Made by a program: the position numbers and the translations under genes | Notes under the pieces: generated by a model | The model's database searches: none | Told to the model about the DNA's origin: nothing | What the model saw: only the letters and a program-made list of their open reading frames with translations | In this document: in pieces, positions 1-64,000 of the stretch | Position numbering within the stretch: the stretch's first letter is position 1 | How the letters are laid out: each line of letters starts with the position of its first letter | Assembly (NCBI RefSeq): GCF_033025475.1 | Contig: NZ_CP130322.1 | Coordinates: 1,426,001-1,490,000, forward strand | Reading direction: 5' to 3' | Origin: Sphingomonas sp. C3-2 | GTDB lineage: Bacteria > Pseudomonadota > Alphaproteobacteria > Sphingomonadales > Sphingomonadaceae | Length of the DNA: 64,000 nucleotides

Positions 1-484
1 GGCGGGCGTGTGGGAAGGCGAATATGTCCATCTCGATGCCGATCACAACATCATCGATCGCCACAAGTCGCGCCTTGTGTGCCGCCTGACGGATGGCCCC
101 GATGGTGAAGCGAAGCTGGCGCAGACCAACATCTACACCTGGGATGATGGCACGCAGGAAATCCGCTATTTCGACGGCACGTTCAAGGGCGACCGCGTCT
201 GGATCAAGAACGATCTGATCGACGGTTTCGTCGGCGCGCTCAACTATGACGAGACCAACCGCACGATCATGGTCGGCTGGACCCGCACCCACGAGCCCGA
301 CTTCCGCTATTACGAAATGATCACCGTGGCCGAGGACAACCAGGCGAAGAACCGCACCTGGCACTGGTACCGCAAGGGCCGTCTGTTCCAGCGCACCGTG
401 ATCAACGAGAACCGTATCTCTGACGATTGGCAGGCATACGACGATCCCAGCTATTACAGCTTCCGTCCGCGGTCGGCTGTATGA
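1..484 (+). CDS. DUF3598-like beta-rich protein, 5' end outside window
   Basis: The frame is open from base 2 and the first visible start (GTG at 8) already lies inside conserved sequence, so the true start is upstream of the window. About 160 residues are visible. They are rich in Trp, Tyr and short beta-type segments: GVWEGEY, SRLVCRLTD, TNIYTWDDGTQEIRYFDG, NRTIMVGWTR and TWHWYRKGRLFQRTVI. From memory this layout resembles small lipocalin-like proteins annotated DUF3598; no catalytic residues can be assigned. The stop overlaps the next start (ATGA at 481), so it is translationally coupled to the exported nitrilase-fold protein and belongs to the same operon. Function unknown; a carrier or binding role is only a guess. 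Confidence 0.7.
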   Translation, partial: AGVWEGEYVHLDADHNIIDRHKSRLVCRLTDGPDGEAKLAQTNIYTWDDGTQEIRYFDGTFKGDRVWIKNDLIDGFVGALNYDETNRTIMVGWTRTHEPDFRYYEMITVAEDNQAKNRTWHWYRKGRLFQRTVINENRISDDWQAYDDPSYYSFRPRSAV

Positions 485-1623
485 ACCAAACAGCGCTTTC
501 TCGCAGGGCGCTGATCGGAGCGGCGGGGGGCTTAGGCCTCACCGCCGCTATCGGCGTTTCTGGAACCGCAGCCGCTGCCTCCTCCGGGCAGCCGCGCGAT
601 GTCGTGCTCAACACCGACGGCCGTTACCCGGTCGCCCCGCTGACCAAGGAAAGCTGGACGCTGGGCGTGGCGCAGTGCCGGTCGATGCCGGTCGATCTCA
701 ACCGGGTCGAGGCCAGCCGCCGCGAAAACCTGAACCACATGATCGGGTTGATCGACGCCGCCTTTGCCTTTGGCGCCGGTCCTGACCTCCTGTTCTTCCA
801 TGAATTCCCGATCACCGGTTTTGGCGCAGGCTGGACGCGCAAGGACGTCCTCAAGGTCGCCATCGAAATCCCCGGCGCCGAAACCGAGGAAATCGCGAAA
901 AAGGCGCGCCAGTACGGCATCTATATCGTCTTCGGCTCCTATGCGCGCGATCCCGACTGGCCGGGGCATGCGCTGTCGATCACGACGATGATCGGGCCGG
1001 ACGGCAAGATCCTTGCCCGCGACTGGAAGGCCCGCAACATCAAGGGCGTTTTCGGTGGCGAGATCGAGCTGTTCACCACCACGATCTACGACGTGCTCGA
1101 CCGCTTCGTCGAAATGTACGGGCGCGACGCGATCCTCCCCGTCGTCCAGACGCCGATCGGCAATCTGGCGATGAGTTCGGTCCAGCGCGAACCCGAACTG
1201 TTCCGCGCGCTGGCGATGAAGGGGGCGGAGGTTATCCTGCGCACCGCGACGGGGGGCTTCGTGCCGACCGATATCGCCGCGACCTCGCTCTACAACAGCG
1301 TCTATACTGCAATTGCCAACAATGCGGTGTCGCCCGGCTCGCCCTTTTTCGAAGACAGTAATGCCGGCGGGTCGGCGATCTACGGCCCCGATGGCGAACC
1401 CATCGCCATCGCCAAATCGCCCAATGAGACGCTGGTCATGGCGCGCATTCCGATCGGCGCCTTCCGCGCGCGGCATCGCCAGCCGACGATCCACCCGCAG
1501 CTCTATATGGACGTGCTGAACGGCTACACGCCGCGCTTCCCGCCCAATCTCTTTTCAACCTACGTGCCGAGCGACCTCAAGGATGCCGGCCGTTACCTTC
1601 GTGACAAAGGTGTCTGGAAATGA
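481..1623 (+). CDS. Tat-exported nitrilase-superfamily protein lacking the catalytic Cys
   Basis: 380 residues starting at ATG 481, chosen over an upstream in-frame ATG at 427 because it gives a Tat signal (SRRALIGAAG, residues 7-16, then a hydrophobic stretch and an Ala-rich cleavage region) and an ATGA overlap with the previous gene. The carbon-nitrogen hydrolase fold is recognisable. The Glu of the triad is E108 in FFHEFPITGFG and the Lys is K183 in RDWKARN. The nucleophile region, which should read like GNIAVMICYDGWFPE, instead reads GNLAMSSVQREPELF (227-241) with no Cys. The only Cys in the protein is C66, far from this site. It is therefore either not an amidase/nitrilase or uses a different nucleophile. 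A paralogue sits at 37064. Likely periplasmic. Confidence 0.85.
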   Translation: MNQTALSRRALIGAAGGLGLTAAIGVSGTAAAASSGQPRDVVLNTDGRYPVAPLTKESWTLGVAQCRSMPVDLNRVEASRRENLNHMIGLIDAAFAFGAGPDLLFFHEFPITGFGAGWTRKDVLKVAIEIPGAETEEIAKKARQYGIYIVFGSYARDPDWPGHALSITTMIGPDGKILARDWKARNIKGVFGGEIELFTTTIYDVLDRFVEMYGRDAILPVVQTPIGNLAMSSVQREPELFRALAMKGAEVILRTATGGFVPTDIAATSLYNSVYTAIANNAVSPGSPFFEDSNAGGSAIYGPDGEPIAIAKSPNETLVMARIPIGAFRARHRQPTIHPQLYMDVLNGYTPRFPPNLFSTYVPSDLKDAGRYLRDKGVWK

Positions 1624-2354
1624 CCCGTGGCGTAACCCGTAGCATCACCGGAACCATCCTCTACACCAGCACCAAGCCCGAACGCATGGGCCAGGGGCGC
1701 GGGCGCGAGCATTTCCGCATCGACCATCATGTCGACGGGTGCCGCACCATCGCCGCGCACGGCGAGATCGACGATGCCCCATCGGTCGTGCGCGACGTCA
1801 ACCTGCGCATCGGCGCCGATGGCCGCCCGCAGGAAAGCTTCGTGCGCATCGCCGTTGGCGGCGAATTTCGCGGTTCGGGCTGGTTCCGCTTTTCGGATAC
1901 CGAGGCCGAATGCGAAGCCTTCACCTCGGTCGAGGGCCGCGTTTCGCAGCGCATGGAACTGAAGGAGCCGCTTCCGGCGTTCGGCAACCATGCGATGGTG
2001 AACGACGGCTTCCTGCTCAGCCTGTACGACCTGTCCAAGGGGCCGGGCGTGCAGGTGGTGAAGAACATCCTCCTCTCCTCCCCCGATCATCGCGGCGCCA
2101 CCGGCCCGATGCTGTTCGGCATCGATCTCGCGATCGAATTTGTCGGACGCGAAACGGTGAAGGTTGCCGCCGGCAAGTTCGAGGCGCTGCACTTCCGCTT
2201 TGTCGACATTCCCGGCCTGCTGCTCGAACACCCGCCTTATGATCTGTGGTGCACCGATGACGGCGAATATGTGCTGCTGAAGGCGCAGGTCGGCGGCTAT
2301 ATGCAGACCGCCTACGAACTCACCGCCTATGACAAGACAGGTGAAGGCATATGA
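1620..2354 (+). CDS. Uncharacterised beta-rich protein, copy A (paralogue at 39680)
   Basis: 244 residues, no signal peptide, no membrane segment. ATG 1620 overlaps the preceding stop by four bases. I do not recognise a named family; the C-terminal half (VKVAAGKFEALHFRF, then a YDLWCTDDGEY strand) is loosely like DUF3108-type beta proteins. It shares long conserved blocks with the protein at 39680: ILYTSTKPE near the N-terminus, SSPDHRGAT around residue 155 and VGGYMQTAYEL at the C-terminus. Both copies sit in operons that also encode a nitrilase-fold protein and a VAO-type flavoprotein. That conserved trio suggests the three work on one substrate, but no reaction can be assigned. Confidence 0.85.
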   Translation: MTRGVTRSITGTILYTSTKPERMGQGRGREHFRIDHHVDGCRTIAAHGEIDDAPSVVRDVNLRIGADGRPQESFVRIAVGGEFRGSGWFRFSDTEAECEAFTSVEGRVSQRMELKEPLPAFGNHAMVNDGFLLSLYDLSKGPGVQVVKNILLSSPDHRGATGPMLFGIDLAIEFVGRETVKVAAGKFEALHFRFVDIPGLLLEHPPYDLWCTDDGEYVLLKAQVGGYMQTAYELTAYDKTGEGI

Positions 2355-3013
2355 TTGAACCTTGGCTTCTCGCCGCGCATATCGCGGTTCTGGGGTACTG
2401 GCTCGGTTCCGAGTTCGTGATCAACAGCACCTATCGCTATGTGTCGTACAGCGATCGCATGCCGTTCGCGGAACGCTCGCGCCTGATGGAGCACGTGATG
2501 CATGTGGACCAGCATGTCCGCTATGCGCTTGTGCTGCAGGCGAGCCTTGGGCCCGCAATCGCCGCGCTTTACGGCTATATCCCCGGCGGTCAGGCAACCG
2601 CGATTGGCTTCGGTATCTTCGGCGCGCTGTGGTTCGGCTTTGTCGAACTGGTCCACCGCCTGCGCCACAGCCCGATCGGCAAGACGCTGGGCGCGATCGA
2701 CCGTGGCTCGCGCTACGTGTTCATGGCCGTCCTCGTCGCCGCCGCGGTCAGCCTGATCGGTGGCCAGTGGCCCATGCCCGAATGGCTGCGCTGGAAGCTG
2801 GCGATGTTCGCGGGCGTCATGCTGTGCGGCGTCGGCATCCGCATCGCGCTGATCTCGCACTTCCGCACCTGGGCGATCATGGCGCGCGAGGGGCCCACCG
2901 ACGAAACCAACGCGATCATCAAGCGCACCTATGTGCGCGCCACCTCGGTGCTGCTGCTCCTCTGGGTCTTCATCACCGCGATCGCCATCGTCAGCGTGTG
3001 GAAGCCCGCATGA
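2351..3013 (+). CDS. Multi-pass membrane protein (CopD/DUF2269-like layout)
   Basis: 220 residues with about five or six hydrophobic helices. Helix 1 reads AAHIAVLGYWLGSEF, with a His in the membrane followed by a WLG motif. Further His residues occur at VDQHVRY and VHRLRH and could be haem ligands. A second protein in the island (30910-31590) has the same length, the same helix-1 H...WLG motif and similar spacing, so the two look like distant paralogues. Overlaps both neighbours by ATGA. Its place between an exported module and a flavoprotein/cytochrome c pair makes a membrane electron-transfer role attractive, but this is inference. Confidence 0.8.
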   Translation: MIEPWLLAAHIAVLGYWLGSEFVINSTYRYVSYSDRMPFAERSRLMEHVMHVDQHVRYALVLQASLGPAIAALYGYIPGGQATAIGFGIFGALWFGFVELVHRLRHSPIGKTLGAIDRGSRYVFMAVLVAAAVSLIGGQWPMPEWLRWKLAMFAGVMLCGVGIRIALISHFRTWAIMAREGPTDETNAIIKRTYVRATSVLLLLWVFITAIAIVSVWKPA

Positions 3014-4587
3014 GCCATGCCGACGTCCTCACCGCACTCGTCGCCGCCCTTGGGGCGGAGGCGGTGCGCACCGACGCCGACGCGCTCGATTTCGTCGCCA
3101 GCGACGTGCATGTGAACGCGCGGCGCCCGGCCGCCGTGGTCCGCCCGGTCGATGCGCAGGGCGTGGCCGCCGCAGTCGCCGCCGCCACGTCGCGCGGCTA
3201 TGCCGTGCTGCCGCGCGGCGGCGGGCTGAGCTATACTGGCGGCTATGCCCCCCAGTCCGAACGCTCGATCACGATCGACATGGGCGGCATGAACCGCATC
3301 CTGTCGATCTCCGAACAGGATCTCACCATCACCGTCCAGGCAGGCGTAACATGGAAGCAGATCCAGGACGCGCTAAAGCCGCTCGGCCTGCGACTGCCCT
3401 TTATCGGCACCTTTTCGGGGGCCGGGGCAAGTGTGGGCGGCGGGCTTGGCCAGGGTGCGCTGTTCTTCGGATCGGCGCGCTACGGGTCTGCGGCGGAGGT
3501 CGTTCTCGGGATCGAGATCGCGCTGGCCGATGGCAGCCTGCTGCGCACCGGACAGGGATCGCTTGCGGTGGAAAGCAAGCCCATCCTGCGGACCTTCGGC
3601 CCCGACCTGACCGGCCTGTTCACGCATGATTGCGGCATGTTCGGGATCAAGACCGAAGCCAGCTTCCGCCTGATCCGTACACCTTCGGAAACGGGCTTTG
3701 CCAGCTTCGCCTTCCGCACGATCGAGGAAGCCGCCGACGCGCTGTCCGAGATCGCCCGCGCCGATCTGGCCGAGGAAGTCTATATCCTCGATCCCAGCGC
3801 AGCCGGGACCATCGATGCCGATGCCGCCACCATGGCCAAGACCGCGGTGTCGGTGGCACGCGGCGCAGGCGGTGCGATCAAGGCCGTGAAGGCGCTCGCC
3901 TCGCTCGCCAAGGGCGGGATGGACTTCATCCCCGAAGGGCATTTTTCGCTGCACCTGACGGCGGCCGGACGCACGCCCGGCGCGGTCGAGGCCGATCTGG
4001 CCGAGGCGCACCGGATCGCAACCGAAGCGGGCGGTTTTGCTGTGGCCCCAACGATCCCGCGTGTGGCGCGCGCCGAACTGTTCGCCAATCTGAACGGCAT
4101 TCTTGGCCCCGATGGCGGGCGCTGGGCAGCGCTCAACGCCAAGGTCGCGCATTCCGACGCGCGCCGCCTGATCGCGGCGTTCGACGAGATGATCGCCCCC
4201 TGGCAGGCAGAGATGGACAAGCACGGGGTGCATTACACCCGTCTCGTCTCCGCTCTCGCCAACCACTGTTTCAGCTTCGAGCCGGTCTTTCGCTGGCGCG
4301 ACACGCTGAACCCGATCCACAGACAGGCCGCCGAGCCCGGCTTCCTCGCCAGCTTCCCCGAAGCAGCAGCAAACCCCGAGGCCCGCGCGCTGGTCGACAC
4401 GCTGCGCCGTGAAACAGTGGAACTGTTCCGCCGCCTTGGGGCCGCGTCGAACCAGATCGGCCGCACCTACCCTTATCGCGAAGCGCTGACGCCCGAGGCC
4501 GATGCGCTGCTCTCGTCCATCAAGCAGGCACTCGATCCGCAGGGGCTCATCAACCCCGGCGTGCTCGGTTTCGCCCGCCCCTCTTGA
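3010..4587 (+). CDS. FAD-linked oxidase, VAO/PCMH family (copy A)
   Basis: 525 residues from ATG 3010, which overlaps the previous stop; the frame is open further upstream but only as a shadow. N-terminal FAD-binding domain: PRGGGLSYTGGY (about 68-79), the pyrophosphate loop, then SGAGASVGGGLGQGALFFG and LTGLFTHDCGMFGIKTEA. C-terminal end IKQALDPQGLINPGVLGF is typical of the VAO/PCMH superfamily. I see no His in the loop positions used for covalent FAD. No secretion signal. A c-type cytochrome follows 16 bases downstream, the arrangement found in p-cresol methylhydroxylase, so cytochrome c is the probable electron acceptor. The paralogue at 35503 has no cytochrome partner. Substrate unknown; an alcohol, hydroxy acid or benzylic group are all possible. 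Confidence 0.88.
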   Translation: MSHADVLTALVAALGAEAVRTDADALDFVASDVHVNARRPAAVVRPVDAQGVAAAVAAATSRGYAVLPRGGGLSYTGGYAPQSERSITIDMGGMNRILSISEQDLTITVQAGVTWKQIQDALKPLGLRLPFIGTFSGAGASVGGGLGQGALFFGSARYGSAAEVVLGIEIALADGSLLRTGQGSLAVESKPILRTFGPDLTGLFTHDCGMFGIKTEASFRLIRTPSETGFASFAFRTIEEAADALSEIARADLAEEVYILDPSAAGTIDADAATMAKTAVSVARGAGGAIKAVKALASLAKGGMDFIPEGHFSLHLTAAGRTPGAVEADLAEAHRIATEAGGFAVAPTIPRVARAELFANLNGILGPDGGRWAALNAKVAHSDARRLIAAFDEMIAPWQAEMDKHGVHYTRLVSALANHCFSFEPVFRWRDTLNPIHRQAAEPGFLASFPEAAANPEARALVDTLRRETVELFRRLGAASNQIGRTYPYREALTPEADALLSSIKQALDPQGLINPGVLGFARPS

Positions 4588-4603
4588 GGAACTTCGGTCG
4601 CCC

Positions 4604-4984
4604 ATGAAAAACTACCTCTTCGCCCTTTCCCTTCCCCTGATGCTCGCTGCATGCGGCGGCGATGACGGCGCCAAGAAAACCGCTGACGGCTCCGACGCGG
4701 TGGCCCGCTGCGCGGCGTGCCACAGCTTCGAAAAGGACGGTCCGAAGCGTTCGGGGCCCAATCTTCACGGCATTCTCGGCCAGCCGGCCGGGACGAAAAA
4801 GGGCTTCACCTATTCCAAGGCCATGAAGGACAGCGGGATCACCTGGTCCGCCGAAACGCTCGACGCCTTCATCGCCGAACCGAACAAGGCCGTCCCCGGA
4901 AACCGCATGGGCTTCCCGGGCGAATCCGATGCCGCAAAGCGCCAGGCGATCATCGCCTATATGCAGAAAAACGCCGCGTCGTGA
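4604..4984 (+). CDS. Class I cytochrome c, predicted lipoprotein
   Basis: 126 residues from ATG 4604. The N-terminus MKNYLFALSLPLMLAACGG has a lipobox (LAAC), so the mature protein would be lipid-anchored on the periplasmic side. One haem-binding motif CAACH sits about 25 residues after the lipobox, and the Met ligand is probably in the GNRMGF segment near residue 105, as in small cytochrome c552/c5-type proteins. Placed directly behind the VAO-type flavoprotein, it probably accepts its electrons and passes them to the respiratory chain. The flavoprotein shows no signal peptide, so how the two meet is unresolved. Confidence 0.9.
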   Translation: MKNYLFALSLPLMLAACGGDDGAKKTADGSDAVARCAACHSFEKDGPKRSGPNLHGILGQPAGTKKGFTYSKAMKDSGITWSAETLDAFIAEPNKAVPGNRMGFPGESDAAKRQAIIAYMQKNAAS

Positions 4985-5062
4985 TCCGCCTGGCCGGGGG
5001 ATGTTGCCCGCATCCCCCGGCCCAACAGTTGGAAATCCGGCCAAATCCGTTCAGACAACAAT

Positions 5063-5080
5063 AATTTGTCCGGACATATT
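5063..5080. promoter_or_regulatory. Palindromic operator (TTGTCCGGACAA family), site 1
   Basis: AATTTGTCCGGACATATT is an 18-bp inverted repeat with one mismatched pair (5066/5077), centred between 5071 and 5072. It lies 67 bp upstream of the DUF1838 start. The same core, TGTCCGGACA, recurs at the other island promoters and fits the TGTNNNNACA pattern of GntR/HutC regulators; the GntR gene at 25263 is the likely owner. Confidence 0.7.
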
Positions 5081-5146
5081 GCCTCTTCCAGCGTCCGCGC
5101 TAGCTTACCCGTCATGCGCCGTTCAAGGCTTGATGGGGAGACTGGC

Positions 5147-6061
5147 ATGAAGAAGATCGTTCTGGCGGGCACGGCAATGCTGTGCACATTCGCCGCACCG
5201 CTGGCGCAGGCGCGCACGCTCGACCCCGCCAAACCCGAAGACGCCGTCGAAATCGCCAAGCGCGCCCAGTGCGGGGCCGCCGATGGCAAGCCTGCGATCT
5301 ATCGCTGGTCGGCCAAGGTCTATTCGCGCGTCAACGGCGAACCCGACCGGCTGCTCTTCACCGGTGAGGGCATGAACGTCCGCCAGTGCACCACCGTCAC
5401 CGACGCCAAGCGCGGCAAGGGCTATCGCCAGGTCAGCCGCGAGCTGATGGTATTCACCGACGCAAAGACCGGCGAAATCGTCCGCAACTGGACCAATCCG
5501 TGGACTGGCGAGACGGTTGAGGTGATGCAGATCGCCAATGATCCGGTGAACGTGCCGACGATCTTCCCCTATTCGGCCGACGGCAAGCCGTTCAATCCCG
5601 GCTATAGCCGGATGGGCCAGTGGCTCGCCATGCCGATGGAAATTCCGCTCTTCTACCACAATGTGCTGGCCGGCGATTATCAGGACTATGTTGGCGGCAA
5701 ATATCACGCGATGGAGATTTTCGACTTCATGGCGCGGGCCGACGAGATCCTCGACACCAAATATCCCACCGCCTACCCGTCCATCTCGTGGGTCCGCGTG
5801 TCCGACTGGATGCCGTGGATGAAGATGCGTGGACGCGACGGGATCATGATCTTCAATGCGGTCGGCACCAAGGTCGACCGGATCGCCGATCTGCCCAAGG
5901 TGCTGCAGGACGAGATCGCAACCAGCTATCCCGATTATGCCACGCCGCCGCCCGCTGACGACACACGCCCCAACGAAACCACCTGGACCGTGTTCAAGAA
6001 GTGGGTCGAAGGGCGCAAGGCCGCCGCTGGCGCCGAACTCAATCCGCACAAGGCGCATTGA
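5147..6061 (+). CDS. DUF1838 family exported protein
   Basis: 304 residues from ATG 5147, supported by a GGGGAG ribosome site at 5135-5140. An in-frame TTG start at 5066 is rejected because it falls inside the operator palindrome. Signal peptide MKKIVLAGTAMLCTFAAPLAQA. The mature part shows the DUF1838 pattern: RCQ-type turn GMNVRQCTT, RGKGYRQVSREL, WTNPWTGETVEV and a C-terminal SWVRVSDWMPWMKM block. The molecular function of this family is not known to me. It has its own operator-bearing promoter and overlaps the amine oxidase gene by one base (TGATG), so the two are made together and both go to the periplasm. Confidence 0.88.
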   Translation: MKKIVLAGTAMLCTFAAPLAQARTLDPAKPEDAVEIAKRAQCGAADGKPAIYRWSAKVYSRVNGEPDRLLFTGEGMNVRQCTTVTDAKRGKGYRQVSRELMVFTDAKTGEIVRNWTNPWTGETVEVMQIANDPVNVPTIFPYSADGKPFNPGYSRMGQWLAMPMEIPLFYHNVLAGDYQDYVGGKYHAMEIFDFMARADEILDTKYPTAYPSISWVRVSDWMPWMKMRGRDGIMIFNAVGTKVDRIADLPKVLQDEIATSYPDYATPPPADDTRPNETTWTVFKKWVEGRKAAAGAELNPHKAH

Positions 6062-7458
6062 TGCGCCCGCTCAGCAGACGGCACGCGCTGATCGGCGCCA
6101 GTGCGGCGCTGGTGGCCGGCGCTGCGCCGCGCATGGCCTGGGGCAAGACCGAGGCAGACGTGATCGTGATCGGCGCCGGGCTGGCCGGGCTCGCTGCCAC
6201 CACCCAGCTTGAGGCCGCGGGCGCGCGCGTCGTCCTGCTCGAAGCCGCGCAGCGCATCGGCGGCCGTATGCACACGCTCGACGATCTGCCCGGTCGCCCG
6301 GAGGCGGGCGGCGTTCAGGTGGGTAGCGGCTATCACCGTGTGCTCGGCCTCGCCAAGGCACACGGCATCGGACTTGAACCTGCGCCATCGATCGAACGCA
6401 ACGCACTCTATGTCATCAACGGGCAAAGCGTGACGATGCGCGATTGGGCGACCACCCCGGCCAACCGACTGATTGGCCCCGAACGCGCGGTGCCGCCCGC
6501 GGCGCTTGGCGGGTTTTACGGCGCGCGGTTCGGCCCGCTTGCGGGGCCCGAGGCATGGACCGGGGCTTCGGCCGCCGCGCTCGACATTCCCTATGCGCAG
6601 GCGCTGGCCAATCTGGGCGCCAGTGCCGAGGCGTTGCGGCTGATCGACGCCAACCTGAACGGCAACAGCATCCACACGCTGTCCGCGCTGCAACTCGCGC
6701 GCACCGCCGCGATCTTCCGGGCCAGCCCCGGCCAAATCCTGATGCTGACCGGCGGATCGCAGCGCCTGCCCGAGGCGATGGCCGCCGCGCTCAAGGCGCA
6801 GCCGCGTCTGGGGCAGTTGGTGACCGGCATTGCAGAAACCGCTGACGGCGTCCGCGTGACGCTGGCCGGGGGACGAACGCTGAGCGCGCGCCACTGCATC
6901 TGCACCATTCCCTTTGCCGCGCTGCGCACCATCGCGGTCGAGGCACCGATCGGCCGCGACATGGCCTCGATGATCGCGGGCCTGCCCTATAGCCGCGCGA
7001 GCTTTGCCTATCTGGCGGCAAGCGATCCGTTCTGGAAGCAGGACGGCCTGCCCGAGACGATCTGGAGCGACGATCCGCTGATCGGCCGCGTTTTTGCGCT
7101 GGGCGACGATCCTGCGGTGCTCAAGGTCTGGCTGTCCGGCCCCAATGCCGATCAGCTCGATCGCCTTGCCCCCGACGTCGCTGCGGCGGAGATCATTCGC
7201 CGGATCGAAGCCGCGCGTCCGTCAGCCAAAGGCAAGTTGCGGCTGTTGCGTGTGCATAGCTGGCAGAAGAACCCCTTTGCCCGCGGCATCTATCATCACA
7301 TCGCCCCCGGTCAGGGCGCGGCGCTCGCCGCCGCGACATTGCCCGCAGCCGGGCGCCTGCACTTTGCCGGCGAACACCTTGGCCGCAACGATGCAGGCAT
7401 GGAAGCCGCGCTCGAATCGGGTGAAAGCGCCGCGCGCACGGTGGCCACGCGGCTCTGA
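6061..7458 (+). CDS. Tat-exported flavin amine oxidase family protein
   Basis: 465 residues. Tat signal SRRHALIGASAALVAG, residues 5-20. FAD Rossmann motif DVIVIGAGLAGLAATTQLEAAG (about 35-56) followed by the RIGGRMHT amine-oxidase signature. The C-terminal FAD-contact segment LHFAGEHLGRNDAGMEAALESG is complete. This is the monoamine oxidase / L-amino-acid oxidase / phytoene-desaturase-like fold; substrates in the family range from amines to hydrocarbons, so amine oxidation is not proven. Last gene of the left operon; it converges on the TetR gene across a strong hairpin. Confidence 0.88.
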   Translation: MRPLSRRHALIGASAALVAGAAPRMAWGKTEADVIVIGAGLAGLAATTQLEAAGARVVLLEAAQRIGGRMHTLDDLPGRPEAGGVQVGSGYHRVLGLAKAHGIGLEPAPSIERNALYVINGQSVTMRDWATTPANRLIGPERAVPPAALGGFYGARFGPLAGPEAWTGASAAALDIPYAQALANLGASAEALRLIDANLNGNSIHTLSALQLARTAAIFRASPGQILMLTGGSQRLPEAMAAALKAQPRLGQLVTGIAETADGVRVTLAGGRTLSARHCICTIPFAALRTIAVEAPIGRDMASMIAGLPYSRASFAYLAASDPFWKQDGLPETIWSDDPLIGRVFALGDDPAVLKVWLSGPNADQLDRLAPDVAAAEIIRRIEAARPSAKGKLRLLRVHSWQKNPFARGIYHHIAPGQGAALAAATLPAAGRLHFAGEHLGRNDAGMEAALESGESAARTVATRL

Positions 7459-7465
7459 TCCATGA

Positions 7466-7496
7466 CCGGTGCCGCGCCGCCACGGGGCGGCACCGG
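7466..7496. terminator. Inverted repeat between convergent genes
   Basis: CCGGTGCCGC (7466-7475) and GCGGCACCGG (7487-7496) form a perfect 10-bp stem between the amine oxidase and tetR stops. There is no long T run on either side, so it is a probable bidirectional transcription barrier rather than a textbook terminator. Confidence 0.55.
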
Positions 7497-7498
7497 AT

Positions 7499-8218
7499 CT
7501 ATGCGATCAAGATACCACGCAGGGCGGCCTGAAGCATCTCGCGGAAGGATTGAAGCGTCTCAGGCGCGTCCGCCGTATAGCCGCGCCCCTTGCCGAGTTG
7601 CTCGGCGTTGCAGACATAGGCCGGGATGGCCGAACCGATGATGTTGAGCGCCAGCGCGGGCTTCACATCGCGGAACACCCCTTTGGCGATCCCATCGCGC
7701 AGGATCTCGTCAAAGGCGAAAACCGCGCTTTCCGAGAACAGCGTCGGATTGCCTTCGGTGCGCGACACCAGATCCGCCGAATTGCGTGCGATGATGCGGG
7801 CGGCATGCGGCCGCGCGATCATGAACTGCAGCCAGGTGTCGAGCAGCGCCCACAGCGCCTCTGCGGGCGCCAGCCCGGCATCGCGCGCCGCGCCCCGGCG
7901 GTCCAGTTCCTCGAAGATCCGGCCTTCGACCGCGTCATAGATCGCGCGCTTCGACCTGAAATGATGCAGCACCGACGGTCGCCGGATGCCGACGGCGTCG
8001 GCAATGTCGTCCAGGCTGGCGCCGGCAAAGCCAAGCTCGGCAAATATCCGCTCGGCCGCGTTCAATATATCCTCGGCGGTGGTGCTGCGCGCAACGCCGC
8101 GTTGGGGGCCGCGCCGGGCGCGCGTGGTGGTTTCGATCATCGCGCCGTTCTGGCCCTGTGTACGCGACGGCGCAAGACGCGAGCGCCGCGCGGCTTTCCG
8201 CTTATCCCCGATTGACAT
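7499..8218 (-). CDS. TetR/AcrR family transcriptional regulator
   Basis: 239 residues with an Arg-rich N-terminal extension. The helix-turn-helix runs through AERIFAELGFAGASLDDIAD and VGIRRPSVLHHFRSK (about 50-90), the typical TetR recognition region, followed by an all-helical ligand domain. Divergent from the SDR gene at 8285, with a 16-bp inverted repeat at 8250-8265 between them. It probably represses that gene and possibly the TonB receptor behind it. Ligand unknown. An internal ATG (residue 27) is an alternative start and would leave the DNA-binding domain intact. Confidence 0.9.
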   Translation of the reverse strand: MSIGDKRKAARRSRLAPSRTQGQNGAMIETTTRARRGPQRGVARSTTAEDILNAAERIFAELGFAGASLDDIADAVGIRRPSVLHHFRSKRAIYDAVEGRIFEELDRRGAARDAGLAPAEALWALLDTWLQFMIARPHAARIIARNSADLVSRTEGNPTLFSESAVFAFDEILRDGIAKGVFRDVKPALALNIIGSAIPAYVCNAEQLGKGRGYTADAPETLQSFREMLQAALRGILIA

Positions 8219-8249
8219 GCTGCCCAGCCAATTTTACCCCTTCATTAAA

Positions 8250-8265
8250 CCTACTGACGCGTAGG
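8250..8265. promoter_or_regulatory. Candidate TetR operator
   Basis: CCTAC-tgacgc-GTAGG, two 5-bp arms around a 6-bp spacer, lies in the 66-bp gap between divergent tetR (start 8218) and the SDR (start 8285). Position and size fit a TetR-family site overlapping the SDR promoter; no experimental support. Confidence 0.5.
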
Positions 8266-8284
8266 CATATTAGGAGAGCATTGA

Positions 8285-9064
8285 ATGCAGGATATCAACC
8301 CAAAATTGGGTGCGCCGGGCACGGGCGTTGTCATTACCGGCGGTGCATCAGGATTGGGCTTTGCATCGGCACGCGCGCTGGCCGCCGTCGGCCGCAGCGT
8401 TGCGATCTGGGATATCAACGCCACGCGCGCCGAAGATGCCGCGCAGAAGATCCGCGATGAATTCGGCACCACCGCCTCCGCCCATGCCGTCGATGTGCGC
8501 GATCCACAGGCGATTCTGAACGCCGCCAAGGACAGCCGCGACAGCCTGCCTTCGGTGGGCGGCATCGTCCACTGCGCCGGGATAGTCGACACTGACTCGC
8601 TCGACGGGCTGACCGTCCAGAGCTGGGATGACGGCATCAACGTCCATCTCCGCCCCATCCCGCTGCTTATCCAGGCGTTCTTCGATGATCTGAAGGCCAA
8701 TCCGGGAAGCGCGATCGTCGCGACCTCCTCGATCAACGCCACGCTCGGCAACGCCGTGAACCCGATTTACTCGGCCGCCAAGGGCGGCGTGCTGTCACTC
8801 GTCCGCTCGCTCGCGGACCGGCTGGCGCGCGACAATATCCGCATCAACAGCATCTCGCCCGGCCAGATCACCACGCCAATGATGCAGCCCGCGGTCGACA
8901 ATCTCGAACCCGGGTATTTCGAACGCCGCATCCTGCTTGGCCGCATCGGCGAACCCGAGGAAATCGGCCGCGCGGTACGTTTCCTGCTGTCGGATGAAGC
9001 CAGCTACATCACCGCCGCACAATTCGTCGTCGATGGGGGCAATATCTCGTCCCAGCGTCAGTAA
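8285..9064 (+). CDS. Short-chain dehydrogenase/reductase (SDR)
   Basis: 259 residues, classical SDR. Nucleotide-binding GGASGLG motif at about 19-25, an acidic residue after the second strand (IWDINA) favouring NAD(H), the HCAG motif in place of NNAG, catalytic Ser in ATSSINATLG, and Tyr/Lys in YSAAK. C-terminal VDGGN closure is intact. Divergent from tetR and followed after 56 bp by a TonB receptor on the same strand, so receptor and dehydrogenase may be co-induced. Probably oxidises a hydroxyl or reduces a ketone of the imported compound; substrate unknown. Confidence 0.9.
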   Translation: MQDINPKLGAPGTGVVITGGASGLGFASARALAAVGRSVAIWDINATRAEDAAQKIRDEFGTTASAHAVDVRDPQAILNAAKDSRDSLPSVGGIVHCAGIVDTDSLDGLTVQSWDDGINVHLRPIPLLIQAFFDDLKANPGSAIVATSSINATLGNAVNPIYSAAKGGVLSLVRSLADRLARDNIRINSISPGQITTPMMQPAVDNLEPGYFERRILLGRIGEPEEIGRAVRFLLSDEASYITAAQFVVDGGNISSQRQ

Positions 9065-9120
9065 ACGCCACAGTCGACATCTAGCGCACACAAAAATCAA
9101 AACATTCCTGGAGGGGATTT

Positions 9121-11418
9121 ATGCGCCTATTCACTGTTCGTAACTCATTGCCTGCCAAAGCCGTGCTGCTGTCTGGCGCAGCTTTGGCATCCTTGTCGTC
9201 GGCACCGCTCCATGCGCAGGAGACCGAAACGGTCGCCAGCCAGGGCGGTGTCGAGGACATCGTCGTCACCGCACGCCGCCGCGAGGAAAATCTTCAGGAC
9301 GTACCCGTCGCCATCTCGGCCTTTACCGGTCAGATGCTCGAGGCGCGCAATATCTCGGACATTTCCTCGCTCGACGGCCTCGCGCCCAGCGTGAAGGTGA
9401 TCGAAAGCTCGAGCAACACGACCACCTATATCCAGATCCGCGGTTCGGTGACCGCAAACCCCAACCCGGCCTACGAACCGGCGGCGGCACTCTATATCGA
9501 CGGCGTCTATTTCGGCAAGGCAGCCGGGTCGACGATGGACGTCGCCGACATCGCTAATGTCGAGGTGCTGCGCGGCCCCCAGGGCACCCTGTTCGGCCGC
9601 AACACGCTGGCCGGCGCGATCAACATCGTCACGCAGAAGCCGAGCGGCGAACTGGGCGGCAAGATCAAGGTGGGTGCGGGCGATTTCGGCCGCCGCCTGC
9701 TGCAGGGATCAATCGATCTGCCTCGCTTCGGCGATTTCAGCGTCAAGCTGTCGGGCCTGATGAGCGAACGAAACGGCTATATTTCGGTTTCGTCCAATCC
9801 CTATGCCGGCATCCCGGCCCAGCCGCGCACCGTCAGCCGGCTTGGCGACGAAAGCAACCGGGCGCTGCGCGCGGCCGTCCGCTTCGAACCCACACCCGAT
9901 CTGATCTTCGACTATGCGTTCGATTTCAACCGCATCCGCAACACCCCGGGCAGCGGCACCCTGCAGAGCGTTGGCGAAGGCGGCATCTTCGATCCCAATT
10001 CACCGATCTACAGCGGGGTCCCGCTCCATCTTTATGTGCAGGACGGCAAGCGCCCGCGCACGGCCTATTCGTCGGCCGGCGTCGACAACGCCCCACTCTA
10101 CGAACGCGTGAAGAGCTACAGCCATGCGCTGACCGGGACCTGGGATGTGGGCGATGCGACGATCAAGTCGATCACCGCGTTCCGCGAGATGGACTGGGGC
10201 CAGTCGCTCGATCTCGACGCCTCTCCGCTGCCGCTCGCGGCCGCCGCATCCGATCTCGATTATCACCAGTTCTCGCAGGAATTGCAGGCAAGCGGCAATG
10301 TCGGCGAACATTTCAACTATACCGGCGGCGTCTATTATTTCAGCGACAAGGGCGACGTTTCGAACCCGCAGCAATTCTTCGGCATGACGCTGGAATCGGA
10401 GGCGCTATTCAAGACCCGCGCCTATGCGGTTTACGGTCAGGTCGATTACACCCCGCCCATTCTGGATGAAAAACTGACGCTGACGGCGGGCCTGCGGTAC
10501 AGCAACGAACGCAAGTCGATCACGCGCTTTGCCTCGGCGGCCGGTTTCGTCACCATCCCCGATGGCACGCACGGCGCCAAGACCTTCAAGGGCACGACGC
10601 CAACCTTCATCGCGAAATATGCCTTCAGCCCCGATTTCAACATCTACGCCAAATATTCGGAAGGATTCAAAAGCGGCGGCTTCTCGGCCGATGCCAGCGA
10701 CATTCGCGCCGCGATGACGCCCTATGAGCAGGAAAGCGTCAAATCGTACGAAATCGGCGCCAAGGCCCGGCTGTTCGACGGCAAGCTGCAGCTCAATGCT
10801 GCCGCCTATTTCGACAAGCATGTCGATCAGCAGATCCAGATCTTCTCGCCGACGCTCAACGGCTTCGTGACGCTGACCGCCAATGGCGCGCGCTCGGAAA
10901 TCAAGGGGTTCGAGCTTGAAGCCACCGCCCGCCCGGTCGATTGGCTGCGCATTTCAGCCAATGTCGGCCATACCGATCCGCGCTTCACCGAATATTATGC
11001 GGTCGAAGGCGGACCCAACGTCGCCGATAGCTGGTCCTTCGTCTTCGTCCCGCGCTGGACGGCATCGGCCAGCGGCGATGTCCGCCTGTACAAGGGCGAC
11101 GATCTGCAGGTGAACTTCATGGTCGATCTCAACTACAACTCGGCCTATGCGGCGCTACCGTACAGCAAGGATCCGACCTATGATCCAAACATCTATTCCA
11201 CCCGCGCCGACGCCGCGACGGTGGTGGATGCGCGGCTGCTGTTCAGCAAGATCCCCGTGGGCAAGAGCGAAGCGGAAATGTCCTTCTTTGTGAAGAACAT
11301 CTTCGACGATGCGTCGCGCATTGCGGGAATCGATTTTGGTGCCGCGTTCGGAAACATTGTGACACGAAACTATAACAACCCGCGCAGCATCGGGTTTGAT
11401 ACCACGCTGCGCTTCTGA
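9121..11418 (+). CDS. TonB-dependent receptor 1
   Basis: 765 residues. Strong ribosome site (GGAGGGG) just before ATG 9121. Signal peptide ending about ALHAQ; TonB-box/plug start VEDIVVTARRREENLQDVPVAI, plug motif VEVLRGPQGTLFGRNTLAGAINIVT, and a beta-barrel ending in an aromatic C-terminus (DTTLRF). Typical of the large sphingomonad family of outer-membrane receptors for organic substrates; no siderophore-specific features. Downstream of the SDR and followed by a perfect terminator. It is 36-40% similar by eye in its plug to the other two receptors, so these are old paralogues rather than a recent duplication. Confidence 0.95.
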   Translation: MRLFTVRNSLPAKAVLLSGAALASLSSAPLHAQETETVASQGGVEDIVVTARRREENLQDVPVAISAFTGQMLEARNISDISSLDGLAPSVKVIESSSNTTTYIQIRGSVTANPNPAYEPAAALYIDGVYFGKAAGSTMDVADIANVEVLRGPQGTLFGRNTLAGAINIVTQKPSGELGGKIKVGAGDFGRRLLQGSIDLPRFGDFSVKLSGLMSERNGYISVSSNPYAGIPAQPRTVSRLGDESNRALRAAVRFEPTPDLIFDYAFDFNRIRNTPGSGTLQSVGEGGIFDPNSPIYSGVPLHLYVQDGKRPRTAYSSAGVDNAPLYERVKSYSHALTGTWDVGDATIKSITAFREMDWGQSLDLDASPLPLAAAASDLDYHQFSQELQASGNVGEHFNYTGGVYYFSDKGDVSNPQQFFGMTLESEALFKTRAYAVYGQVDYTPPILDEKLTLTAGLRYSNERKSITRFASAAGFVTIPDGTHGAKTFKGTTPTFIAKYAFSPDFNIYAKYSEGFKSGGFSADASDIRAAMTPYEQESVKSYEIGAKARLFDGKLQLNAAAYFDKHVDQQIQIFSPTLNGFVTLTANGARSEIKGFELEATARPVDWLRISANVGHTDPRFTEYYAVEGGPNVADSWSFVFVPRWTASASGDVRLYKGDDLQVNFMVDLNYNSAYAALPYSKDPTYDPNIYSTRADAATVVDARLLFSKIPVGKSEAEMSFFVKNIFDDASRIAGIDFGAAFGNIVTRNYNNPRSIGFDTTLRF

Positions 11419-11541
11419 GTCGGCGGCGGGGAAGGCCTGAAAACCTTCCCCACACGGCCGACCAGCCCCCCGAAACATCCACCTTCCGTAGCGTTTTCGT
11501 AGCGCGAGCCGAGCATGGATCGGTTTGCACTCAGCCATTAT

Positions 11542-11576
11542 GGCTCCATATGCACAGCGCATATGGAGCCTTTTTT
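11542..11576 (+). terminator. Rho-independent terminator of TonB receptor 1
   Basis: Perfect 12-bp stem GGCTCCATATGC (11542-11553) / GCATATGGAGCC (11559-11570), 5-base loop, followed by six T residues (11571-11576). One of the clearest terminators in the window. Confidence 0.95.
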
Positions 11577-11634
11577 GTGCCTGAAAGGTGCGGGAATTTT
11601 GCAACACCTCGGAACATTCCGTATTAAAATCGTC

Positions 11635-11652
11635 AAAATGTCCGGACATATT
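11635..11652. promoter_or_regulatory. Palindromic operator, site 2a
   Basis: AAAATGTCCGGACATATT, centred between 11643 and 11644, one mismatched pair. Core TGTCCGGACA identical to sites 1, 3 and 4. About 85 bp upstream of the receptor 2 start. Confidence 0.7.
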
Positions 11653-11658
11653 TGTTAG

Positions 11659-11674
11659 ATTTGTCTGGACAAAT
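11659..11674. promoter_or_regulatory. Palindromic operator, site 2b
   Basis: ATTTGTCTGGACAAAT, same motif with one central change (C to T), centred 23 bp (about two helical turns) from site 2a, so two regulator dimers could bind the same face of the DNA upstream of receptor 2. Confidence 0.7.
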
Positions 11675-11732
11675 TTAAGGCCTCTGCGATGCTGCGCGTC
11701 GCATTATCGGATATTTTCCGGAGGGGCTTTAC

Positions 11733-14105
11733 ATGCAGATTTTGGGTATCTCGGGACGTAAATTCACGCTGGCGCTGTCGGCAGCGACCATCGCGCTGAC
11801 CAGCCAGGCAGCACTGGCGCAGTCGGCCGACGACGGCGAAGCCGATTCGATCGTCGTCACCGCGCGCAAGCGCGAAGAAACCGTCCTCGACATCCCCATC
11901 GCCGTCAGCGCGTTCAACAACGCCTCGCTGCAGGACAAGATGGCGAACACCGTCACCGATATCGCCAACTTCACCCCGGGCTTCCAGATTCAGGAATCGT
12001 TCGGTCGCGACGGTGACCGCCCCGTGATGCGCGGCGCATCGAACATCCTGTTCAGCGACGGCAAGGTTGGCATCTTCCTCGACGGTGCGCCCTATCTCGG
12101 CGACTTCTCGTCACTCGACCTCGCGAACATCGACCGCATCGAAGTCATCAAGGGCCCGCAGTCGGCGGTGTTCGGGCGCGGCACGCTTTCGGGTGCGGTC
12201 AACGTGGTGCTGAAGCGCCCGGGCGGCGAGCTTGAAGGCAAGGTGCAGGGCACGATCGGCAGCTACAACCGCCGCGAGATCGCCGGTTCGCTTTCCGGCC
12301 CGATCATCGACGGCATCGGCTTCCAGATCGGCGCGAAATATTTCGACGTCGACGGCCAGTTCAAGAACAGCGCCATTCCCGGCGAACGCTTGGGCGACCA
12401 GCAGACCAAGCAGTACACCGCAGGCCTGTTCTTCGATCCTATTGCCGACGTCAGCGCCTCGATCCGCTGGCTCCACCAGGAAGACGATGACGGCCATTTC
12501 GCCATCGCGCTCCAGCCGGCGTCGCAGAACAACTGCTTCCTCGACACCCGCACCTATTATTGCGGCAAGGTTTCCGCGCCCACCAGCTTCGGCGTCAACA
12601 CCGATCGCCTCAAGCGCCCCGGCCTCTATCGCAATGCCGACCGCTTCATCGGCGATATCTCGTGGAACATCGCGGGTTCCGGCTATGAGGCGTCATTCCA
12701 GGCCGGTTATAGCGACATGACCGAAGTGCTCGGCGTCGATCAGACCTATGACGACCGCTTCTACGCCTTTCTGCCCCCCGCGCTGTGCGGCACCGGCTTT
12801 TATGCGCTTCCCAATCAGGATTGCCGCTATTCGAGCTTCGAGACGACCAATGGCGAACGCCGCAAGACGCAGACCTACGAATTCCGTCTGAATTCGCCGA
12901 GTGAAGACCGCTTCCGCTGGCGCGTGGGTGTGTTCTTCAGCCACGACAAGCAGACGCCGATGACCGAATATCTCGAACTGAGCGAAGTCGGCCCCGAAGC
13001 ACTGCTCGACGCACGGCTCGTCAAGAACCGCGCCTATTTCGGCGGCATCGATTTCGATGTGACCGACACGATCACGATCGGTGCCGAACTGCGCCACCAG
13101 ATCGACAAGGTCCGCGCAACCACCCCCACCTACCGCGTGGGCGATGTGTTCGACGCCGATTATCTCGCCAGCATCCCGTTCGCCAACCCGAACCAGATCG
13201 TCGGCACCGCAGCCGAGCGCAACGCCACCTTCAAGGCGACGTTGCCGCGCATCACGGTCAACTGGAAGCCCGAGAACAACCTGTCCTTCTACGCGCAGTT
13301 CTCGCAGGGCAACTCGCCGGGTGGCTTCAACAAGGCCAATGCACCGGTGTCGATCTTCGACGAAGAAGAACTGACCAACTATGAAATCGGGATGAAGACG
13401 TCGAAATTCGGCTTCGACTATCTGAACGTCTCGGCCTTCTGGCAGGATTACAAGAACCAGGTCCTCACCAACACCTATGTCGCCAACAACACGGTCGACA
13501 GCTACAGCGTCAATATCGGCCGCACCCGCATCCGCGGTGTCGAGCTGGACGGCCAGCTGCCGCTCGTCGGCAAGATCCTGAAGCTGCAGTTCAACTACAC
13601 CTTCCTAGACGCTGAATTCCGTCGTGGCATCGAACCCGAAAAGGCCGTTCAGGAACTGGGCCGCGCATGCAAGACCGGCAGCGCCGTCAATCTCGACCTG
13701 CCCGGTTGCCGCGACGCCGCGTCGATCGCAGGCAACCGTCCGCCGCTCGTCTCGAAGCACACCGGTTCGCTCGGCCTGCGCTTCAACCACGAGTTCGGCC
13801 GCAACTGGACCTTCTTCTCGGGTGCGGACGTGATCTATCGCAGCAGCTATTTCGCGCAGGTACTGAACCTCGCCGAAAGCGGCAGCTCGACCAAGCTCAA
13901 CCTGCAGGCGGGTATCCACGACGACAACGGCCTGCGCATCGCGGTCTATGGCAAGAATGTGCTCGGCGACGAAACGCCGGTCGGCATCCTCCGCTATCTC
14001 GATGTGCCCGCACCGCGTGCGCCCTCGGGCGACTATGCCCGCGCCTTCGGCATCACACCCGCGCGCAAGCCGGAATTCGGCCTGACGGTCAGCAAGTCGT
14101 TCTGA
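11733..14105 (+). CDS. TonB-dependent receptor 2
   Basis: 790 residues. Signal peptide (LALSAATIALTSQAALAQ), plug start DSIVVTARKREETVLDIPIAV, plug motif IEVIKGPQSAVFGRGTLSGAVNVVL, long beta-barrel ending in Phe (LTVSKSF). Contains several Cys residues in predicted loops (NNCFLDTRTYYCG and PALCGTGFYALPNQDC), consistent with disulphide-braced extracellular loops. Only this receptor has a double operator. Followed by a terminator and then two small ferredoxin-fold genes. Confidence 0.95.
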   Translation: MQILGISGRKFTLALSAATIALTSQAALAQSADDGEADSIVVTARKREETVLDIPIAVSAFNNASLQDKMANTVTDIANFTPGFQIQESFGRDGDRPVMRGASNILFSDGKVGIFLDGAPYLGDFSSLDLANIDRIEVIKGPQSAVFGRGTLSGAVNVVLKRPGGELEGKVQGTIGSYNRREIAGSLSGPIIDGIGFQIGAKYFDVDGQFKNSAIPGERLGDQQTKQYTAGLFFDPIADVSASIRWLHQEDDDGHFAIALQPASQNNCFLDTRTYYCGKVSAPTSFGVNTDRLKRPGLYRNADRFIGDISWNIAGSGYEASFQAGYSDMTEVLGVDQTYDDRFYAFLPPALCGTGFYALPNQDCRYSSFETTNGERRKTQTYEFRLNSPSEDRFRWRVGVFFSHDKQTPMTEYLELSEVGPEALLDARLVKNRAYFGGIDFDVTDTITIGAELRHQIDKVRATTPTYRVGDVFDADYLASIPFANPNQIVGTAAERNATFKATLPRITVNWKPENNLSFYAQFSQGNSPGGFNKANAPVSIFDEEELTNYEIGMKTSKFGFDYLNVSAFWQDYKNQVLTNTYVANNTVDSYSVNIGRTRIRGVELDGQLPLVGKILKLQFNYTFLDAEFRRGIEPEKAVQELGRACKTGSAVNLDLPGCRDAASIAGNRPPLVSKHTGSLGLRFNHEFGRNWTFFSGADVIYRSSYFAQVLNLAESGSSTKLNLQAGIHDDNGLRIAVYGKNVLGDETPVGILRYLDVPAPRAPSGDYARAFGITPARKPEFGLTVSKSF

Positions 14106-14125
14106 ACGCGCTGACACGACATTGA

Positions 14126-14170
14126 AGGGGGGATGGATCGCACGGCCTGCCATGCGTTCCGTCCCCCTTT
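14126..14170 (+). terminator. Terminator after TonB receptor 2
   Basis: GGGGGATGGA (14128-14137) pairs with TCCGTCCCCC (14158-14167), one G-T wobble, followed by TTTCTTTTT. The next gene starts only 31 bases later, so some read-through is possible. Confidence 0.7.
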
Positions 14171-14200
14171 CTTTTTCCAATCCAGAACAGGAAATCTGAA

Positions 14201-14506
14201 ATGCCCGCCTATTTGGTCGTCACCGCCACCGTTTCGGACCGCGAGAAATTCCTTGCCGGCTATGCGCCCCGCGCGGCCGAGCTGCTCGAGCAATTCGGCG
14301 GCAAATACCGCATGCGCGCGCCGGGCGCCGAGGCGCTCGAAGGCAGCTTCGGCGATGGCGGCTCGGTCGTGATCTCTGAATGGGAAAGCAAGGCGGCCGC
14401 GCTCGCCTTCTGGAACTCGCCCGAATATACCGAAGCCCGCACATTGCGGGAGGGTATTTGCGAATGCCAGGTGATCCTGATCGAGGCGCCCGATATCACG
14501 GCCTGA
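14201..14506 (+). CDS. DUF1330 domain protein
   Basis: 101 residues, a dimeric ferredoxin-like alpha/beta-barrel fold. MPAYLVVTATVSD, GGKYRMRAPGAEALEG, VVISEWESKAAALAFWNSPEY match the DUF1330 pattern (strand, helix, conserved G(G)xYL/M region and WNSPEY). ATG 14201 is preceded by an AGGAAAT site. No catalytic function is established for the family; members are often small accessory proteins in catabolic clusters. Paired with the YCII protein 47 bases downstream, which has the same overall fold. Confidence 0.9.
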   Translation: MPAYLVVTATVSDREKFLAGYAPRAAELLEQFGGKYRMRAPGAEALEGSFGDGGSVVISEWESKAAALAFWNSPEYTEARTLREGICECQVILIEAPDITA

Positions 14507-14553
14507 TCGGCTTTTCCCCTATCCCTTGTCCCCCACACAAAAAGGAAATCCCC

Positions 14554-14859
14554 ATGTCGAAACTCTACGCCATCATCACCACGGACAAGCCCGGTGCCAC
14601 GGCAACCCGCATGGAAAAGCTGAAGGAGCATCTCGGCCATGTCGAAGCCGGGCTCGACCGTCTCGCCATCGCCGGCCCGCTGCGCGATGAAGACGGCAAT
14701 TTCACCGGCTCGCTGCTCGTCGTGAAGGCCGAAAGCGAAGCCGAGGCGCGCGCGCTTCTGGAAAATGACCCCTATTACAAGGCCGATATCTGGTCCGACA
14801 TCCAGATCCGCGCGTTCAACGCAGCGGCCGGCGACTGGGTCGGCGGCAAGACCTGGTAA
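14554..14859 (+). CDS. YCII-related domain protein
   Basis: 101 residues from ATG 14554, preceded by AAAGGAAA. Opening MSKLYAIITTDKPGATATR, central HLGHVE (conserved His), DEDGNFTGSLLVVKAES and ALLENDPYYKADIW, all YCII hallmarks (ferredoxin-like fold, His/Asp pair of unknown role). The upstream extension of the frame is rejected because it crosses the DUF1330 gene. Probably co-transcribed with the DUF1330 gene. Confidence 0.9.
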   Translation: MSKLYAIITTDKPGATATRMEKLKEHLGHVEAGLDRLAIAGPLRDEDGNFTGSLLVVKAESEAEARALLENDPYYKADIWSDIQIRAFNAAAGDWVGGKTW

Positions 14860-14881
14860 GGGTCCTTCTGAACACTTCCTC

Positions 14882-14913
14882 GGGCGGTGCCGGTTCAGGC
14901 GCCGGCATCGCCC
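14882..14913. terminator. Inverted repeat after the YCII gene
   Basis: GGGCGGTGCCGG (14882-14893) and CCGGCATCGCCC (14902-14913) pair over 12 positions with one wobble. No T run follows, so termination is uncertain. Confidence 0.45.
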
Positions 14914-15039
14914 CCTCCGACCATGAATTTCCACCGGCTTTGGCCGGGCCGTGGCAAAGCGGCGGTCAACGCCCCTGCCCCCGATTGACCCCACCCACCT
15001 TTCACCGTCCTAGCATTCCACTGCATCTGGTGGAGTCGC

Positions 15040-16185
15040 ATGAAGCAAGGCCAACGTGATCATTCCTGGGACGCGATGCGCGCGTTCCTCATGATATTGG
15101 GCATCCCCTATCATATCGCGCTTTCCTATCGGCCGGGCCAGGACTGGATCGTCCGCTCGGGCGAAGGGCTGCCGATCTTCACCTATCTTGCCGAATTCAT
15201 CCACCTGTTCCGGATGCCCGCCTTCTTCGTGATCGCGGGCTATTTTGCGGCCTTACTGCTTGCCCGGCGCGACCCCGTGGCGTGGCTTCAGGGGCGCGTG
15301 CAGCGGCTGGTGCCCCCGGCGTTGGCCTGCCTCATCTTGCTCGTGCCGCTGATGAACCTTGTCTGCGAGCTCTCCAACCTTGCGCTACCCGAGGCGCTTT
15401 CGTCCTGGGCGCATAATTCGGCGGTGTCGGGCGGCTATTGGGTCCGCCACCTCTGGTTCATCGTCGTGCTTCTCTATTGCAGCGCGGCGCTTGCGCTCGT
15501 CGCCTGGTGGCGCCCCGCGCTCCGCACCGCCATGCTGCGGCCCACCACCGACCGCTGGCTTGCGCGCTATCATGTCGCCGTGCTGTTCGGCGTCGCGCTG
15601 TTGCTGGGTGCGTGGGAGGCCGGCGCGGTCGAGATGTTCTACATCGCCGGGCTGGCGACCAACCTCCCCCAGCAGATTCTGCGCATCGACGAACTGATCG
15701 CCTATGCCCCCTATTTCCTGCTGGGCGTCTTCCTCGCGCGTGCGCCGCAGCTGATGGCGGCGTTCAGCCGTTTTTCGCCGGAGATCACCGTTATCGGCAT
15801 CGCAACCGCTGCCGGAAGCCTAGCGCTGCTCGATGCGCTGTCGCCCTCGCTCGGCCGCTTTCTCGCGACCTTTGCGGCGCTCACCCTCACCCAGATGCTG
15901 ATCGTGGTGGCGCGGCGCTATCTCTCGAAGCCAATCCCGCTCGTCCAGCGGCTCGTGGCCGCATCCTTCGTCATCTATCTGGTCCACATGCCCGTGGTCG
16001 TGCTGCTGGTCTGGCTGGGCCATTATCTGGCGCTGCCCGTTGCCATCAAGGCAATCGCCATCACCGGGCTGACGCTGCTCTTGTCCTACGGGATATGGCA
16101 GCACCTATCGCGCCTGTCGGTCGCCCCGCTGCTCGGCGCTTTGGCGCCCCCGCGCAACGGTTCGCTACGTCTGCAACCGGCCTGA
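15040..16185 (+). CDS. Acyltransferase 3 family membrane protein (OpgC-like)
   Basis: 381 residues, about ten membrane helices. Near the N-terminus RDHSWDAMRAFLMILGIPYHIAL has the family Arg and the conserved His in helix 1; FRMPAFFVIAGYFA is the diagnostic second motif, and LWFIVVLLYCS the central one. Resembles OpgC/MdoC-type succinyl- or acyl-transferases that decorate periplasmic glucans or other polymers. GGTGGAG lies a few bases before ATG 15040. Nothing ties it to the catabolic genes; it may be an ordinary envelope gene within the island. Convergent with the VOC gene. Confidence 0.88.
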   Translation: MKQGQRDHSWDAMRAFLMILGIPYHIALSYRPGQDWIVRSGEGLPIFTYLAEFIHLFRMPAFFVIAGYFAALLLARRDPVAWLQGRVQRLVPPALACLILLVPLMNLVCELSNLALPEALSSWAHNSAVSGGYWVRHLWFIVVLLYCSAALALVAWWRPALRTAMLRPTTDRWLARYHVAVLFGVALLLGAWEAGAVEMFYIAGLATNLPQQILRIDELIAYAPYFLLGVFLARAPQLMAAFSRFSPEITVIGIATAAGSLALLDALSPSLGRFLATFAALTLTQMLIVVARRYLSKPIPLVQRLVAASFVIYLVHMPVVVLLVWLGHYLALPVAIKAIAITGLTLLLSYGIWQHLSRLSVAPLLGALAPPRNGSLRLQPA

Positions 16186-16236
16186 ACAAAGGCCTCGCGG
16201 ACATGACGGCCGATGCCGCCATGCCCGCGCCTGTGC

Positions 16237-17142
16237 TTATTTGCCGATTTCGAGCAGTTCGATCAGTTCGCCCGCGACGCCGCGCACGGTGGCGGCACGA
16301 CGGCCACCATAAACCGCGCCCGCGCGTGCGACCGGCGGCGCGATGAAGGCGACATCGAGCGCGTCGAGATCATCCACCGCAAGCGTGATCATCGCATTGC
16401 CCGGCGGCAGCATGTGCGCGTCGCCCTGACGCACCGTCGCCCCGGCCGGATAGTCGTCGACCTCGACGATCGGCAGGCGATCCTTCTGCACCATGGTGAT
16501 CGTTGTGCGATAATCGCTGTCCAGCCCAAAGGCGTTGTTGATCATCGAATAAGCGAGCGTGTAGCTCGACGAGATATCGAGCTTCAGCGCCTCGGCAAAC
16601 CATTTCAGGCTCGCTTCGCGATCGGGCGTCGCAAGGATCACGATGAAGATGTGATCGGTCAGCGACCGCGCCTTGGGCAGGTCCGAGGTCGGCGTATTGT
16701 CCGCCACCTCGTTGAGATAGATCATCTCACGGCCCCGCCCCGTCACCTGCATGGGGATGAAATAGGGCAAGCCTTCAAGCGCCTTGGGCGGACCGACAAT
16801 GTCGAAGCCGGTGCCCGCCAGCCGATTAGGCCAGCCGAACACGTCCTGCACCGTCAGCTCATACGCCGCCCAGCCATAGGTGCGCGTCGGCTTGAAATCG
16901 GCGGGCAGCGGCGCCTCGACCAGCCGGAGGAAACAAGGCACCCCGCTCATGGGCTGCAGCGTCGCAAAGCGCGCGCCCGCGCTTTTGGGGCACCCCCAGC
17001 TTGCCGCCAGTTCGCCGTCGAGCACGCCCTGTTCGACCAGCTTCAGGCCAAGACAGCCCTGATAGTCCGCCAGCGCGCCGTCCAGATCGGGGGTCGAGAT
17101 AACGCCACCGGCAATCCGCCCATGCGTCAGATATTCGCTCAC
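16237..17142 (-). CDS. Two-domain VOC (glyoxalase/dioxygenase-fold) protein
   Basis: 301 residues from a GTG at 17142, chosen because GGGAG sits 7 bases upstream and the conserved domain begins at once (THGRIAGGVISTPDLDGALADYQGCLGLKLVEQG). The open frame extends farther but only as an antisense-type shadow of the crotonase gene. Two vicinal-oxygen-chelate modules: residues 10-140 and about 145-295 (TDHIFIVILATPDREASLKWFAEALKL). Metal ligands cannot be placed with confidence. Family reactions include isomerisation, ring cleavage and epimerisation. Last gene of the nine-gene operon. Confidence 0.8.
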   Translation of the reverse strand: MSEYLTHGRIAGGVISTPDLDGALADYQGCLGLKLVEQGVLDGELAASWGCPKSAGARFATLQPMSGVPCFLRLVEAPLPADFKPTRTYGWAAYELTVQDVFGWPNRLAGTGFDIVGPPKALEGLPYFIPMQVTGRGREMIYLNEVADNTPTSDLPKARSLTDHIFIVILATPDREASLKWFAEALKLDISSSYTLAYSMINNAFGLDSDYRTTITMVQKDRLPIVEVDDYPAGATVRQGDAHMLPPGNAMITLAVDDLDALDVAFIAPPVARAGAVYGGRRAATVRGVAGELIELLEIGK

Positions 17143-17203
17143 ACATCCACTCCCGGAAAAAGTTCGGGCCGCATCCCCTGGGGGTGCGGCCCGTTTGAAA
17201 GGT

Positions 17204-17968
17204 TCAGCGAAAAACCGCCTTGCGCTTTTCGAGGAAGGCCGAGACGCCCTCCTTGAAATCGGGCCCCGTAAAGGCGGCCCCGAACAGCGCTGCGGTTTCC
17301 GCATTATCATCGGCCTGCCCGTCGAGGATGCGCCGGACGATCTTCTTCGTCTGGCGCACGCTGTGCGACGATGCCGAGGCGATCGTCTGCGCCAGCGCCT
17401 CGGCGGCGGCCAGCGGGTCCGCGTCGAGAATCTCGACCAGTCCGATGCGCTGCGCTTCGTCGGCGGGCAGCAACTGCGCGGTGAACAGGATGCGCTTGGC
17501 CTGTGCGGGGCCCACCAGATCCACCAGCAGCTTGGTATCGTGCAGCGAATAGACGAGGCCGAGCTTGGCCGGCGTGATGCCGAAGCGTGCGCGCGGGCTC
17601 GCCACGCGCATGTCGCACGCGATCGAAAGGCCGCAGCCGCCGCCAACACAGTCGCCGTCGATGGCGGCGATCACCGGCTTTTCAGCGCGCGTCAGTTCGA
17701 TCTGCGCGCGGCTGATCGCCTGCTGGTTGCGTTCGCGCCATTCGGGGTCGAGCGCGCCTGCCCCGAATTCGGCGATATCGGCGCCGGCGCAGAACACGCC
17801 CGGGGTTGCCGATTGCAGGATCACCACCTTCACCGCGTCATCGGCCATCGCCTCGTCCAGCAGGACGGGCAGCGCTTCCCACATCGCCTGGGTGAAGGCG
17901 TTGCGCTTTTCCGCCCGGTCGATGAGCAGACGGGCGATCGCGCCCTGCTTTTCGAGGCGCAGGCTCAT
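17204..17968 (-). CDS. Crotonase-fold protein, lacks both hydratase Glu residues
   Basis: 254 residues from ATG 17968 (ATGA overlap with the upstream gene). Oxyanion-hole segments are intact: CAGADIAEFG and DGDCVGGGCGLSIACDMR. The two catalytic Glu of enoyl-CoA hydratases are both replaced: GGGCE is GGGCG, and the second, normally in GxPExxLG, is GITPAKLGL. A simple hydratase reaction is therefore unlikely. Family alternatives are isomerase, hydrolase (C-C or thioester) or ring cleavage. Operon context with a CoA ligase supports a CoA-thioester substrate. Confidence 0.88.
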   Translation of the reverse strand: MSLRLEKQGAIARLLIDRAEKRNAFTQAMWEALPVLLDEAMADDAVKVVILQSATPGVFCAGADIAEFGAGALDPEWRERNQQAISRAQIELTRAEKPVIAAIDGDCVGGGCGLSIACDMRVASPRARFGITPAKLGLVYSLHDTKLLVDLVGPAQAKRILFTAQLLPADEAQRIGLVEILDADPLAAAEALAQTIASASSHSVRQTKKIVRRILDGQADDNAETAALFGAAFTGPDFKEGVSAFLEKRKAVFR

Positions 17969-18831
17969 GCCGGGTTCACCGTGGCCAGATGCTCCGCAAT
18001 CTCGCGGCGCGTGGTGATCCACACATCCTGCCTGGCGGTCACGTGGCGGAAGAATTCCTCCAGCGCCCAGATGCGGCCGGGACGGCCGATGATGCGCAGG
18101 TGCAGGCCGAGCGACATCATCTTCGGGTTACCGGCTTCGCCCTCGCGGTACAGCTGATCGAAGCAGTTCTTGGCATATTCCAGCCACTGCGTCGGCGTCA
18201 TCGCGGGGTCGGTCCACATCTTCATGTCGTTCGAATCGAGCTGATAGGGCACAATCGCGATCGGCTGGCCGGGCACCGTGTCCTTGTCCCAGAACGGAAC
18301 GTCACCCGAATAATCGTCCATATGATAGGTGAAGCCCTCCTCGATCAGGAGGCGGCGGGTGTTGTCGGTGTGGAAATAGCGGCTGAGCCAGCCATAGGGG
18401 CGCACGCCGGTCGTCTTTTCGATCGACTGGACGGCCTTTCGGATGAACGCGCGCTCCTGCTCCTCGTTCATCTTGAACTGGTGCACCCAACGATAGCCAT
18501 GGCTCACCGGCTCATGGCCCAGCGCGGCGATCGCCTGCCCGATTTCGGGATGGTTTTCGAGGCTGAGCGCGGCCACCGTCCAGCTCGCCTTGATGCCGTA
18601 CTGCTTGAGCAGACGCACGATGCGCGGCGCACCGGCCTTGATGCCGTAGAGATAGTTGGATTCGTTGCCGTAGTTGCGGATCGGCGACTTGATATGGATG
18701 CCGAGTTCATCGACCGGCTCCATGCCGCGATCACCCCGCGCCACGGTCATTTCCGAGCCTTCCTCGACATTGACGACAACCGACAGCGCAAGCTTTGCGT
18801 TATTCGGCCAGTCGATCCGTTCTTCAATCAT
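17965..18831 (-). CDS. Polysaccharide deacetylase-fold protein (PuuE-like)
   Basis: 288 residues from ATG 18831 (GAGGAG 8 bases upstream; TGATG overlap with the SDR stop). NodB-type fold: VVVNVEEGSE, Trp/Ser segment ASWTVAALSLENHPE, and HGYRWVHQFKMNEEQERAFI. These match the PuuE/allantoinase-like branch, whose members hydrolyse small cyclic C-N bonds rather than chitin. LHLRIIGRPGRI near residue 250 fits the branch's second conserved His segment. In this operon, next to an amidase, it plausibly opens or deacylates a C-N bond. Metal dependence uncertain. Confidence 0.85.
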   Translation of the reverse strand: MIEERIDWPNNAKLALSVVVNVEEGSEMTVARGDRGMEPVDELGIHIKSPIRNYGNESNYLYGIKAGAPRIVRLLKQYGIKASWTVAALSLENHPEIGQAIAALGHEPVSHGYRWVHQFKMNEEQERAFIRKAVQSIEKTTGVRPYGWLSRYFHTDNTRRLLIEEGFTYHMDDYSGDVPFWDKDTVPGQPIAIVPYQLDSNDMKMWTDPAMTPTQWLEYAKNCFDQLYREGEAGNPKMMSLGLHLRIIGRPGRIWALEEFFRHVTARQDVWITTRREIAEHLATVNPA

Positions 18832-19664
18832 CAATGCATCTCCTCACCGCCCGAGACGTTGAGCGCCTCGCCGGTCACGTAAACTGCGTCGTCCGAGGCC
18901 AGCCAGGCACAGGCGGCGGCGGTATCGCTGCCAAGCCCGGGGCGGCCCATCGGGTTCTTGCGCTTCATATTCTCGACGTACGCCTCGACCGTGTCGAAAC
19001 CGAGCAGCTTCGAGAAATATTCGTTCTGGCGTGCACCAAGGCCGGTGGTCACATGGTTGGGGCACACCGCGTTGACGGTGATGCCATATTGGCCCAGCTC
19101 GATCGCGTTCGACCGCGTAAGGCCCACCATGCCGTGCTTGGAGCTGGTATAGGGCGCCATGTGCGGGAAGCCCGACTTGGCGGCCTGGCTGGCGATGTTG
19201 ATGATGCGTCCGCCCTTGCCCGCGGCGATCATCGCCTTGGCGGCCGCCTTGGTGCCGTAGAACGCGCCCGACAGGTTGACCCCGATCACGGCTTCCCATT
19301 CGCTACCCGTCGTCTCAAGCAACGGCTTCATGATATAGCCGATACCCGCATTGTTCACCCAGATATCGAGCGAACCGAAGGTCTCGACGGTCCTGGCGAC
19401 AAGCGCCTCGCAGCTTTCTTCCGACCGCACATCGCAGGGGATCACCGCAACCTTGGCACCGCGCTGGCGCAGTTCCTCGGCCACCGCTTCCATCTCGTCG
19501 GTCGTGCCGATGTCGCTTGCGCCCATATGCTCGGCGGGTTTGCCAAGGTCGGAAACGACGCAGTTCGCGCCCTCATCGGCAAAGCGCTGCAGGATCGCCT
19601 GACCAAGCCCCTTGTCGCGGCCCGATCCGGTGACGACGATGGTCTTGCCCTCGAAACGCCGCAT
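18831..19664 (-). CDS. Short-chain dehydrogenase/reductase (SDR)
   Basis: 277 residues from ATG 19664 (TGATG overlap with the HapK-like gene). Cofactor motif TGSGRDKGLG (about 13-22), Asp after strand 2 (VSDLGKP) favouring NAD, NNAG motif in WVNNAGIGYIM, catalytic Ser in NIASQAAKSG, Tyr/Lys in YTSSK. A longer loop than usual between strand 2 and helix (AEHMGASDIGTTDEM). Mid-operon; probably acts on the same intermediate pool as the crotonase and CoA ligase. Substrate unknown. Confidence 0.92.
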   Translation of the reverse strand: MRRFEGKTIVVTGSGRDKGLGQAILQRFADEGANCVVSDLGKPAEHMGASDIGTTDEMEAVAEELRQRGAKVAVIPCDVRSEESCEALVARTVETFGSLDIWVNNAGIGYIMKPLLETTGSEWEAVIGVNLSGAFYGTKAAAKAMIAAGKGGRIINIASQAAKSGFPHMAPYTSSKHGMVGLTRSNAIELGQYGITVNAVCPNHVTTGLGARQNEYFSKLLGFDTVEAYVENMKRKNPMGRPGLGSDTAAACAWLASDDAVYVTGEALNVSGGEEMH

Positions 19665-19969
19665 CACAGCGTCTCCGTCAGGATGAACTGCGGATTGTCG
19701 GCGAACTGCTGGAATTCGGCGGCAACCTTCTGGACGGCTTCGCTCGACGCATCGACGCCAAAGGCTTCGATGTCGGTGATGTCGATCACCTCGAAATAGG
19801 CATAGGGCGAGGCCGCGTCGCTGCCGAGCACGCCGGTGGCGCGGTGCACCTGGAAATCCTTTACCGAGCCAAGCGCGTTGACGCCCGGAATGTCGGTGGT
19901 GCGCGCCCAGTTTTCATAGGCTGCGGCGTCGACGCCGGGCTTCAGGTTGAAAAGAACGATGATCCGCAT
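19664..19969 (-). CDS. REDY-like (HapK) small protein
   Basis: 101 residues from ATG 19969, chosen because AAGGAGA lies 8 bases upstream; eight extra residues are possible. MRIIVLFNLKPGVDAAAYENWART, YAYFEVIDITDIEAFG and FADNPQFILTETL match proteins annotated REDY-like/HapK, a dimeric alpha/beta-barrel fold first named in prodigiosin clusters. The biochemical role is not established. Genes of this type often sit in sphingomonad catabolic operons. 20 bases after the amidase. Confidence 0.85.
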   Translation of the reverse strand: MRIIVLFNLKPGVDAAAYENWARTTDIPGVNALGSVKDFQVHRATGVLGSDAASPYAYFEVIDITDIEAFGVDASSEAVQKVAAEFQQFADNPQFILTETL

Positions 19970-19989
19970 CGAAAACTCTCCTTGGAAAT

Positions 19990-21306
19990 TCAAATCAGGG
20001 GGGACGGCACGAAACCCGCCAGCCCGGCATCAAGCTGCCGTGCCAGCGCGATCAGCGCCGCTTCGCTGCCCTCGGGGCCAACCAGCTGGATGGCCACGGG
20101 CATGTTATTGTCATCAAGCCCCGCCGGAATGCTGATCGCCGGGAGACCCGCGATATTGGCAAAGGCGGTGAAGGCCGACTGGGTCACCGGCGGGCGGGCG
20201 CTGTGCGGGAAGGCCGCCTGCGGCGCGGTCGGCATCAAAAGGACGCCGTCCTCGCCCACCGCCGAACGCACCGCCGCGCGGGTGCGCGCGATGATCGCCT
20301 CGGCCTTTTCGACATCCTCGGGCGAGCGCCCAGCGGCATAATCGAGCATGAAGCGCAGTTCGTTCGAAAGCTGGTCCGCCTTTTCGCTGCGCACGGCGCC
20401 GAGATGGCCGATCAGTTCGCGCGCCGCGACGACGAACCCGGCAAAGCGTACGCCCACCGCATTGTCCTCAAGCGACAGTGCCGCGCGCGGCAGATCGCCG
20501 ATCTGGCCAAGCGCGCGTTCATAGGCGGCGAGAACCGCCGGCTCGCAGCCCAGATCGTCGAAACTGTCGAGCAGCACCAGACGGCCGAACGAAACAACGC
20601 CCGCCCCGCCATCGGCAAGCACTGCAAGCAGCGCCTCCAGATCGCCAAGCGACCGCGCGATGGGGCCGATGCTGTCGAGCCATTCGCTCAGCGGAACGAG
20701 CCCCGCATCCGAAATTGCGCCGTGCGTCGGCTTGATGCCGTAGACGCCGTTATAGGCCGACGGGATACGCACCGACCCCAGCGTGTCGGTGCCAAGCGAC
20801 GCAACGCACAGCCCGGCGGATACCGCCGCCCCGCTGCCGCCCGACGACCCACCGGGGGTGCACCCCGTGCCGTGCGGGTTGATCGTCTGGCCGAACCACG
20901 GATTGTCCGTCGTCGCGCCCAGTGCGGCTTCGTGCATGTTGAGCGTACCGAGGATGATCGCGCCTGCCGCGCGCAGCCGGGCGACGGCTTCGGCATCGGC
21001 GTCGGCGACGATGCCGCGCCGGGCTTCCATCCCGGCATTCCATTCAAGCCCCTTAACCGCGATGTTCGATTTCACCGCGACGGGCACGCCTTCGAGCGCG
21101 CGGGCGCGGCCTTCGGCAAGGCGCACGCCGCTTTCCAGCGCCGCCGCCATCGCCCCGTCCCGGTCAAGCCCGACATAGGACCGGATCACCGGATCATATT
21201 GGTCGATCCGCGCAAGATAATGCGCAACGACCTCGGCGGGCGATGTCTCGCCCGCCGCATAGGCCGCACGCAGCCCGGCAATGTCGAGCTGGTGCAGGGC
21301 GATCAC
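19990..21306 (-). CDS. Amidase-signature hydrolase
   Basis: 438 residues, starting at GTG 21306 in a GTGA overlap with the CoA ligase stop. The Ser-cisSer-Lys triad of the amidase signature family is visible: Lys in [12 protein letters not shown] (about residue 75), cis-Ser in [14 protein letters not shown], and nucleophile Ser in [18 protein letters not shown]. No signal peptide. Shorter C-terminal part than GatA, and no gatB/gatC nearby, so it is a free-standing amidase rather than a transamidosome subunit. Probably releases ammonia or an amine from an amide intermediate. Confidence 0.92.
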
Positions 21307-22673
21307 AGCTTGCGCTCGTCGATCAGGCGGATCGGCTTCTGGCGCACGTCGATCTGGGTGGCCGGTGCGGTTTCGCCCGCGCCCACCAGTGCGATCGACA
21401 CCTCGACGCCAAGCCCCTGGCGCAGCATGCCTGCAAGCTGCGCCTCATCGGTGCCGCCGCGGCTTTCCAGCGTCACGCACATATCGTCGCGGCCGGCGGC
21501 GTCACGGCGCAGATAGCAGACGAACTCGCCCGTCAGGTCGGGGCGGTTTTCAATCAGCGCGCCGATAGCGTGCGGGAAGACGTTGATGCCGCGCAGCTTG
21601 ACCATATTGTCGCTGCGGCCCTTGAAGCCGGCGATCCGCTTGAACACCATGCCGGTCTGGTTGGCGCCGGTCAGTTCGTGCGTGATGTCGTGCGTGTTGA
21701 AGCGGATGCAGGGCGCAATATCGTCCTTGAACAAGCAGGTGACGACCATGTCGCCGGTTTCGCCCGCGCCCACCTGCGCACCGGTGTCGACGTCGAGCAG
21801 TTCGAGATATTGCGCGTCTTCCCAGACATAAAGACCGTCGCGCTCGGGGCCTTCGCCCGCGATCGAGCCAGTGTCGCCCACGCCGTACCAGTCATAGGCC
21901 TTCGCGCCGCCCCATGCCTGTTCGACACTGGCGCGGTCTTCGGTGCCAAGGTGGCCGCAGATCATCTTGATGTTGATCTTGTCCAGCAGGCCTTCCGCCT
22001 TCGCGACTTCGGCGAGCTTGCGGATATAGTCGATGAAGCCCACCAGCACCGAAACGTTGAAATCGGCCATCAGCGAGACCTGGTTGACCGAGCGGGTTTC
22101 GATGCCCGTCCCCGCCGACAGGAAGATCGAGTTGGTGAAGTGCGTCACCGCTTCGCGGATATAATGGCCGCCATTGATCATGCCGTGGCCATAGACCGAC
22201 TGCACCACATCCTGCGGCGACAGGCCCTGCCAGCGATACATGCGGCCGACGAGCAGATTGGTGATCTCGCGCCCCTTGGGGCCAAAGAGCAGCGCCTGCG
22301 GACGCCCGGTGGTACCCGAGGTGGTGTGGAAGATCGTCGGCGGACGATCCGCACCGCCCAGCCCGGCGAAATCGCCATAAGGCGGGAATTCGGCGATCGA
22401 GGCCATCAGGTCGGTCTTGTCGTAGACGGGCAGCTTGGTGATATCGTCAAGGCTGCGGATATCGCCGGCCTCGATGCCCTGCGCGCCCCAGAGGCGCTGG
22501 TAGAAGGGCACTTCCCAACCACGCTTCATCAGCTTCAGGAACCGCTCATTCTGCATCGCGTGCAATTCGTCACGGCTCATCGTCGTGTAGCGAGCGGTGA
22601 AAGCGTCGCCTACCGGATAATCCTCCAGCATCTGCTTGGCGTCGAACGTTTCATGATAGGTCGGGAAAGTCAT
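21303..22673 (-). CDS. PaaK-like AMP-forming CoA ligase
   Basis: 456 residues, close to phenylacetate-CoA ligase length (about 430-440). AMP-binding P-loop [17 protein letters not shown] (about 115-131), [21 protein letters not shown], and C-terminal [18 protein letters not shown] match the PaaK family. Expected to activate an aromatic or cyclic carboxylate with ATP and CoA, making it the entry step of the CoA-bound section encoded by this operon. Overlaps both neighbours by four bases. Confidence 0.92.
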
Positions 22674-23983
22674 GCTGGCTCCGGACGAGTGAAATAGGAA
22701 AGCGGGTCGGCAAAAAGCCGGGGATCGGTGATGTTGGCGGCGAGTTCGCGTGCGAGGCCGCGCTTGGTTGCCGTCTGCGCGGCGCTCATCGCCGCATCGG
22801 GATGGCCAAGGGTATGCGGGATCACGCGCTCGACGCGGGTGCCGTCATTCAGCGTGACGACAAGCCGCTGCGGCGACAGCGCATTGGGGTCCTGATTGCC
22901 GTCGAGCGTGATCGACAGCTTGCGCGCAAGCGTGCCGATGGCGGGATCGGCAAAGGTATCGGCGGTAAAGCGGCGCGGATCGATGCGGCCATCGATCAGT
23001 TGCAGCGCGACGAGCAATTGCAGGCACAGCCGCGCATAAGCGGGCGTCATCGCCGCCTGCATCGGGCGGCCGACAAGCCGCTGGATAAGCGGCGGCACGA
23101 ACGCCTCGATCGTGGCGACATTGCCCGCGCTGACCGCGCCTTCGCGCATCAGCGTATCGAGCGTCGCGATCACGGCGTGGCTGGCACGGCCCGAGGGGAA
23201 GGGCTTGATGCTGACTTCGGCAATCCGCCACACATCCCCCAGATGATCGGTATAGCCGGCAATATTGCCGTCATCGATCAGCTTGAAATAGCCGAACGGG
23301 CCTTCGAGCACATCGTGCGGGCCGGTGAGCCCCGCCTTGACGAGATCGACCGCAGCGATCGCCGCGCGCGCGGCCCCCGCTATCTGAAGCGGCAGCGCGA
23401 TCGACCCCTCGACATGCGCCTGCATCGTGCCCGCCACCTGCGAATAGGCAAGGCCGAGCACATCCTCGGAATTCTCGACACCGTCGATCCGGGCGACGGC
23501 AAGCGCCGAACCGATGCACCCTGCGGTGGCCGGACGGAAGAAGCGCAGCGCGCTGCTGGCGGCAATGCCCAGCCCGCTCGCCACGTCGACACCCACCGCA
23601 AGCGCGGCCAGCGCCTCGTCGGGGTCGCATCCGCCGCGCCGGTCGATCGCGGCGGCAACCGATGCGGTGACCGTTGAAAGCGCATGGACTACGGCGGGTT
23701 CGTGCACCGCATCCCATTCGAGACAATGGATCTGGAAGGCGTTGACGAACGCCGCCCCAGCAGCCGGCAGGCGCACATCGCGCGCGATGATACGCGCATC
23801 CTGCCCGGCGCCCCAGCCTTGTGCCGCGGCGAACACGCCGTCCGCCCCCGGCGCGGTCGACCCGGCGGCCCCTACCGCCAGCGTATCGCCGAGCAGATGG
23901 ATCGCGGCGTCGCGCACGGCATCCGGCAGCCTGTGCTCGGCGCGGGCAAATTCGATCAGCCTCTTGGTCGCGCTCACAGCCAT
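22670..23983 (-). CDS. MmgE/PrpD family protein 1
   Basis: 437 residues from ATG 23983; a GTG at 23977 would give the GTGA overlap common here and is an equal candidate. Hallmarks: IHLLGDTLAVGAAGS, NAFQIHCLEWDAVHEPAVVHALSTV, LGLAYSQVAGTMQAHVEGS and a late VWRIAEVSIKPFPSGRASHAVI block. Characterised members are 2-methylcitrate dehydratase (PrpD) and cis-aconitate decarboxylase; many others have no known role. The tandem copy with the next gene suggests either two related dehydrations or a hetero-oligomer. No PrpB/PrpC neighbours, so this is not a methylcitrate cycle. Confidence 0.92.
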   Translation of the reverse strand: MAVSATKRLIEFARAEHRLPDAVRDAAIHLLGDTLAVGAAGSTAPGADGVFAAAQGWGAGQDARIIARDVRLPAAGAAFVNAFQIHCLEWDAVHEPAVVHALSTVTASVAAAIDRRGGCDPDEALAALAVGVDVASGLGIAASSALRFFRPATAGCIGSALAVARIDGVENSEDVLGLAYSQVAGTMQAHVEGSIALPLQIAGAARAAIAAVDLVKAGLTGPHDVLEGPFGYFKLIDDGNIAGYTDHLGDVWRIAEVSIKPFPSGRASHAVIATLDTLMREGAVSAGNVATIEAFVPPLIQRLVGRPMQAAMTPAYARLCLQLLVALQLIDGRIDPRRFTADTFADPAIGTLARKLSITLDGNQDPNALSPQRLVVTLNDGTRVERVIPHTLGHPDAAMSAAQTATKRGLARELAANITDPRLFADPLSYFTRPEPA

Positions 23984-25218
23984 TCCCCCAGAATATCGGT
24001 GATTGCGGAAACCCGGTCGCCCTCGAGTACCGCCTGTATCGCGGCTTCGGCGCGGCTCGGATCGATCCCGCCCCAGGCCATCAGCGCCTGCGCCTTTTCA
24101 ATGATGCCCGCATCCGCAAGCGGGCGTTCGGGATCGCCCAGCGCATCGCGCAGCATCACCCGCCCGGTCGCGCTTTCGATGCGAGCGCCGAAATGCGCCG
24201 GATAATCCGCAGTGATCGCCAGATCCTCGGCCACGGTCACCAGCGCGCGCAGCGGCGCCAATTCGGCGATCGCCTCGGGTTCGAAATCGGTGAGCACGGG
24301 AACGCCGCGCGCCATGACGATCGCTACCGCGTGCTGAATCGAGAATTTGGCGTCGATCACGCTTTGCGGGTTGGGCCGATCGCAGAACACCATCGCATCG
24401 CGGTAGCTGGACAGTGTGACCGGGCCTTCAAGCGCGCCTTGCGCCTTCAGTTCAAGCGCGGCGTCAATGGCGGGGTGCGCGTGGCGGCAGGCGCCCCATG
24501 GCTTGAAGCTGACTTCATCGATCCGCCAATGATCCGGCAGTTCGAGCGGCCTGGGTTCGGCGCAGCTTGCGGTGAGCAGGCCCTGCGGCCCTTCCAGAAT
24601 AAAGCGCGGCCCGGTGATCCCGTGCGCGGCATTGCGCGCGGCGGCAACACCCGTCGTCAGGCAATGCGCCAGATGCCATTGCTTCGCCATCACCGGTTCG
24701 TGGCGCATCTGCCACAGCCCGCCCGTGACCGATCCCGCCAGCCCCAGCGCCGAAACCGTCTGGGCGCTGTCAAGGTCGAGCCGGCTGGCCGCCGCCGCTG
24801 CAGCGCCGAAGGTGCCGGCGGTCGCGGTGTTGTGCCAATAAGCATAATGGCGCGCGTCCAACATCGATCCGATGGCGATCATCGCCTCATAGCCGCGCAC
24901 CGCCGCGTCCAATGCGCCGTCCAGATCATCGTCGCCAAGGCTTAGCGCCGCCGGCCACACCACCGGGCCGGGGTGCAAAATTGCCGTCCGATGGACATCA
25001 TCCATCTCGAGAACATTGCCGAGCCAGGCGGTGCGTTCAAAGATGTTTCCGTCAGTGCGCGCCCCCTGTATCTGCGCCAGCGCGGAGCCGCGCGCGCCGG
25101 CAACACACGCTAGCCAGTCGAGAAGATGAAATCGCGCTTTTGTCCGTACAATTTTCTGGACAGGCCGTTGTAAATGCTGTGCAAGCCGTTCGGTGACGCT
25201 ATGGTTCGATGAGTTCAC
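23974..25218 (-). CDS. MmgE/PrpD family protein 2
   Basis: 414 residues from GTG 25218, preceded by GGAG (8-base spacing). The frame also allows TTG 25260, but that would overlap the divergent GntR start. Motifs: ARFHLLDWLACVAGARG, NVLEMDDVHRTAILHPGPVVWPAALS, HNTATAGTFGAAAAAASRLDLD and VSFKPWGACRHAHPAIDAAL. The last block is the conserved Lys/His region of the family. First gene of the nine-gene minus operon; an imperfect operator overlaps its codons 21-27. Confidence 0.92.
   Translation of the reverse strand: MNSSNHSVTERLAQHLQRPVQKIVRTKARFHLLDWLACVAGARGSALAQIQGARTDGNIFERTAWLGNVLEMDDVHRTAILHPGPVVWPAALSLGDDDLDGALDAAVRGYEAMIAIGSMLDARHYAYWHNTATAGTFGAAAAAASRLDLDSAQTVSALGLAGSVTGGLWQMRHEPVMAKQWHLAHCLTTGVAAARNAAHGITGPRFILEGPQGLLTASCAEPRPLELPDHWRIDEVSFKPWGACRHAHPAIDAALELKAQGALEGPVTLSSYRDAMVFCDRPNPQSVIDAKFSIQHAVAIVMARGVPVLTDFEPEAIAELAPLRALVTVAEDLAITADYPAHFGARIESATGRVMLRDALGDPERPLADAGIIEKAQALMAWGGIDPSRAEAAIQAVLEGDRVSAITDILGEWL
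25137..25163. promoter_or_regulatory. Degenerate operator-like site near gntR
   Basis: TTTTGTCCGTACA (25138-25150) followed by TTTCTGGACAG (25153-25163): two imperfect copies or halves of the TGTCCGGACA motif, inside the 5' codons of the second PrpD gene and 110 bp upstream of gntR. It could mediate autoregulation, but being inside coding sequence and imperfect it may be coincidence. Confidence 0.35.
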
Positions 25219-25262
25219 CGGGAGAACTCCGGGATCATGTATTTTGGATGAGGAGCGCAAAT

Positions 25263-26024
25263 TTGTCGGCCGACGTTGAAAAGGTTTCCGGACGTGGCTC
25301 CAGAAAACCGCGTTATCAGGAACTTGCCGAAGATCTGCGCGCAGGAATATTGCGGGGCGACTTTCCCGATCCCGCCCAGTTCCCTACCGAAAGCGTGCTG
25401 TGCGCGCGTTACGGGGTGAGCCGCTTCACCGTCCGCGAGGCGCTGCGCGCGCTGCAGACCGAAGGGCTTATCCAGCGCAAGCGCGGCTCGGGCACGGTCA
25501 TTCAGCCCGCGTCCGCACGCGGCGGCGCGCTGCACCAGCCGCTGTCCAACGTCGGTGAAATTCTGCAATATGCGCGCGACACCCAATATCTGTTCACCGA
25601 ACAGGGGGTCGTTCCGCTGCCCAAGAAGCTGGCCGTCCATATCGGCGTTCCGGCGGGCGGGCGCTGGTATCATTTCCGCGGCCTGCGGACGCGCACCGGC
25701 GCCGCCGAGCCGATCGCGCTGACCGACGCCTATATCCATCAGGATCTCGAAGCCGCCGCGCGGGAAATCCGCCCGAACGAGTCGACGATCTTCCAGCAGC
25801 TCGAGCGCCTTTCCGGCGTCAAGGTCGTCAGCGTCACGCAGGACATTCAGGCGGTTCCCGCGAGCGGACCGATCGCCGCAGAGCTGGGCATTCCGCGCCG
25901 CAGCCCCTGCCTCCGGATCCTGCGCTGCTACCTCGACGCGCAGGGCCGTATCATCGAGATTTCGGCCAGCCACCATCCCGGTGACCGCTTCGCCTACGCG
26001 ATGCACATCGAAGTCGAAAAATAA
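25263..26024 (+). CDS. GntR family regulator, HutC subfamily (UTRA domain)
   Basis: 253 residues if it starts at TTG 25263, chosen for AGGAG at 25251-25255 with 7-base spacing; ATG 25248 and ATG 25209 are in frame alternatives. Winged helix residues about 15-80 (YQELAEDLRAGILRGDF, FPTESVLCARYGVSRFTVREALRAL, LIQRKRGSGTVI), then a UTRA ligand domain (about 95-250). HutC-type proteins bind TGT-N4-ACA-like palindromes and usually repress until a small acid or sugar binds. The repeated TGTCCGGACA boxes in this island fit. Divergent from the nine-gene operon and convergent with the CoA-transferase, 4 bases apart. Confidence 0.92.
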   Translation: MSADVEKVSGRGSRKPRYQELAEDLRAGILRGDFPDPAQFPTESVLCARYGVSRFTVREALRALQTEGLIQRKRGSGTVIQPASARGGALHQPLSNVGEILQYARDTQYLFTEQGVVPLPKKLAVHIGVPAGGRWYHFRGLRTRTGAAEPIALTDAYIHQDLEAAAREIRPNESTIFQQLERLSGVKVVSVTQDIQAVPASGPIAAELGIPRRSPCLRILRCYLDAQGRIIEISASHHPGDRFAYAMHIEVEK

Positions 26025-26028
26025 CCGA

Positions 26029-27117
26029 TCAGCCATCGGCGCCGAGCTCCGGCGCCGATGCCGGCACCCAGGCCGGATCGCTGGCAAAACGGATGGGCGG
26101 GGCGATATGATGCGCGCCGTCCACCGCCACCACCAGCCCGCGTTCGGCGGCATGCGGCTGGGTGAACGCTTCTTGGAAATCGAACACGGGCGCAAAGGCC
26201 ACGTCCCGGTCCGCGAACCACTCCACCCATTCGGCGCGCGTAGACGTGCGGAAGGTTTCGCGCAGATAGGCGATGAGCGGCGCTTGCGCCGGGCCCGGCT
26301 CCTCGCTGCCCAGCGGGATAAGGTCGGGGCGGCCAAGCGCGGTCAACAGATTTTCGACGAATTTGAGTTCACGACCGCCCAGCACGATGTGCCGGCCATC
26401 GGCGGTCTCATAGACATTGTAAAAGGCGGCCCCACCCAGCGAACGCTGAGTGGTTGAGCGCGGCGGCTCTCCGCCGCCGACCGCGCCGCCCGCGATATGC
26501 GCGCACCAGGGCAGCAGCGAATCGAACATCGCGACATCGATATAGTCGCCCCGCCCTGATTGCGCGCGACCGAGGAGCGCCATCAGCACGGCCGAAAGAC
26601 CCGTGAGCCCCGCCGCCATGTCGGCCGAGGGCGCGCCGGGGACAACCGGCATGCCGTCAGGCCCGTCATTGACCGAGAGGAAACCGGCCATCGCCTGCAC
26701 CGCCATGTCGTGCGCTGCGTGATGCGCCAGTTCCCCCGTCTGCCCAAAGGCCGAGATCGAGCAATAGACGATGCGCGGATTGCGCGCCGCCACTGCATCA
26801 TAGCCAAAGCCAAGGCGCTTCACGACGCCGGGACGAAAGCCTTCGATGAAGACATCCGCCTCGTCGATCAGCGCCCATAGCGCCTCGCGGCCCGCATCGC
26901 TCTTGAGATCGAGCGCGACGCTTTTCTTGCCACGATTGAGATTACGGAACCAGACTGACTGGCCGGCCTCGAACGGCGCCTGGGTGCGTGCGGGTTCCCC
27001 GGCCAGCGGTTCCACCTTCACCACCTCGGCACCGTGATCCGCCATCATCACCGAGAGCATCGGCCCCGGCAAAAATTGCGACAGATCGACGACCTTGATC
27101 CCAGTCAGCTTACCCAT
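26029..27117 (-). CDS. Family III CoA-transferase (CaiB/BaiF) 1
   Basis: 362 residues. Opening GIKVVDLSQFLPGPMLSVMMADHGAEVVKVE is the family N-terminus; WFRNLNRGKKSVALDLKS follows. The catalytic Asp that forms the anhydride with the acyl group is in HDMAVQAMAGFLSVND, about residue 140. Length is a little below the usual 390-400. Last gene of the five-gene operon, three bases after the second CaiB gene. Likely moves CoA between short-chain acids. With its neighbour it may form a two-subunit transferase or be a separate enzyme. Confidence 0.92.
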   Translation of the reverse strand: MGKLTGIKVVDLSQFLPGPMLSVMMADHGAEVVKVEPLAGEPARTQAPFEAGQSVWFRNLNRGKKSVALDLKSDAGREALWALIDEADVFIEGFRPGVVKRLGFGYDAVAARNPRIVYCSISAFGQTGELAHHAAHDMAVQAMAGFLSVNDGPDGMPVVPGAPSADMAAGLTGLSAVLMALLGRAQSGRGDYIDVAMFDSLLPWCAHIAGGAVGGGEPPRSTTQRSLGGAAFYNVYETADGRHIVLGGRELKFVENLLTALGRPDLIPLGSEEPGPAQAPLIAYLRETFRTSTRAEWVEWFADRDVAFAPVFDFQEAFTQPHAAERGLVVAVDGAHHIAPPIRFASDPAWVPASAPELGADG

Positions 27118-27120
27118 GAC

Positions 27121-28314
27121 TCAAACGATGCCCTTGTCCTTGAATGCCGCGATCTCCGCCGCGTCGTAACCCGCCTCTGCGAGGACGGTTTCGGTGTCGT
27201 TGCCCAGCAGCGGCCCTGCCCGATTGGGCAGGCGCTGGCCGTCGATCTTGATCGGGTTGGCCAGCACGCGCATCTCTGCGCGGTCGGGATGCACGACGCT
27301 GTCGACCATGCCCGTCGTCCGCAGATACGGATTGTCGAGCGCCTGATCGAGCGAGAACACCGGGGCAACCGGCATATGGCCGCCCAGCGCCTCGATCCAA
27401 TAAGCCGTCGGCTTGGTCGCAAACACCGCGTCGAGGATGGCGACAAGCGCGTCGCGGTTCTTGGTCCGATCCGCGGGCTTCAGGAAGCGCGGATCCTGCG
27501 CCAGTTCGGGACGGCCGATCTTTTCGGTCAGCACGGTCCAGAATTTGGGGATTTGCGCCATGATGAACACCGAACCATCCGCGGTCGGGAACATCTGGCT
27601 CGGGGTTACCGAGGGATGCGCCGAACGCACGGTGCGCGCGGTGATGTCGCCGGCGTTCAGATACCACATGGCCGGATAGCTGGTCTGGTGGATCGCGGTC
27701 GACAGCAGGTCGACATCGACATCGCGTCCCTGGCCGCTGCGCTGCGCATCGACAAGGGCGGCGAGCAGGCCGATCGCCATCATCGTGCCGGTCATGAAGT
27801 CGACGATCGACAGGCCGAAGCGCGTCGGCGGTGCCGACGGATCGCCGGTCATCGCCATGAAGCCGGCTTCCGCCTGCATCAGATAGTCATAGCCAGGCCA
27901 GCGTGCGCGCTCATTGTCGCGGCCATAGGCCGACAGATGCGCGCAGACGAGCGCGGGGTTGGCGTCCTTCAGATGCGCATAGGTCAGGCCGATCTTGCCC
28001 GGCAGGTCGCCGCGCAGATTGTTGACCACCGCGTGCGACGAGGCGGCGAGCCGGTGCAGGATCGCCTTGCCCTCTGGCGTGTTCAGATCAAGCGTCAGCG
28101 AGCGCTTGTTGAGATTGAAGCTCTGGAAGAACAGGCTTTCATTTTCACGCAGAAAGTGCGGCCCGACCGCCCGGGCGCTGTCTCCAGCGCCCGGTTGTTC
28201 GATCTTGATGACCTCTGCCCCCAGCTGGCCGAGGAACATGGTGCCGTACGGACCCGCACCATATTGCTCGGCCGAAAGGATGCGATAGCCTGCAAGGGGA
28301 AGCGCGCCCGTCAC
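27121..28314 (-). CDS. Family III CoA-transferase (CaiB/BaiF) 2
   Basis: 397 residues from GTG 28314 in a GTGA overlap with the acyl-CoA dehydrogenase stop; the longer open frame is rejected since family homology starts at LPLAGYRILSAEQYGAGPYGT. Then LGAEVIKIEQPGAGDSAR and SFNLNKRSLTLDL. The catalytic Asp is in GYDYLMQAEAGFMAMTG. Distinct from the downstream copy in sequence, so not a recent duplication. Confidence 0.92.
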   Translation of the reverse strand: MTGALPLAGYRILSAEQYGAGPYGTMFLGQLGAEVIKIEQPGAGDSARAVGPHFLRENESLFFQSFNLNKRSLTLDLNTPEGKAILHRLAASSHAVVNNLRGDLPGKIGLTYAHLKDANPALVCAHLSAYGRDNERARWPGYDYLMQAEAGFMAMTGDPSAPPTRFGLSIVDFMTGTMMAIGLLAALVDAQRSGQGRDVDVDLLSTAIHQTSYPAMWYLNAGDITARTVRSAHPSVTPSQMFPTADGSVFIMAQIPKFWTVLTEKIGRPELAQDPRFLKPADRTKNRDALVAILDAVFATKPTAYWIEALGGHMPVAPVFSLDQALDNPYLRTTGMVDSVVHPDRAEMRVLANPIKIDGQRLPNRAGPLLGNDTETVLAEAGYDAAEIAAFKDKGIV

Positions 28315-29480
28315 ACCGGGTTCCTCTTCAGCCACTGCTTGGCGATGATCATGCGCTGCATCTCGTTGGTGCCTTCGCCGATGCACATCAGCAGGGCATC
28401 ACGATAGAAGCGCTCGATCTCATATTCCTTGGAATAGCTGTAGCCGCCGAAGATGCGCATCGCCTCTTCGGAATTGCGGACCGCCGCTTCCGAGGCAAAG
28501 AACTTCGCCATGCCCGCTTCCATGTCGCAGCGTTCGCCGCGGTCATAGGCCTGGGCCGCATTCGCGACGAGCAGCTGCGCCGCCTTGGCGCGCGTCACCA
28601 TCTCCCCCAGCTTGAGCTGGATCGCCTGGTGCTGCGCGATAGGCTTGCCCATCGTCTTGCGGATCTGGGCATATTCGGTCGCCAGACGCAGCGAACCTTC
28701 GGCCAGGCCGACGCCGCGTGCCGCGACGTTGATGCGGCCAAGCTCAAGTCCGCCGGTCGCCTGGAAAAAGCCCTCGCCCTCGACGCCGCCGATCAGGTTG
28801 TCGGCCGGGATGCGGTAATTGTCGAACACCAGCTCGGCGCTGTCGATCGCCTTATAGCCGAGCTTGTCGAACTTCTTCGAAACCGTGAAGCCTTCGGCCT
28901 TGGGGGCGATGAAGATGCTCATGCCCTTATAGCGCGGCTCGGCCTTAGGATCGGTCTTCACCAGGAGCGCAAAGCAGCTGCCCTGCACGCCGTTGGTGAT
29001 CCAGGTCTTGGTGCCGTTGATCACATAGTGATCGCCGTCGCGCACCGCAGTGGTACGGATACCCTGAAGATCGGTGCCGGCATCGGGTTCGGTCAGCGCC
29101 AGGCCGCCGCGGATCTCGCCGCTGGCGAACTTGGGCAGCCATTGCTGCTTCTGCGCCTCGGTGCCGAAGCGTTCGACCGCCGCCGCCATGATCAGGTGCG
29201 AATTGACGATCCCCGTGATCGCCATCCAGTAGGACGAGATCTTGGTGATGATCTTGGCATAGGTCTTGGCCGGCAGGCCGAGACCGCCATATGCCTGATC
29301 GATCGTCGCACCGAACAGGCCCATTTCCTGCATTTGGCCGACAAGCTTTTCGGGCCAGATGTCGTTATGGTCGTGGTGCATGATGACGGGGCGCACTTCG
29401 CGTTCCAGCCACCGGTCGATCGCGTCGAGAAAGGCTTCTTCCTCGACCGGATCGATATGACGTTCCACATGTTGGGACAT
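28311..29480 (-). CDS. Acyl-CoA dehydrogenase
   Basis: 389 residues, full length. FAD/substrate signatures ALTEPDAGTDLQGIRTTA and GVQGSCFALLVK, and C-terminal RIFGGYSYSKEYEIERFYRDALLMCIGEGTNEMQRM. The catalytic base expected at the YRDA-xx-xxxxGT(N/S) segment: the Glu in GEGTNEMQR region fits the glutaryl/short-chain group. Reads like glutaryl-CoA or methylsuccinyl-type dehydrogenases, but the Arg that marks dicarboxylyl-CoA binding cannot be confirmed by eye. Third gene of the operon; expected to oxidise the CoA ester made by the CoA-transferases. Confidence 0.93.
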   Translation of the reverse strand: MSQHVERHIDPVEEEAFLDAIDRWLEREVRPVIMHHDHNDIWPEKLVGQMQEMGLFGATIDQAYGGLGLPAKTYAKIITKISSYWMAITGIVNSHLIMAAAVERFGTEAQKQQWLPKFASGEIRGGLALTEPDAGTDLQGIRTTAVRDGDHYVINGTKTWITNGVQGSCFALLVKTDPKAEPRYKGMSIFIAPKAEGFTVSKKFDKLGYKAIDSAELVFDNYRIPADNLIGGVEGEGFFQATGGLELGRINVAARGVGLAEGSLRLATEYAQIRKTMGKPIAQHQAIQLKLGEMVTRAKAAQLLVANAAQAYDRGERCDMEAGMAKFFASEAAVRNSEEAMRIFGGYSYSKEYEIERFYRDALLMCIGEGTNEMQRMIIAKQWLKRNPV

Positions 29481-29493
29481 TGTTGGCTTTTCC

Positions 29494-30003
29494 TCAGTCG
29501 TCGACGGGGCCGCAGCCGCGCTTCCACACGAGCACGGTGCGCTTGTAATGGCTCACGATCGTGCCATCCTGATTCTTGCCGACGGTCTTGAACGTCACGA
29601 TGCCCTGATCGGGTCGGCTCTTGCTCTCGCGCTTTTCGAGCACTTCGCTCTCGCTATACAGCGTGTCGCCGACGAACAGCGGATGGGTCATCCGCACTTC
29701 GTCCCAACCCAGATTGGCGATCGCCTTGCCGCTGGTGTCCGACACGCTCATCCCGGTCATCAGCGCAATGGTCAGCGGGCTGACCACGAGCGGCTTGCCG
29801 AACTCGGTCTTCTTCGAGAATTCATAATCGAAATGCGCCGGATGGGTGTTCATCGTCAGCAGCGTGAACCACACATTATCGGCATCGGTGATCGTGCGAC
29901 CGGGGCGGTGCTCATAGATGTGCCCCACCACGAAATCCTCGAAATAACGCCCCTGCACCTCGCGGAAACGTCCGGGGGCGACCTCGACCACACCGTCACG
30001 CAT
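29494..30003 (-). CDS. MaoC-like hydratase (mesaconyl/itaconyl-CoA hydratase type)
   Basis: 169 residues from ATG 30003, overlapping the lyase gene by 8 bases; a longer frame exists only as a shadow. RYFEDFVVGHIYEHRPGRTITDADNVWFTLLTMNTHPAHFD places the hot-dog-fold Asp/His pair (DADN and HPAHFD) exactly as in single-domain MaoC hydratases of the mesaconyl/itaconyl-CoA type, as I remember them. The GKPLVVSPLTIALMTGMSV segment follows. Expected to hydrate the enoyl-CoA formed by the dehydrogenase. Confidence 0.9.
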   Translation of the reverse strand: MRDGVVEVAPGRFREVQGRYFEDFVVGHIYEHRPGRTITDADNVWFTLLTMNTHPAHFDYEFSKKTEFGKPLVVSPLTIALMTGMSVSDTSGKAIANLGWDEVRMTHPLFVGDTLYSESEVLEKRESKSRPDQGIVTFKTVGKNQDGTIVSHYKRTVLVWKRGCGPVDD

Positions 30004-30826
30004 CGTTGTTGCTCCGCATTGCCAAAATCCTTTGATATCGCCGCATGATCGGTGCTTCGAGCATGCGGCCGTTGAAACGCACCGCGGCGCCACCGGCCGC
30101 GGCAAAAGCCTTTTCCGCCGCTTCCGCCTCGGCAATTTCCGCGGGCGTGGGGCGCAAAACCGAATTGATGACATCCACCTGCGACGGGTGGATCGCCGCC
30201 TTGGCCGAGAAGCCGAGCGCCTTTGCAGCGCGCGTTTCCGTCTCGAGGCCAGCAGCGTCATCGAGAATGATGTAGGGCACGTCGATCGCCGGGATCGACG
30301 CACCGGCACAGGCCTGGATGAAGGCGCCGCGCGCATAGGCCAGCGGCTCCCAGGCCAGCGCGACGCCGAGTTCGGCGGCAAAGTCGCCGCCGCCGAACAT
30401 CATGGCGACCACGCCGGGTTCGGCGGCGATCGCATGGCCCGCAGTCAACCCCTTCACGGTTTCGATCAGAGGCACGATGCCGGGGCAGCGCGCGCCGAGC
30501 ACCGAACGGATGATGCCGATTTCGGCCGGGCTTTCGACCTTGGGAACGAACAGCAGCGCCGGCAGGCGCGGCGCATCGGCCAGCGCGATGAGATCTTCCA
30601 GCCCGGCGCGCGTCGTCATGCCGTTGATGCGCAGGACCAGTCGGGCATCCCCCTCGGCGATTGCCGCGATCGATGCGGCGCGCGCCTCTGCCTTGCCGGC
30701 CTCGGGAACCGAATCCTCAAGGTCGACGCACACCACATCGGCGTCGCAGGCAAGCGCCCTTGCAAAGCGTTCGGGCTTGCTTCCCGGCACGAAAAGCATG
30801 GTTGAAAGGCCAGCCGCAGCGTTCAA
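29996..30826 (-). CDS. HpcH/HpaI (CitE-like) beta-hydroxyacyl-CoA lyase
   Basis: 276 residues from TTG 30826, preceded by GGAGG. TIM-barrel CitE signatures: STMLFVPGSKPERFARAL, VCVDLEDSVPEAGKAEAR (metal-binding Glu/Asp), LVLRINGMTTRAGLEDL, MMFGGGDFAAELG and KAAIHPSQVDVIN. Family members cleave malyl-, citramalyl- or related CoA esters to acetyl-CoA plus an oxo acid. First gene of the five-gene operon; a perfect operator sits 29-46 bp upstream of its start. Confidence 0.92.
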   Translation of the reverse strand: MNAAAGLSTMLFVPGSKPERFARALACDADVVCVDLEDSVPEAGKAEARAASIAAIAEGDARLVLRINGMTTRAGLEDLIALADAPRLPALLFVPKVESPAEIGIIRSVLGARCPGIVPLIETVKGLTAGHAIAAEPGVVAMMFGGGDFAAELGVALAWEPLAYARGAFIQACAGASIPAIDVPYIILDDAAGLETETRAAKALGFSAKAAIHPSQVDVINSVLRPTPAEIAEAEAAEKAFAAAGGAAVRFNGRMLEAPIMRRYQRILAMRSNNDA

Positions 30827-30854
30827 TCGATCCTCCTTGAACTGAGGGTCACAG

Positions 30855-30872
30855 AATTTGTCCGGACAAATT
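30855..30872. promoter_or_regulatory. Perfect palindromic operator, site 3
   Basis: AATTTGTCCGGACAAATT, an exact 18-bp inverted repeat centred between 30863 and 30864, in the promoter of the minus-strand lyase operon. On the minus strand a TATAAT overlaps its upstream edge (30875-30870) and a TTGACT lies at 30881-30876, so a bound protein would cover the core promoter, as expected for a repressor. Confidence 0.85.
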
Positions 30873-30909
30873 ATAAGTCAAGCACAAAAGCGCGACCCCC
30901 CGTTTTTCG

Positions 30910-31590
30910 TCAGAAGGGCTTCACCAAACCGAGGTACGAGGTGACAACGAGAAGCAGGTAAACGACCCACACCCAGATGCGCGTGCGGTCCATCGTCGCG
31001 CGCAGCGGAACCTCGGTCTCGTCGCTCGACCCTTCCTTGAGCAGGCGGCCAAGCTGCGGGCCGACGGGCTTGAACGATACGTCGATCATGATCGCCGCGG
31101 CGAAGATGAGGCCAAAGAGAAGCGCCTTCGACGCGAGCCAAACGGGCGCCAGCGGTTCACCGACGATCAGCGACTGGGCGCCGAGCCAGACATAAAAAAC
31201 CGTCAGCCCGATTCGCAGCCATGATTCGATCTTGCGGTCGCGCGCCGCGCGCGGCGTCATGTCGTGATTATGGGCATCCCAAACCAACCACAGCCACAAA
31301 CCACCCACGGCCCAAGCGGCGGCAAGCATCAGCGGCGGCACGGCCCAGAAGCCGCCCATGGTGACCACCGTCAGCGACACCGGAACCATCAGCGCCCAGG
31401 CCGTACGCGGGCCCATGTCGATGAGGACGAGAAGCTTGAGCAGGGCGATTCGCTGGTCGAGCGTGTAGATTTCACGTTTGCGAAAATGCTGCCCCGCAAG
31501 GAAAACGCCGACGTCTCCGCCGAGCCACAAAACGAACAAAAGCAAGTGGAAATAGACCAGGCTTGGGTAGGCCAAATCGGCAAATGTCAT
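30910..31590 (-). CDS. Multi-pass membrane protein, paralogue-like to 2351
   Basis: 226 residues, about five or six membrane helices. Helix 1 YFHLLLFVLWLGGDVGVFL has the same intramembrane His and WLG motif as AAHIAVLGYWLG at 2351. LIDMGPRTAWALMVPVSL and WDAHNHDM provide further His/Asp residues. Resembles DUF2269/CopD-like small membrane proteins; haem or metal binding is possible but unproven. Divergent from TonB receptor 3, with an operator in the shared 135-bp gap, so it is probably under the same control. Starts at ATG 31590. Confidence 0.8.
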   Translation of the reverse strand: MTFADLAYPSLVYFHLLLFVLWLGGDVGVFLAGQHFRKREIYTLDQRIALLKLLVLIDMGPRTAWALMVPVSLTVVTMGGFWAVPPLMLAAAWAVGGLWLWLVWDAHNHDMTPRAARDRKIESWLRIGLTVFYVWLGAQSLIVGEPLAPVWLASKALLFGLIFAAAIMIDVSFKPVGPQLGRLLKEGSSDETEVPLRATMDRTRIWVWVVYLLLVVTSYLGLVKPF

Positions 31591-31648
31591 GTCAAATTTC
31601 TCCCTCTGCGGGCCGAAGGCCGCTTGACAGCCATTGTGTTACATGAAA

Positions 31649-31664
31649 ATTTGTCCGGACAAAT
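31649..31664. promoter_or_regulatory. Perfect palindromic operator, site 4
   Basis: ATTTGTCCGGACAAAT, exact 16-bp palindrome centred between 31656 and 31657, in the divergent gap between the membrane protein and TonB receptor 3. A good -35 (TTGACA, 31624-31629) lies 17 bp upstream of a weak -10 (AAATTT, 31647-31652) that overlaps the left arm, so bound regulator would block transcription of the receptor. Confidence 0.85.
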
Positions 31665-31725
31665 CACAAAAAAGCTCCGCAGGCAGAAACGCCCCAACAC
31701 CGGATCGAATAAGAGGGAGAATTTG

Positions 31726-34194
31726 ATGAAACGCATCCTGCTCGCAGCGACAGCGCTGTCCGCGACGATTGCGATTACCCCCGTCCACGCGCAGTCAGAG
31801 GCAGGCGCTCAGGTCAGCTCAGCCGTCGACGATATCGTCGTGACCGCACAGCGCCGTTCGGAAAGCGTCCAGGACGTGCCGATCGCAATTTCGGCCTTCT
31901 CGGCCGATCAGCTTCAAAAGCAGGGCGTTTCGAATACTCTCGAGCTTGGTCGTTTTGTCCCAAACCTTGTGTCGATGAACAATACCGGCGTAGGTTCGGC
32001 CAATGCCTTCTATCTGCGCGGCCTCGGTAACACCGAAACCATCCCCACCTTCGACCCGCCGGTCGGCACCTATGTCGACGATATCTATCTGAGTCGGCAG
32101 AACGCGAACAACATCAACCTGTTCGACGTCGAGCGCGTGGAAGTGCTGCGCGGTCCGCAGGGCACGCTGTTCGGCCGCAATACCACCGGCGGCGCGGTCA
32201 ACGTGATCCTGCGCGAACCCGGCAACGAATTCGGCGGCTATGCCGAAATCGGCTATGGCCGTTTCAACAAGAAGGTCGTGCGCGGTTCGGCAGACATTCC
32301 GCTCGCCGACAGCTTCGCGGTCAAGATCAGCGGTTACTGGCAGAATGACGACGGTTACGCCAAGAACGTCACCACCGGCCAGCGCCTGAACGACGATGAT
32401 GGCTGGGGCGTCCGCCTTGGCATTCGCGGCGATCTTGCCCCCGGCGCCAAATGGACCGGTTCGTACGCGCATATCGTCGCGAACGGCGAAAACATTATGA
32501 ACTTCCAGTGCAACCCGGCCAATCCCAGCGAGTGCGACGGCCGTTTTGTCACGACCGGCCTGCGCGCAGGCAAGACGGCGGAAACCTCGCCCTATCTGGC
32601 CACCGTCAGCGGTCGCAAGGCGAACTATTTGATGGGCAACCGCACCAGCACCGATCTCGTCACCTCGAAGTTCGAGTTCGACGTTGCCCAGAATCTGTCG
32701 GCCAGCCTGATCACCGGCTTTGTCAGCCAGACCCAGCAATATGCGCTCGATTTCTATGACGGCCGCACCGGCCCGACGCTCGCCAACCCGGTTCCCCCGG
32801 TGCTCGGTCTAGCGCACGGCGCATTCGTCATCACCAACGACGGCCAGCACGAACAGTTCAGCCAGGAAATCAAGTTCAACGGCAGCGTTGGCGATGGTCT
32901 GATCGACTATGTCGCGGGCGCTTATTACCTTGTCGAGAACAACCGCACCGACTTTGCGGACCTCTTCTCGACCTCGGCAACGTCGCAGTTCCTGCTCGCC
33001 GACCGTATCCTGCGCAACAAGACCGAAGCCTATGCTGGCTATGCGCAGTTCGATCTCAACGCCACCGAGAAGCTGAAGCTCACCGCTGGTATCCGTTACA
33101 CGGATGAAACCAAGACGTTCGAACTCTCGGACAACCGTCTGAGCTGCAATGACGGCACCGTGGAAGCGACCTGCCTCAACACCGGCAACCTTTTCGGCCC
33201 GTCCGGCCTGGCCGTTCCGCACAAGCAGAGCGCCAAGCTGTGGACCCCGCGTTTTGCGGTGAACTACAAGGCCACCGACGATATCCTGCTCTTCGCCTCG
33301 GCGACGCGCGGGTTCAAATCGGGCGGCTGGAATGCGCGCGCAACCAACGTCAGCACCTTCCTGCCCTTCGGCCCCGAAAAGGTCTGGAGCTATGAAACCG
33401 GCATCAAGTCCGACTGGTTCAACCGCCGGGTCCGTGCCAACCTGACCTTCTTCTATACCGATGTCAGCGATCTGCAGACGCCGTCGGCGATCCTGAACGC
33501 CAATGGTTCGGCCACCTTCATCACCCGCAACTTCGCAGATATGCGCAACAAGGGCGTCGAAGCCGAATTCACCTTCGTTCCGGTCAACGGCCTCAACCTG
33601 TACGTCAATGGCGGCTATCAGGATGCCGAATTCCGCATCGACAAGAACGCCCCCGCATTCGACGAATTCGGCGTGCAGTCGGTCTATGCGCAGCAGCAGG
33701 CCTGCCTTGCCGCGCTTGCGGCCGGCAATGTCCCGGGCGTCGGCACCTCGCCGTGCGGCGCGGGCATCGTTGCTGCCGATGGCAGCATCGCCAAGCCGAC
33801 GCGTACGCCCAAATGGACCATTGCCTTCGGCGGCAATTACGAGGCCGAACTGGGCAGCAGCGGCATGACGCTGGTTCCCTCGATCAACGCCTCCTATCGG
33901 TCCAGCCAGGAAACCTCGGCATCCAACCTGACCATCTATTCGGGTTCGATCACCGGCGCCAACGGCACCTTCCCGGGCAATCCGTACGAAGGCACGATCC
34001 TCGCCGGTTCCTACTCGCCTGCCGCATGGTTCCTGAACGCCGGTTTGGCGCTCAACGGCGCTGACAAGGCGTGGCAGCTTTCGGTATCGTGCACCAACTG
34101 CCTCGGCGAAACGGCGGCCAACACCTCGCTGGTGAACACGCGCTACATCGATCCGCCGGCAACGTGGATGATCCGGGCGCGCCACAACTTCTGA
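31726..34194 (+). CDS. TonB-dependent receptor 3
   Basis: 822 residues from ATG 31726, preceded by GAGGGAG; earlier in-frame starts run through the operator and are rejected. Signal peptide ILLAATALSATIAITPVHAQ, plug start DDIVVTAQRRSESVQDVPIAI, plug motif VEVLRGPQGTLFGRNTTGGAVNVIL, barrel ending in RARHNF. Several extracellular-loop Cys pairs (CNPANPSEC, CNDGTVEATC). Heads the right-arm transcription unit: receptor, MFS carrier, flavoprotein, nitrilase-fold protein, methyltransferase and two small proteins follow on the same strand with short gaps. Confidence 0.95.
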   Translation: MKRILLAATALSATIAITPVHAQSEAGAQVSSAVDDIVVTAQRRSESVQDVPIAISAFSADQLQKQGVSNTLELGRFVPNLVSMNNTGVGSANAFYLRGLGNTETIPTFDPPVGTYVDDIYLSRQNANNINLFDVERVEVLRGPQGTLFGRNTTGGAVNVILREPGNEFGGYAEIGYGRFNKKVVRGSADIPLADSFAVKISGYWQNDDGYAKNVTTGQRLNDDDGWGVRLGIRGDLAPGAKWTGSYAHIVANGENIMNFQCNPANPSECDGRFVTTGLRAGKTAETSPYLATVSGRKANYLMGNRTSTDLVTSKFEFDVAQNLSASLITGFVSQTQQYALDFYDGRTGPTLANPVPPVLGLAHGAFVITNDGQHEQFSQEIKFNGSVGDGLIDYVAGAYYLVENNRTDFADLFSTSATSQFLLADRILRNKTEAYAGYAQFDLNATEKLKLTAGIRYTDETKTFELSDNRLSCNDGTVEATCLNTGNLFGPSGLAVPHKQSAKLWTPRFAVNYKATDDILLFASATRGFKSGGWNARATNVSTFLPFGPEKVWSYETGIKSDWFNRRVRANLTFFYTDVSDLQTPSAILNANGSATFITRNFADMRNKGVEAEFTFVPVNGLNLYVNGGYQDAEFRIDKNAPAFDEFGVQSVYAQQQACLAALAAGNVPGVGTSPCGAGIVAADGSIAKPTRTPKWTIAFGGNYEAELGSSGMTLVPSINASYRSSQETSASNLTIYSGSITGANGTFPGNPYEGTILAGSYSPAAWFLNAGLALNGADKAWQLSVSCTNCLGETAANTSLVNTRYIDPPATWMIRARHNF

Positions 34195-34232
34195 TCACCC
34201 GCACCGAACAGGAACGAGGGAACAACGATAAT

Positions 34233-35501
34233 ATGACGACCGCGACGGGCCAGCGCTCTGAATTCAAATTGGGCGCAAAGCCGCTCGCCGCAGCATTACT
34301 GGGGGTGGCATGCGGTGCATCACCACTGCCCTTCAATGTCCTCCCGCTCGTCATGGGACCGATCAACAAGGAATTCGGCTGGGACTTCGCGTCGATCAGC
34401 GCGGGGGTGACCGTTTTCGGGATCATCGCCGCGCTGATGGCGCCGGTCTTTGGCGGCCTTTCGGATCGGTTCGGCGTCCGCCCGGTGGCGCTCTTGTCGT
34501 TGTTCGTCTTCGGGATCGTCTTCGGTGCCTTCTACTTCATGCCGGCATCGACGCCCGGGTACATCGCCTTCTGGGCGGTGCTGGGCGCAATCGGTATCGG
34601 CTCGACTCCGGTCACCTGGAGCCGGGCAATCAGCCTGTGGTTCAGCAAGAACCGCGGGCTGGCGCTCGGCATCATGCTGCTCGGCACCAGCCTGGCCGCC
34701 ATGGTCGTGCCGCAGATCGCGCAAAAGGCGATCTCAGCCGGCGGATGGCGCATGGCCTTCCCCGTCGTCGCGCTGCTGCCCATCTGCATCGCGCTTCCGC
34801 TCGCCTTTTTCTGGTTCCGCGAACCCCGGCCCGAGGAACGCCCCGCTGAACTGACCGACGCCAAAGGCGAGGTTGCCGGGCAGTCGCTCGGCGAGGCCGT
34901 TCGCGGCTACCGCTTCTGGGTTATGTTCGTCTCGATCCTGCTCACCGCCTTTGCCTATGGCGGCGCGCATATCCACATTGCGCAGATCGTCTCGCTGCAC
35001 GGTTTCGCCGCCGAAGTCGCCGCCAGCGTCATGGGCGTGGTTGCGATCGGCATTCTTACCGGCCGCCTGCTCGTCGGCTATCTCTTTGATCGTTTCTGGG
35101 CCCCTGGCGTCGCCTTCCCGGCACTTTTGCTGCCCACCATCGCGTGCTGGCTGCTGATGGGCACCGACGCCACGATGGCGGCGGTGATGACTGGCGGGTT
35201 CCTCCTCGGCTTTGCCGCAGGCACCGAATCGGACGTCATCGCCTATCTCGCCTCCAAATATTTCGGCATGGCGCATTACGGCAGGATCTACGGCGTGCTC
35301 TACATGCCCTTCGGCATCGGCTCGGCGATTTCGCCGATCGTCTACGGCCTCGTCCGCGATCGGACCGGAAGCTACGACCCCATTCTTTTCGCCGCGATGC
35401 TCTGCTTCGCTGCCGGCGGTGCGCTGCTGCTGCTGCTTGGCCGCTATCCCGCCGCCTCGCGCCACGCAGACCCCAAACTTCAACCCGCAGGAGCCCATTG
35501 A
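34233..35501 (+). CDS. Major facilitator superfamily transporter
   Basis: 422 residues, twelve predicted helices. The loop 2-3 motif is GGLSDRFGVRPVA, and the second-half equivalent is GRLLVGYLFDRFWAP. PVTWSRAISLWFSKNRGLALG is typical of MFS proteins of the oxalate/formate or monocarboxylate-like group. ATG 34233 lies 39 bases after the receptor stop with a GAGGGAAC site. Likely moves the compound, or an early product, across the inner membrane after TonB-dependent entry. Confidence 0.92.
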   Translation: MTTATGQRSEFKLGAKPLAAALLGVACGASPLPFNVLPLVMGPINKEFGWDFASISAGVTVFGIIAALMAPVFGGLSDRFGVRPVALLSLFVFGIVFGAFYFMPASTPGYIAFWAVLGAIGIGSTPVTWSRAISLWFSKNRGLALGIMLLGTSLAAMVVPQIAQKAISAGGWRMAFPVVALLPICIALPLAFFWFREPRPEERPAELTDAKGEVAGQSLGEAVRGYRFWVMFVSILLTAFAYGGAHIHIAQIVSLHGFAAEVAASVMGVVAIGILTGRLLVGYLFDRFWAPGVAFPALLLPTIACWLLMGTDATMAAVMTGGFLLGFAAGTESDVIAYLASKYFGMAHYGRIYGVLYMPFGIGSAISPIVYGLVRDRTGSYDPILFAAMLCFAAGGALLLLLGRYPAASRHADPKLQPAGAH

Positions 35502-35502
35502 G

Positions 35503-37059
35503 ATGGCCACCATGATTCAGGGTACAGACGCTCTGGCCTCGATCGTCGCCGCCGTCGGCGCAGACGCGATCGTGACCGATGCTGCTGAACTCGATTATTT
35601 CTCGCATGACGTTTTCAGCCGCGGCCCCGCGCTGTTCGGCGTCTTCCGCCCCGCGGACAAGGACATGCTGGCGCGCGGCGTTGCTGCAGCGACGGCAGCG
35701 GGCATCGCCATCGTCCCGCGCGGCGGCGGCATGAGCTACACCTCGGGCTATCTCGCCACCGCCCCCGGCGCGCTGCTGATCGACACCGCCGCGATGAACC
35801 GCATCCTCGACATCAACGAGGAAGACATGACGGTTACCGTCGAATCGGGCTGCAGTTGGGACAAGCTTCAACAGACGCTCAAGCCCAAGGGCCTGCGCGT
35901 CCTGGCCTGGGGCACGCTGTCGGGAATCAACGCCACGGTCGGTGGCGGGATGAGCCAGAACGGCATCTTCTGGGGCGCATCGGCCGGCACCGTCGTCGAC
36001 AGTGCGATCAGCTTCGAGGTCGTCCTCGCCGATGGCCGGATCATGTCGACCGGCAGCCAGTTCTTCCGCCCCTTCGGCCCCGATATCACGGGGCTGTTCG
36101 CGGCGGATTGCGGTGCGCTGGGGGTCAAGGCGACGATCACGCTGAAGCTGGTGCGCGAAGGCAAGGCCTTTGCCTACGGCTCCTTCTCCTTCCCCGACGC
36201 GGCCGCCTATTTCGGCGCGATGAGCGAAGTGGCCCGCGAAGGGCTGGCCTCCGAAAATTTCGGCTTCGACCCCTATCTCCAGTCGCAGCGCATGAAGCGC
36301 GACAGCCTCACCAAGGACGCCAAGTCGCTCGTCAACATGATGAAAGCGCAAGGTTCGGTGTTCAAGGCGCTGAAGGAAGGCGCCAAGGTCGTCGCCGCGG
36401 GCCGCTCGTTCCTCGACGATGTTCCCTTCTCGCTCCACTGCATCTGCGAGGGCCGCTACCAGTCGGCCGTCGATGCGGACATCAAGGCGATCGAAGCGAT
36501 CGCGGTGAAGCATGGCGGCAAGGCGATCGAGAACACGATCCCCAAGATCCTGCGCGCCAACCCTTTCCCGCCGGTCAACTCGATGGTCGGCCCGGATGGC
36601 GAACGCTGGGTGCCTGTCCATGGCTTCCTGCCGCACAGCCGGCTAATCGAAGGCTGGAACCGCATCCAGGCGCTGTTCGATGACAACAAGGCCGAAATGG
36701 ACGCGCTGGGCGTTGCCTGCGGGGCGATGCTCGCCGCCGTCAATCGTTCGACCTGCCTTATCGAACCTGTCTTCTTCTGGCCCGACAATCTGGAAGAGAT
36801 TCATTGCCGCTCGCTCGAGGCCGATCACCTCGCCAAGCTCAACCGTTTCCCCGCGAACGAGGAATCGCGCGCGCTGGTGGTGCGCCTGCGCAAGGAAATT
36901 GTCCGCATCTTCCGCGATCTCGGTGCCACCCATCTCCAGATCGGCCGCGCCTATCCGCTTCAGGAAGCGAGCGATCCCAAGGCATGGGACCTGCTCAGCA
37001 CGATCAAGCAGGTCGTCGACCCCAAGGGGCTGATGAACCCCGGCAGCCTGGGGCTCTGA
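35503..37059 (+). CDS. FAD-linked oxidase, VAO/PCMH family (copy B)
   Basis: 518 residues from ATG 35503, one base after the MFS stop. Same layout as the protein at 3010: PRGGGMSYTSGYLA (pyrophosphate loop, about 70-83), WGTLSGINATVGGGMSQNG, FRPFGPDITGLFAADCGALGVKA, and C-terminal IKQVVDPKGLMNPGSLGL. Several shared blocks (for example IGR(T/A)YP near residue 480) show the two are paralogues. No cytochrome c gene follows this copy, so the electron acceptor may be oxygen, a quinone route or the cytochrome at 4604. Substrate unknown. Confidence 0.9.
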   Translation: MATMIQGTDALASIVAAVGADAIVTDAAELDYFSHDVFSRGPALFGVFRPADKDMLARGVAAATAAGIAIVPRGGGMSYTSGYLATAPGALLIDTAAMNRILDINEEDMTVTVESGCSWDKLQQTLKPKGLRVLAWGTLSGINATVGGGMSQNGIFWGASAGTVVDSAISFEVVLADGRIMSTGSQFFRPFGPDITGLFAADCGALGVKATITLKLVREGKAFAYGSFSFPDAAAYFGAMSEVAREGLASENFGFDPYLQSQRMKRDSLTKDAKSLVNMMKAQGSVFKALKEGAKVVAAGRSFLDDVPFSLHCICEGRYQSAVDADIKAIEAIAVKHGGKAIENTIPKILRANPFPPVNSMVGPDGERWVPVHGFLPHSRLIEGWNRIQALFDDNKAEMDALGVACGAMLAAVNRSTCLIEPVFFWPDNLEEIHCRSLEADHLAKLNRFPANEESRALVVRLRKEIVRIFRDLGATHLQIGRAYPLQEASDPKAWDLLSTIKQVVDPKGLMNPGSLGL

Positions 37060-37063
37060 TCCC

Positions 37064-38119
37064 ATGACGGCAATCAAACCCTTTGCCGCCGTCGCGCTCC
37101 AGATAGCCGCCCGCTCGGTCGAGCGGCTGTCGGACCGTGCCGAGGTCAGCGCCCAGATGCTGGCGATGATCGACGAGATCGGCGTCAAGATCCGCGCATC
37201 GGGCGTGTTCATCCAGCAATATGGCGGCTCGCCGCTGCGGCTGGTGGTGCTCCCCGAATATTTCCTGACCAGCTATCCCGGGCGCATCTCAATCCCCGAT
37301 TTCGCCGAAAAGGCCGCGCTCGACATGGACGGGCCGGAATATGAGGCGATGGGCCGCATCGCGCAGGCGCAGAACCTGTTCCTCGCGGGCAATGCCTATG
37401 AGCGCGATCCGAATTTCCCCGGCATCTATTTCCAGACCTGTTTCGTGATCGGCCCGTCGGGCGATATCGTGCTGCGCTATCGCAGGCTCAACTCGATGTT
37501 CGCCCCCACCCCGCATGATGTGTGGTCGCAATATCTCGATGTCTACGGGCTGGAGGGCGTCTTCCCCGTCGCGCGGACCGAGATCGGCAATATCGCCGCG
37601 ATCGCGTCGGAAGAAATCCTCTACCCCGAAATCGCGCGCGCGCATGCGCTGCGCGGGGCGGAAATCTTCGTCCACAGCTCGTCGGAAATCGGCTCGCCGC
37701 TGGCCACCCCCAAGCAAATCGCAAAGCGCGCGCGCGCCTTTGAGAACATCGCCTATGTCGTCTCCGCCAACACCGCCGGCATCGAGGGCTCGGCAATGCC
37801 GCTCGCTTCGGCTGACGGCAATTCGGTGGTAATCGACTATAAGGGGAATCCGTTGGCGGAATCGAACACGGGCGAAACCTTCACCGCCTTTGCCGATCTC
37901 GACATCAACGCGCTGCGTACCCAGCGCCGCAAGTGCGGCATGACGAACTTCCTCGCGCGGCAACGGCTTGAACTGTTCGCGCCGGTCTATGCGGGCCAGT
38001 CACCCCAGCCCGCCAATAGCCTGATCGAGAATGGGGAACTGAAGATCCCCGATCGCGATCATTTTCTCAGAGTTCAGGAGCAGGTGATCGAACGCCTTGC
38101 AAAGGATGGAGTGATATGA
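37064..38119 (+). CDS. Nitrilase-superfamily protein with Ser in place of catalytic Cys
   Basis: 351 residues, no signal peptide, unlike the copy at 481. Triad positions: Glu is present as E65 (VVLPEYFLTSYPG); the Lys position reads LRYRRLN, giving Arg141; the nucleophile segment reads GNIAAIASEEILYPEIARA, with Ser182 where GNIAVMICYDGWFPE-type sequences have Cys. Fold segments around these residues are intact, so it is not simple decay. It could be a binding protein, a Ser-dependent hydrolase, or a changed enzyme. Four bases after the flavoprotein and overlapping the methyltransferase (ATGA). Confidence 0.87.
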   Translation: MTAIKPFAAVALQIAARSVERLSDRAEVSAQMLAMIDEIGVKIRASGVFIQQYGGSPLRLVVLPEYFLTSYPGRISIPDFAEKAALDMDGPEYEAMGRIAQAQNLFLAGNAYERDPNFPGIYFQTCFVIGPSGDIVLRYRRLNSMFAPTPHDVWSQYLDVYGLEGVFPVARTEIGNIAAIASEEILYPEIARAHALRGAEIFVHSSSEIGSPLATPKQIAKRARAFENIAYVVSANTAGIEGSAMPLASADGNSVVIDYKGNPLAESNTGETFTAFADLDINALRTQRRKCGMTNFLARQRLELFAPVYAGQSPQPANSLIENGELKIPDRDHFLRVQEQVIERLAKDGVI

Positions 38120-39318
38120 GCCGCCAGGATGTACCCCCGCCCTATACCGCGGTTGCCCGCCACGCCGTTTTCCCGGACCCCACGCACGACGAAGCGGCGC
38201 GCTACAACTTCCTGACCGCGATGAACAAATATCTGTCCGGCGCGATCGGCGCGGGCAACAAGATCGCGTACGATACGCGCGTGCTCCCCGCGTTCGAAGC
38301 CGAACATGGCCGCGCGCCGCAGGACCGGTTCGAGATCCGCGACGCGATGAACCAGGATCCCTGGCATCGCTACTGGTCGGCGCTCAAGCGCAACACGATG
38401 GAAATGCGCCAGCAGAACGGCCGTTCGATCACGCTGCGCCAGCTTGATGAACTCAGCGCCAAGGTCCGCCAGTTCAACGAGGGCCGCGACACGCTTCAGC
38501 TCGATCCGACGCTGGCGATCCCGCATTACATGGACGTCACCGACATCCACTGCATGCCCGGCTCCTATCATGGCGAGGAACGCCCCGGCGACATGTCGGC
38601 CGGCGCCAATTATGACAGCGGGCTGTTCGCCACCACCGGCGGCGGGCTCGGCGCGCTTTCCGATGGCGGCGGTCAGGCGCTGGTCGAATGGATCAAGAAG
38701 GAACGTCCGGGCTGGACGCCCCGGCGCATCCTCGATCTGGGCTGCACCGTCGGCCACAATATCGTGCCGCTGGCGCTCGCTTTCCCCGAAACCGAAATTG
38801 TCGCCATCGACACGGGTGCGGCGGTGCTGCGTTATGCCCATGCCCGCGCACAGGCGCTGGGGGCGAAAAACATCACCTTCATCCAGATGAACGCCGAGGA
38901 TCTGAGCCGCTTCCCCGATGGCCATTTCGACTGGGTGCAGACGACGATGTACCTGCACGAACTGTCGGGCAAGGCGCTGCCGCAGATCATCCGCGAGGGC
39001 GAACGCGTGCTCGCGCCGGGCGGGCTGATGTTCCATCTGGAACAGCCGCAATACACCGCCGAGATGCCGCTCTACGAGCAGTTCATCCGCGACTGGGACG
39101 CGTTCAACAACAACGAACCCTATTGGTCGGCGATGCACGCGCTCGATCTCAAGCAGGTGATGGAAGACGCCGGTTTCGCGCGCGACAGCCAGTTCGTCGC
39201 GCGCGTGCTGGCGGTGGTGGATCGCACCGTTTTCCCGCCCTCGCCCGAAGGGGAACAGGAAGATCATGGCCGCGCTGCGGCGTGGAACGCCTATGGAGCA
39301 TGGAAAGCCGAAGCATGA
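38116..39318 (+). CDS. Class I SAM-dependent methyltransferase with long N-terminal domain
   Basis: 400 residues. The SAM-binding core starts near residue 208: RRILDLGCTVGHNIVPLALAF (motif I), EIVAIDTGAAVLRYAHARA (motif II), MNAEDLSRFPDGHFDWVQ, then VLAPGGLMFHLEQPQ. The first 200 residues are mainly helical, with two N-terminal segments (VLPAFEAEHGRAPQDRFEIRDAM and DPWHRYWSALKRNTMEM) that I do not recognise. Motif I has Thr-Val where many have Ala/Ser-Gly. Methyl transfer in a degradation operon is unusual; it may modify a hydroxyl, carboxyl or sulphur of the substrate. Translationally coupled on both sides. Confidence 0.88.
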   Translation: MSRQDVPPPYTAVARHAVFPDPTHDEAARYNFLTAMNKYLSGAIGAGNKIAYDTRVLPAFEAEHGRAPQDRFEIRDAMNQDPWHRYWSALKRNTMEMRQQNGRSITLRQLDELSAKVRQFNEGRDTLQLDPTLAIPHYMDVTDIHCMPGSYHGEERPGDMSAGANYDSGLFATTGGGLGALSDGGGQALVEWIKKERPGWTPRRILDLGCTVGHNIVPLALAFPETEIVAIDTGAAVLRYAHARAQALGAKNITFIQMNAEDLSRFPDGHFDWVQTTMYLHELSGKALPQIIREGERVLAPGGLMFHLEQPQYTAEMPLYEQFIRDWDAFNNNEPYWSAMHALDLKQVMEDAGFARDSQFVARVLAVVDRTVFPPSPEGEQEDHGRAAAWNAYGAWKAEA

Positions 39319-39680
39319 GTGACGATAGCGTAGACTGGATCGCCCGCGCAGGAACCCGCGCCAAGGGCAAGCGCCCCAACACGTTGGGGGATTTCAACGC
39401 AGAGCGCACGCTCTCGATTCTGTTGGCGCTGGCCGGCGAAATCTCGGTGGTGAAGGAACGGCTCGACACCGTCGAACGGTTGCTGGACGCCAAGGGCACG
39501 ATCAGCCGGGCCGATATCGAGGCGTATCAGCCGACCGGCGACGCCGCCTATGAACGCGCGCTGATGACCAAGGAGTATATCGCGCGGATCATGCGGGGGC
39601 TTCAGCAGGAAATGGAAGCGATGCAGGCCGCGCCTGAACGCCCCATGGCCGAACTCAGCATCGCCCTGCGAGACAGCTGA
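39315..39680 (+). CDS. Small helical protein of unknown function
   Basis: 121 residues from ATG 39315 (ATGA overlap with the methyltransferase), ending in a TGATG overlap. No family recognised. N-terminal basic stretch WIARAGTRAKGKRPN, then helices with coiled-coil character (LALAGEISVVKERLDTVERLL, and IARIMRGLQQEMEAMQAA). The tight coupling suggests it is a partner subunit of the methyltransferase or of the following beta-rich protein. A regulatory or assembly role is a guess. Confidence 0.8.
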   Translation: MSDDSVDWIARAGTRAKGKRPNTLGDFNAERTLSILLALAGEISVVKERLDTVERLLDAKGTISRADIEAYQPTGDAAYERALMTKEYIARIMRGLQQEMEAMQAAPERPMAELSIALRDS

Positions 39681-40411
39681 TGCGGCATCGGACGATCAGC
39701 GGACGCATTCGCTACACCTCGAAAAAGCCCGAGATGATGGATCAGGAACGGGGCCGGGAATGGTTCACCTTCACCCATCATGGCGATGGCAGCACGATCT
39801 TTCGCGCCCGCTGCGAGATCGAGGAACCGTCCCCCACGGTGATGCGCGACATCATCTACGCGCTTGATGCCAAGGGCCGGCCGCAGGATCTGCACGTCCA
39901 CCTGACGGTCGACGACGCGTTCATGGGTTCGGGCTGGCTGCATCATGTTCCCGGTGAAACTGGCGGCGTGATCGAATGCGAAAGCCACGGCCCGATGATC
40001 GGCCGGATTTCGCAGCAGATGCCCTATACCGGCACAATCGACGGTTTCGGCACGCACCCCATTGCGGGCGATGGCTACACCACGCGCTGCATGGATATTT
40101 CCAAGGGGCCGCATCGTCGGCGCATCCGCGTCTTCCTGCCCTCTCCCGATCATCGCGGCGCAACCCCGCCGCTGATCAGCGAAGTGGAGATCGGTCTGGA
40201 ATATGTAGGCGAGGAAACCGTGACGGTTGCCGCCGGCACCTTCGACTGCCGCCATTTCCGCTTCGTCGATGACGAGGGCGCTGGCATGGGCGGCATTCCG
40301 CACCCGCATTACGACATGTGGGTCACCGCCGACGCGGACTCGATCTTCGTCCAGGGCGGCGTCGGCGGCTATATGCAGACCTGGTACGAACTCGTCGAAC
40401 TCGAGCGCTGA
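39680..40411 (+). CDS. Uncharacterised beta-rich protein, copy B (paralogue of 1620)
   Basis: 243 residues. Shares with the 1620 protein the N-terminal IRYTSKKPEMMDQERGRE block, LPSPDHRGATPP around residue 155, VTVAAGTFDCRHFRFVDD and C-terminal VGGYMQTWYEL. This copy has an extra Gly-rich turn (GAGMGGIPHPHYD) where copy A has GLLLEHPPYD. Last gene of the right-arm unit. No signal peptide. Function unknown; its retention beside the second nitrilase-fold/flavoprotein pair is the best clue. Confidence 0.87.
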   Translation: MRHRTISGRIRYTSKKPEMMDQERGREWFTFTHHGDGSTIFRARCEIEEPSPTVMRDIIYALDAKGRPQDLHVHLTVDDAFMGSGWLHHVPGETGGVIECESHGPMIGRISQQMPYTGTIDGFGTHPIAGDGYTTRCMDISKGPHRRRIRVFLPSPDHRGATPPLISEVEIGLEYVGEETVTVAAGTFDCRHFRFVDDEGAGMGGIPHPHYDMWVTADADSIFVQGGVGGYMQTWYELVELER

Positions 40412-40423
40412 TAGCGCATCGAC

Positions 40424-40460
40424 GTCCCGCCCCGCGTTTCTGGTTCCGCCGGGGCGGGAC
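40424..40460. terminator. Inverted repeat at the right boundary of the island
   Basis: GTCCCGCCCCG (40424-40434) pairs perfectly with CGGGGCGGGAC (40450-40460) around a 15-base loop, between the convergent island unit and panC. Very stable, but no T run on either side. Confidence 0.6.
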
Positions 40461-40484
40461 AATCATTGCCCCGCTATGGGATGC

Positions 40485-41330
40485 TTATTCGGCAAGCACC
40501 GGCAGATTGTCGATCAGGCGCGTGCGGCCGAGCCGTGCCGCCGCCAACAGGCGCGCCGGACGGTCGAACTGCTCGATCGGCTCAAGCGTCTCGGCATCGC
40601 GCAGCGAAACATAGTCGATCGGTCCGAAGCCCGCCTTTTCAAGCTGCGCCACCGCCTTGGCCAGTGCCTCGGCCACATCGCCGCCTGCGGCAATGCTGCG
40701 CGCGGCTTCGCCCAGTGCGCGCGGCAAGGCGCGGGCCGCCTCGCGTTCCTCGGGCGCGAGATACGCGTTGCGCGACGACAGGGCGAGCCCGTCTTCGTCG
40801 CGCTGCGTGGTCACGCCTTCTACCTCGATCGGCATATTGAGATCGGTCACCATGCGGCGGATGACGAGCAATTGCTGGTAATCCTTCTCGCCAAACAGCG
40901 CGATATCGGGGCGAACCTGGTTGAACAGCTTGCTGACGACCGTCGCCACGCCATCGAAATGGCCGGGGCGCGCCGCACCGTCGAGCATTTCGGTAATGCC
41001 CGAAACCGACACATTGGTGGCATAGCCTTCCGGATACATCACCTCGACCGGCGGCAGCCACAAAAGCGCGCAGCCAGCAGCTTGCAGCATCGCTGCATCG
41101 GCCAGTTCCTTGCGCGGATAGGCGTCGAGATCCTCGTTCGGGCCGAACTGGCGCGGGTTGACAAAGATCGATGCGACCACGCGGTCGGCGCGGGTCTTGG
41201 CCGCTTCGATCAGCGCCATATGCCCGTCATGAAGCGCGCCCATGGTGGGCACGAGGGCGATTGTTTCGCCCTTTTCCCGAAATGAAGCGATCTCTGCCCG
41301 CAGGCTCTCCAGATCACGGACCGTTTGCAC
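40485..41330 (-). CDS. panC: Pantothenate synthetase
   Basis: 281 residues, normal length. ATP-dependent ligation of pantoate and beta-alanine to pantothenate (CoA precursor), cytosolic. Signatures: VPTMGALHDGHMALIEAA (HIGH-like motif), FVNPRQFGPNEDLDAYPR, RPGHFDGVATVVSKLFNQVRPDIALFGEKDYQQL and ALSSRNAYLAPEER. No panB nearby. It marks the return to core chromosome right of the island. Divergent from mipZ across 184 bp in which I see no further feature. Confidence 0.97.
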   Translation of the reverse strand: MQTVRDLESLRAEIASFREKGETIALVPTMGALHDGHMALIEAAKTRADRVVASIFVNPRQFGPNEDLDAYPRKELADAAMLQAAGCALLWLPPVEVMYPEGYATNVSVSGITEMLDGAARPGHFDGVATVVSKLFNQVRPDIALFGEKDYQQLLVIRRMVTDLNMPIEVEGVTTQRDEDGLALSSRNAYLAPEEREAARALPRALGEAARSIAAGGDVAEALAKAVAQLEKAGFGPIDYVSLRDAETLEPIEQFDRPARLLAAARLGRTRLIDNLPVLAE

Positions 41331-41514
41331 GCTGCCTTTGCCTCCGATATGGCCGGGAAGTGCTCAACAGAACCCATGCCCGCAACGCCGTAACGGCAGG
41401 GGATATGAGGCTCTGTATAACGGTAGAGCAATCCCGGTGTAAAACCCGGTAACGGAAAATTCCGAGGGATGCTCTAGGGGGAAGGCACGGGCTTTAAAAG
41501 GGGCGAATGCACTA

Positions 41515-42300
41515 ATGGCGATCAACGGGGTACATCTGATCGTATTCGCGAACGAAAAGGGCGGCAGCGGCAAATCGACGACTGCGGTCCATACCGCGAT
41601 CGGTCTGGCGCAGGCGGGCCGCCGCGTCGCCGCGCTCGATCTGGACGGTCGGCAGAAAACGCTCGCGCGCTATCTGGAGAACCGCCGCGAGACCGCAAAG
41701 CGGCGCGGCGTCGAGCTGGCATCGCCCGAATTCGCGGTGGTGAATGACGGGCGGACGGAGACGTTCGAGGAAAAACTCGAAATGCTCACCCGCGATGTCG
41801 AATTTCTCGTGATCGATACGCCGGGGCGCGACGATGATCTGGCGCGCGCGGCGGCCGGCCGTGCAGATACGCTCGTCACCCCGCTCAACGACAGCTTTAT
41901 CGACCTCGACCTGATCGGGCAGGTCGATCCGGAAACCTACAAGGTCAAGCGGCCGAGCTTTTATGCCGAAGTGGTGTGGGACGCGCGCAAGGCGCGGGCG
42001 AAGACCGATGGCGGCACCGTCGACTGGGTGGTGCTGCGCAACCGCCTCCAGCATCTCGAAGCGCGCAACATGCGCCGCGTCGGCGATGCGTTGGGCGAGC
42101 TTTCCAAGCGCGTCGGCTTCCGCGTGATCCCGGGGCTGGGCGAGCGCGTGATCTACCGCGAGCTTTTCCCCAAGGGAATCACGTTGCTCGACCTCCAGCA
42201 GCTCGGCGAACTCGGCATCAGCCATATCGCCGCGCGCCAGGAACTGCGCGAGATGATTTCGGGGCTGGCGCTGCCCGAGGCGGCCGCGAACGCCGCCTGA
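41515..42300 (+). CDS. mipZ: MipZ-type division-plane positioning ATPase
   Basis: 261 residues. ParA-like P-loop: VFANEKGGSGKSTTAVHTAIGLA (about 10-32), with the deviant Walker A KGGSGKST typical of MipZ rather than KGGVGKTT. LDLDGRQKTLARYLENR is the MipZ-specific region after strand 2, and VIDTPGRDDDLARAAAGRADTL is Walker B. In Caulobacter MipZ forms a polar gradient with ParB and inhibits FtsZ; the same is expected here. Coupled to the J-domain gene by TGATG. Confidence 0.92.
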   Translation: MAINGVHLIVFANEKGGSGKSTTAVHTAIGLAQAGRRVAALDLDGRQKTLARYLENRRETAKRRGVELASPEFAVVNDGRTETFEEKLEMLTRDVEFLVIDTPGRDDDLARAAAGRADTLVTPLNDSFIDLDLIGQVDPETYKVKRPSFYAEVVWDARKARAKTDGGTVDWVVLRNRLQHLEARNMRRVGDALGELSKRVGFRVIPGLGERVIYRELFPKGITLLDLQQLGELGISHIAARQELREMISGLALPEAAANAA

Positions 42301-42581
42301 TGGCCAAGCTGATCCTGATCGCCGCGATCGGCGCCATCCTCTATTTCTGGTGGCGCGGACGCAGCGAACGCAGCGCGATGACCCCGAACGAGGCGCGCCG
42401 CCTGCTCGGGGTCGATCCGGGCGCCGATGCCGAGGCGATCCGCGCCGCGCATCGTCGGCTCATCGCGCGCGTGCACCCGGACAGCGGCGGCAGCGAAGAA
42501 CTGGCGCAAAAAATAAACATGGCGCGTGACCTCTTGCTCAAATCGGGCGTTCATGGGGGGCATCGCGAGACGCGATCCTAA
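42300..42581 (+). CDS. Membrane-anchored J-domain protein
   Basis: 93 residues from ATG 42300, overlapping mipZ by one base. N-terminal membrane helix ([15 protein letters not shown], about 4-18) followed by a compact J domain: [38 protein letters not shown] with the HPD motif. Same architecture as small Tim14/DjlA-like J proteins of alphaproteobacteria. Expected to recruit DnaK to the membrane; client unknown. Confidence 0.88.
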
Positions 42582-42604
42582 TCGACAGGACTACGGAGCT
42601 TTTG

Positions 42605-43987
42605 ATGAGCCATAATTTCCACCCTACTACGCTGCGCGAATATGACATCCGCGGCATCGTCGGGTCCACGTTGGAAGAGGCAGATGCCTATGCGATCGGG
42701 CGCAGCTTCGCCACGCTGGTCCGCCAGGCCGGCGGCACGCGCGTCGCGGTCGGGTATGACGGGCGCGAATCCTCGCCTCGGCTTGAGAGCGCGCTGGTCA
42801 AGGGGCTGACCGAAGGGGGCGTCGACGTGGTGCGCGTCGGCCTCGGTCCCACGCCGATGCTCTATTACGCCGAAGCGGTGCTGGAGGTGGATGGCGGCAT
42901 CCAGATAACCGGCAGCCACAACCCCCCCGATTATAACGGCTTCAAGATGGTGCTTCAGCACGCGCCCTTTTACGGGGCGGACATCCAGAAGATCGGCGCC
43001 ATGGCCGCCGAAGGCGACTGGACCGAGGGTACGGGCACCGTCACCGACGCCGATATCATGGACGATTATGTCGGCCGCCTGCTCGCGGGCTATGCCGGCG
43101 GCGCGTTCCGCATCGGCTGGGACGCGGGCAACGGCGCCGCCGGCCCGGTGATCGAGAAGCTCGTCAAGCTGCTCCCGGGTGAGCACCATCTGCTGTTCAC
43201 CGATGTCGACCCGAATTTCCCCAACCATCATCCCGACCCCACCGAGGAAAAGAACCTCGCCGACCTCAAGGCGCTCGTCGCGCGCGAAAAGCTCGATTTC
43301 GGCGTGGCTTTCGACGGTGATGGCGATCGGATCGGCGCGATCGACGGCGAAGGCCGCGTGATCTGGGGCGATCAGCTGCTGGGCATTCTTGCCGAACCGG
43401 TTCTGAAAGCCGTGCCCGGCGGCACGATCATCGCCGATGTGAAGACCAGCCAGGCGCTCTATGACCGCGTCGCCGAACTGGGCGGCGAGCCGCTGATGTG
43501 GAAGACTGGCCACAGCCTGATCAAGGCGAAGATGAAGCAGGTCGATTCCCCGCTGGGCGGTGAGATGAGTGGCCACATCTTCTTTGCCTGGGACTATTAT
43601 GGCTTTGACGACGCCATCTATGCTGCGGTGCGGTTGATGAGCGCAGTGCGTATGTCGGGCCAATCCTTGACCGAGATCAAGGACGCCATGCCCGATATGA
43701 TCAACACGCCCGAGATGCGGTTCCAGGTCGATGAAACCCGCAAGTTCGCGGTGGTCGACGAGGTTCTCGGGCGGCTCAAGGCTGACGGCGCGGATGTCAA
43801 CGATATCGACGGCGCGCGCGTAAACACCGAGGATGGCTGGTGGTTGCTGCGCGCATCGAACACGCAGGATGTGCTCGTGGCGCGCGCGGAAGCCCGTGAC
43901 GAAGCCGGGCTCGATCGCCTGCTGGGCCAGATCGACGAACAGCTGGCACTGTCCGGTCTCGAACGCGGTCCGCAGGCAGGTCACTAA
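42605..43987 (+). CDS. Phosphomannomutase/phosphoglucomutase
   Basis: 460 residues from ATG 42605 (a TTG one codon earlier is also open). Alpha-D-phosphohexomutase: N-terminal [13 protein letters not shown], active-site phosphoserine loop [15 protein letters not shown] (Ser about residue 104), metal loop [13 protein letters not shown], sugar-binding [10 protein letters not shown], and C-terminal phosphate loop [15 protein letters not shown]. Converts mannose or glucose 6-phosphate to the 1-phosphate for surface polysaccharide and nucleotide-sugar synthesis. Third gene after mipZ and the J protein. AlgC/ManB-type; which hexose dominates cannot be told. Confidence 0.93.
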
Positions 43988-44084
43988 CTATGCGATTGCG
44001 AATGAATTGCAATTAAGATGCAATTTTTGCAACGCGGCGCCGTTTTTCGCACTTGCACAATTGTAAGCAATGCAACATATGAGG

Positions 44085-44146
44085 GGTGCCTTTTAGGCAT
44101 CCTCTCCTAAAACTTTCCCAGCCGCCTTTCGGGGCGGCTTTTTTTT
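44085..44146 (+). ncRNA. Candidate small RNA with anti-Shine-Dalgarno-like single-stranded region
   Basis: A promoter-like pair TTGCAC (44053-44058) and CATATG (44076-44081), 17 bp apart, would start RNA near 44086. The transcript would have a first hairpin GTGCC-ttttA-GGCAT (44086-44100), an unpaired CCTCTCCTAAAACTTTCCCA (44101-44120), and a terminator hairpin with eight Ts. CU-rich loops of this kind occur in alphaproteobacterial trans-acting sRNAs that bind ribosome sites. No ORF covers it. Alternatively it is merely the leader or trailer of the phosphohexomutase mRNA. Confidence 0.45.
44121..44146 (+). terminator. Rho-independent terminator
   Basis: GCCGCC (44121-44126) pairs with GGCGGC (44133-44138), followed by eight T residues (44139-44146). 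Ends the phosphohexomutase transcript and/or the candidate small RNA. Confidence 0.9.
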
Positions 44147-44293
44147 GCCCTGCGCAGATCGTTCCATTTCCAAGGACTCTCGCCTGCAGACGGCATGTTA
44201 CCAACCACAGGCTGCGTCCCGCCCTCCGAAACGCTTGCCGCCAGCCGGGATGAGGCATAATCTTCGAGGACACACCCTTGGGAGAGGGTTTCG

Positions 44294-45286
44294 ATGCCAC
44301 GCATGTCGTTCCACTGGACACTGCTTGCCGGGCTGGCGCTGGCCACCACGCTTAGCGCCCAATCGTTACCGCAAGGCGCCGCTGCGCCCGCCCCTGCAGC
44401 TGACAGCGCCGATACGGGCCACAGCCTCCAATATGGCGAGGATAATTACGAACGGATGACCGTGCCCGTCGAGATCGGCGGCCAGGGCCCCTATCCCTTC
44501 GTCGTCGATACCGGGGCCGAACGTACCGTCATCTCACGCGAACTCGCGCGCGAATTACGTCTGGCACCGAGCGGCCAGGCGCAACTCCACAGCATGACGG
44601 GCACCAGCGCGGTTGATACCGTGATGATCCCGGTGTTGGGGATCAGCGCAGGTTCGGTCCACAACATCCGCGCACCCGCGCTCGCCCGCAGCGACCTGGG
44701 GGCCACCGGGCTCCTCGGGATAGACAGCCTGCGCAACAACCAGCTCCTGCTCGATTTCCGGCAGCAGACGATGACGATCCGCCCGGCCTCGGCGAAAAGA
44801 GAGCGGCTCGATCCCGACGAGATCGTGGTGACTGCCAAGAGCAAGTTCGGCCAGCTGATCCTTGCAGATGCCGAGGCAAACGGCCACCGGATCGCGGTGA
44901 TCATCGATACCGGATCGCAGATCAGCATCGGCAACAGCGCACTGCGCCGCAAGATCCTTGGCAAGAAACCCCGCACCCCGCCCCCACAGGTAGAGGTGAT
45001 CAGCGTGACAGGTGGCCGCCTGATCGCGGACTATACCAGGATCGACAAGATCAAGATCGGCGGCGTGACGATGACCGACATGCCCATCGCCTTTGTCGAT
45101 GCGCACCCCTTCGCCAAGTTCGGGCTCACCAACAAGCCCGCGCTGATGCTCGGGATGAACGGGCTCAAGGCGTTCGACCGGGTGGCGGTGGATTTCGCCA
45201 ACCGTAAGGTACGCTTCCTGTTGCCAACGGGCGCCGACCGCGATCACGACATGATGCTGGCGGCGCTGCGCAAGTCCGGGCACTAA
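44294..45286 (+). CDS. Exported two-domain retropepsin-like aspartic protease
   Basis: 330 residues. Signal peptide FHWTLLAGLALATTLSAQS. Two Asp-Thr-Gly motifs: FVVDTGAERTVIS (about residue 72) and VIIDTGSQISIG (about 204), each with a following LLG/MLGMNG hydrophobic flap partner (TGLLGIDSL; PALMLGMNGLKAFD). So a complete pseudo-twofold protease may be built in one chain, unlike single-domain bacterial retropepsins that dimerise. Periplasmic. ATG 44294 is preceded by GGGAGAGGG. Substrate unknown. Convergent with the CYTH-CHAD gene, 9 bases apart. Confidence 0.88.
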   Translation: MPRMSFHWTLLAGLALATTLSAQSLPQGAAAPAPAADSADTGHSLQYGEDNYERMTVPVEIGGQGPYPFVVDTGAERTVISRELARELRLAPSGQAQLHSMTGTSAVDTVMIPVLGISAGSVHNIRAPALARSDLGATGLLGIDSLRNNQLLLDFRQQTMTIRPASAKRERLDPDEIVVTAKSKFGQLILADAEANGHRIAVIIDTGSQISIGNSALRRKILGKKPRTPPPQVEVISVTGGRLIADYTRIDKIKIGGVTMTDMPIAFVDAHPFAKFGLTNKPALMLGMNGLKAFDRVAVDFANRKVRFLLPTGADRDHDMMLAALRKSGH

Positions 45287-45295
45287 GCCCCCGCG

Positions 45296-46843
45296 TCAGT
45301 CCTTGGGCCAGAAACGCCGCACCGTCATCGCCTGTGCCGCCGCCCGGACAGCCGCGTCGAGCAGCTTCTTCTCCGACTTGCGCTGCCCGGCGAGCAGTTG
45401 CTGCAAGAGATCGTGCATCGGCGGGGAATCGAGCCCCGGCAGATGCGCGCCATAATCGACATTCATGTCGTTGAGCGCGCCGAGTTTGTCCTGCAGGGTC
45501 GACAGGGCATCCGAAAACGCCGTGCGGCGTAGCGCCTTGCCATCCGAACGCGCGATGTCGACCAGAAAATCGGTGGCATAGCGCAGCTTTTTCACCTGGA
45601 TCCGCAGCCGGTGCCGTTCGGCGACCTCCATGTCCGCCAGATGCCGCGCGGCCTTGCGCAATTTGCGGCGACGGCGGCGGAGAATGTCGGCACCGAAGCG
45701 TTCGACCGGCATGGTCCGCAGCTCTGCCGGCGCGGCTTCACGCCACGCCCCCGCCTCGATCCAATGCGCGGTTGCAAAGAGCAATTGCTGGAAATCGGCG
45801 CCGGAAAGCAGCTGCGCGGCCTTGTCATAGGCGCGGACACGCGCCTTTTCGATCGCCTCCGCCAAAGCCTGAAGCCGATCCACCGGCAGGTCGTCCTCCC
45901 CATGCCGCTCCACTGCGGCCGCCAGCACATCAAGCTCGCGCGCGGGGCCCAGAACCGACGCCGTGTCGCGCAACGCGCGACGCAGCGCCTCGAACCGGTC
46001 ATCGGCCACCAGCAGGCGAAAAAGCGATAGCGCCGCACGCAGGCGCCGTAGCGCCACGCGGCATTGATGCAGCGCCTCGGCATCACCCGCATCGGCAACC
46101 AGCCGGTAATTGGCGATCAGATGCGCAAGGCAGCTCCACGCGATCCTTTGGAAACCCTGCTCGGCGGTCGTCCCCGGCGGCAACGAAACGGGCGGCGCCT
46201 TGAGCGCCTTGGTCCGCAGCCCCGATGCCAGCGACACCGCGCGCTGCGCCTTGGTAACGAGCGACCATTGCAGTTCAGGGCCCAACGGCAGCACCTGCAC
46301 CAGCGCGATCAGATCGGCGAGCGTGCCGCGCTTCAGTTCCAGTTCCATCTCGGCAAAGGCGCCGCTCCGGCTCCCCGCCTCGATCAGTACATTGTCGAAC
46401 GCCAATTCGATCTCGGCATCCTGCCAACTGACTTGGCGCACGGTGCGGTCGGTTTTGACGGTCGCGAACTGGACCAACGCGCCGTCTTCCAGAAGTGCCG
46501 CCAGCCGCGCCTGCGCATCTTTCGGAAAGGCACCGGGCGTGGGTGCCTCGCCTGCCGCTGTCACATTCCATTCGCTGCGCACCACCGCGCCCGGGGCATC
46601 CGCGGCCTTCAGCGTCTGCTCGAATCGGCCACCCGTCGCGCGGATGCGCAGCGAGGCGCCCGAACCGCTCAGCCGCCAGTCCGCCGTATCGAAATAGCGC
46701 GCCTCAAGCCGCCGACATGTGTCCTTTCCGGCCAGCAGCGGATGGCGCAGCAAAGGCTCGATCGCGCCCACGAGCTTGATCTCGATTTCCTGCGCCAGAT
46801 CGCTTGTCGAATCGTTCGCCTCAACCGCGAGCGAATCGCTCAT
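45296..46843 (-). CDS. CYTH-CHAD domain protein (YgiF-like)
   Basis: 515 residues from ATG 46843. CYTH domain about 18-215: EIEIKLVG (the ExExK motif), RRLEARYFDTADW, LRIRATGG and AEMELELKRG. CHAD domain about 240-500, helical and rich in His/Arg: LHQCRVALRRLRAALSLFR and RHRLRIQVKKLRYATDFL. CYTH tunnels hydrolyse inorganic triphosphate or similar anions; CHAD domains bind polyphosphate. Together: probable triphosphatase targeted to polyphosphate. Cytosolic. Confidence 0.93.
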   Translation of the reverse strand: MSDSLAVEANDSTSDLAQEIEIKLVGAIEPLLRHPLLAGKDTCRRLEARYFDTADWRLSGSGASLRIRATGGRFEQTLKAADAPGAVVRSEWNVTAAGEAPTPGAFPKDAQARLAALLEDGALVQFATVKTDRTVRQVSWQDAEIELAFDNVLIEAGSRSGAFAEMELELKRGTLADLIALVQVLPLGPELQWSLVTKAQRAVSLASGLRTKALKAPPVSLPPGTTAEQGFQRIAWSCLAHLIANYRLVADAGDAEALHQCRVALRRLRAALSLFRLLVADDRFEALRRALRDTASVLGPARELDVLAAAVERHGEDDLPVDRLQALAEAIEKARVRAYDKAAQLLSGADFQQLLFATAHWIEAGAWREAAPAELRTMPVERFGADILRRRRRKLRKAARHLADMEVAERHRLRIQVKKLRYATDFLVDIARSDGKALRRTAFSDALSTLQDKLGALNDMNVDYGAHLPGLDSPPMHDLLQQLLAGQRKSEKKLLDAAVRAAAQAMTVRRFWPKD

Positions 46844-46907
46844 CGCACTCTCCGATTTCCGTACCGATGCGCAACAATGCGGCAAAAGCGGCGATCGGGA
46901 AACCGGG

Positions 46908-47351
46908 CTATCCTGCCGGACGCTTTGCCCTCTGCCAACGCAGCACCGCCCGCTGCCCCGCCCTACCGGTGTCGGCCGAGAGGATCAGCACATCATCGCC
47001 CTCAAACGCATATTGGCGGACGACTGTGGTTCCTGCCCAACCCGGCATCAGCGCGCCTACGAGGTGATGGCTCACCGTATGCGCTTCGGTATCGACGTCA
47101 TAAGGGCCGAAATAGCTGGTGTACCGGTCGTAGGAGATGCGCGCCTCATAGCTCGCGCCGTCGCCCACCTCGGGCCGTGCGGGTGGATCGGGGTTGAGCA
47201 GATGCGCCGACATGTTGCCGACGCCGTCATAGATGATCTGCCCCACCGGCCTTTCGCTCAGTGGATGGAGCAGCGTTCCATCACCATCCTCCAGCGCATA
47301 GGACAGGAGGTGCCAGGTACCTACCAGACGCGTTTCGTCCGCTGCCGTCAT
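46908..47351 (-). CDS. Lipocalin-like domain protein
   Basis: 147 residues from ATG 47351, chosen for AAAGGA 8 bases upstream; ATG 47372, overlapping the monooxygenase stop, is an alternative. LVGTWHLLSYALEDGDG is the typical opening of the Lipocalin_5 family, with YDGVGNMSAHLLNPDPP and SYDRYTSYFGPYDVD following. Coupled to the Baeyer-Villiger monooxygenase gene upstream. Such proteins often accompany oxidation of hydrophobic compounds; here it may bind the ester product. Function unproven. Confidence 0.85.
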   Translation of the reverse strand: MTAADETRLVGTWHLLSYALEDGDGTLLHPLSERPVGQIIYDGVGNMSAHLLNPDPPARPEVGDGASYEARISYDRYTSYFGPYDVDTEAHTVSHHLVGALMPGWAGTTVVRQYAFEGDDVLILSADTGRAGQRAVLRWQRAKRPAG

Positions 47352-47368
47352 CACGCTGTCCTTTCGCA

Positions 47369-48889
47369 TCATTCGGCCGGAACAGGCTGCTGCGCCGCCG
47401 CAGCGGTTTGGCCATTGGCGTTCGCCATTTCGGGGGTGCGCATGTCATAGGCGTCGAACCGCGGGGTCGCCATTTCCGAGGCGAAATGGCGGTAGCTCCA
47501 CGGCCAAGCCGAGGGCACGCCCTCGCTGTCGAGATACCAGCTCTGGCAGCCCGATCCCCAGATGGTGTTGCGCGCGGCGGCGATGCGATCGGCCTCGTAG
47601 CGATCGAACGCCCCGGGCTTGGCGCTCACCTCGGTCACCCGACCGCTCGCGATCAGGTCGATGAAATGCGCGATATAGGCCCATTGCCGCTCGGCCACGT
47701 CGATGAGCGCGAAATTGCCCACCGGCGCGGTCGGGCCGTTCAGCATGAAAAGATTGGGGAATTCGGGGATCGAGATCGCCATATAGGCGCTTGGCCGCTT
47801 CGCCCAGGCATCGTCCAGCGCAACCCCGTCCCGGCCCGTCACGTTCATCGGGCGCAGGAACTGATCGGTGCGAAACCCCGTCGCCAGAACCAGCAGATCG
47901 AGTTCGTGGAGCACGCCGTCCGCCGTCCGCACGCCGGTCGGCTCAACCCGTTCGATCGGCGCGTCGACCAGCGCGGCATTGGGATGCTGGATCGCCTGAT
48001 AATATTCGCCCGACTGAACAAGCCGCTTGCATCCCGCGCGCCCCGCGGGGCGCAGCTTTTCGCGCAGCACCGGATCCTGCACCGTCTCTTCCAGATAGGC
48101 GCGGCCCGCCGCCTCGAACTGGTCGATCATAGCGGAATTCTGGTCGACCACCGCTTCGGTCCAGTTCCACGCAATCTCGAGATAACCGGGATCATTCTGC
48201 ACCGCACGCAGCAGCATCGGCTGTTCGCGAAACGCCGCCTTCTGCTCGTCGGTAAAGGCCATGTTGACCGTGGGCATCACCCATTGCGGCGTGCGCTGGA
48301 AATGGCTGAGCTTGCCCGCGCGCCCCGCCAGCGCGGATACGATCTGCACCCCGGTCGATCCAGTGCCGATCACGCCGATCCGCTGCCCATCCAGCGGCAC
48401 CGCATGATCCCAGCGCGCGCTGTGGAAGCAATCGCCCGCAAAGCTGTCGAGCCCGGGAATGGAGGGGTAATTGGGATGGTGCAGCACCCCCGTCGCCGCG
48501 ATAACGATATCGGCGGCGTCACGCGTGCCGCTGGCGGTCTCGATATGCCAGCGTCCGCCCTCAAAGGCGCAGCGCACGATCTCTTCGTTGAACGCGAAAA
48601 AGGGCTCGACGCCGTATTTCTGCGCCACGCCCTCGAAATAGGCCTGGATTTCCGGCCCCGGCGGCAACAGGTGGCTCCAGTTCGGATTGGGTTCGAACGA
48701 ATAAGTGTAGGAATGTGAAGGGACGTCGCAGGTCAGCCCGGGATAGCTATTCTCGCGCCAGGTGCCGCCAACTCGATCGGCCTTTTCATAGACGATGAAG
48801 TTGCGAAATCCGCTCTGATTCAACTTGATGGCGGCGAGTATGCCCGCCATCCCCGCACCGATCACAACAACGCGAATGTCCCGTCCCAT
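47369..48889 (-). CDS. Baeyer-Villiger-type flavin monooxygenase
   Basis: 506 residues. FAD motif VVVIGAGMAGILAAIKLNQSG (about 7-27), the BVMO fingerprint FAGDCFHSARWD (pattern FxGxxxHxxxW), NADPH-binding GVIGTGSTGVQIVSAL and the ATGFRTDQ motif. Inserts oxygen next to a ketone to give an ester or lactone, using NADPH and O2. Divergent from the TetR gene at 48987 with a palindrome between them, so it is probably induced by its substrate through that regulator. Ketone substrate unknown. Confidence 0.92.
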   Translation of the reverse strand: MGRDIRVVVIGAGMAGILAAIKLNQSGFRNFIVYEKADRVGGTWRENSYPGLTCDVPSHSYTYSFEPNPNWSHLLPPGPEIQAYFEGVAQKYGVEPFFAFNEEIVRCAFEGGRWHIETASGTRDAADIVIAATGVLHHPNYPSIPGLDSFAGDCFHSARWDHAVPLDGQRIGVIGTGSTGVQIVSALAGRAGKLSHFQRTPQWVMPTVNMAFTDEQKAAFREQPMLLRAVQNDPGYLEIAWNWTEAVVDQNSAMIDQFEAAGRAYLEETVQDPVLREKLRPAGRAGCKRLVQSGEYYQAIQHPNAALVDAPIERVEPTGVRTADGVLHELDLLVLATGFRTDQFLRPMNVTGRDGVALDDAWAKRPSAYMAISIPEFPNLFMLNGPTAPVGNFALIDVAERQWAYIAHFIDLIASGRVTEVSAKPGAFDRYEADRIAAARNTIWGSGCQSWYLDSEGVPSAWPWSYRHFASEMATPRFDAYDMRTPEMANANGQTAAAAQQPVPAE

Positions 48890-48932
48890 TCCGATCCCCT
48901 GCCTGCCCGGGCAATTTGCGCCCGGTCAAATG

Positions 48933-48952
48933 AACTGACTGAGCATTCAGTT
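48933..48952. promoter_or_regulatory. Candidate TetR operator
   Basis: AACTGA (48933-48938) and TCAGTT (48947-48952) are perfect 6-bp inverted arms around an 8-bp spacer that is itself partly symmetric. It sits in the 97-bp gap between the divergent monooxygenase and tetR genes. Size and shape fit a TetR-family site controlling both. Confidence 0.6.
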
Positions 48953-48986
48953 ATGTCGGAATTATGTATGTGCGCAAGAGGATGCT

Positions 48987-49718
48987 ATGGGCGCTCACGA
49001 TTTCCTTCCGGTCCGGATGCCTGAGTTGAAAATGCCGAAAAAGCGCCTGTCCCATAGCGAGCGCAACCGCGTGATCGTGGCTGCGGCGGCGGATGTTTTC
49101 GCCGAACACGGCTTCGAACGTGCCACGACCAAGCAGATCGCCGACGCCGCCCGCGTCTCCCCCGCGCTGCTCTACGAACATTTTCCGTCGAAGGAGGCGC
49201 TGTTCCGCGCGGTGCTGCGCAAGCTGATCCGCGATCAGGACCGGATGACCGAGGCGCTTGCGGTGCGGAGCCCCGAGCTCAGCGCGGATATCGACGGTGC
49301 AACCGCGCTCGTCCTGCTGTTCCACAGCTATTTCAGCGGCTGCGTCCTCGCGCGCCATCACGGGCAGGATGTGAACGCGCACCGAATCCTGTTTTCAAGC
49401 ATCGCGGGTGACGGCAGCTATGCCCGGCTGATGTATCGGCGCGGCCTGCGGGTGAATGGCCGCGCGCTCGAACAGGCGCTTGAAGAAGCGCGGGCAAGCG
49501 GCGCGCTGCGCGGTGAGCCGATTTCGGTGCAGGAGGTATATTGCTTCACCGAGCATATGGGCTCGATGATGCTGTCCTCGCACCTCGCCGACCCGCCGCT
49601 CTCCCCCTATTCCGAAACCGGCCAGACGCTGGTGCGCAAGGCGGTGTTCTTTTGCGGCCGGGGCATCGGCCTGTCCGACGATCTGATCCGGCAGGTGCTC
49701 GACCGGATCGAGGGGTGA
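48987..49718 (+). CDS. TetR/AcrR family transcriptional regulator
   Basis: 243 residues from ATG 48987; a later ATG (residue 12) is also possible. Helix-turn-helix in AAADVFAEHGFERATTKQIADAARVSPALLYEHFPSKEALF (about 32-72). The C-terminal ligand domain is helical with His/Cys residues (FHSYFSGCVLARHHGQDVNAH). Divergent from the Baeyer-Villiger monooxygenase; its likely target. Ligand probably the ketone substrate or lactone product, by analogy with neighbours. Confidence 0.92.
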   Translation: MGAHDFLPVRMPELKMPKKRLSHSERNRVIVAAAADVFAEHGFERATTKQIADAARVSPALLYEHFPSKEALFRAVLRKLIRDQDRMTEALAVRSPELSADIDGATALVLLFHSYFSGCVLARHHGQDVNAHRILFSSIAGDGSYARLMYRRGLRVNGRALEQALEEARASGALRGEPISVQEVYCFTEHMGSMMLSSHLADPPLSPYSETGQTLVRKAVFFCGRGIGLSDDLIRQVLDRIEG

Positions 49719-49742
49719 TAGGCCGATCGGCGCGCGTCAGCA

Positions 49743-50309
49743 TTAATTCGGCAGGAAATTCTTCATTCTCGCTGCGGGCGCGTTTTCGATCAGGAAATGG
49801 TCCACCGCTTCAAAGATCGCGCGCCCCTCTTTCTCCGCCGCATTGCGGTGCCGTGTCACCTGCCATTCCCGAGTGGTTAGACGGAGAACGATTGCCGTTC
49901 CATCAACAGGGGACTCCCATGGACCTCGTGGTTCTCGCAATGGGAGGGAACCCAAGGGCGGGCGAACGAACGGCTCGATGATCGCGGCGAACCGGGCGAA
50001 TTGTTCCGGGCTCAATATTCCGGTGATGCGCCCATCGTCATCATAGATATTGCAGTCCATGCGCACCGTGAGGCGCACTGCCTCCACCATGGCCGCCCCT
50101 TTGGGTGTTTCCTGCGTAATCCGCACAACCCATGCTGAAAGCCCAAGGCTTGGCTTTGCCGAAAATTCGATCATGTTGAAGGCATGGTTGACGGGCGGTG
50201 GCCCGATGGAATCGACAGCATGCGGCAAGGGCTGACGGGGGCATGGAGCAGCAGCTTTCCCTTCAGGTGCTGCCGCTAACAGCAGAAGCCCTAATAGGAG
50301 ACCACCCAT
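49743..50309 (-). CDS. Hypothetical exported protein
   Basis: 188 residues. Short hydrophobic N-terminus GGLLLGLLLLAAAPEGKAAA looks like a signal peptide. The rest is mixed alpha/beta with no family I recognise: MIEFSAKPSLGLSAWVVRITQ, VRLTVRMDCNIYDDDGRITGIL, then TREWQVTRHRNAAEKEGRAIFEAVDHFL. Asp-rich turn YDDDGRI could bind metal, but this is not a defined motif. Convergent with tetR (24 bases), and upstream of nothing obvious. A plain unknown. Confidence 0.7.
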   Translation of the reverse strand: MGGLLLGLLLLAAAPEGKAAAPCPRQPLPHAVDSIGPPPVNHAFNMIEFSAKPSLGLSAWVVRITQETPKGAAMVEAVRLTVRMDCNIYDDDGRITGILSPEQFARFAAIIEPFVRPPLGSLPLREPRGPWESPVDGTAIVLRLTTREWQVTRHRNAAEKEGRAIFEAVDHFLIENAPAARMKNFLPN

Positions 50310-50379
50310 ATTTCACATCCCTACTACGGAAACGCCTACGCAACCGTGACGTCGTACCCATTGCATACACGCAAACACC

Positions 50380-50402
50380 ATCGCCCCCTTGCGGGAGGCG
50401 AT
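50380..50402. terminator. Weak inverted repeat downstream of tRNA-Pro
   Basis: ATCGCCcCC (50380-50388) and GGaGGCGAT (50394-50402), eight pairs with one mismatch, 35 bases past the tRNA 3' end on the minus strand. No T run, so a tRNA transcript end here is only possible. Confidence 0.35.
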
Positions 50403-50437
50403 TGATTATCCAATGATTTCCGCATGATAAATTAAAG

Positions 50438-50514
50438 TGGTCGGGGAGAGAGGATTCGAACCTCCGGCCCCTGCCTCCCGAAGACAGTGCTCTACCAGGC
50501 TGAGCTACTCCCCG
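50438..50514 (-). tRNA. tRNA-Pro (anticodon CGG)
   Basis: 77 bases including encoded CCA (50440-50438). Acceptor stem CGGGGAG/CTCCCCG, D-arm GCTCAGCCTGGTAGAGC, anticodon stem CTGTC/GGCAG with loop TTCGGGA (anticodon CGG at 50480-50478), variable loop and TTCGAAT T-loop, discriminator A. Reads CCG, a heavily used Pro codon in this GC-rich genome. No integrase or att repeat seen on either side. Confidence 0.97.
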
Positions 50515-50596
50515 ACCGATCCGTTCACGCCTGCGACGTGAGCGGTAAGGCAGGCGCGGCTTATAACAGCGAAAATCGAGTGCACAACCCCAGTCT

Positions 50597-51895
50597 TCAT
50601 CTATTTAATGCGGCGATCATTTCATCGATGTGCGTGAACTTCTTTCTGGGGCTTTCGCCCTGCGCACGGGCGATTTCAGCGGCCTCGATCTTCTGCCAGT
50701 CGCGGAAGGTGACGATCTCCACCCCGCGTTCGGCGAGCAGCGAATCGAGCGCGGGACGCCCCTGTTTGCCCGAATCACCGGCGATGTCGGCGGCGATCGT
50801 TTCAGCGATCATGTAACCATCGGGGCGGTTGGTACCGATCGTGCCCGTCGGCCCGCGCCGCGCCCAGCCGACCGCGTAGAGGCCGGGTGCGATGCGTCCG
50901 TCGACATTGGCAAAGCGACCAAGCGCATCGTCATAGGGCACGCCCTCGATCGGCGGCGTCGTATAGCCGATGCAACTGACGATCAGCCCGCAATCGATCG
51001 CATAGGTTTCGCCGGTGCCATGCGCGACCTGATTCGAATCGAGCACGGTGCGCTCGACGATCAGCCGTTCGACCTTGTCCTTCCCCTCGATCGCCACGGG
51101 CTTGGAGAAAAAGTCGAATTCCACGGTCACGGGCCGCTTGGTGGTCATCGCGGCGAACTGGCGCAGATGGCCGACCGACTTGCGCAAGCCGGCCTCCAGC
51201 GCGGCGTCGCCCGCCACGGGCGGCAGATCGTCGGGATCGACATAGGGCGCGGCATGTTCGAGATGGCCGAGCTCGCCCAGTTCCTTGGGCGTCATCGCGA
51301 TCTGATAGGGGCCGCGACGCCCGACCAGCGCGATGCGGCGCACCTGCGATGCCGACAGCACACGCAACGCATGATCGGCAATGTCCGATCCCTCGAATTC
51401 GTGCGGTGTCTTGGACAGGATGCGCGCGACGTCGAGCGCGACGTTGCCATGCCCGATCACCACCGCCCCCGTATGCGAGAGCGGCGGCGCAAGATCGGCG
51501 AATTCGGGATGGCCGTTATACCACCCGACAAAGGCCGCCGAGCCAATCACGCCCGGAAGCGCGGCGCCGGGAATATCGAGCGCGCGGTCGCGCGGGGCGC
51601 CAGTGGCGATCACCACCGCGTCGTAAAGCGATTGAAGTTCGGCGATGGAGATATCGCGCCCCACCGCGACATTGCCGACAAAGCGGACATTATCCGACAG
51701 CGCGACCATTTCGTAGCGCTTGGATACCGCCTTGATCGATTGATGGTCGGGCGCAACGCCGAACCGGATGAGACCATAGGGAACGGGCAGGCGATCGATG
51801 ATGTCGACACGGACGTCGTCGTGAAATGCCTTTTGGCACGCCTCGGCGGTGTAATATCCCGCCGGCCCGGAACCGATAACCGCGATATGCCGCAT
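50597..51895 (-). CDS. Ferredoxin-NADP reductase, adrenodoxin-reductase type
   Basis: 432 residues. FAD motif IAVIGSGPAGYYTAEACQ at the N-terminus, RLPVPYGLIRFGVAPDHQSIK (signature of the adrenodoxin reductase/FprA branch), NADP motif VIGHGNVALDVARIL, and RRGPYQIAMTPKELGELG. C-terminal GWARRGPTGTIGTNRPDGY is the FAD-contact block. Transfers electrons from NADPH to ferredoxins serving Fe-S biogenesis, P450s or oxygenases. No ferredoxin or P450 gene is adjacent, so the partner lies elsewhere. Confidence 0.93.
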   Translation of the reverse strand: MRHIAVIGSGPAGYYTAEACQKAFHDDVRVDIIDRLPVPYGLIRFGVAPDHQSIKAVSKRYEMVALSDNVRFVGNVAVGRDISIAELQSLYDAVVIATGAPRDRALDIPGAALPGVIGSAAFVGWYNGHPEFADLAPPLSHTGAVVIGHGNVALDVARILSKTPHEFEGSDIADHALRVLSASQVRRIALVGRRGPYQIAMTPKELGELGHLEHAAPYVDPDDLPPVAGDAALEAGLRKSVGHLRQFAAMTTKRPVTVEFDFFSKPVAIEGKDKVERLIVERTVLDSNQVAHGTGETYAIDCGLIVSCIGYTTPPIEGVPYDDALGRFANVDGRIAPGLYAVGWARRGPTGTIGTNRPDGYMIAETIAADIAGDSGKQGRPALDSLLAERGVEIVTFRDWQKIEAAEIARAQGESPRKKFTHIDEMIAALNR

Positions 51896-51980
51896 ACGGT
51901 ATCCTCTCCATCGTTATACCGCGATGGTAGCGCGCCCATTTGCCCATGCAAGGGGGCGTGGTGAGGGAAGTGCCTGACGC

Positions 51981-52014
51981 AAAAGGGGCGGACACCTCTC
52001 GGTGCCCACCCCTT
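51981..52014 (-). terminator. Terminator of the CsgG-like gene
   Basis: AGGGGcGG-aCACC (51984-51996) pairs with GGTGCC-cACCCCT (52001-52013) around a TCTC loop, and on the minus strand is followed by TTTT. It lies 35 bases past the CsgG-like stop on the minus strand. Confidence 0.75.
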
Positions 52015-52048
52015 CGTTTTTATGCCGTGGGGCGCTGCCCCCGGCGCG

Positions 52049-52825
52049 TTACTTCGCCTTGGGTGCCGCTGCCGCCGCATTGGCGGGCAGACCGCCCATC
52101 TGCGTCACCAGCTTGGTATAGGCGTCGAGATAGGCAAGCACGATCACCTGACCGATTTCGGTGTTCTGATAGCCGCCACCGCCGGCCGCGCCGAAGCCGC
52201 TCCACCAGCCGCCGCCGGCACCGCCGCCAAAGCTGAGGTCGGACTTGCGCGAATAACCTTCGACCAGCGCCTCTTCCTCGGTGGTGCGGGCGTTGACGAC
52301 GGAAAGCGTGACGTTCGCTTCCTTCTTCTTGATGCTGATACCGCCGGCAACCGCACCCAGGAACGAACGGCCGAGCAGTCCGCCCGCGATGCCGCCAAGC
52401 GAATTGCCGCCCGAATTGCGGTTCGACGAAACGATGTCGGGCTCAAGGAAATAATCCGCAGCCTTCACCTGGCCCTTGCCGAGGTTCGAACCGGCCTGAA
52501 GCTCGCCCGAATCCGCCATGGCGCGTTCCATGTTGCGGCTCATCATCGAACGACCGCGATTGACGATCGTGAAGCAGCCCGATTGCTGGACGAACACCTT
52601 GAGGATCGCTTCGGGGCTGCCGAGGTTGAACTCGCGCCACCACTGATTGTCGGGTTCGACGATCGCGACGGTGCCGAGCTTACGCGTGCAGCGGGGAATT
52701 TCGGTCGTGCCCTTGGTCTGTGCCTGGCGCGCGGACGAATCCTTCTTGCTCTGTGCCATCGCGGGCGTCGCCATGGTCAGGCAGACGGACGCGGCAAGCG
52801 CGGCTGAAGTGAGTTTCCGGAACAC
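52049..52825 (-). CDS. CsgG-like exported protein
   Basis: 258 residues from GTG 52825, preceded by GGGAGGAG. Signal peptide LTSAALAASVCLTMATPAMAQ. LGTVAIVEPD, EAILKVFVQQSGCFTIVNRGRSM and SNLGKGQVKAADYFLEPDIV match the CsgG/HfaB fold (peptide-secretion pore or related periplasmic oligomer). LSVVNARTTEEEALVEGYSRK follows. Glycine-rich stretch GGGAGGGWWSGFGAAGGGGY (about 205-225) is unusual and could be a flexible loop. No lipobox, so it is probably not an outer-membrane lipoprotein like true CsgG. No curli genes nearby. Confidence 0.8.
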   Translation of the reverse strand: MFRKLTSAALAASVCLTMATPAMAQSKKDSSARQAQTKGTTEIPRCTRKLGTVAIVEPDNQWWREFNLGSPEAILKVFVQQSGCFTIVNRGRSMMSRNMERAMADSGELQAGSNLGKGQVKAADYFLEPDIVSSNRNSGGNSLGGIAGGLLGRSFLGAVAGGISIKKKEANVTLSVVNARTTEEEALVEGYSRKSDLSFGGGAGGGWWSGFGAAGGGGYQNTEIGQVIVLAYLDAYTKLVTQMGGLPANAAAAAPKAK

Positions 52826-53067
52826 GTATTTACTCCTCCCAATGAGCTGGGAAGACGCAATGCGGGCGTTCCCAGCGATAACAACCAGAATACGACCTTA
52901 TTTCGTTCCGACTTGCACTGTACGCCGGAATATGCAAGCCCCGTTAAGCACTTTCGAACTAATCAAAATTAGTTAAAAGCCCCATAAACTATGGTCATGC
53001 GCTCTTGATGCTGACATCGGGCGACGGCGATGCTATCGGGCGCTGAAATTCCAGAAAGCCCGAAAAC

Positions 53068-54873
53068 GTGACCGACCTGTCCCATATCCGTAATTTCTCG
53101 ATCATCGCGCATATCGATCACGGCAAGTCGACGCTTGCCGATCGGCTGATCCAGCGCACCGGGGGCCTCACCGACCGCGAAATGAGCGCGCAGGTGCTCG
53201 ACAATATGGATATCGAGAAGGAACGCGGCATCACGATCAAGGCGCAGACCGTGCGCCTCGATTACACCGCGCGCAACGGCGAAACCTATGAGCTTAACCT
53301 CATGGACACGCCGGGGCATGTCGACTTCGCCTATGAAGTGTCACGCAGCCTCGCCGCCTGCGAGGGCGCCCTGCTCGTCGTCGACGCCGCACAGGGCGTT
53401 GAAGCGCAGACGCTGGCGAACGTCTACCAGTCGATCGAGCATGATCACGAGATCGTGCCCGTGCTCAACAAGATCGATCTGCCCGCCGCCGAGCCGGAAA
53501 AGGTCCGTGCCGAGATCGAGGAGGTGATCGGCCTCGACGCCTCCGAAGCGGTGCTCGCCAGCGCCAAATCGGGCATCGGCATCGACGACATTCTCGAAGC
53601 CATCGTCGCCAAGATCCCGCCGCCCAAGGGCGATCGCAATGCCCCGCTGGAAGCGATGCTGGTCGACAGCTGGTACGACCCCTATCTGGGCGTCGTCATC
53701 CTGGTGCGCGTCGTCAACGGCGTGATCAAGAAGGGCCAGGCGATCAAGTTCATGATCGGCGGCACCGAGCATCTGATCGACCGCGTCGGCTGCATGCGCC
53801 CCAAGATCGAAGCGCTGCCCGAACTCGCCGCCGGCGAGATCGGCTTCATCACCGCGCAGATCAAGGAAATCGCGCAGACCCGTGTCGGCGACACGATCAC
53901 CACGGTCAAGAACGGCGCCACCAAGCCGCTGCCGGGCTTCAAGGAAGTCCAGCCCGTGGTGTTCTGCGGCCTCTTCCCGGTCGATGCGAACGACTTTGAA
54001 AAGCTGCGCGAATCGATCAGCAAGCTGCGCCTCAACGACGCCAGCTTCTCGTTCGAGATGGAAACCTCGGCGGCGCTCGGCTTCGGCTTCCGCTGCGGCT
54101 TTCTCGGCCTGCTCCACCTGGAGATCATCCAGGAACGGCTGACGCGCGAATATGATCTCGATCTCATCACCACCGCGCCGTCGGTGGTTTACGAGATGCA
54201 CATGAAGGACGGGACCGTGAGGCATCTTCACAACCCGGCCGACATGCCCGACCCCAACCATATCGAACTGATCGAGGAACCCTGGATCGAGGCGGTGATC
54301 TACTGCCCCGACGAATATCTCGGCTCGATCCTCAAGCTCTGCCAGGATCGCCGCGGTATCCAGAAGAACCTGACTTATGTCGGTGGCCGCGCGCAGGTGA
54401 CCTACGAACTGCCGCTCAACGAAGTGGTGTTCGACTTTTACGATCGCCTGAAATCGATTTCGCGCGGTTATGCGAGCTTCGACTATCACCAGATCGGCAC
54501 GCGCGAGGGCGACCTCGTCAAGATGAGCATCCTGGTGAACAGCGAGCCGGTCGATGCGCTGAGCATGATCGTCCACCGTTCGGCCGCCGAAGCGCGCGGC
54601 CGCCATATGTGCGAGCGGCTGAAGGACCTGATCCCCCGCCACCTGTTCAAGATTCCGATCCAGGCCGCGATCGGCGGCAAGGTGATCGCGCGCGAAACGA
54701 TCGCCGCGATGCGCAAGGACGTGACCGCGAAATGCTATGGCGGCGACATCAGCCGCAAGAAGAAGCTTCTCGAAAAGCAGAAGGAAGGCAAGAAGCGCAT
54801 GCGCGAATATGGCTCGGTCCAGATTCCGCAGGAAGCCTTCATCGCCGCGCTGCGCATGGGCGACGAAGGCTGA
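53068..54873 (+). CDS. lepA: Elongation factor 4 (LepA)
   Basis: 601 residues from GTG 53068, normal length. Translational GTPase: G1 [15 protein letters not shown], switch [16 protein letters not shown]3 [13 protein letters not shown]4 [11 protein letters not shown], then domains II and III/IV and the LepA-specific C-terminal domain ending [18 protein letters not shown]. Back-translocates or remodels ribosomes under stress; cytosolic or membrane-bound. 242 bp separate it from the divergent CsgG-like gene; I see no further feature in that gap. Confidence 0.98.
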
Positions 54874-54894
54874 TTTCAGCCTTATCGCAAGGAT

Positions 54895-54924
54895 AAAAAA
54901 GGGCGGCCATTGGCCGCCCTTTTC
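54895..54924. terminator. Bidirectional terminator between lepA and padR
   Basis: GGGCGGCC (54901-54908) and GGCCGCCC (54912-54919), flanked by AAAAAA on the left and TTTTC on the right. It works in both directions, ending the convergent lepA and padR transcripts. Confidence 0.95.
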
Positions 54925-54958
54925 TTATGCCGCACCAATCGCTCGCGCAGTTCCCGGC

Positions 54959-55555
54959 TCAGAGCCGCTCAATTTTGCGGGCGGCTTCGTCGATCAGTTC
55001 GACGGCTGCGTGCAGACGCTCCCGGTCCAGTCCCTCGCCCAAACGGTGCTGCAACACCGAACGCAGGTTCTGCATCGCGCGGCGGACGGGCACTGAATCG
55101 GTGCGCTCACGCATCTCGCCCAATGCGCGCAGTCGCGCGAACAGATGCACCACCGCATCGGCGTGCTCGGCCAGATGGGCACTGCCCTCAGCCGTAATCG
55201 AAAAGCGTTTGCGAGCCCCATCGGCCTGTTCGCAAATCAGGTCCATTTCCCCGAGCAAGGTGAGCGTCGGATAAACAACCCCGGGGCTTGGCGCATAGGC
55301 CCCGCCCGTCAGTTCCTCGATTGCACGGATCAGATCATAGCCATGGCGAGGATTCTCCTCGATCAGCTTGAGGAGCACCAAGCGTAGTTCCCCGCCATCG
55401 AACACACGCTGACGACGGCCACCGCCGCGCCCCCGGCCCGGGCTGGTCCCGAACTCCTCGCCAAAGCCCCCAAAGCCTCGGGGACCGAAACGGTGCGCAT
55501 GGCGGCCATGATGCCCACCACCCGAACCGCGCTTCATATATGCACGATCAAACAT
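54959..55555 (-). CDS. PadR family transcriptional regulator
   Basis: 198 residues from ATG 55555 (GGAAGAG 6 bases upstream); ATG 55579 is an alternative lacking a ribosome site. N-terminal Gly/His/Arg-rich tail (SGGGHHGRHAHRFGPRGFGG), then the winged helix: LRLVLLKLIEENPRHGYDLIRAIEELTGGAYAPSPGVVYPTLTLLGEMDLI (about 60-112), and a C-terminal coiled-coil-like dimerisation helix. His-rich tail could bind metal. Two palindromes directly upstream suggest autorepression. Confidence 0.92.
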   Translation of the reverse strand: MFDRAYMKRGSGGGHHGRHAHRFGPRGFGGFGEEFGTSPGRGRGGGRRQRVFDGGELRLVLLKLIEENPRHGYDLIRAIEELTGGAYAPSPGVVYPTLTLLGEMDLICEQADGARKRFSITAEGSAHLAEHADAVVHLFARLRALGEMRERTDSVPVRRAMQNLRSVLQHRLGEGLDRERLHAAVELIDEAARKIERL

Positions 55556-55587
55556 TCTCATCTCTTCCGACTCATTCATGATGCAAC

Positions 55588-55601
55588 TAAGATATATCTT
55601 A
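55588..55601. promoter_or_regulatory. PadR operator 1
   Basis: TAAGATATATCTTA, a perfect 14-bp palindrome, 33 bp upstream of the padR start. AT-rich against a GC-rich background and repeated 36 bp away, so very likely the regulator's own site. Confidence 0.8.
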
Positions 55602-55623
55602 ATTACATCAGCGCAAGATCGAT

Positions 55624-55637
55624 TGAGATATATCTTA
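55624..55637. promoter_or_regulatory. PadR operator 2
   Basis: TGAGATATATCTTA, same element with one mismatched pair (55625/55636), 36 bp centre to centre from operator 1. It lies between padR and the end of the KstD-like gene. Confidence 0.75.
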
Positions 55638-55667
55638 GTACCGTCGAAAATAGACGTCTCCGAAAGC

Positions 55668-57227
55668 TCAGCCCGTCAGGTGCTGCACGGCGCGGTAGGC
55701 GAACACCATGCTCGACCCGATGGGATTGCCGCCACCGGGATAGGTTTTACCGCTCACCGCCGCCATCGTGTTGCCGGCCGCGTAGAGCCCCAGGATCGGA
55801 TCGCCGGTGCGGTTCAGCACCTGCCCCCAGACATTGGTGACGAGCCCCCCCTTGGTCCCCAGATCAGACAGGCCAAGCGCAACCGCGTGATAGGGCGCTT
55901 TTTCGACCGGAGGCAGAACCGATGCCGGATCGGCGCTCTGCGCGAAGAACCGGTCATAGGGCTCCTCGCCGCGCGCAAAATCGGCGTCATGCCCTTGCGC
56001 TGCAAACTGGTTGAACCGCGCAACCGAGGCCTCAAGCGCGTCTGCAGGCACGTCGATGGTCGCGGCCAGCGTCGCCAGATCGGGCGCGCTGTGCCAGAGG
56101 CCCGCCGCACGATATGCCTCCGGGTCGGCGAGCGGAATGGTGACGGCGGCGATCGGAAGCGTACCGCCCTGACGATCGTCAAAGACTAACCAGAAACGCG
56201 GCAGGCCGGTCTCGCCCTCCACATTCGCCAGCATCTCGCGACCGAGCCGGTCATAGGGCAGCACCTCGTTGGTGAAACGGTTGCCCAGTCGATCGACGAT
56301 CAGCCCTTCCATGATCCCTACGAAAAAGGACGAACTGCCATCGGGGTTGAGCAGCCCGGGGGACCACCAGCATTCGCCCATCAGCGCGCTATCCGCGCCG
56401 ATCGCCATCGCGGCGCGGTGCGCCTGGCCCTGGCTGCCGGGCGCGCCCATGCTCCACCGCGCGGGTGTGCGGATTCCGGCATCCGCGCGCATCGCGTCAT
56501 TGCGTTCGAACCCACCCGCCGCAAGCAACACCCCCTGCCGTGCCATGACCGTGCGCTGCACGCCGCCGCTTTCGACCACCGCGCCGAGCACGCGGCCATC
56601 CTCCTCGATCAGCGAGACGAGCGCGGTATCCGCCAGCAGCCGAACATTGTCCTTCTTGTCGAGCGCGATCAGCAGGCGCCCGATCAGCGCCTGTCCGCCG
56701 TTCAGTTCGGCATCCTCGGCAACCACCGCCTCCGCGTCTTCATATTCGAGCGGAAACGGCGCGCGCAGCCGGTGACGCAGATCATCGCCCAGCGCCGCCG
56801 CACCGATTTCGAGCGGAATGATATGCCGCCCCTCGGCAGACGCGCCGGGAATCGTGCCGTAATAATCGGGCCAGGGGAAAACCTGGAACTTCAGGTCGGG
56901 ATCGGTCTCCAAATAGTCGATCAGGTCGCGCCCGGTTTCGACATAGGCATTCTGGAGCGCGCGCGGCGTCTCGTCGCCCACCACCGCGTGATAATAGCCG
57001 CGCGCGGTTTCCAGATCATCGGGACAGCCGGCGCGGCGCAGCACCGCATTGCCCGGAAACCACATCCCGCCGCCCGAATAGGCGGTGGTGCCGCCGAACC
57101 GGCCGGTCGATTCAATCACGAGAACGTCGAGCCCTTCGCGCGCAGCGGCATAGGCGCCGGTCAGCGCCCCGCCGCCCGATCCCACCACCAGCAGATCGCA
57201 CTTGTCCCCGCCCAGCCCGTTCGTCAT
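55668..57227 (-). CDS. KstD-like FAD-dependent dehydrogenase
   Basis: 519 residues. FAD motif DLLVVGSGGGALTGAYAAAREG (about 10-31), GRFGGTTAYSGGGMWFP, and C-terminal SGKTYPGGGNPIGSSMVFAYRA, the Tyr-Pro-Gly block containing the catalytic Tyr in 3-ketosteroid delta-1-dehydrogenases. Belongs to the KstD/flavocytochrome c fumarate-reductase-like family; whether it acts on steroids or other alpha-beta-unsaturated carbonyls is open, since no other steroid genes are in the window. Stands alone, same strand as padR. Confidence 0.88.
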   Translation of the reverse strand: MTNGLGGDKCDLLVVGSGGGALTGAYAAAREGLDVLVIESTGRFGGTTAYSGGGMWFPGNAVLRRAGCPDDLETARGYYHAVVGDETPRALQNAYVETGRDLIDYLETDPDLKFQVFPWPDYYGTIPGASAEGRHIIPLEIGAAALGDDLRHRLRAPFPLEYEDAEAVVAEDAELNGGQALIGRLLIALDKKDNVRLLADTALVSLIEEDGRVLGAVVESGGVQRTVMARQGVLLAAGGFERNDAMRADAGIRTPARWSMGAPGSQGQAHRAAMAIGADSALMGECWWSPGLLNPDGSSSFFVGIMEGLIVDRLGNRFTNEVLPYDRLGREMLANVEGETGLPRFWLVFDDRQGGTLPIAAVTIPLADPEAYRAAGLWHSAPDLATLAATIDVPADALEASVARFNQFAAQGHDADFARGEEPYDRFFAQSADPASVLPPVEKAPYHAVALGLSDLGTKGGLVTNVWGQVLNRTGDPILGLYAAGNTMAAVSGKTYPGGGNPIGSSMVFAYRAVQHLTG

Positions 57228-57345
57228 CGTTCAAATCCCCTTCGCTTCATCCCCCGTTGAAGCGGGAAAGCACCACAGGGCCAAGACGGGGATTGTTGCG
57301 AACTTCGCCCATTTTTGAGCGGATATGCGTGTGTTGGGGAAAGCC

Positions 57346-57978
57346 CTATTCGGCCGGGGCGAAATGATCCGGATGCGCCGCGTTGAACGCATCGAGCGCG
57401 CAGCAATTGGCGTCGATCCGCGCTAGATTGGGAAAATCGTCGAGCCGCAGTTCGAACCGGCGGGCATTGTACATTTGGGGGACAAGGAAGATATCCGCCG
57501 CATTGGGCGCGTCCCCGCCCAGAAAGCGCCCCGCGCCCTGCGCCATGCGTTCCAGCGCGGCAAAACCCTCGGCAATCCAGTGCTGGATCCAGCCGATCCG
57601 CTTTTCCTGGTCGATCGCGAGATTGTCACGCAGCCAGTTGAGCACGCGCAGATTGCCGAGCGGATGGATATCGGCGCCGATCACCAGCGCCTGCGCCATC
57701 ACCGCGGCACGCTCAGCAGGGTCCTTCGGGAAGAACGGGGGCTCGGGATGACGCGCGTCGAGATAGTCGATGATGGCGAGCGACTGGGTGAGCTTATGGC
57801 CATCGATCTCAAGCGTCGGCACAAAGCCCTGCGGATTGCGGGCAAGATTGTCGATGCTCTTCTGCTCGCCCTTCAAAAGCGAGATATCGTGCCGCTCAAA
57901 GGCCAATCCCTTGAGGTTGAGCGCAATGCGCACGCGGTAGCTGGCGGAGGAGCGGTAATAATCGTGCAGTCGGATCAT
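57346..57978 (-). CDS. maiA: Zeta-class glutathione transferase / maleylacetoacetate isomerase
   Basis: 210 residues from ATG 57978, overlapping the DUF2891 stop by four bases. N-terminal thioredoxin domain with the zeta signature Ser-Ser-Ala motif RLHDYYRSSASYRVRIALNLKGL, then FVPTLEIDGHKLTQSLAIIDYLD, and helical C-terminal domain. The family isomerises maleylacetoacetate or maleylpyruvate with glutathione as cofactor. No homogentisate dioxygenase or fumarylacetoacetase is visible, so its place at the end of the hydantoinase operon is odd. Confidence 0.85.
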   Translation of the reverse strand: MIRLHDYYRSSASYRVRIALNLKGLAFERHDISLLKGEQKSIDNLARNPQGFVPTLEIDGHKLTQSLAIIDYLDARHPEPPFFPKDPAERAAVMAQALVIGADIHPLGNLRVLNWLRDNLAIDQEKRIGWIQHWIAEGFAALERMAQGAGRFLGGDAPNAADIFLVPQMYNARRFELRLDDFPNLARIDANCCALDAFNAAHPDHFAPAE

Positions 57979-58982
57979 GTGCCGTCTCCATGCCCGGTGA
58001 GTGCGAGCAGCGCGAAGCTCGCCAGCCAATGCTCGCCCATATAATCGCCCGCGACATGCGGCAGGCTCGCCGCAAGATGCGCCTCGGCGGTGCGTTCGCC
58101 AAGCGCGGCAAAGGAGGGATCGCCATCCGCCGCGATCGCGCGCCAGCACCAGGCGCGGCTGAGGTTGAACCCGTCGAGATGCGCGATCTTGCCATCGCTG
58201 CGATCGGAAACCATGGCGGGGGTGAACAGGCTTTGCGGCTGGCCTTCGTCAAGCCCCGGCAAAAAGCCTGCAAACCATTCGGCAAACGCGGCACCGTCCA
58301 GCACGCGCTTCATGCACAACGCCTCGATCATCGCAGAAGACAGGAATTCATCACCCCCCGGTTCCCAGCCGGGGCAGCCGCGATCGCCGCCATAATAGCT
58401 TTGCGCGCGTTCACGGATCAGCGCGGCCAGTGGTGCATCGTGCGCCTCTGCCCATTCCAGCGCGAGGACAAGCGCAAAGGCCGTGCTGTAATGCGTGCCG
58501 GTACGGATCGGATAGGTCTGGCGTGGCAGGAAATGGCGGAAGCGATCGGCAAAGGCGCGCGCCAGCGGCTCCAGCGCCTCGGCCCATTCGCCGTCCGCGT
58601 GACGCGCCGCTTCGCCGTGGAGCGCGAGCAGCCATGCCCAGCCATAGGGGCGCTCGAACCCGCCGGTATAGGCGCGGTCGAGATAGGCGAGCTCGCCCGC
58701 CACCTTGTACGGGACGAGCATCTCGTCGGCGAGTGCGCGGATCTGCGCGGCCTCGGCAATCTCGGGGAAAAGCCGGCGCAGCCGCAGCAGCATCCAGTAC
58801 CCATGGACGCAACTATGCCAGTCAAAGCTGCCGTAAAATATCGGGTGCAGCGCCTTGGGGCCGAGCACATCCTCCGGCCCGTCCATGACATGATCCAGCT
58901 TGTGCGGATATTCGCGGCGCACATGGCCAAGCGCGATTGACGCGAAGCGGGAAGCGATTTCGGGGGTAAGGCTGTAGGTCAT
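57975..58982 (-). CDS. DUF2891 domain protein
   Basis: 335 residues from ATG 58982 (TGATG overlap). Mostly helical, with conserved His/Trp-rich segments: FYGSFDWHSCVHGYWMLLRL, RPYGWAWLLALHGEA, YPIRTGTHYSTAFAL and GDYMGEHWLASFALLAL. DUF2891 proteins have an alpha/alpha-barrel look, like some glycoside hydrolases. No signal peptide. Biochemical role unknown. Its coupling to DUF969/DUF979 and a 5-oxoprolinase-like gene is a recurring arrangement as I remember it. Confidence 0.9.
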   Translation of the reverse strand: MTYSLTPEIASRFASIALGHVRREYPHKLDHVMDGPEDVLGPKALHPIFYGSFDWHSCVHGYWMLLRLRRLFPEIAEAAQIRALADEMLVPYKVAGELAYLDRAYTGGFERPYGWAWLLALHGEAARHADGEWAEALEPLARAFADRFRHFLPRQTYPIRTGTHYSTAFALVLALEWAEAHDAPLAALIRERAQSYYGGDRGCPGWEPGGDEFLSSAMIEALCMKRVLDGAAFAEWFAGFLPGLDEGQPQSLFTPAMVSDRSDGKIAHLDGFNLSRAWCWRAIAADGDPSFAALGERTAEAHLAASLPHVAGDYMGEHWLASFALLALTGHGDGT

Positions 58983-59932
58983 CAGAACGCCAGAAAATAG
59001 ATGATGAGAAGATTGCACAGGAGCAACGGCAACGCCGTGCCCAGTTGCGCGCGGATCACGCCGTTGCGGTCCTTCAGCTCAAGGAGCGCGGCGGGAACGA
59101 TGTTGAAATTGGCCGCCATCGGGGTCATCAGCGTCCCGCAGAAGCCGGCAAGCATGCCGACCGCGCCGATCACGGCCGGGTTGCCGCCAAAACCCTGGAT
59201 CAACACGGGCACCCCGATCGCCGCCGCCATCACCGGAAAGGCGGCAAAGGCATTGCCCATCACCATGGTAAACAGCGCCATGCCAAGCGCATACACACTA
59301 ACGGCGGCGAACAAATTGCCCGCAGGCAGGGTCTGTTCGGCCAGTTCGCCGATGATCTGCCCCACCCCACCCAGCGCGAAGACGACGCCGAGCGATGCCA
59401 GCATCTGCGGCAGGATTGCCGCCCAGCCGACCGAATCGATGAGGCGGCGCCCTTCCTCAAGCGGGGCAAGCGCGGGCGGCCGCAACCACGCTATGGCAAA
59501 GATCAGCGCGCCGAGCGCGCCGAGGCCCAGAAGTATCAGCGTCACCCATTTGGCCTCGAATATCCCCGAATTGCCGAAGGGCGTGTAATTGTAGAGGAGC
59601 GTCCCGACCAGCGCCACGACCGGGATGATGAGCGCGGGCACGAACAGCCCGTTGCCGAGATGACGGGCCATCGCGTTGCGCTCCGCGAGCGAGGTCGTTT
59701 CCGGTGCCCCCCGCCCGATCAGCCCGAAACCGGCAAGGCCGACAAGGCAAAGCACCAGCACGCCATTGCCGAAATCGCCCAGCCGGTCACCGGCGAAAAA
59801 GCTGATCGCAAGCAGCCCCCAGAACGCGGCATTGCCCAGCCGTTTCGCATTGCCGCGATCCCGCGCGCTGAGCACAGCAAAGGCCGCAAACATCGCGCCG
59901 GCCAGCGCATAGAGCCAGGTGAGCGTGATCAT
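58982..59932 (-). CDS. DUF979 membrane protein, putative transporter subunit
   Basis: 316 residues from ATG 59932, nine or ten predicted helices. Conserved blocks SFFAGDRLGDFGNGVLVLCLVGLAG, NGLFVPALIIPVVALVGTLL, VMGNAFAAFPVMAAAIGVPVLI and GTLMTPMAANFNIVPAALLEL; the last is typical of DUF979. Overlaps DUF969 by four bases. DUF969 and DUF979 occur as a pair, and are thought to form a carrier, possibly for 5-oxoproline or related cyclic amides. Inner membrane. Confidence 0.9.
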   Translation of the reverse strand: MITLTWLYALAGAMFAAFAVLSARDRGNAKRLGNAAFWGLLAISFFAGDRLGDFGNGVLVLCLVGLAGFGLIGRGAPETTSLAERNAMARHLGNGLFVPALIIPVVALVGTLLYNYTPFGNSGIFEAKWVTLILLGLGALGALIFAIAWLRPPALAPLEEGRRLIDSVGWAAILPQMLASLGVVFALGGVGQIIGELAEQTLPAGNLFAAVSVYALGMALFTMVMGNAFAAFPVMAAAIGVPVLIQGFGGNPAVIGAVGMLAGFCGTLMTPMAANFNIVPAALLELKDRNGVIRAQLGTALPLLLCNLLIIYFLAF

Positions 59933-60627
59933 CGACGCACCAGCCTTTTGGACGCCGCCCCCTTTTTCGACAGCCGCCGATCGAGCCAGAACAGCCGCGC
60001 ACCGTGGATCAGGAAGGCGAGGATCGCGGTCGGGATCGCCCAAACCGAAAGCTGGAGCGGCGCCAGTTCGATCCCATAGGTTTCCAGCGTGCCCTTGATC
60101 AGCAGGATCGAGGCGATGGCGATGAAGATATCCTCGCCAAAGAACAGCCCGATATTGTCGGCGGCGGCGGCATGCGCCTTCACCTTTTCGCGGGTCTCAT
60201 CGTCCAGTGCCCCAGTCTGCGCCTCGGCCGCAGCCTCCGCCATCGGGGCAACGAACGGCCGCACCGTCTGCGCATGCCCGGCGACCGAGGTGAGCCCCAG
60301 CGCGGCGAGCCCCTGCCGGATCGCGAAATAGAAGAAGAGCAGCCGCCCGGTCGTCGCCCCCTTCAGCCCGGCGATGAGCGCACGCGCACGCTGCTGCAGG
60401 CCGTAACGCTCGAGCAACCCGATCACCGGCAACACGATCCAGATGATCGAGACATAGCGATTGTCGTTGAACGCGCGCCCCAGCGCCTCGATCACGCTGG
60501 GCAGGTCGAGCCCGGCGGCAAGCCCGGTGGCCAGCGCCGCCACGGTCACAACAAGCAGCGGATTGAACCGCAGCACAAAGCCGATGACGACGATCAATAT
60601 CCCGATAAGCGGCAGATAATGCATCAT
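59929..60627 (-). CDS. DUF969 membrane protein, putative transporter subunit
   Basis: 232 residues from ATG 60627 (ATGA overlap with the hydantoinase), six predicted helices. [56 protein letters not shown] and [24 protein letters not shown] are family hallmarks. Expected to work with DUF979 in uptake of the hydantoinase/oxoprolinase substrate. Confidence 0.9.
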
Positions 60628-63600
60628 GCGCCGTAGCCCCCGCCGCCCGGTGTTTCGATGATGAAGCTATCGCCCGGCGCCATCTCGGCCGAGGCGGTTG
60701 CCGGCAGGAATTCCTCGCGCCCATCGGCCCGCACCACGCGGTTGATGCCGGGGTGGCCATCGCCGCCGCCGTTCAGCCCTTTTGGGGCGGTGCTGCGCCG
60801 GTTGGAGAGGATGCCCGCGCGCATCGCGTCGCGGAAACGGATCGCCCGTACCACGCCGTCGCCGCCCTTCGCGGCCCCCGCCCCACCCGAACCGCGCCGG
60901 ATCGCAAACCGATCGACCAGCACCGGAAAGCGCGTTTCGAGGATTTCGGCGTCGGTCAGCCGGCTATTGGTCATGTGCGTCTGCACCGCGCTGGCGCCAT
61001 CAAAACCGGGGCCGGCGCCAGCGCCCCCCGCGATGGTCTCATAATATTGATATGCCTCGTTGCCGAAGGTGAAGTTGTTCATCGTCCCCTGCGATCCGGC
61101 GAGCGCGCCCGTCGCGGCAAAGAGCGCGTCGGTGATCGCCTGGCTCGTCTCGACATTGCCCGCGACCACCGCTGCCGGGTAGCGCGGGTTGAGCATCGAT
61201 CCTTCGGGCACGACCAGTTCGATGGGGCGCAGGCAGCCGTCGTTCATCGGGATCGGATCGTCGATCAGCGTGCGGAACACATACAGCGTCGCCGCGCGGC
61301 AGATCGAATAGGGCGCATTGAAATTGTCGGGGAGCTGCGCGCTCGTCCCCGTGAAGTCGATCCGGGCGGAGCGCGCTTCGCGGTCGACCGTGATCTGCGT
61401 CGCGATCACCGCGCCATTATCCATCTCGATCCGCGCCGCGCCGTCGGACAGCCCCGCGATCAGACGGCGCACCGCTTCCTCTGCACTGGCGATGACATGG
61501 CGCATATAGGCGTGGATCACCCCCGCCCCATAGTCACCCGCGATCCGCGCCAGTTCGGCGCTGCCGCGTGCGCAGGCGGCCACCTGCGCCTTCAGATCCT
61601 CGATATTGCGATCCGGGTTGCGCGCTGGCCACGCCCCCGTCGCCAGCAACGCGCGCATCTCGGTTTCCAGAAAGGCGCCGCGATCGACGAGCAGCATATT
61701 GTCGATCAGCACACCTTCCTCGTCGACGCTGCGACTGTTCGGCGGCATCGATCCGGGCGCGATCCCGCCGATATCGGCATGATGGCCGCGCGCAGCAACA
61801 AAGGCATCGGGCTCGCCCGCCCCGGTCAGGAACACCGGCATGATGACGGTGATATCGGGCAGGTGCGTGCCGCCGCGATAGGGCGCGTTCAGCACATAAG
61901 CGTCGCCGGGATGCATCCCGCGCCCGTCGCGCGCATCGCCCCGCGCCGCGATAATTGTGCGGATGCTGTCCCCCATCGATCCCAGATGCACCGGGATATG
62001 CGGCGCATTGGCGATGAGCGCGCCGTCCCGATCGAACAGTGCGCACGAGAAATCGAGCCGCTCCTTGATGTTGACCGAACTTGCCGTGTTCTGAAGCGCG
62101 ATCCCCATTTCCTCGGCGATCGCCATGAACAGGTTATTGAAGATCTCGAGCATCACCGGATCGACGCTGGTGCCGATAGCGGGCGCGCTTTCGCGCGGCA
62201 CCGCGCGGGTGAGGATGAGGTTGCCGATCGGATCGACCATCGCCTGCCAGCCAGGCTCGACCATCGTCGTCGCCGACGGATCGATGATGAGCGCGGGGCC
62301 CGTGATCACCTGTCCCTTCGCCAGCGCGGCGCGGTCGTACACGCCCGGTTCGATCTCGGCCTTTGCCCCCTGCTCGGGCGCCCGCAGCGCAGCCCCGGCA
62401 TCGGCAGGGCGCCCCACGGCCTCGGCGATCAGCTTGTCGACGACGATCCCGGTTTCGGGCAACGCAAAGCCGAAACGCTGGCGGTGCCGAGCCTCGAAAT
62501 CGGCGCGCATCAAGGGTGCCGTATCCAGCGCCACTTCGATCACCGTGTCGCTCCCCGCATAGCGCAGGCCCGCGCGCGCGATCATCTCGACCTCGGCAAA
62601 GGGCAGTTGCTGCGCGTCGAGCGCGGCGCGGGCATCATCCGCCAGCGCCTCGATGCGCGACAGATCGCCCGCCAGCGCCACCCCGGCGCTTTCCTCGCGC
62701 AGCACGCGCACATCGGCCAGCCCCATGCCATAGGCGGAAAGCACCCCCGCCAGCGGATGGATCATCACCCGCTCCATGCCCAGCGCATCGGCGACGAGAC
62801 AGGCATGCTGCCCGCCCGCCCCACCGAAACAGGCAAGCGTGTAACGCGACACATCATGTCCGCGCGCCACCGATATCTGCTTGATCGCATTGGCCATACT
62901 CTCGACCGCAATGCGCAGGAAGCCGCGCGCCACTTCCTCGGGCGTCATCGGCATGCCCGTCGCGGCGGAGATCTCGCCCGCCAGCGCTTCGAACTGGACG
63001 CGCACGCGCTCCACATCGATCGGCTGATCACCATCGGGTCCGAACACCGCTGGGAAATGCGCGGCGCGGATCTTGCCGAGCAGCACATTGCAATCGGTTA
63101 CCGTCAGCGGCCCGCCGCGCCGGTAACAGGCCGGTCCCGGCACCGCGCCCGCCGATTCCGGGCCTACGCGCAGGCGCTGGCCATCGAACGCGCAGATCGA
63201 TCCGCCGCCCGCCGCAACCGTATGGATCTCTAGCATCGGCGCACGCACGCGCACCCCGGCCACCATGGTTTCGCCGGTCCGCTCATATTCGCCCGCATAA
63301 TGCGACACATCGGTGGAGGTGCCGCCCATGTCGAACCCGATGATCCGGTCGCACCCCGCCTCGGCCGCCGTCTTCACCATGCCGACAATCCCACCCGCCG
63401 GGCCCGACAGGATCGCATCCTTGCCCTGGAAGCGCGCGGCGTCGATCAGCCCGCCGTTCGACTGCATGAAGAGCAGCCTTGTGTCCTGCCCCAGCGCGGC
63501 CACCACCTTGTCGACATAACGGCGCAGCACCGGGGAAAGATAGGCGTCGACCACGCTGGTATCGCCGCGTCCGACCAGCTTGATCAGCGGGCCGACCTCA

Positions 63601-64000
63601 TGGCTCACCGAAATCTGGGTGAACCCCACTGCGCGCGCGATTTCCGCCAGCCGCGCCTCATGCGCACTCCAGCGCCAGCCATGGATCAGCACGATCGCGA
63701 TCGCGCGAAACCCGTCGGCAAAGGCTTCGACAAAAGCGGCGCGGGCACCCTCCGCGTCGAGCGGGGCCAGCGTCTTGCCCTCGGCGGTCACGCGCTCGTC
63801 AATCTCGACCACGCGTTCATACAGCGGTTCAGGCAGGATGATGTTGCGCGCAAAGATATTGGGCCGCGCCTGATGGCCGATGCGCAGCGCATCGCCAAAG
63901 CCGCGCGTGATCGCCAGCAGCACGCGTTCGCCCTTGCGCTCGAGCAGCGCGTTGGTGGCTACGGTGGTGCCCATCTTGACGCTTTCAATGGCTCCGTCGC
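60624..64000 (-). CDS. Fused hydantoinase/5-oxoprolinase (HyuA-HyuB), N-terminus outside window
   Basis: At least 1125 residues visible; the frame runs off the right edge, and about 80-100 N-terminal residues are missing. HyuA half: [46 protein letters not shown] (ATP-grasp-like/actin-fold ATP site), [32 protein letters not shown]. HyuB half from about residue 610: [60 protein letters not shown] and C-terminal [12 protein letters not shown]-dependent opening of 5-oxoproline, hydantoins or similar lactams. Followed by DUF969, DUF979, DUF2891 and a zeta GST in one operon. Confidence 0.95.

Follow-up and report, generated by a model that had tools for sequence, protein, structure and literature searches.

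What is encoded immediately behind a phosphohexomutase gene by a segment that combines a promoter-like TTGCAC/CATATG pair, a short hairpin, a CU-rich stretch and a U-tract terminator? These elements were described in an initial annotation of the window (the whole 64,000-nucleotide stretch of DNA analyzed here), and all are present in the sequence. The ORFs that span the place are short overlapping frames. The segment at 44086–44146 on the plus strand very probably encodes a small RNA of about 61 nt, and its parts are arranged as follows.

42605–43987, plus strand: phosphohexomutase gene with PGM_PMM domains I–IV, upstream of the RNA.
44086–44146, plus strand: predicted SuhB-type sRNA of about 61 nt, from the Rfam match and the fold, with its start inferred from the −10 box.
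44086–44100, plus strand: 5′ hairpin GUGCCUUUUAGGCAU, 15 nt, from the fold.
44096–44108, plus strand: putative seed GGCAUCCUCUCCU, made up of the 3′ strand of the hairpin and the open CU-rich stretch; open in the fold past 44100.
44101–44108, plus strand: CU-rich stretch CCTCTCCT, from the sequence.
44120–44146, plus strand: intrinsic terminator with U-tract, from the terminator scan and compensatory changes.

The Rfam suhB/mmgR model (RF00519) matched 44081–44153 over the full model length with 46.5 bits, above the gathering cut-off of 41. The initial annotation had likened the RNA to CU-loop sRNAs of alphaproteobacteria without naming a family; the Rfam match bears out this likeness, and the window RNA is a well-supported addition to a family that is already known and named (suhB / MmgR / alphaR8). 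A 2005 report presented the suhB element as a probable sRNA that occurs several times per genome, and the accessible text of that report gives the element's structure as a short 5′ helix, an unstructured conserved stretch and a terminator stem (PMC1273637). The same layout was found in the fold of the window RNA and in a consensus fold of 38 copies. The start at 44086, some five bases past the −10 box, gives the length of 61 nt; the earlier start at 43990 was set too early because that span takes in the promoter and upstream DNA. The 62 nt from 44086 to 44147 fold with −20.7 kcal/mol (z = −3.42), and none of 200 shuffled sequences was equally stable. A fold started at 44086 gives the hairpin and the terminator with an open stretch in between, whereas the seed is partly paired in a fold that starts at 44080, so the exact RNA start matters.

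The terminator consists of a stem at 44120–44139 and a T-run at 44139–44146. In the alignment of 38 copies, 8 of the 10 stem pairs have both bases replaced in a way that preserves pairing. Four pairs of the 5′ hairpin do not vary across these copies, which is neutral as to pairing. The copies were taken from high-scoring places and chosen by the neighboring word CATCCTCTCC, so the invariance of this word is partly by construction. The compensatory terminator changes, together with conservation of the gene and its promoter, exclude the lack of hairpin conservation that the initial annotation had named as grounds for rejecting its proposal. The same observations and the Rfam match support that proposal, a trans-acting sRNA with a CU-rich anti-ribosome-site stretch, its own promoter and an intrinsic terminator.

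Of 199 genomes (own included) drawn from the same bacterial family, one that includes pollutant degraders, 179 have a match to RF00519 and 161 exceed the cut-off. All five genomes of the genus carry two copies over the cut-off. In the genome that contains the window (3.53 Mb, one contig) the two are the window copy and a sibling at C1:1753986 (L001), with three more matches below the cut-off. Close same-strand pairs of suhB genes, about 200–360 nt apart, were seen at L257 (G143:C50:2499 and 2861), at G035:C10:100449 and 100673, and at G057:C1:5051054 and 5051245; they suggest tandem duplication in some genomes.

Upstream of the RNA the sequence contains the following elements.

44018–44033, plus strand: upstream inverted repeat ATGCAATTTTTGCAAC, the window form of TTGCR-N5-YGCAA, which fits the relaxed form.
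44044–44058, plus strand: conserved block TTTTCGCACTTGCAC around the −35 element.
44053–44081, plus strand: predicted promoter with −35 TTGCAC (44053–44058), a 17-nt spacer and −10 CATATG (44076–44081), from sequence and comparison.

An E. coli-type sigma-70 scan found no promoter here, so the promoter rests on comparison. Exact TTTTCGCACTTGCAC occurs at only two places in the genome, at the same distance upstream of each of the two suhB copies. Ninety-nine distinct copies, taken from high-scoring places, chosen by the word CATCCTCTCC and related to one another, were collected for the wider comparison. The word CGCANTTGC lies 49–52 nt before the core in 81 of the 99, and 65 of 83 copies show a distance of 23 nt from TTGC to the −10 box. 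The upstream repeat TTGCR-N5-YGCAA is present in 55 of the 99 copies, and the relaxed form TGCRN5YGCA at that place in 73; the TTGCR-N5-YGCAA form lies 31 nt before the CGCA block in all 50 copies that have both, and a form with a 4-nt gap was found in none of the 99. Across 102,433 background positions the repeat occurred once. The window repeat fits only the relaxed form and lies one base closer to the −35 block. A sigma-54 promoter was considered and dropped by eye. As a mark of a wider regulon, TTTTCGCACTTGCAC was rejected, with no excess in the genome at up to three mismatches (74 occurrences versus 109 for the reversed pattern). The conserved promoter block and the upstream repeat argue for a separate transcript, and the promoter proposed in the initial annotation is supported by the same block before the sibling and at the same place in most of the collected relatives.

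The alternative reading of this arrangement is that the segment has no promoter of its own and only forms part of the phosphohexomutase mRNA, either as its 3′ untranslated region and terminator or as an sRNA released from it by processing. The phosphohexomutase gene does lie about 100 nt upstream on the same strand, the RNA stands behind this gene in five of five genus genomes and in at least seven other genomes among the fetched copies, and the failure of the E. coli-type scan would also fit. Against it, the promoter block precedes the sibling copy at the same distance, and also many copies with no phosphohexomutase in the fetched flank (about 300 nt for many of them). Among 80 named phosphohexomutase loci the RNA was found in two only (L006 and L014; two further hits of about 15 bits were not counted), and the nearest of the 80 phosphohexomutases (Sphingomonas sp. 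LaA6.9, 90%, L006) has the RNA behind its gene. The small number of phosphohexomutase loci with the RNA indicates that this flank is one of several homes of the suhB gene. We regard the untranslated-region reading as improbable. The initial annotation had named it as an outcome that would undo the proposal, and what makes it unlikely is the promoter block before the sibling, whose 3-kb locus shows no phosphohexomutase.

As a possible regulator of other mRNAs, the RNA was examined by counting complementary sites. The complement AGGAGAGGATG at one mismatch or fewer occurs 80 times in the genome versus 29 times for the reversed pattern, and GGAGAGGATGCC 45 times versus 5. Because the word AGGAGAGG is retained in the reversed patterns, the excess is not accounted for by Shine-Dalgarno content alone. 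Exact GGAGAGGATG occurs at 31 places, two of which are the sRNA genes, and about 15 of the remaining 29 lie just before a start codon as judged by eye. An exact 12-mer complementary to the seed occurs 12 times, twice in the sRNA genes; six of the other ten are at gene starts and four are not start-like. The predicted targets are homogentisate dioxygenase (hmgA, TIGR01015), methylmalonate-semialdehyde dehydrogenase (mmsA, TIGR01722), a Rieske oxygenase, two SDR proteins, two VOC/glyoxalase-like proteins, two SnoaL-like proteins, a metabolite/H+ symporter-like protein, an alpha/beta hydrolase, a TIM-barrel protein, an EF-G-like GTPase and two products without a match. By our reading of the product names they are mostly catabolic. 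The calculated duplex energies of 15 targets range from −19.7 to −29.1 versus a median of −11.1 and a minimum of −22.7 for 82 controls, a comparison that is biased because the targets were chosen by match. At window 51898–51909 on the minus strand, GGAGAGGATACC has one mismatch to the seed complement and immediately precedes the start of a 432-aa frame.

The hmgA gene was found in 59 of 149 genomes, and 30 loci were fetched. A site longer than 8 nt was present in the window genome only among the 27 readable loci, and hmgA is thus unsupported as a conserved target. The mmsA starts were located by tblastn in 30 loci, the best-scoring among the matches listed. GGAGAG stands in the ribosome site of 10 of the 30, compared with 9 of 550 baseline ORFs. 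The corresponding Fisher p (1.9e-9) is optimistic because mmsA was scanned over a wider span, the loci are best-scoring and many of the baseline ORFs are orthologues. The seed match in the other mmsA loci is never longer than 8 nt, and GGAGAG occurs before 8 of 90 and 6 of 88 ORFs of the hmgA and mmsA loci, respectively, these genes included. Among relatives, 184 of 199 genomes contain the exact 12-mer, often within suhB itself. A script divided 60 such stretches into 29 with a possible start, 29 with none and two suhB copies; inspection of the same 60 by eye gave eight suhB copies and about 12 convincing starts. Target conservation is thus weak or mixed, and the targets seem to turn over fast, or else 6–8 nt of seed suffice.

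The reading that we favor, and hold to be quite likely, is that of a SuhB-type trans-acting sRNA with its own promoter that acts with Hfq to block translation of catabolic mRNAs in carbon catabolite repression. Transcription from this promoter would yield the RNA of about 61 nt, in which a short hairpin at the 5′ end is followed by the open CAUCCUCUCC seed and by a terminator with U's at its end. With the help of Hfq, GGCAUCCUCUCC would pair with catabolic mRNAs at their Shine-Dalgarno and start regions, and this pairing would block translation and so contribute to carbon catabolite repression. In plain terms, the RNA probably keeps genes for nutrient breakdown from being translated when better food is present. 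The mostly catabolic predicted targets fit with SuhB of Sphingopyxis granuli TFA, the published catabolite-repression RNA of a sphingomonad that bears the same Rfam name. According to the accessible text, SuhB of S. granuli is 61 nt long, binds the 5′ untranslated region of thnR, its one named target, and needs Hfq (PMC6563040). The window RNA has the same length if the inferred start is right. The accessible parts of the open-access literature on sphingomonad suhB, thnR and Hfq-dependent sRNAs contain no wider SuhB target list. The hmgA, mmsA and Rieske oxygenase mRNAs are offered as testable targets, and PhaR as a testable signal.

PhaR enters through MmgR of Sinorhizobium meliloti, a member of the same Rfam family that is 77 nt long and has a known effect on PHB (PMC8401924, PMC12542648). 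The accessible parts of these papers report that PhaR binds the mmgR promoter in gel shifts (PMC12542648) and represses mmgR via a motif between −35 and −10 (PMC8401924). The corresponding element of the window is the following.

44066–44077, plus strand: candidate decayed PhaR-like site AGCAATGCAACA between −35 and −10, recognized by eye, with two mismatches to TGCRNYGCASMA.

The consensus TGCRNYGCASMA is that given for PhaR in the available text of PMC6201568. An intact TGCRNYGCASMA-like operator of the PhaR (AniA) type was not found in the promoter of the window copy. Of the 99 sphingomonad copies, 33 have the core TGCRNYGCA in the spacer between −35 and −10 and 16 the full 12-mer, counts that overstate the number of independent events because the copies are related. 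In 1000 shuffles of each spacer, which kept single-base content alone, TGCRNYGCA turned up in 0.14 copies on average and in no more than 2. Of the 10 copies in the genus, 8 carry this core, among them the sibling L001; it is missing from the window copy and from L121. A PhaR gene is present in the own genome and in 192 of the 199 family genomes. The site was found in none of four copies from PhaR-less genomes, too few to set against 33 of 99 elsewhere. The PhaR-like site is an unsettled lead to a putative operator.

These observations bear on a further alternative, in which the RNA would chiefly control PHB storage through phasins, as MmgR does, rather than catabolite repression. The amounts of PhaP1 and PhaP2 protein rose when the core of MmgR was deleted, by the accessible account (PMC8401924), and the wide presence of the PhaR gene would agree with such a role. 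However, no phasin is named among the predicted targets inspected, and the window seed differs from MmgR-type seeds. We consider a role chiefly in PHB storage unlikely. Chance resemblance, a terminator beside a CU-rich stretch with no RNA function, is scarcely credible: terminators are common, and the terminator scan alone found one in this stretch against a shuffle mean of 0.7, but the family model scores over its cut-off, the fold is stable by its z-score, core and promoter are conserved, and the genome has a second copy.

The window RNA also resembles SisA–D of Caulobacter crescentus (alphaR8), which share the hairpin, the CU-rich single-stranded seed, the terminator and several copies per genome. 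The accessible text of PMC12559287 reports that SisA represses by the same kind of pairing, that pairing near start codons was demonstrated for Sis RNAs by compensatory mutations, and that alphaR8/SisA is marked by a UUUCCUCCCU core and by an FGase-adjacent (N-formylglutamate amidohydrolase) copy in most single-copy species, with sisA itself linked to FGase. The 10-nt single-stranded core 5′-UUUCCUCCCU-3′ is absent from the window RNA, which has CAUCCUCUCC instead, and the window copy lies behind phosphohexomutase and not beside FGase. The four sis promoters are described in that text as having no common motif, whereas both SuhB copies here share a promoter block.

In the own genome a different RNA adjoins FGase (PF05013). 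This locus outside the window, L003:1501–1579 (G000:C1:3190793–3190871), was the third suhB-model hit at 33.6 bits, under the cut-off, and has a hairpin, the exact tail UUCCUCCCU of the alphaR8 core and a terminator. Its FGase place and UUCCUCCCU seed make L003, rather than the window RNA, the likelier counterpart of Caulobacter SisA. A DNA search found relatives of L003 in 28 of 59 genomes, own included. FGase was present in 19 of the 20 L003-type loci returned, own included (L411 has the RNA and no FGase hit), and absent from the 39 SuhB-type 3-kb loci tested. The Rfam suhB model at E 0.01 matched L003 only among 19 L003-type loci. A SuhB-class model (R1) gave 68–74 bits to the two SuhB copies on which it had itself been trained and at most 19.5 to all else. 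The hairpin sequence varies between L003-type loci, and its arms still look complementary by eye.

The 'suhB' label may thus join two RNA classes, a split that we treat as an unsettled lead. The first would be an FGase-linked RNA with a classical UUCCUCCCU-like seed, mostly missed by the Rfam suhB model; the second would be the SuhB class, to which the window RNA belongs and which has CAUCCUCUCC as its seed and a promoter block of its own. In an extended and rather doubtful form of this proposal both of these sphingomonad classes are alphaR8-like, SuhB is the RNA arm of global carbon catabolite repression, and PhaR, bound between −35 and −10, would switch one SuhB sibling in response to PHB status, a control from which the sibling in the window would have escaped. 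Two weaker suhB-like matches were also noted. One, at L005:1501–1578 (G000:C1:1279718–1279795, 29 bits, outside the window), lies close behind an open frame, contains a hairpin, UUCCUCCU and a terminator, and is a possible further CU-rich sRNA; the other, L004, lies behind a tRNA. Within the window, the only other Rfam match over the cut-off is a tRNA gene at 50441–50514 on the minus strand.
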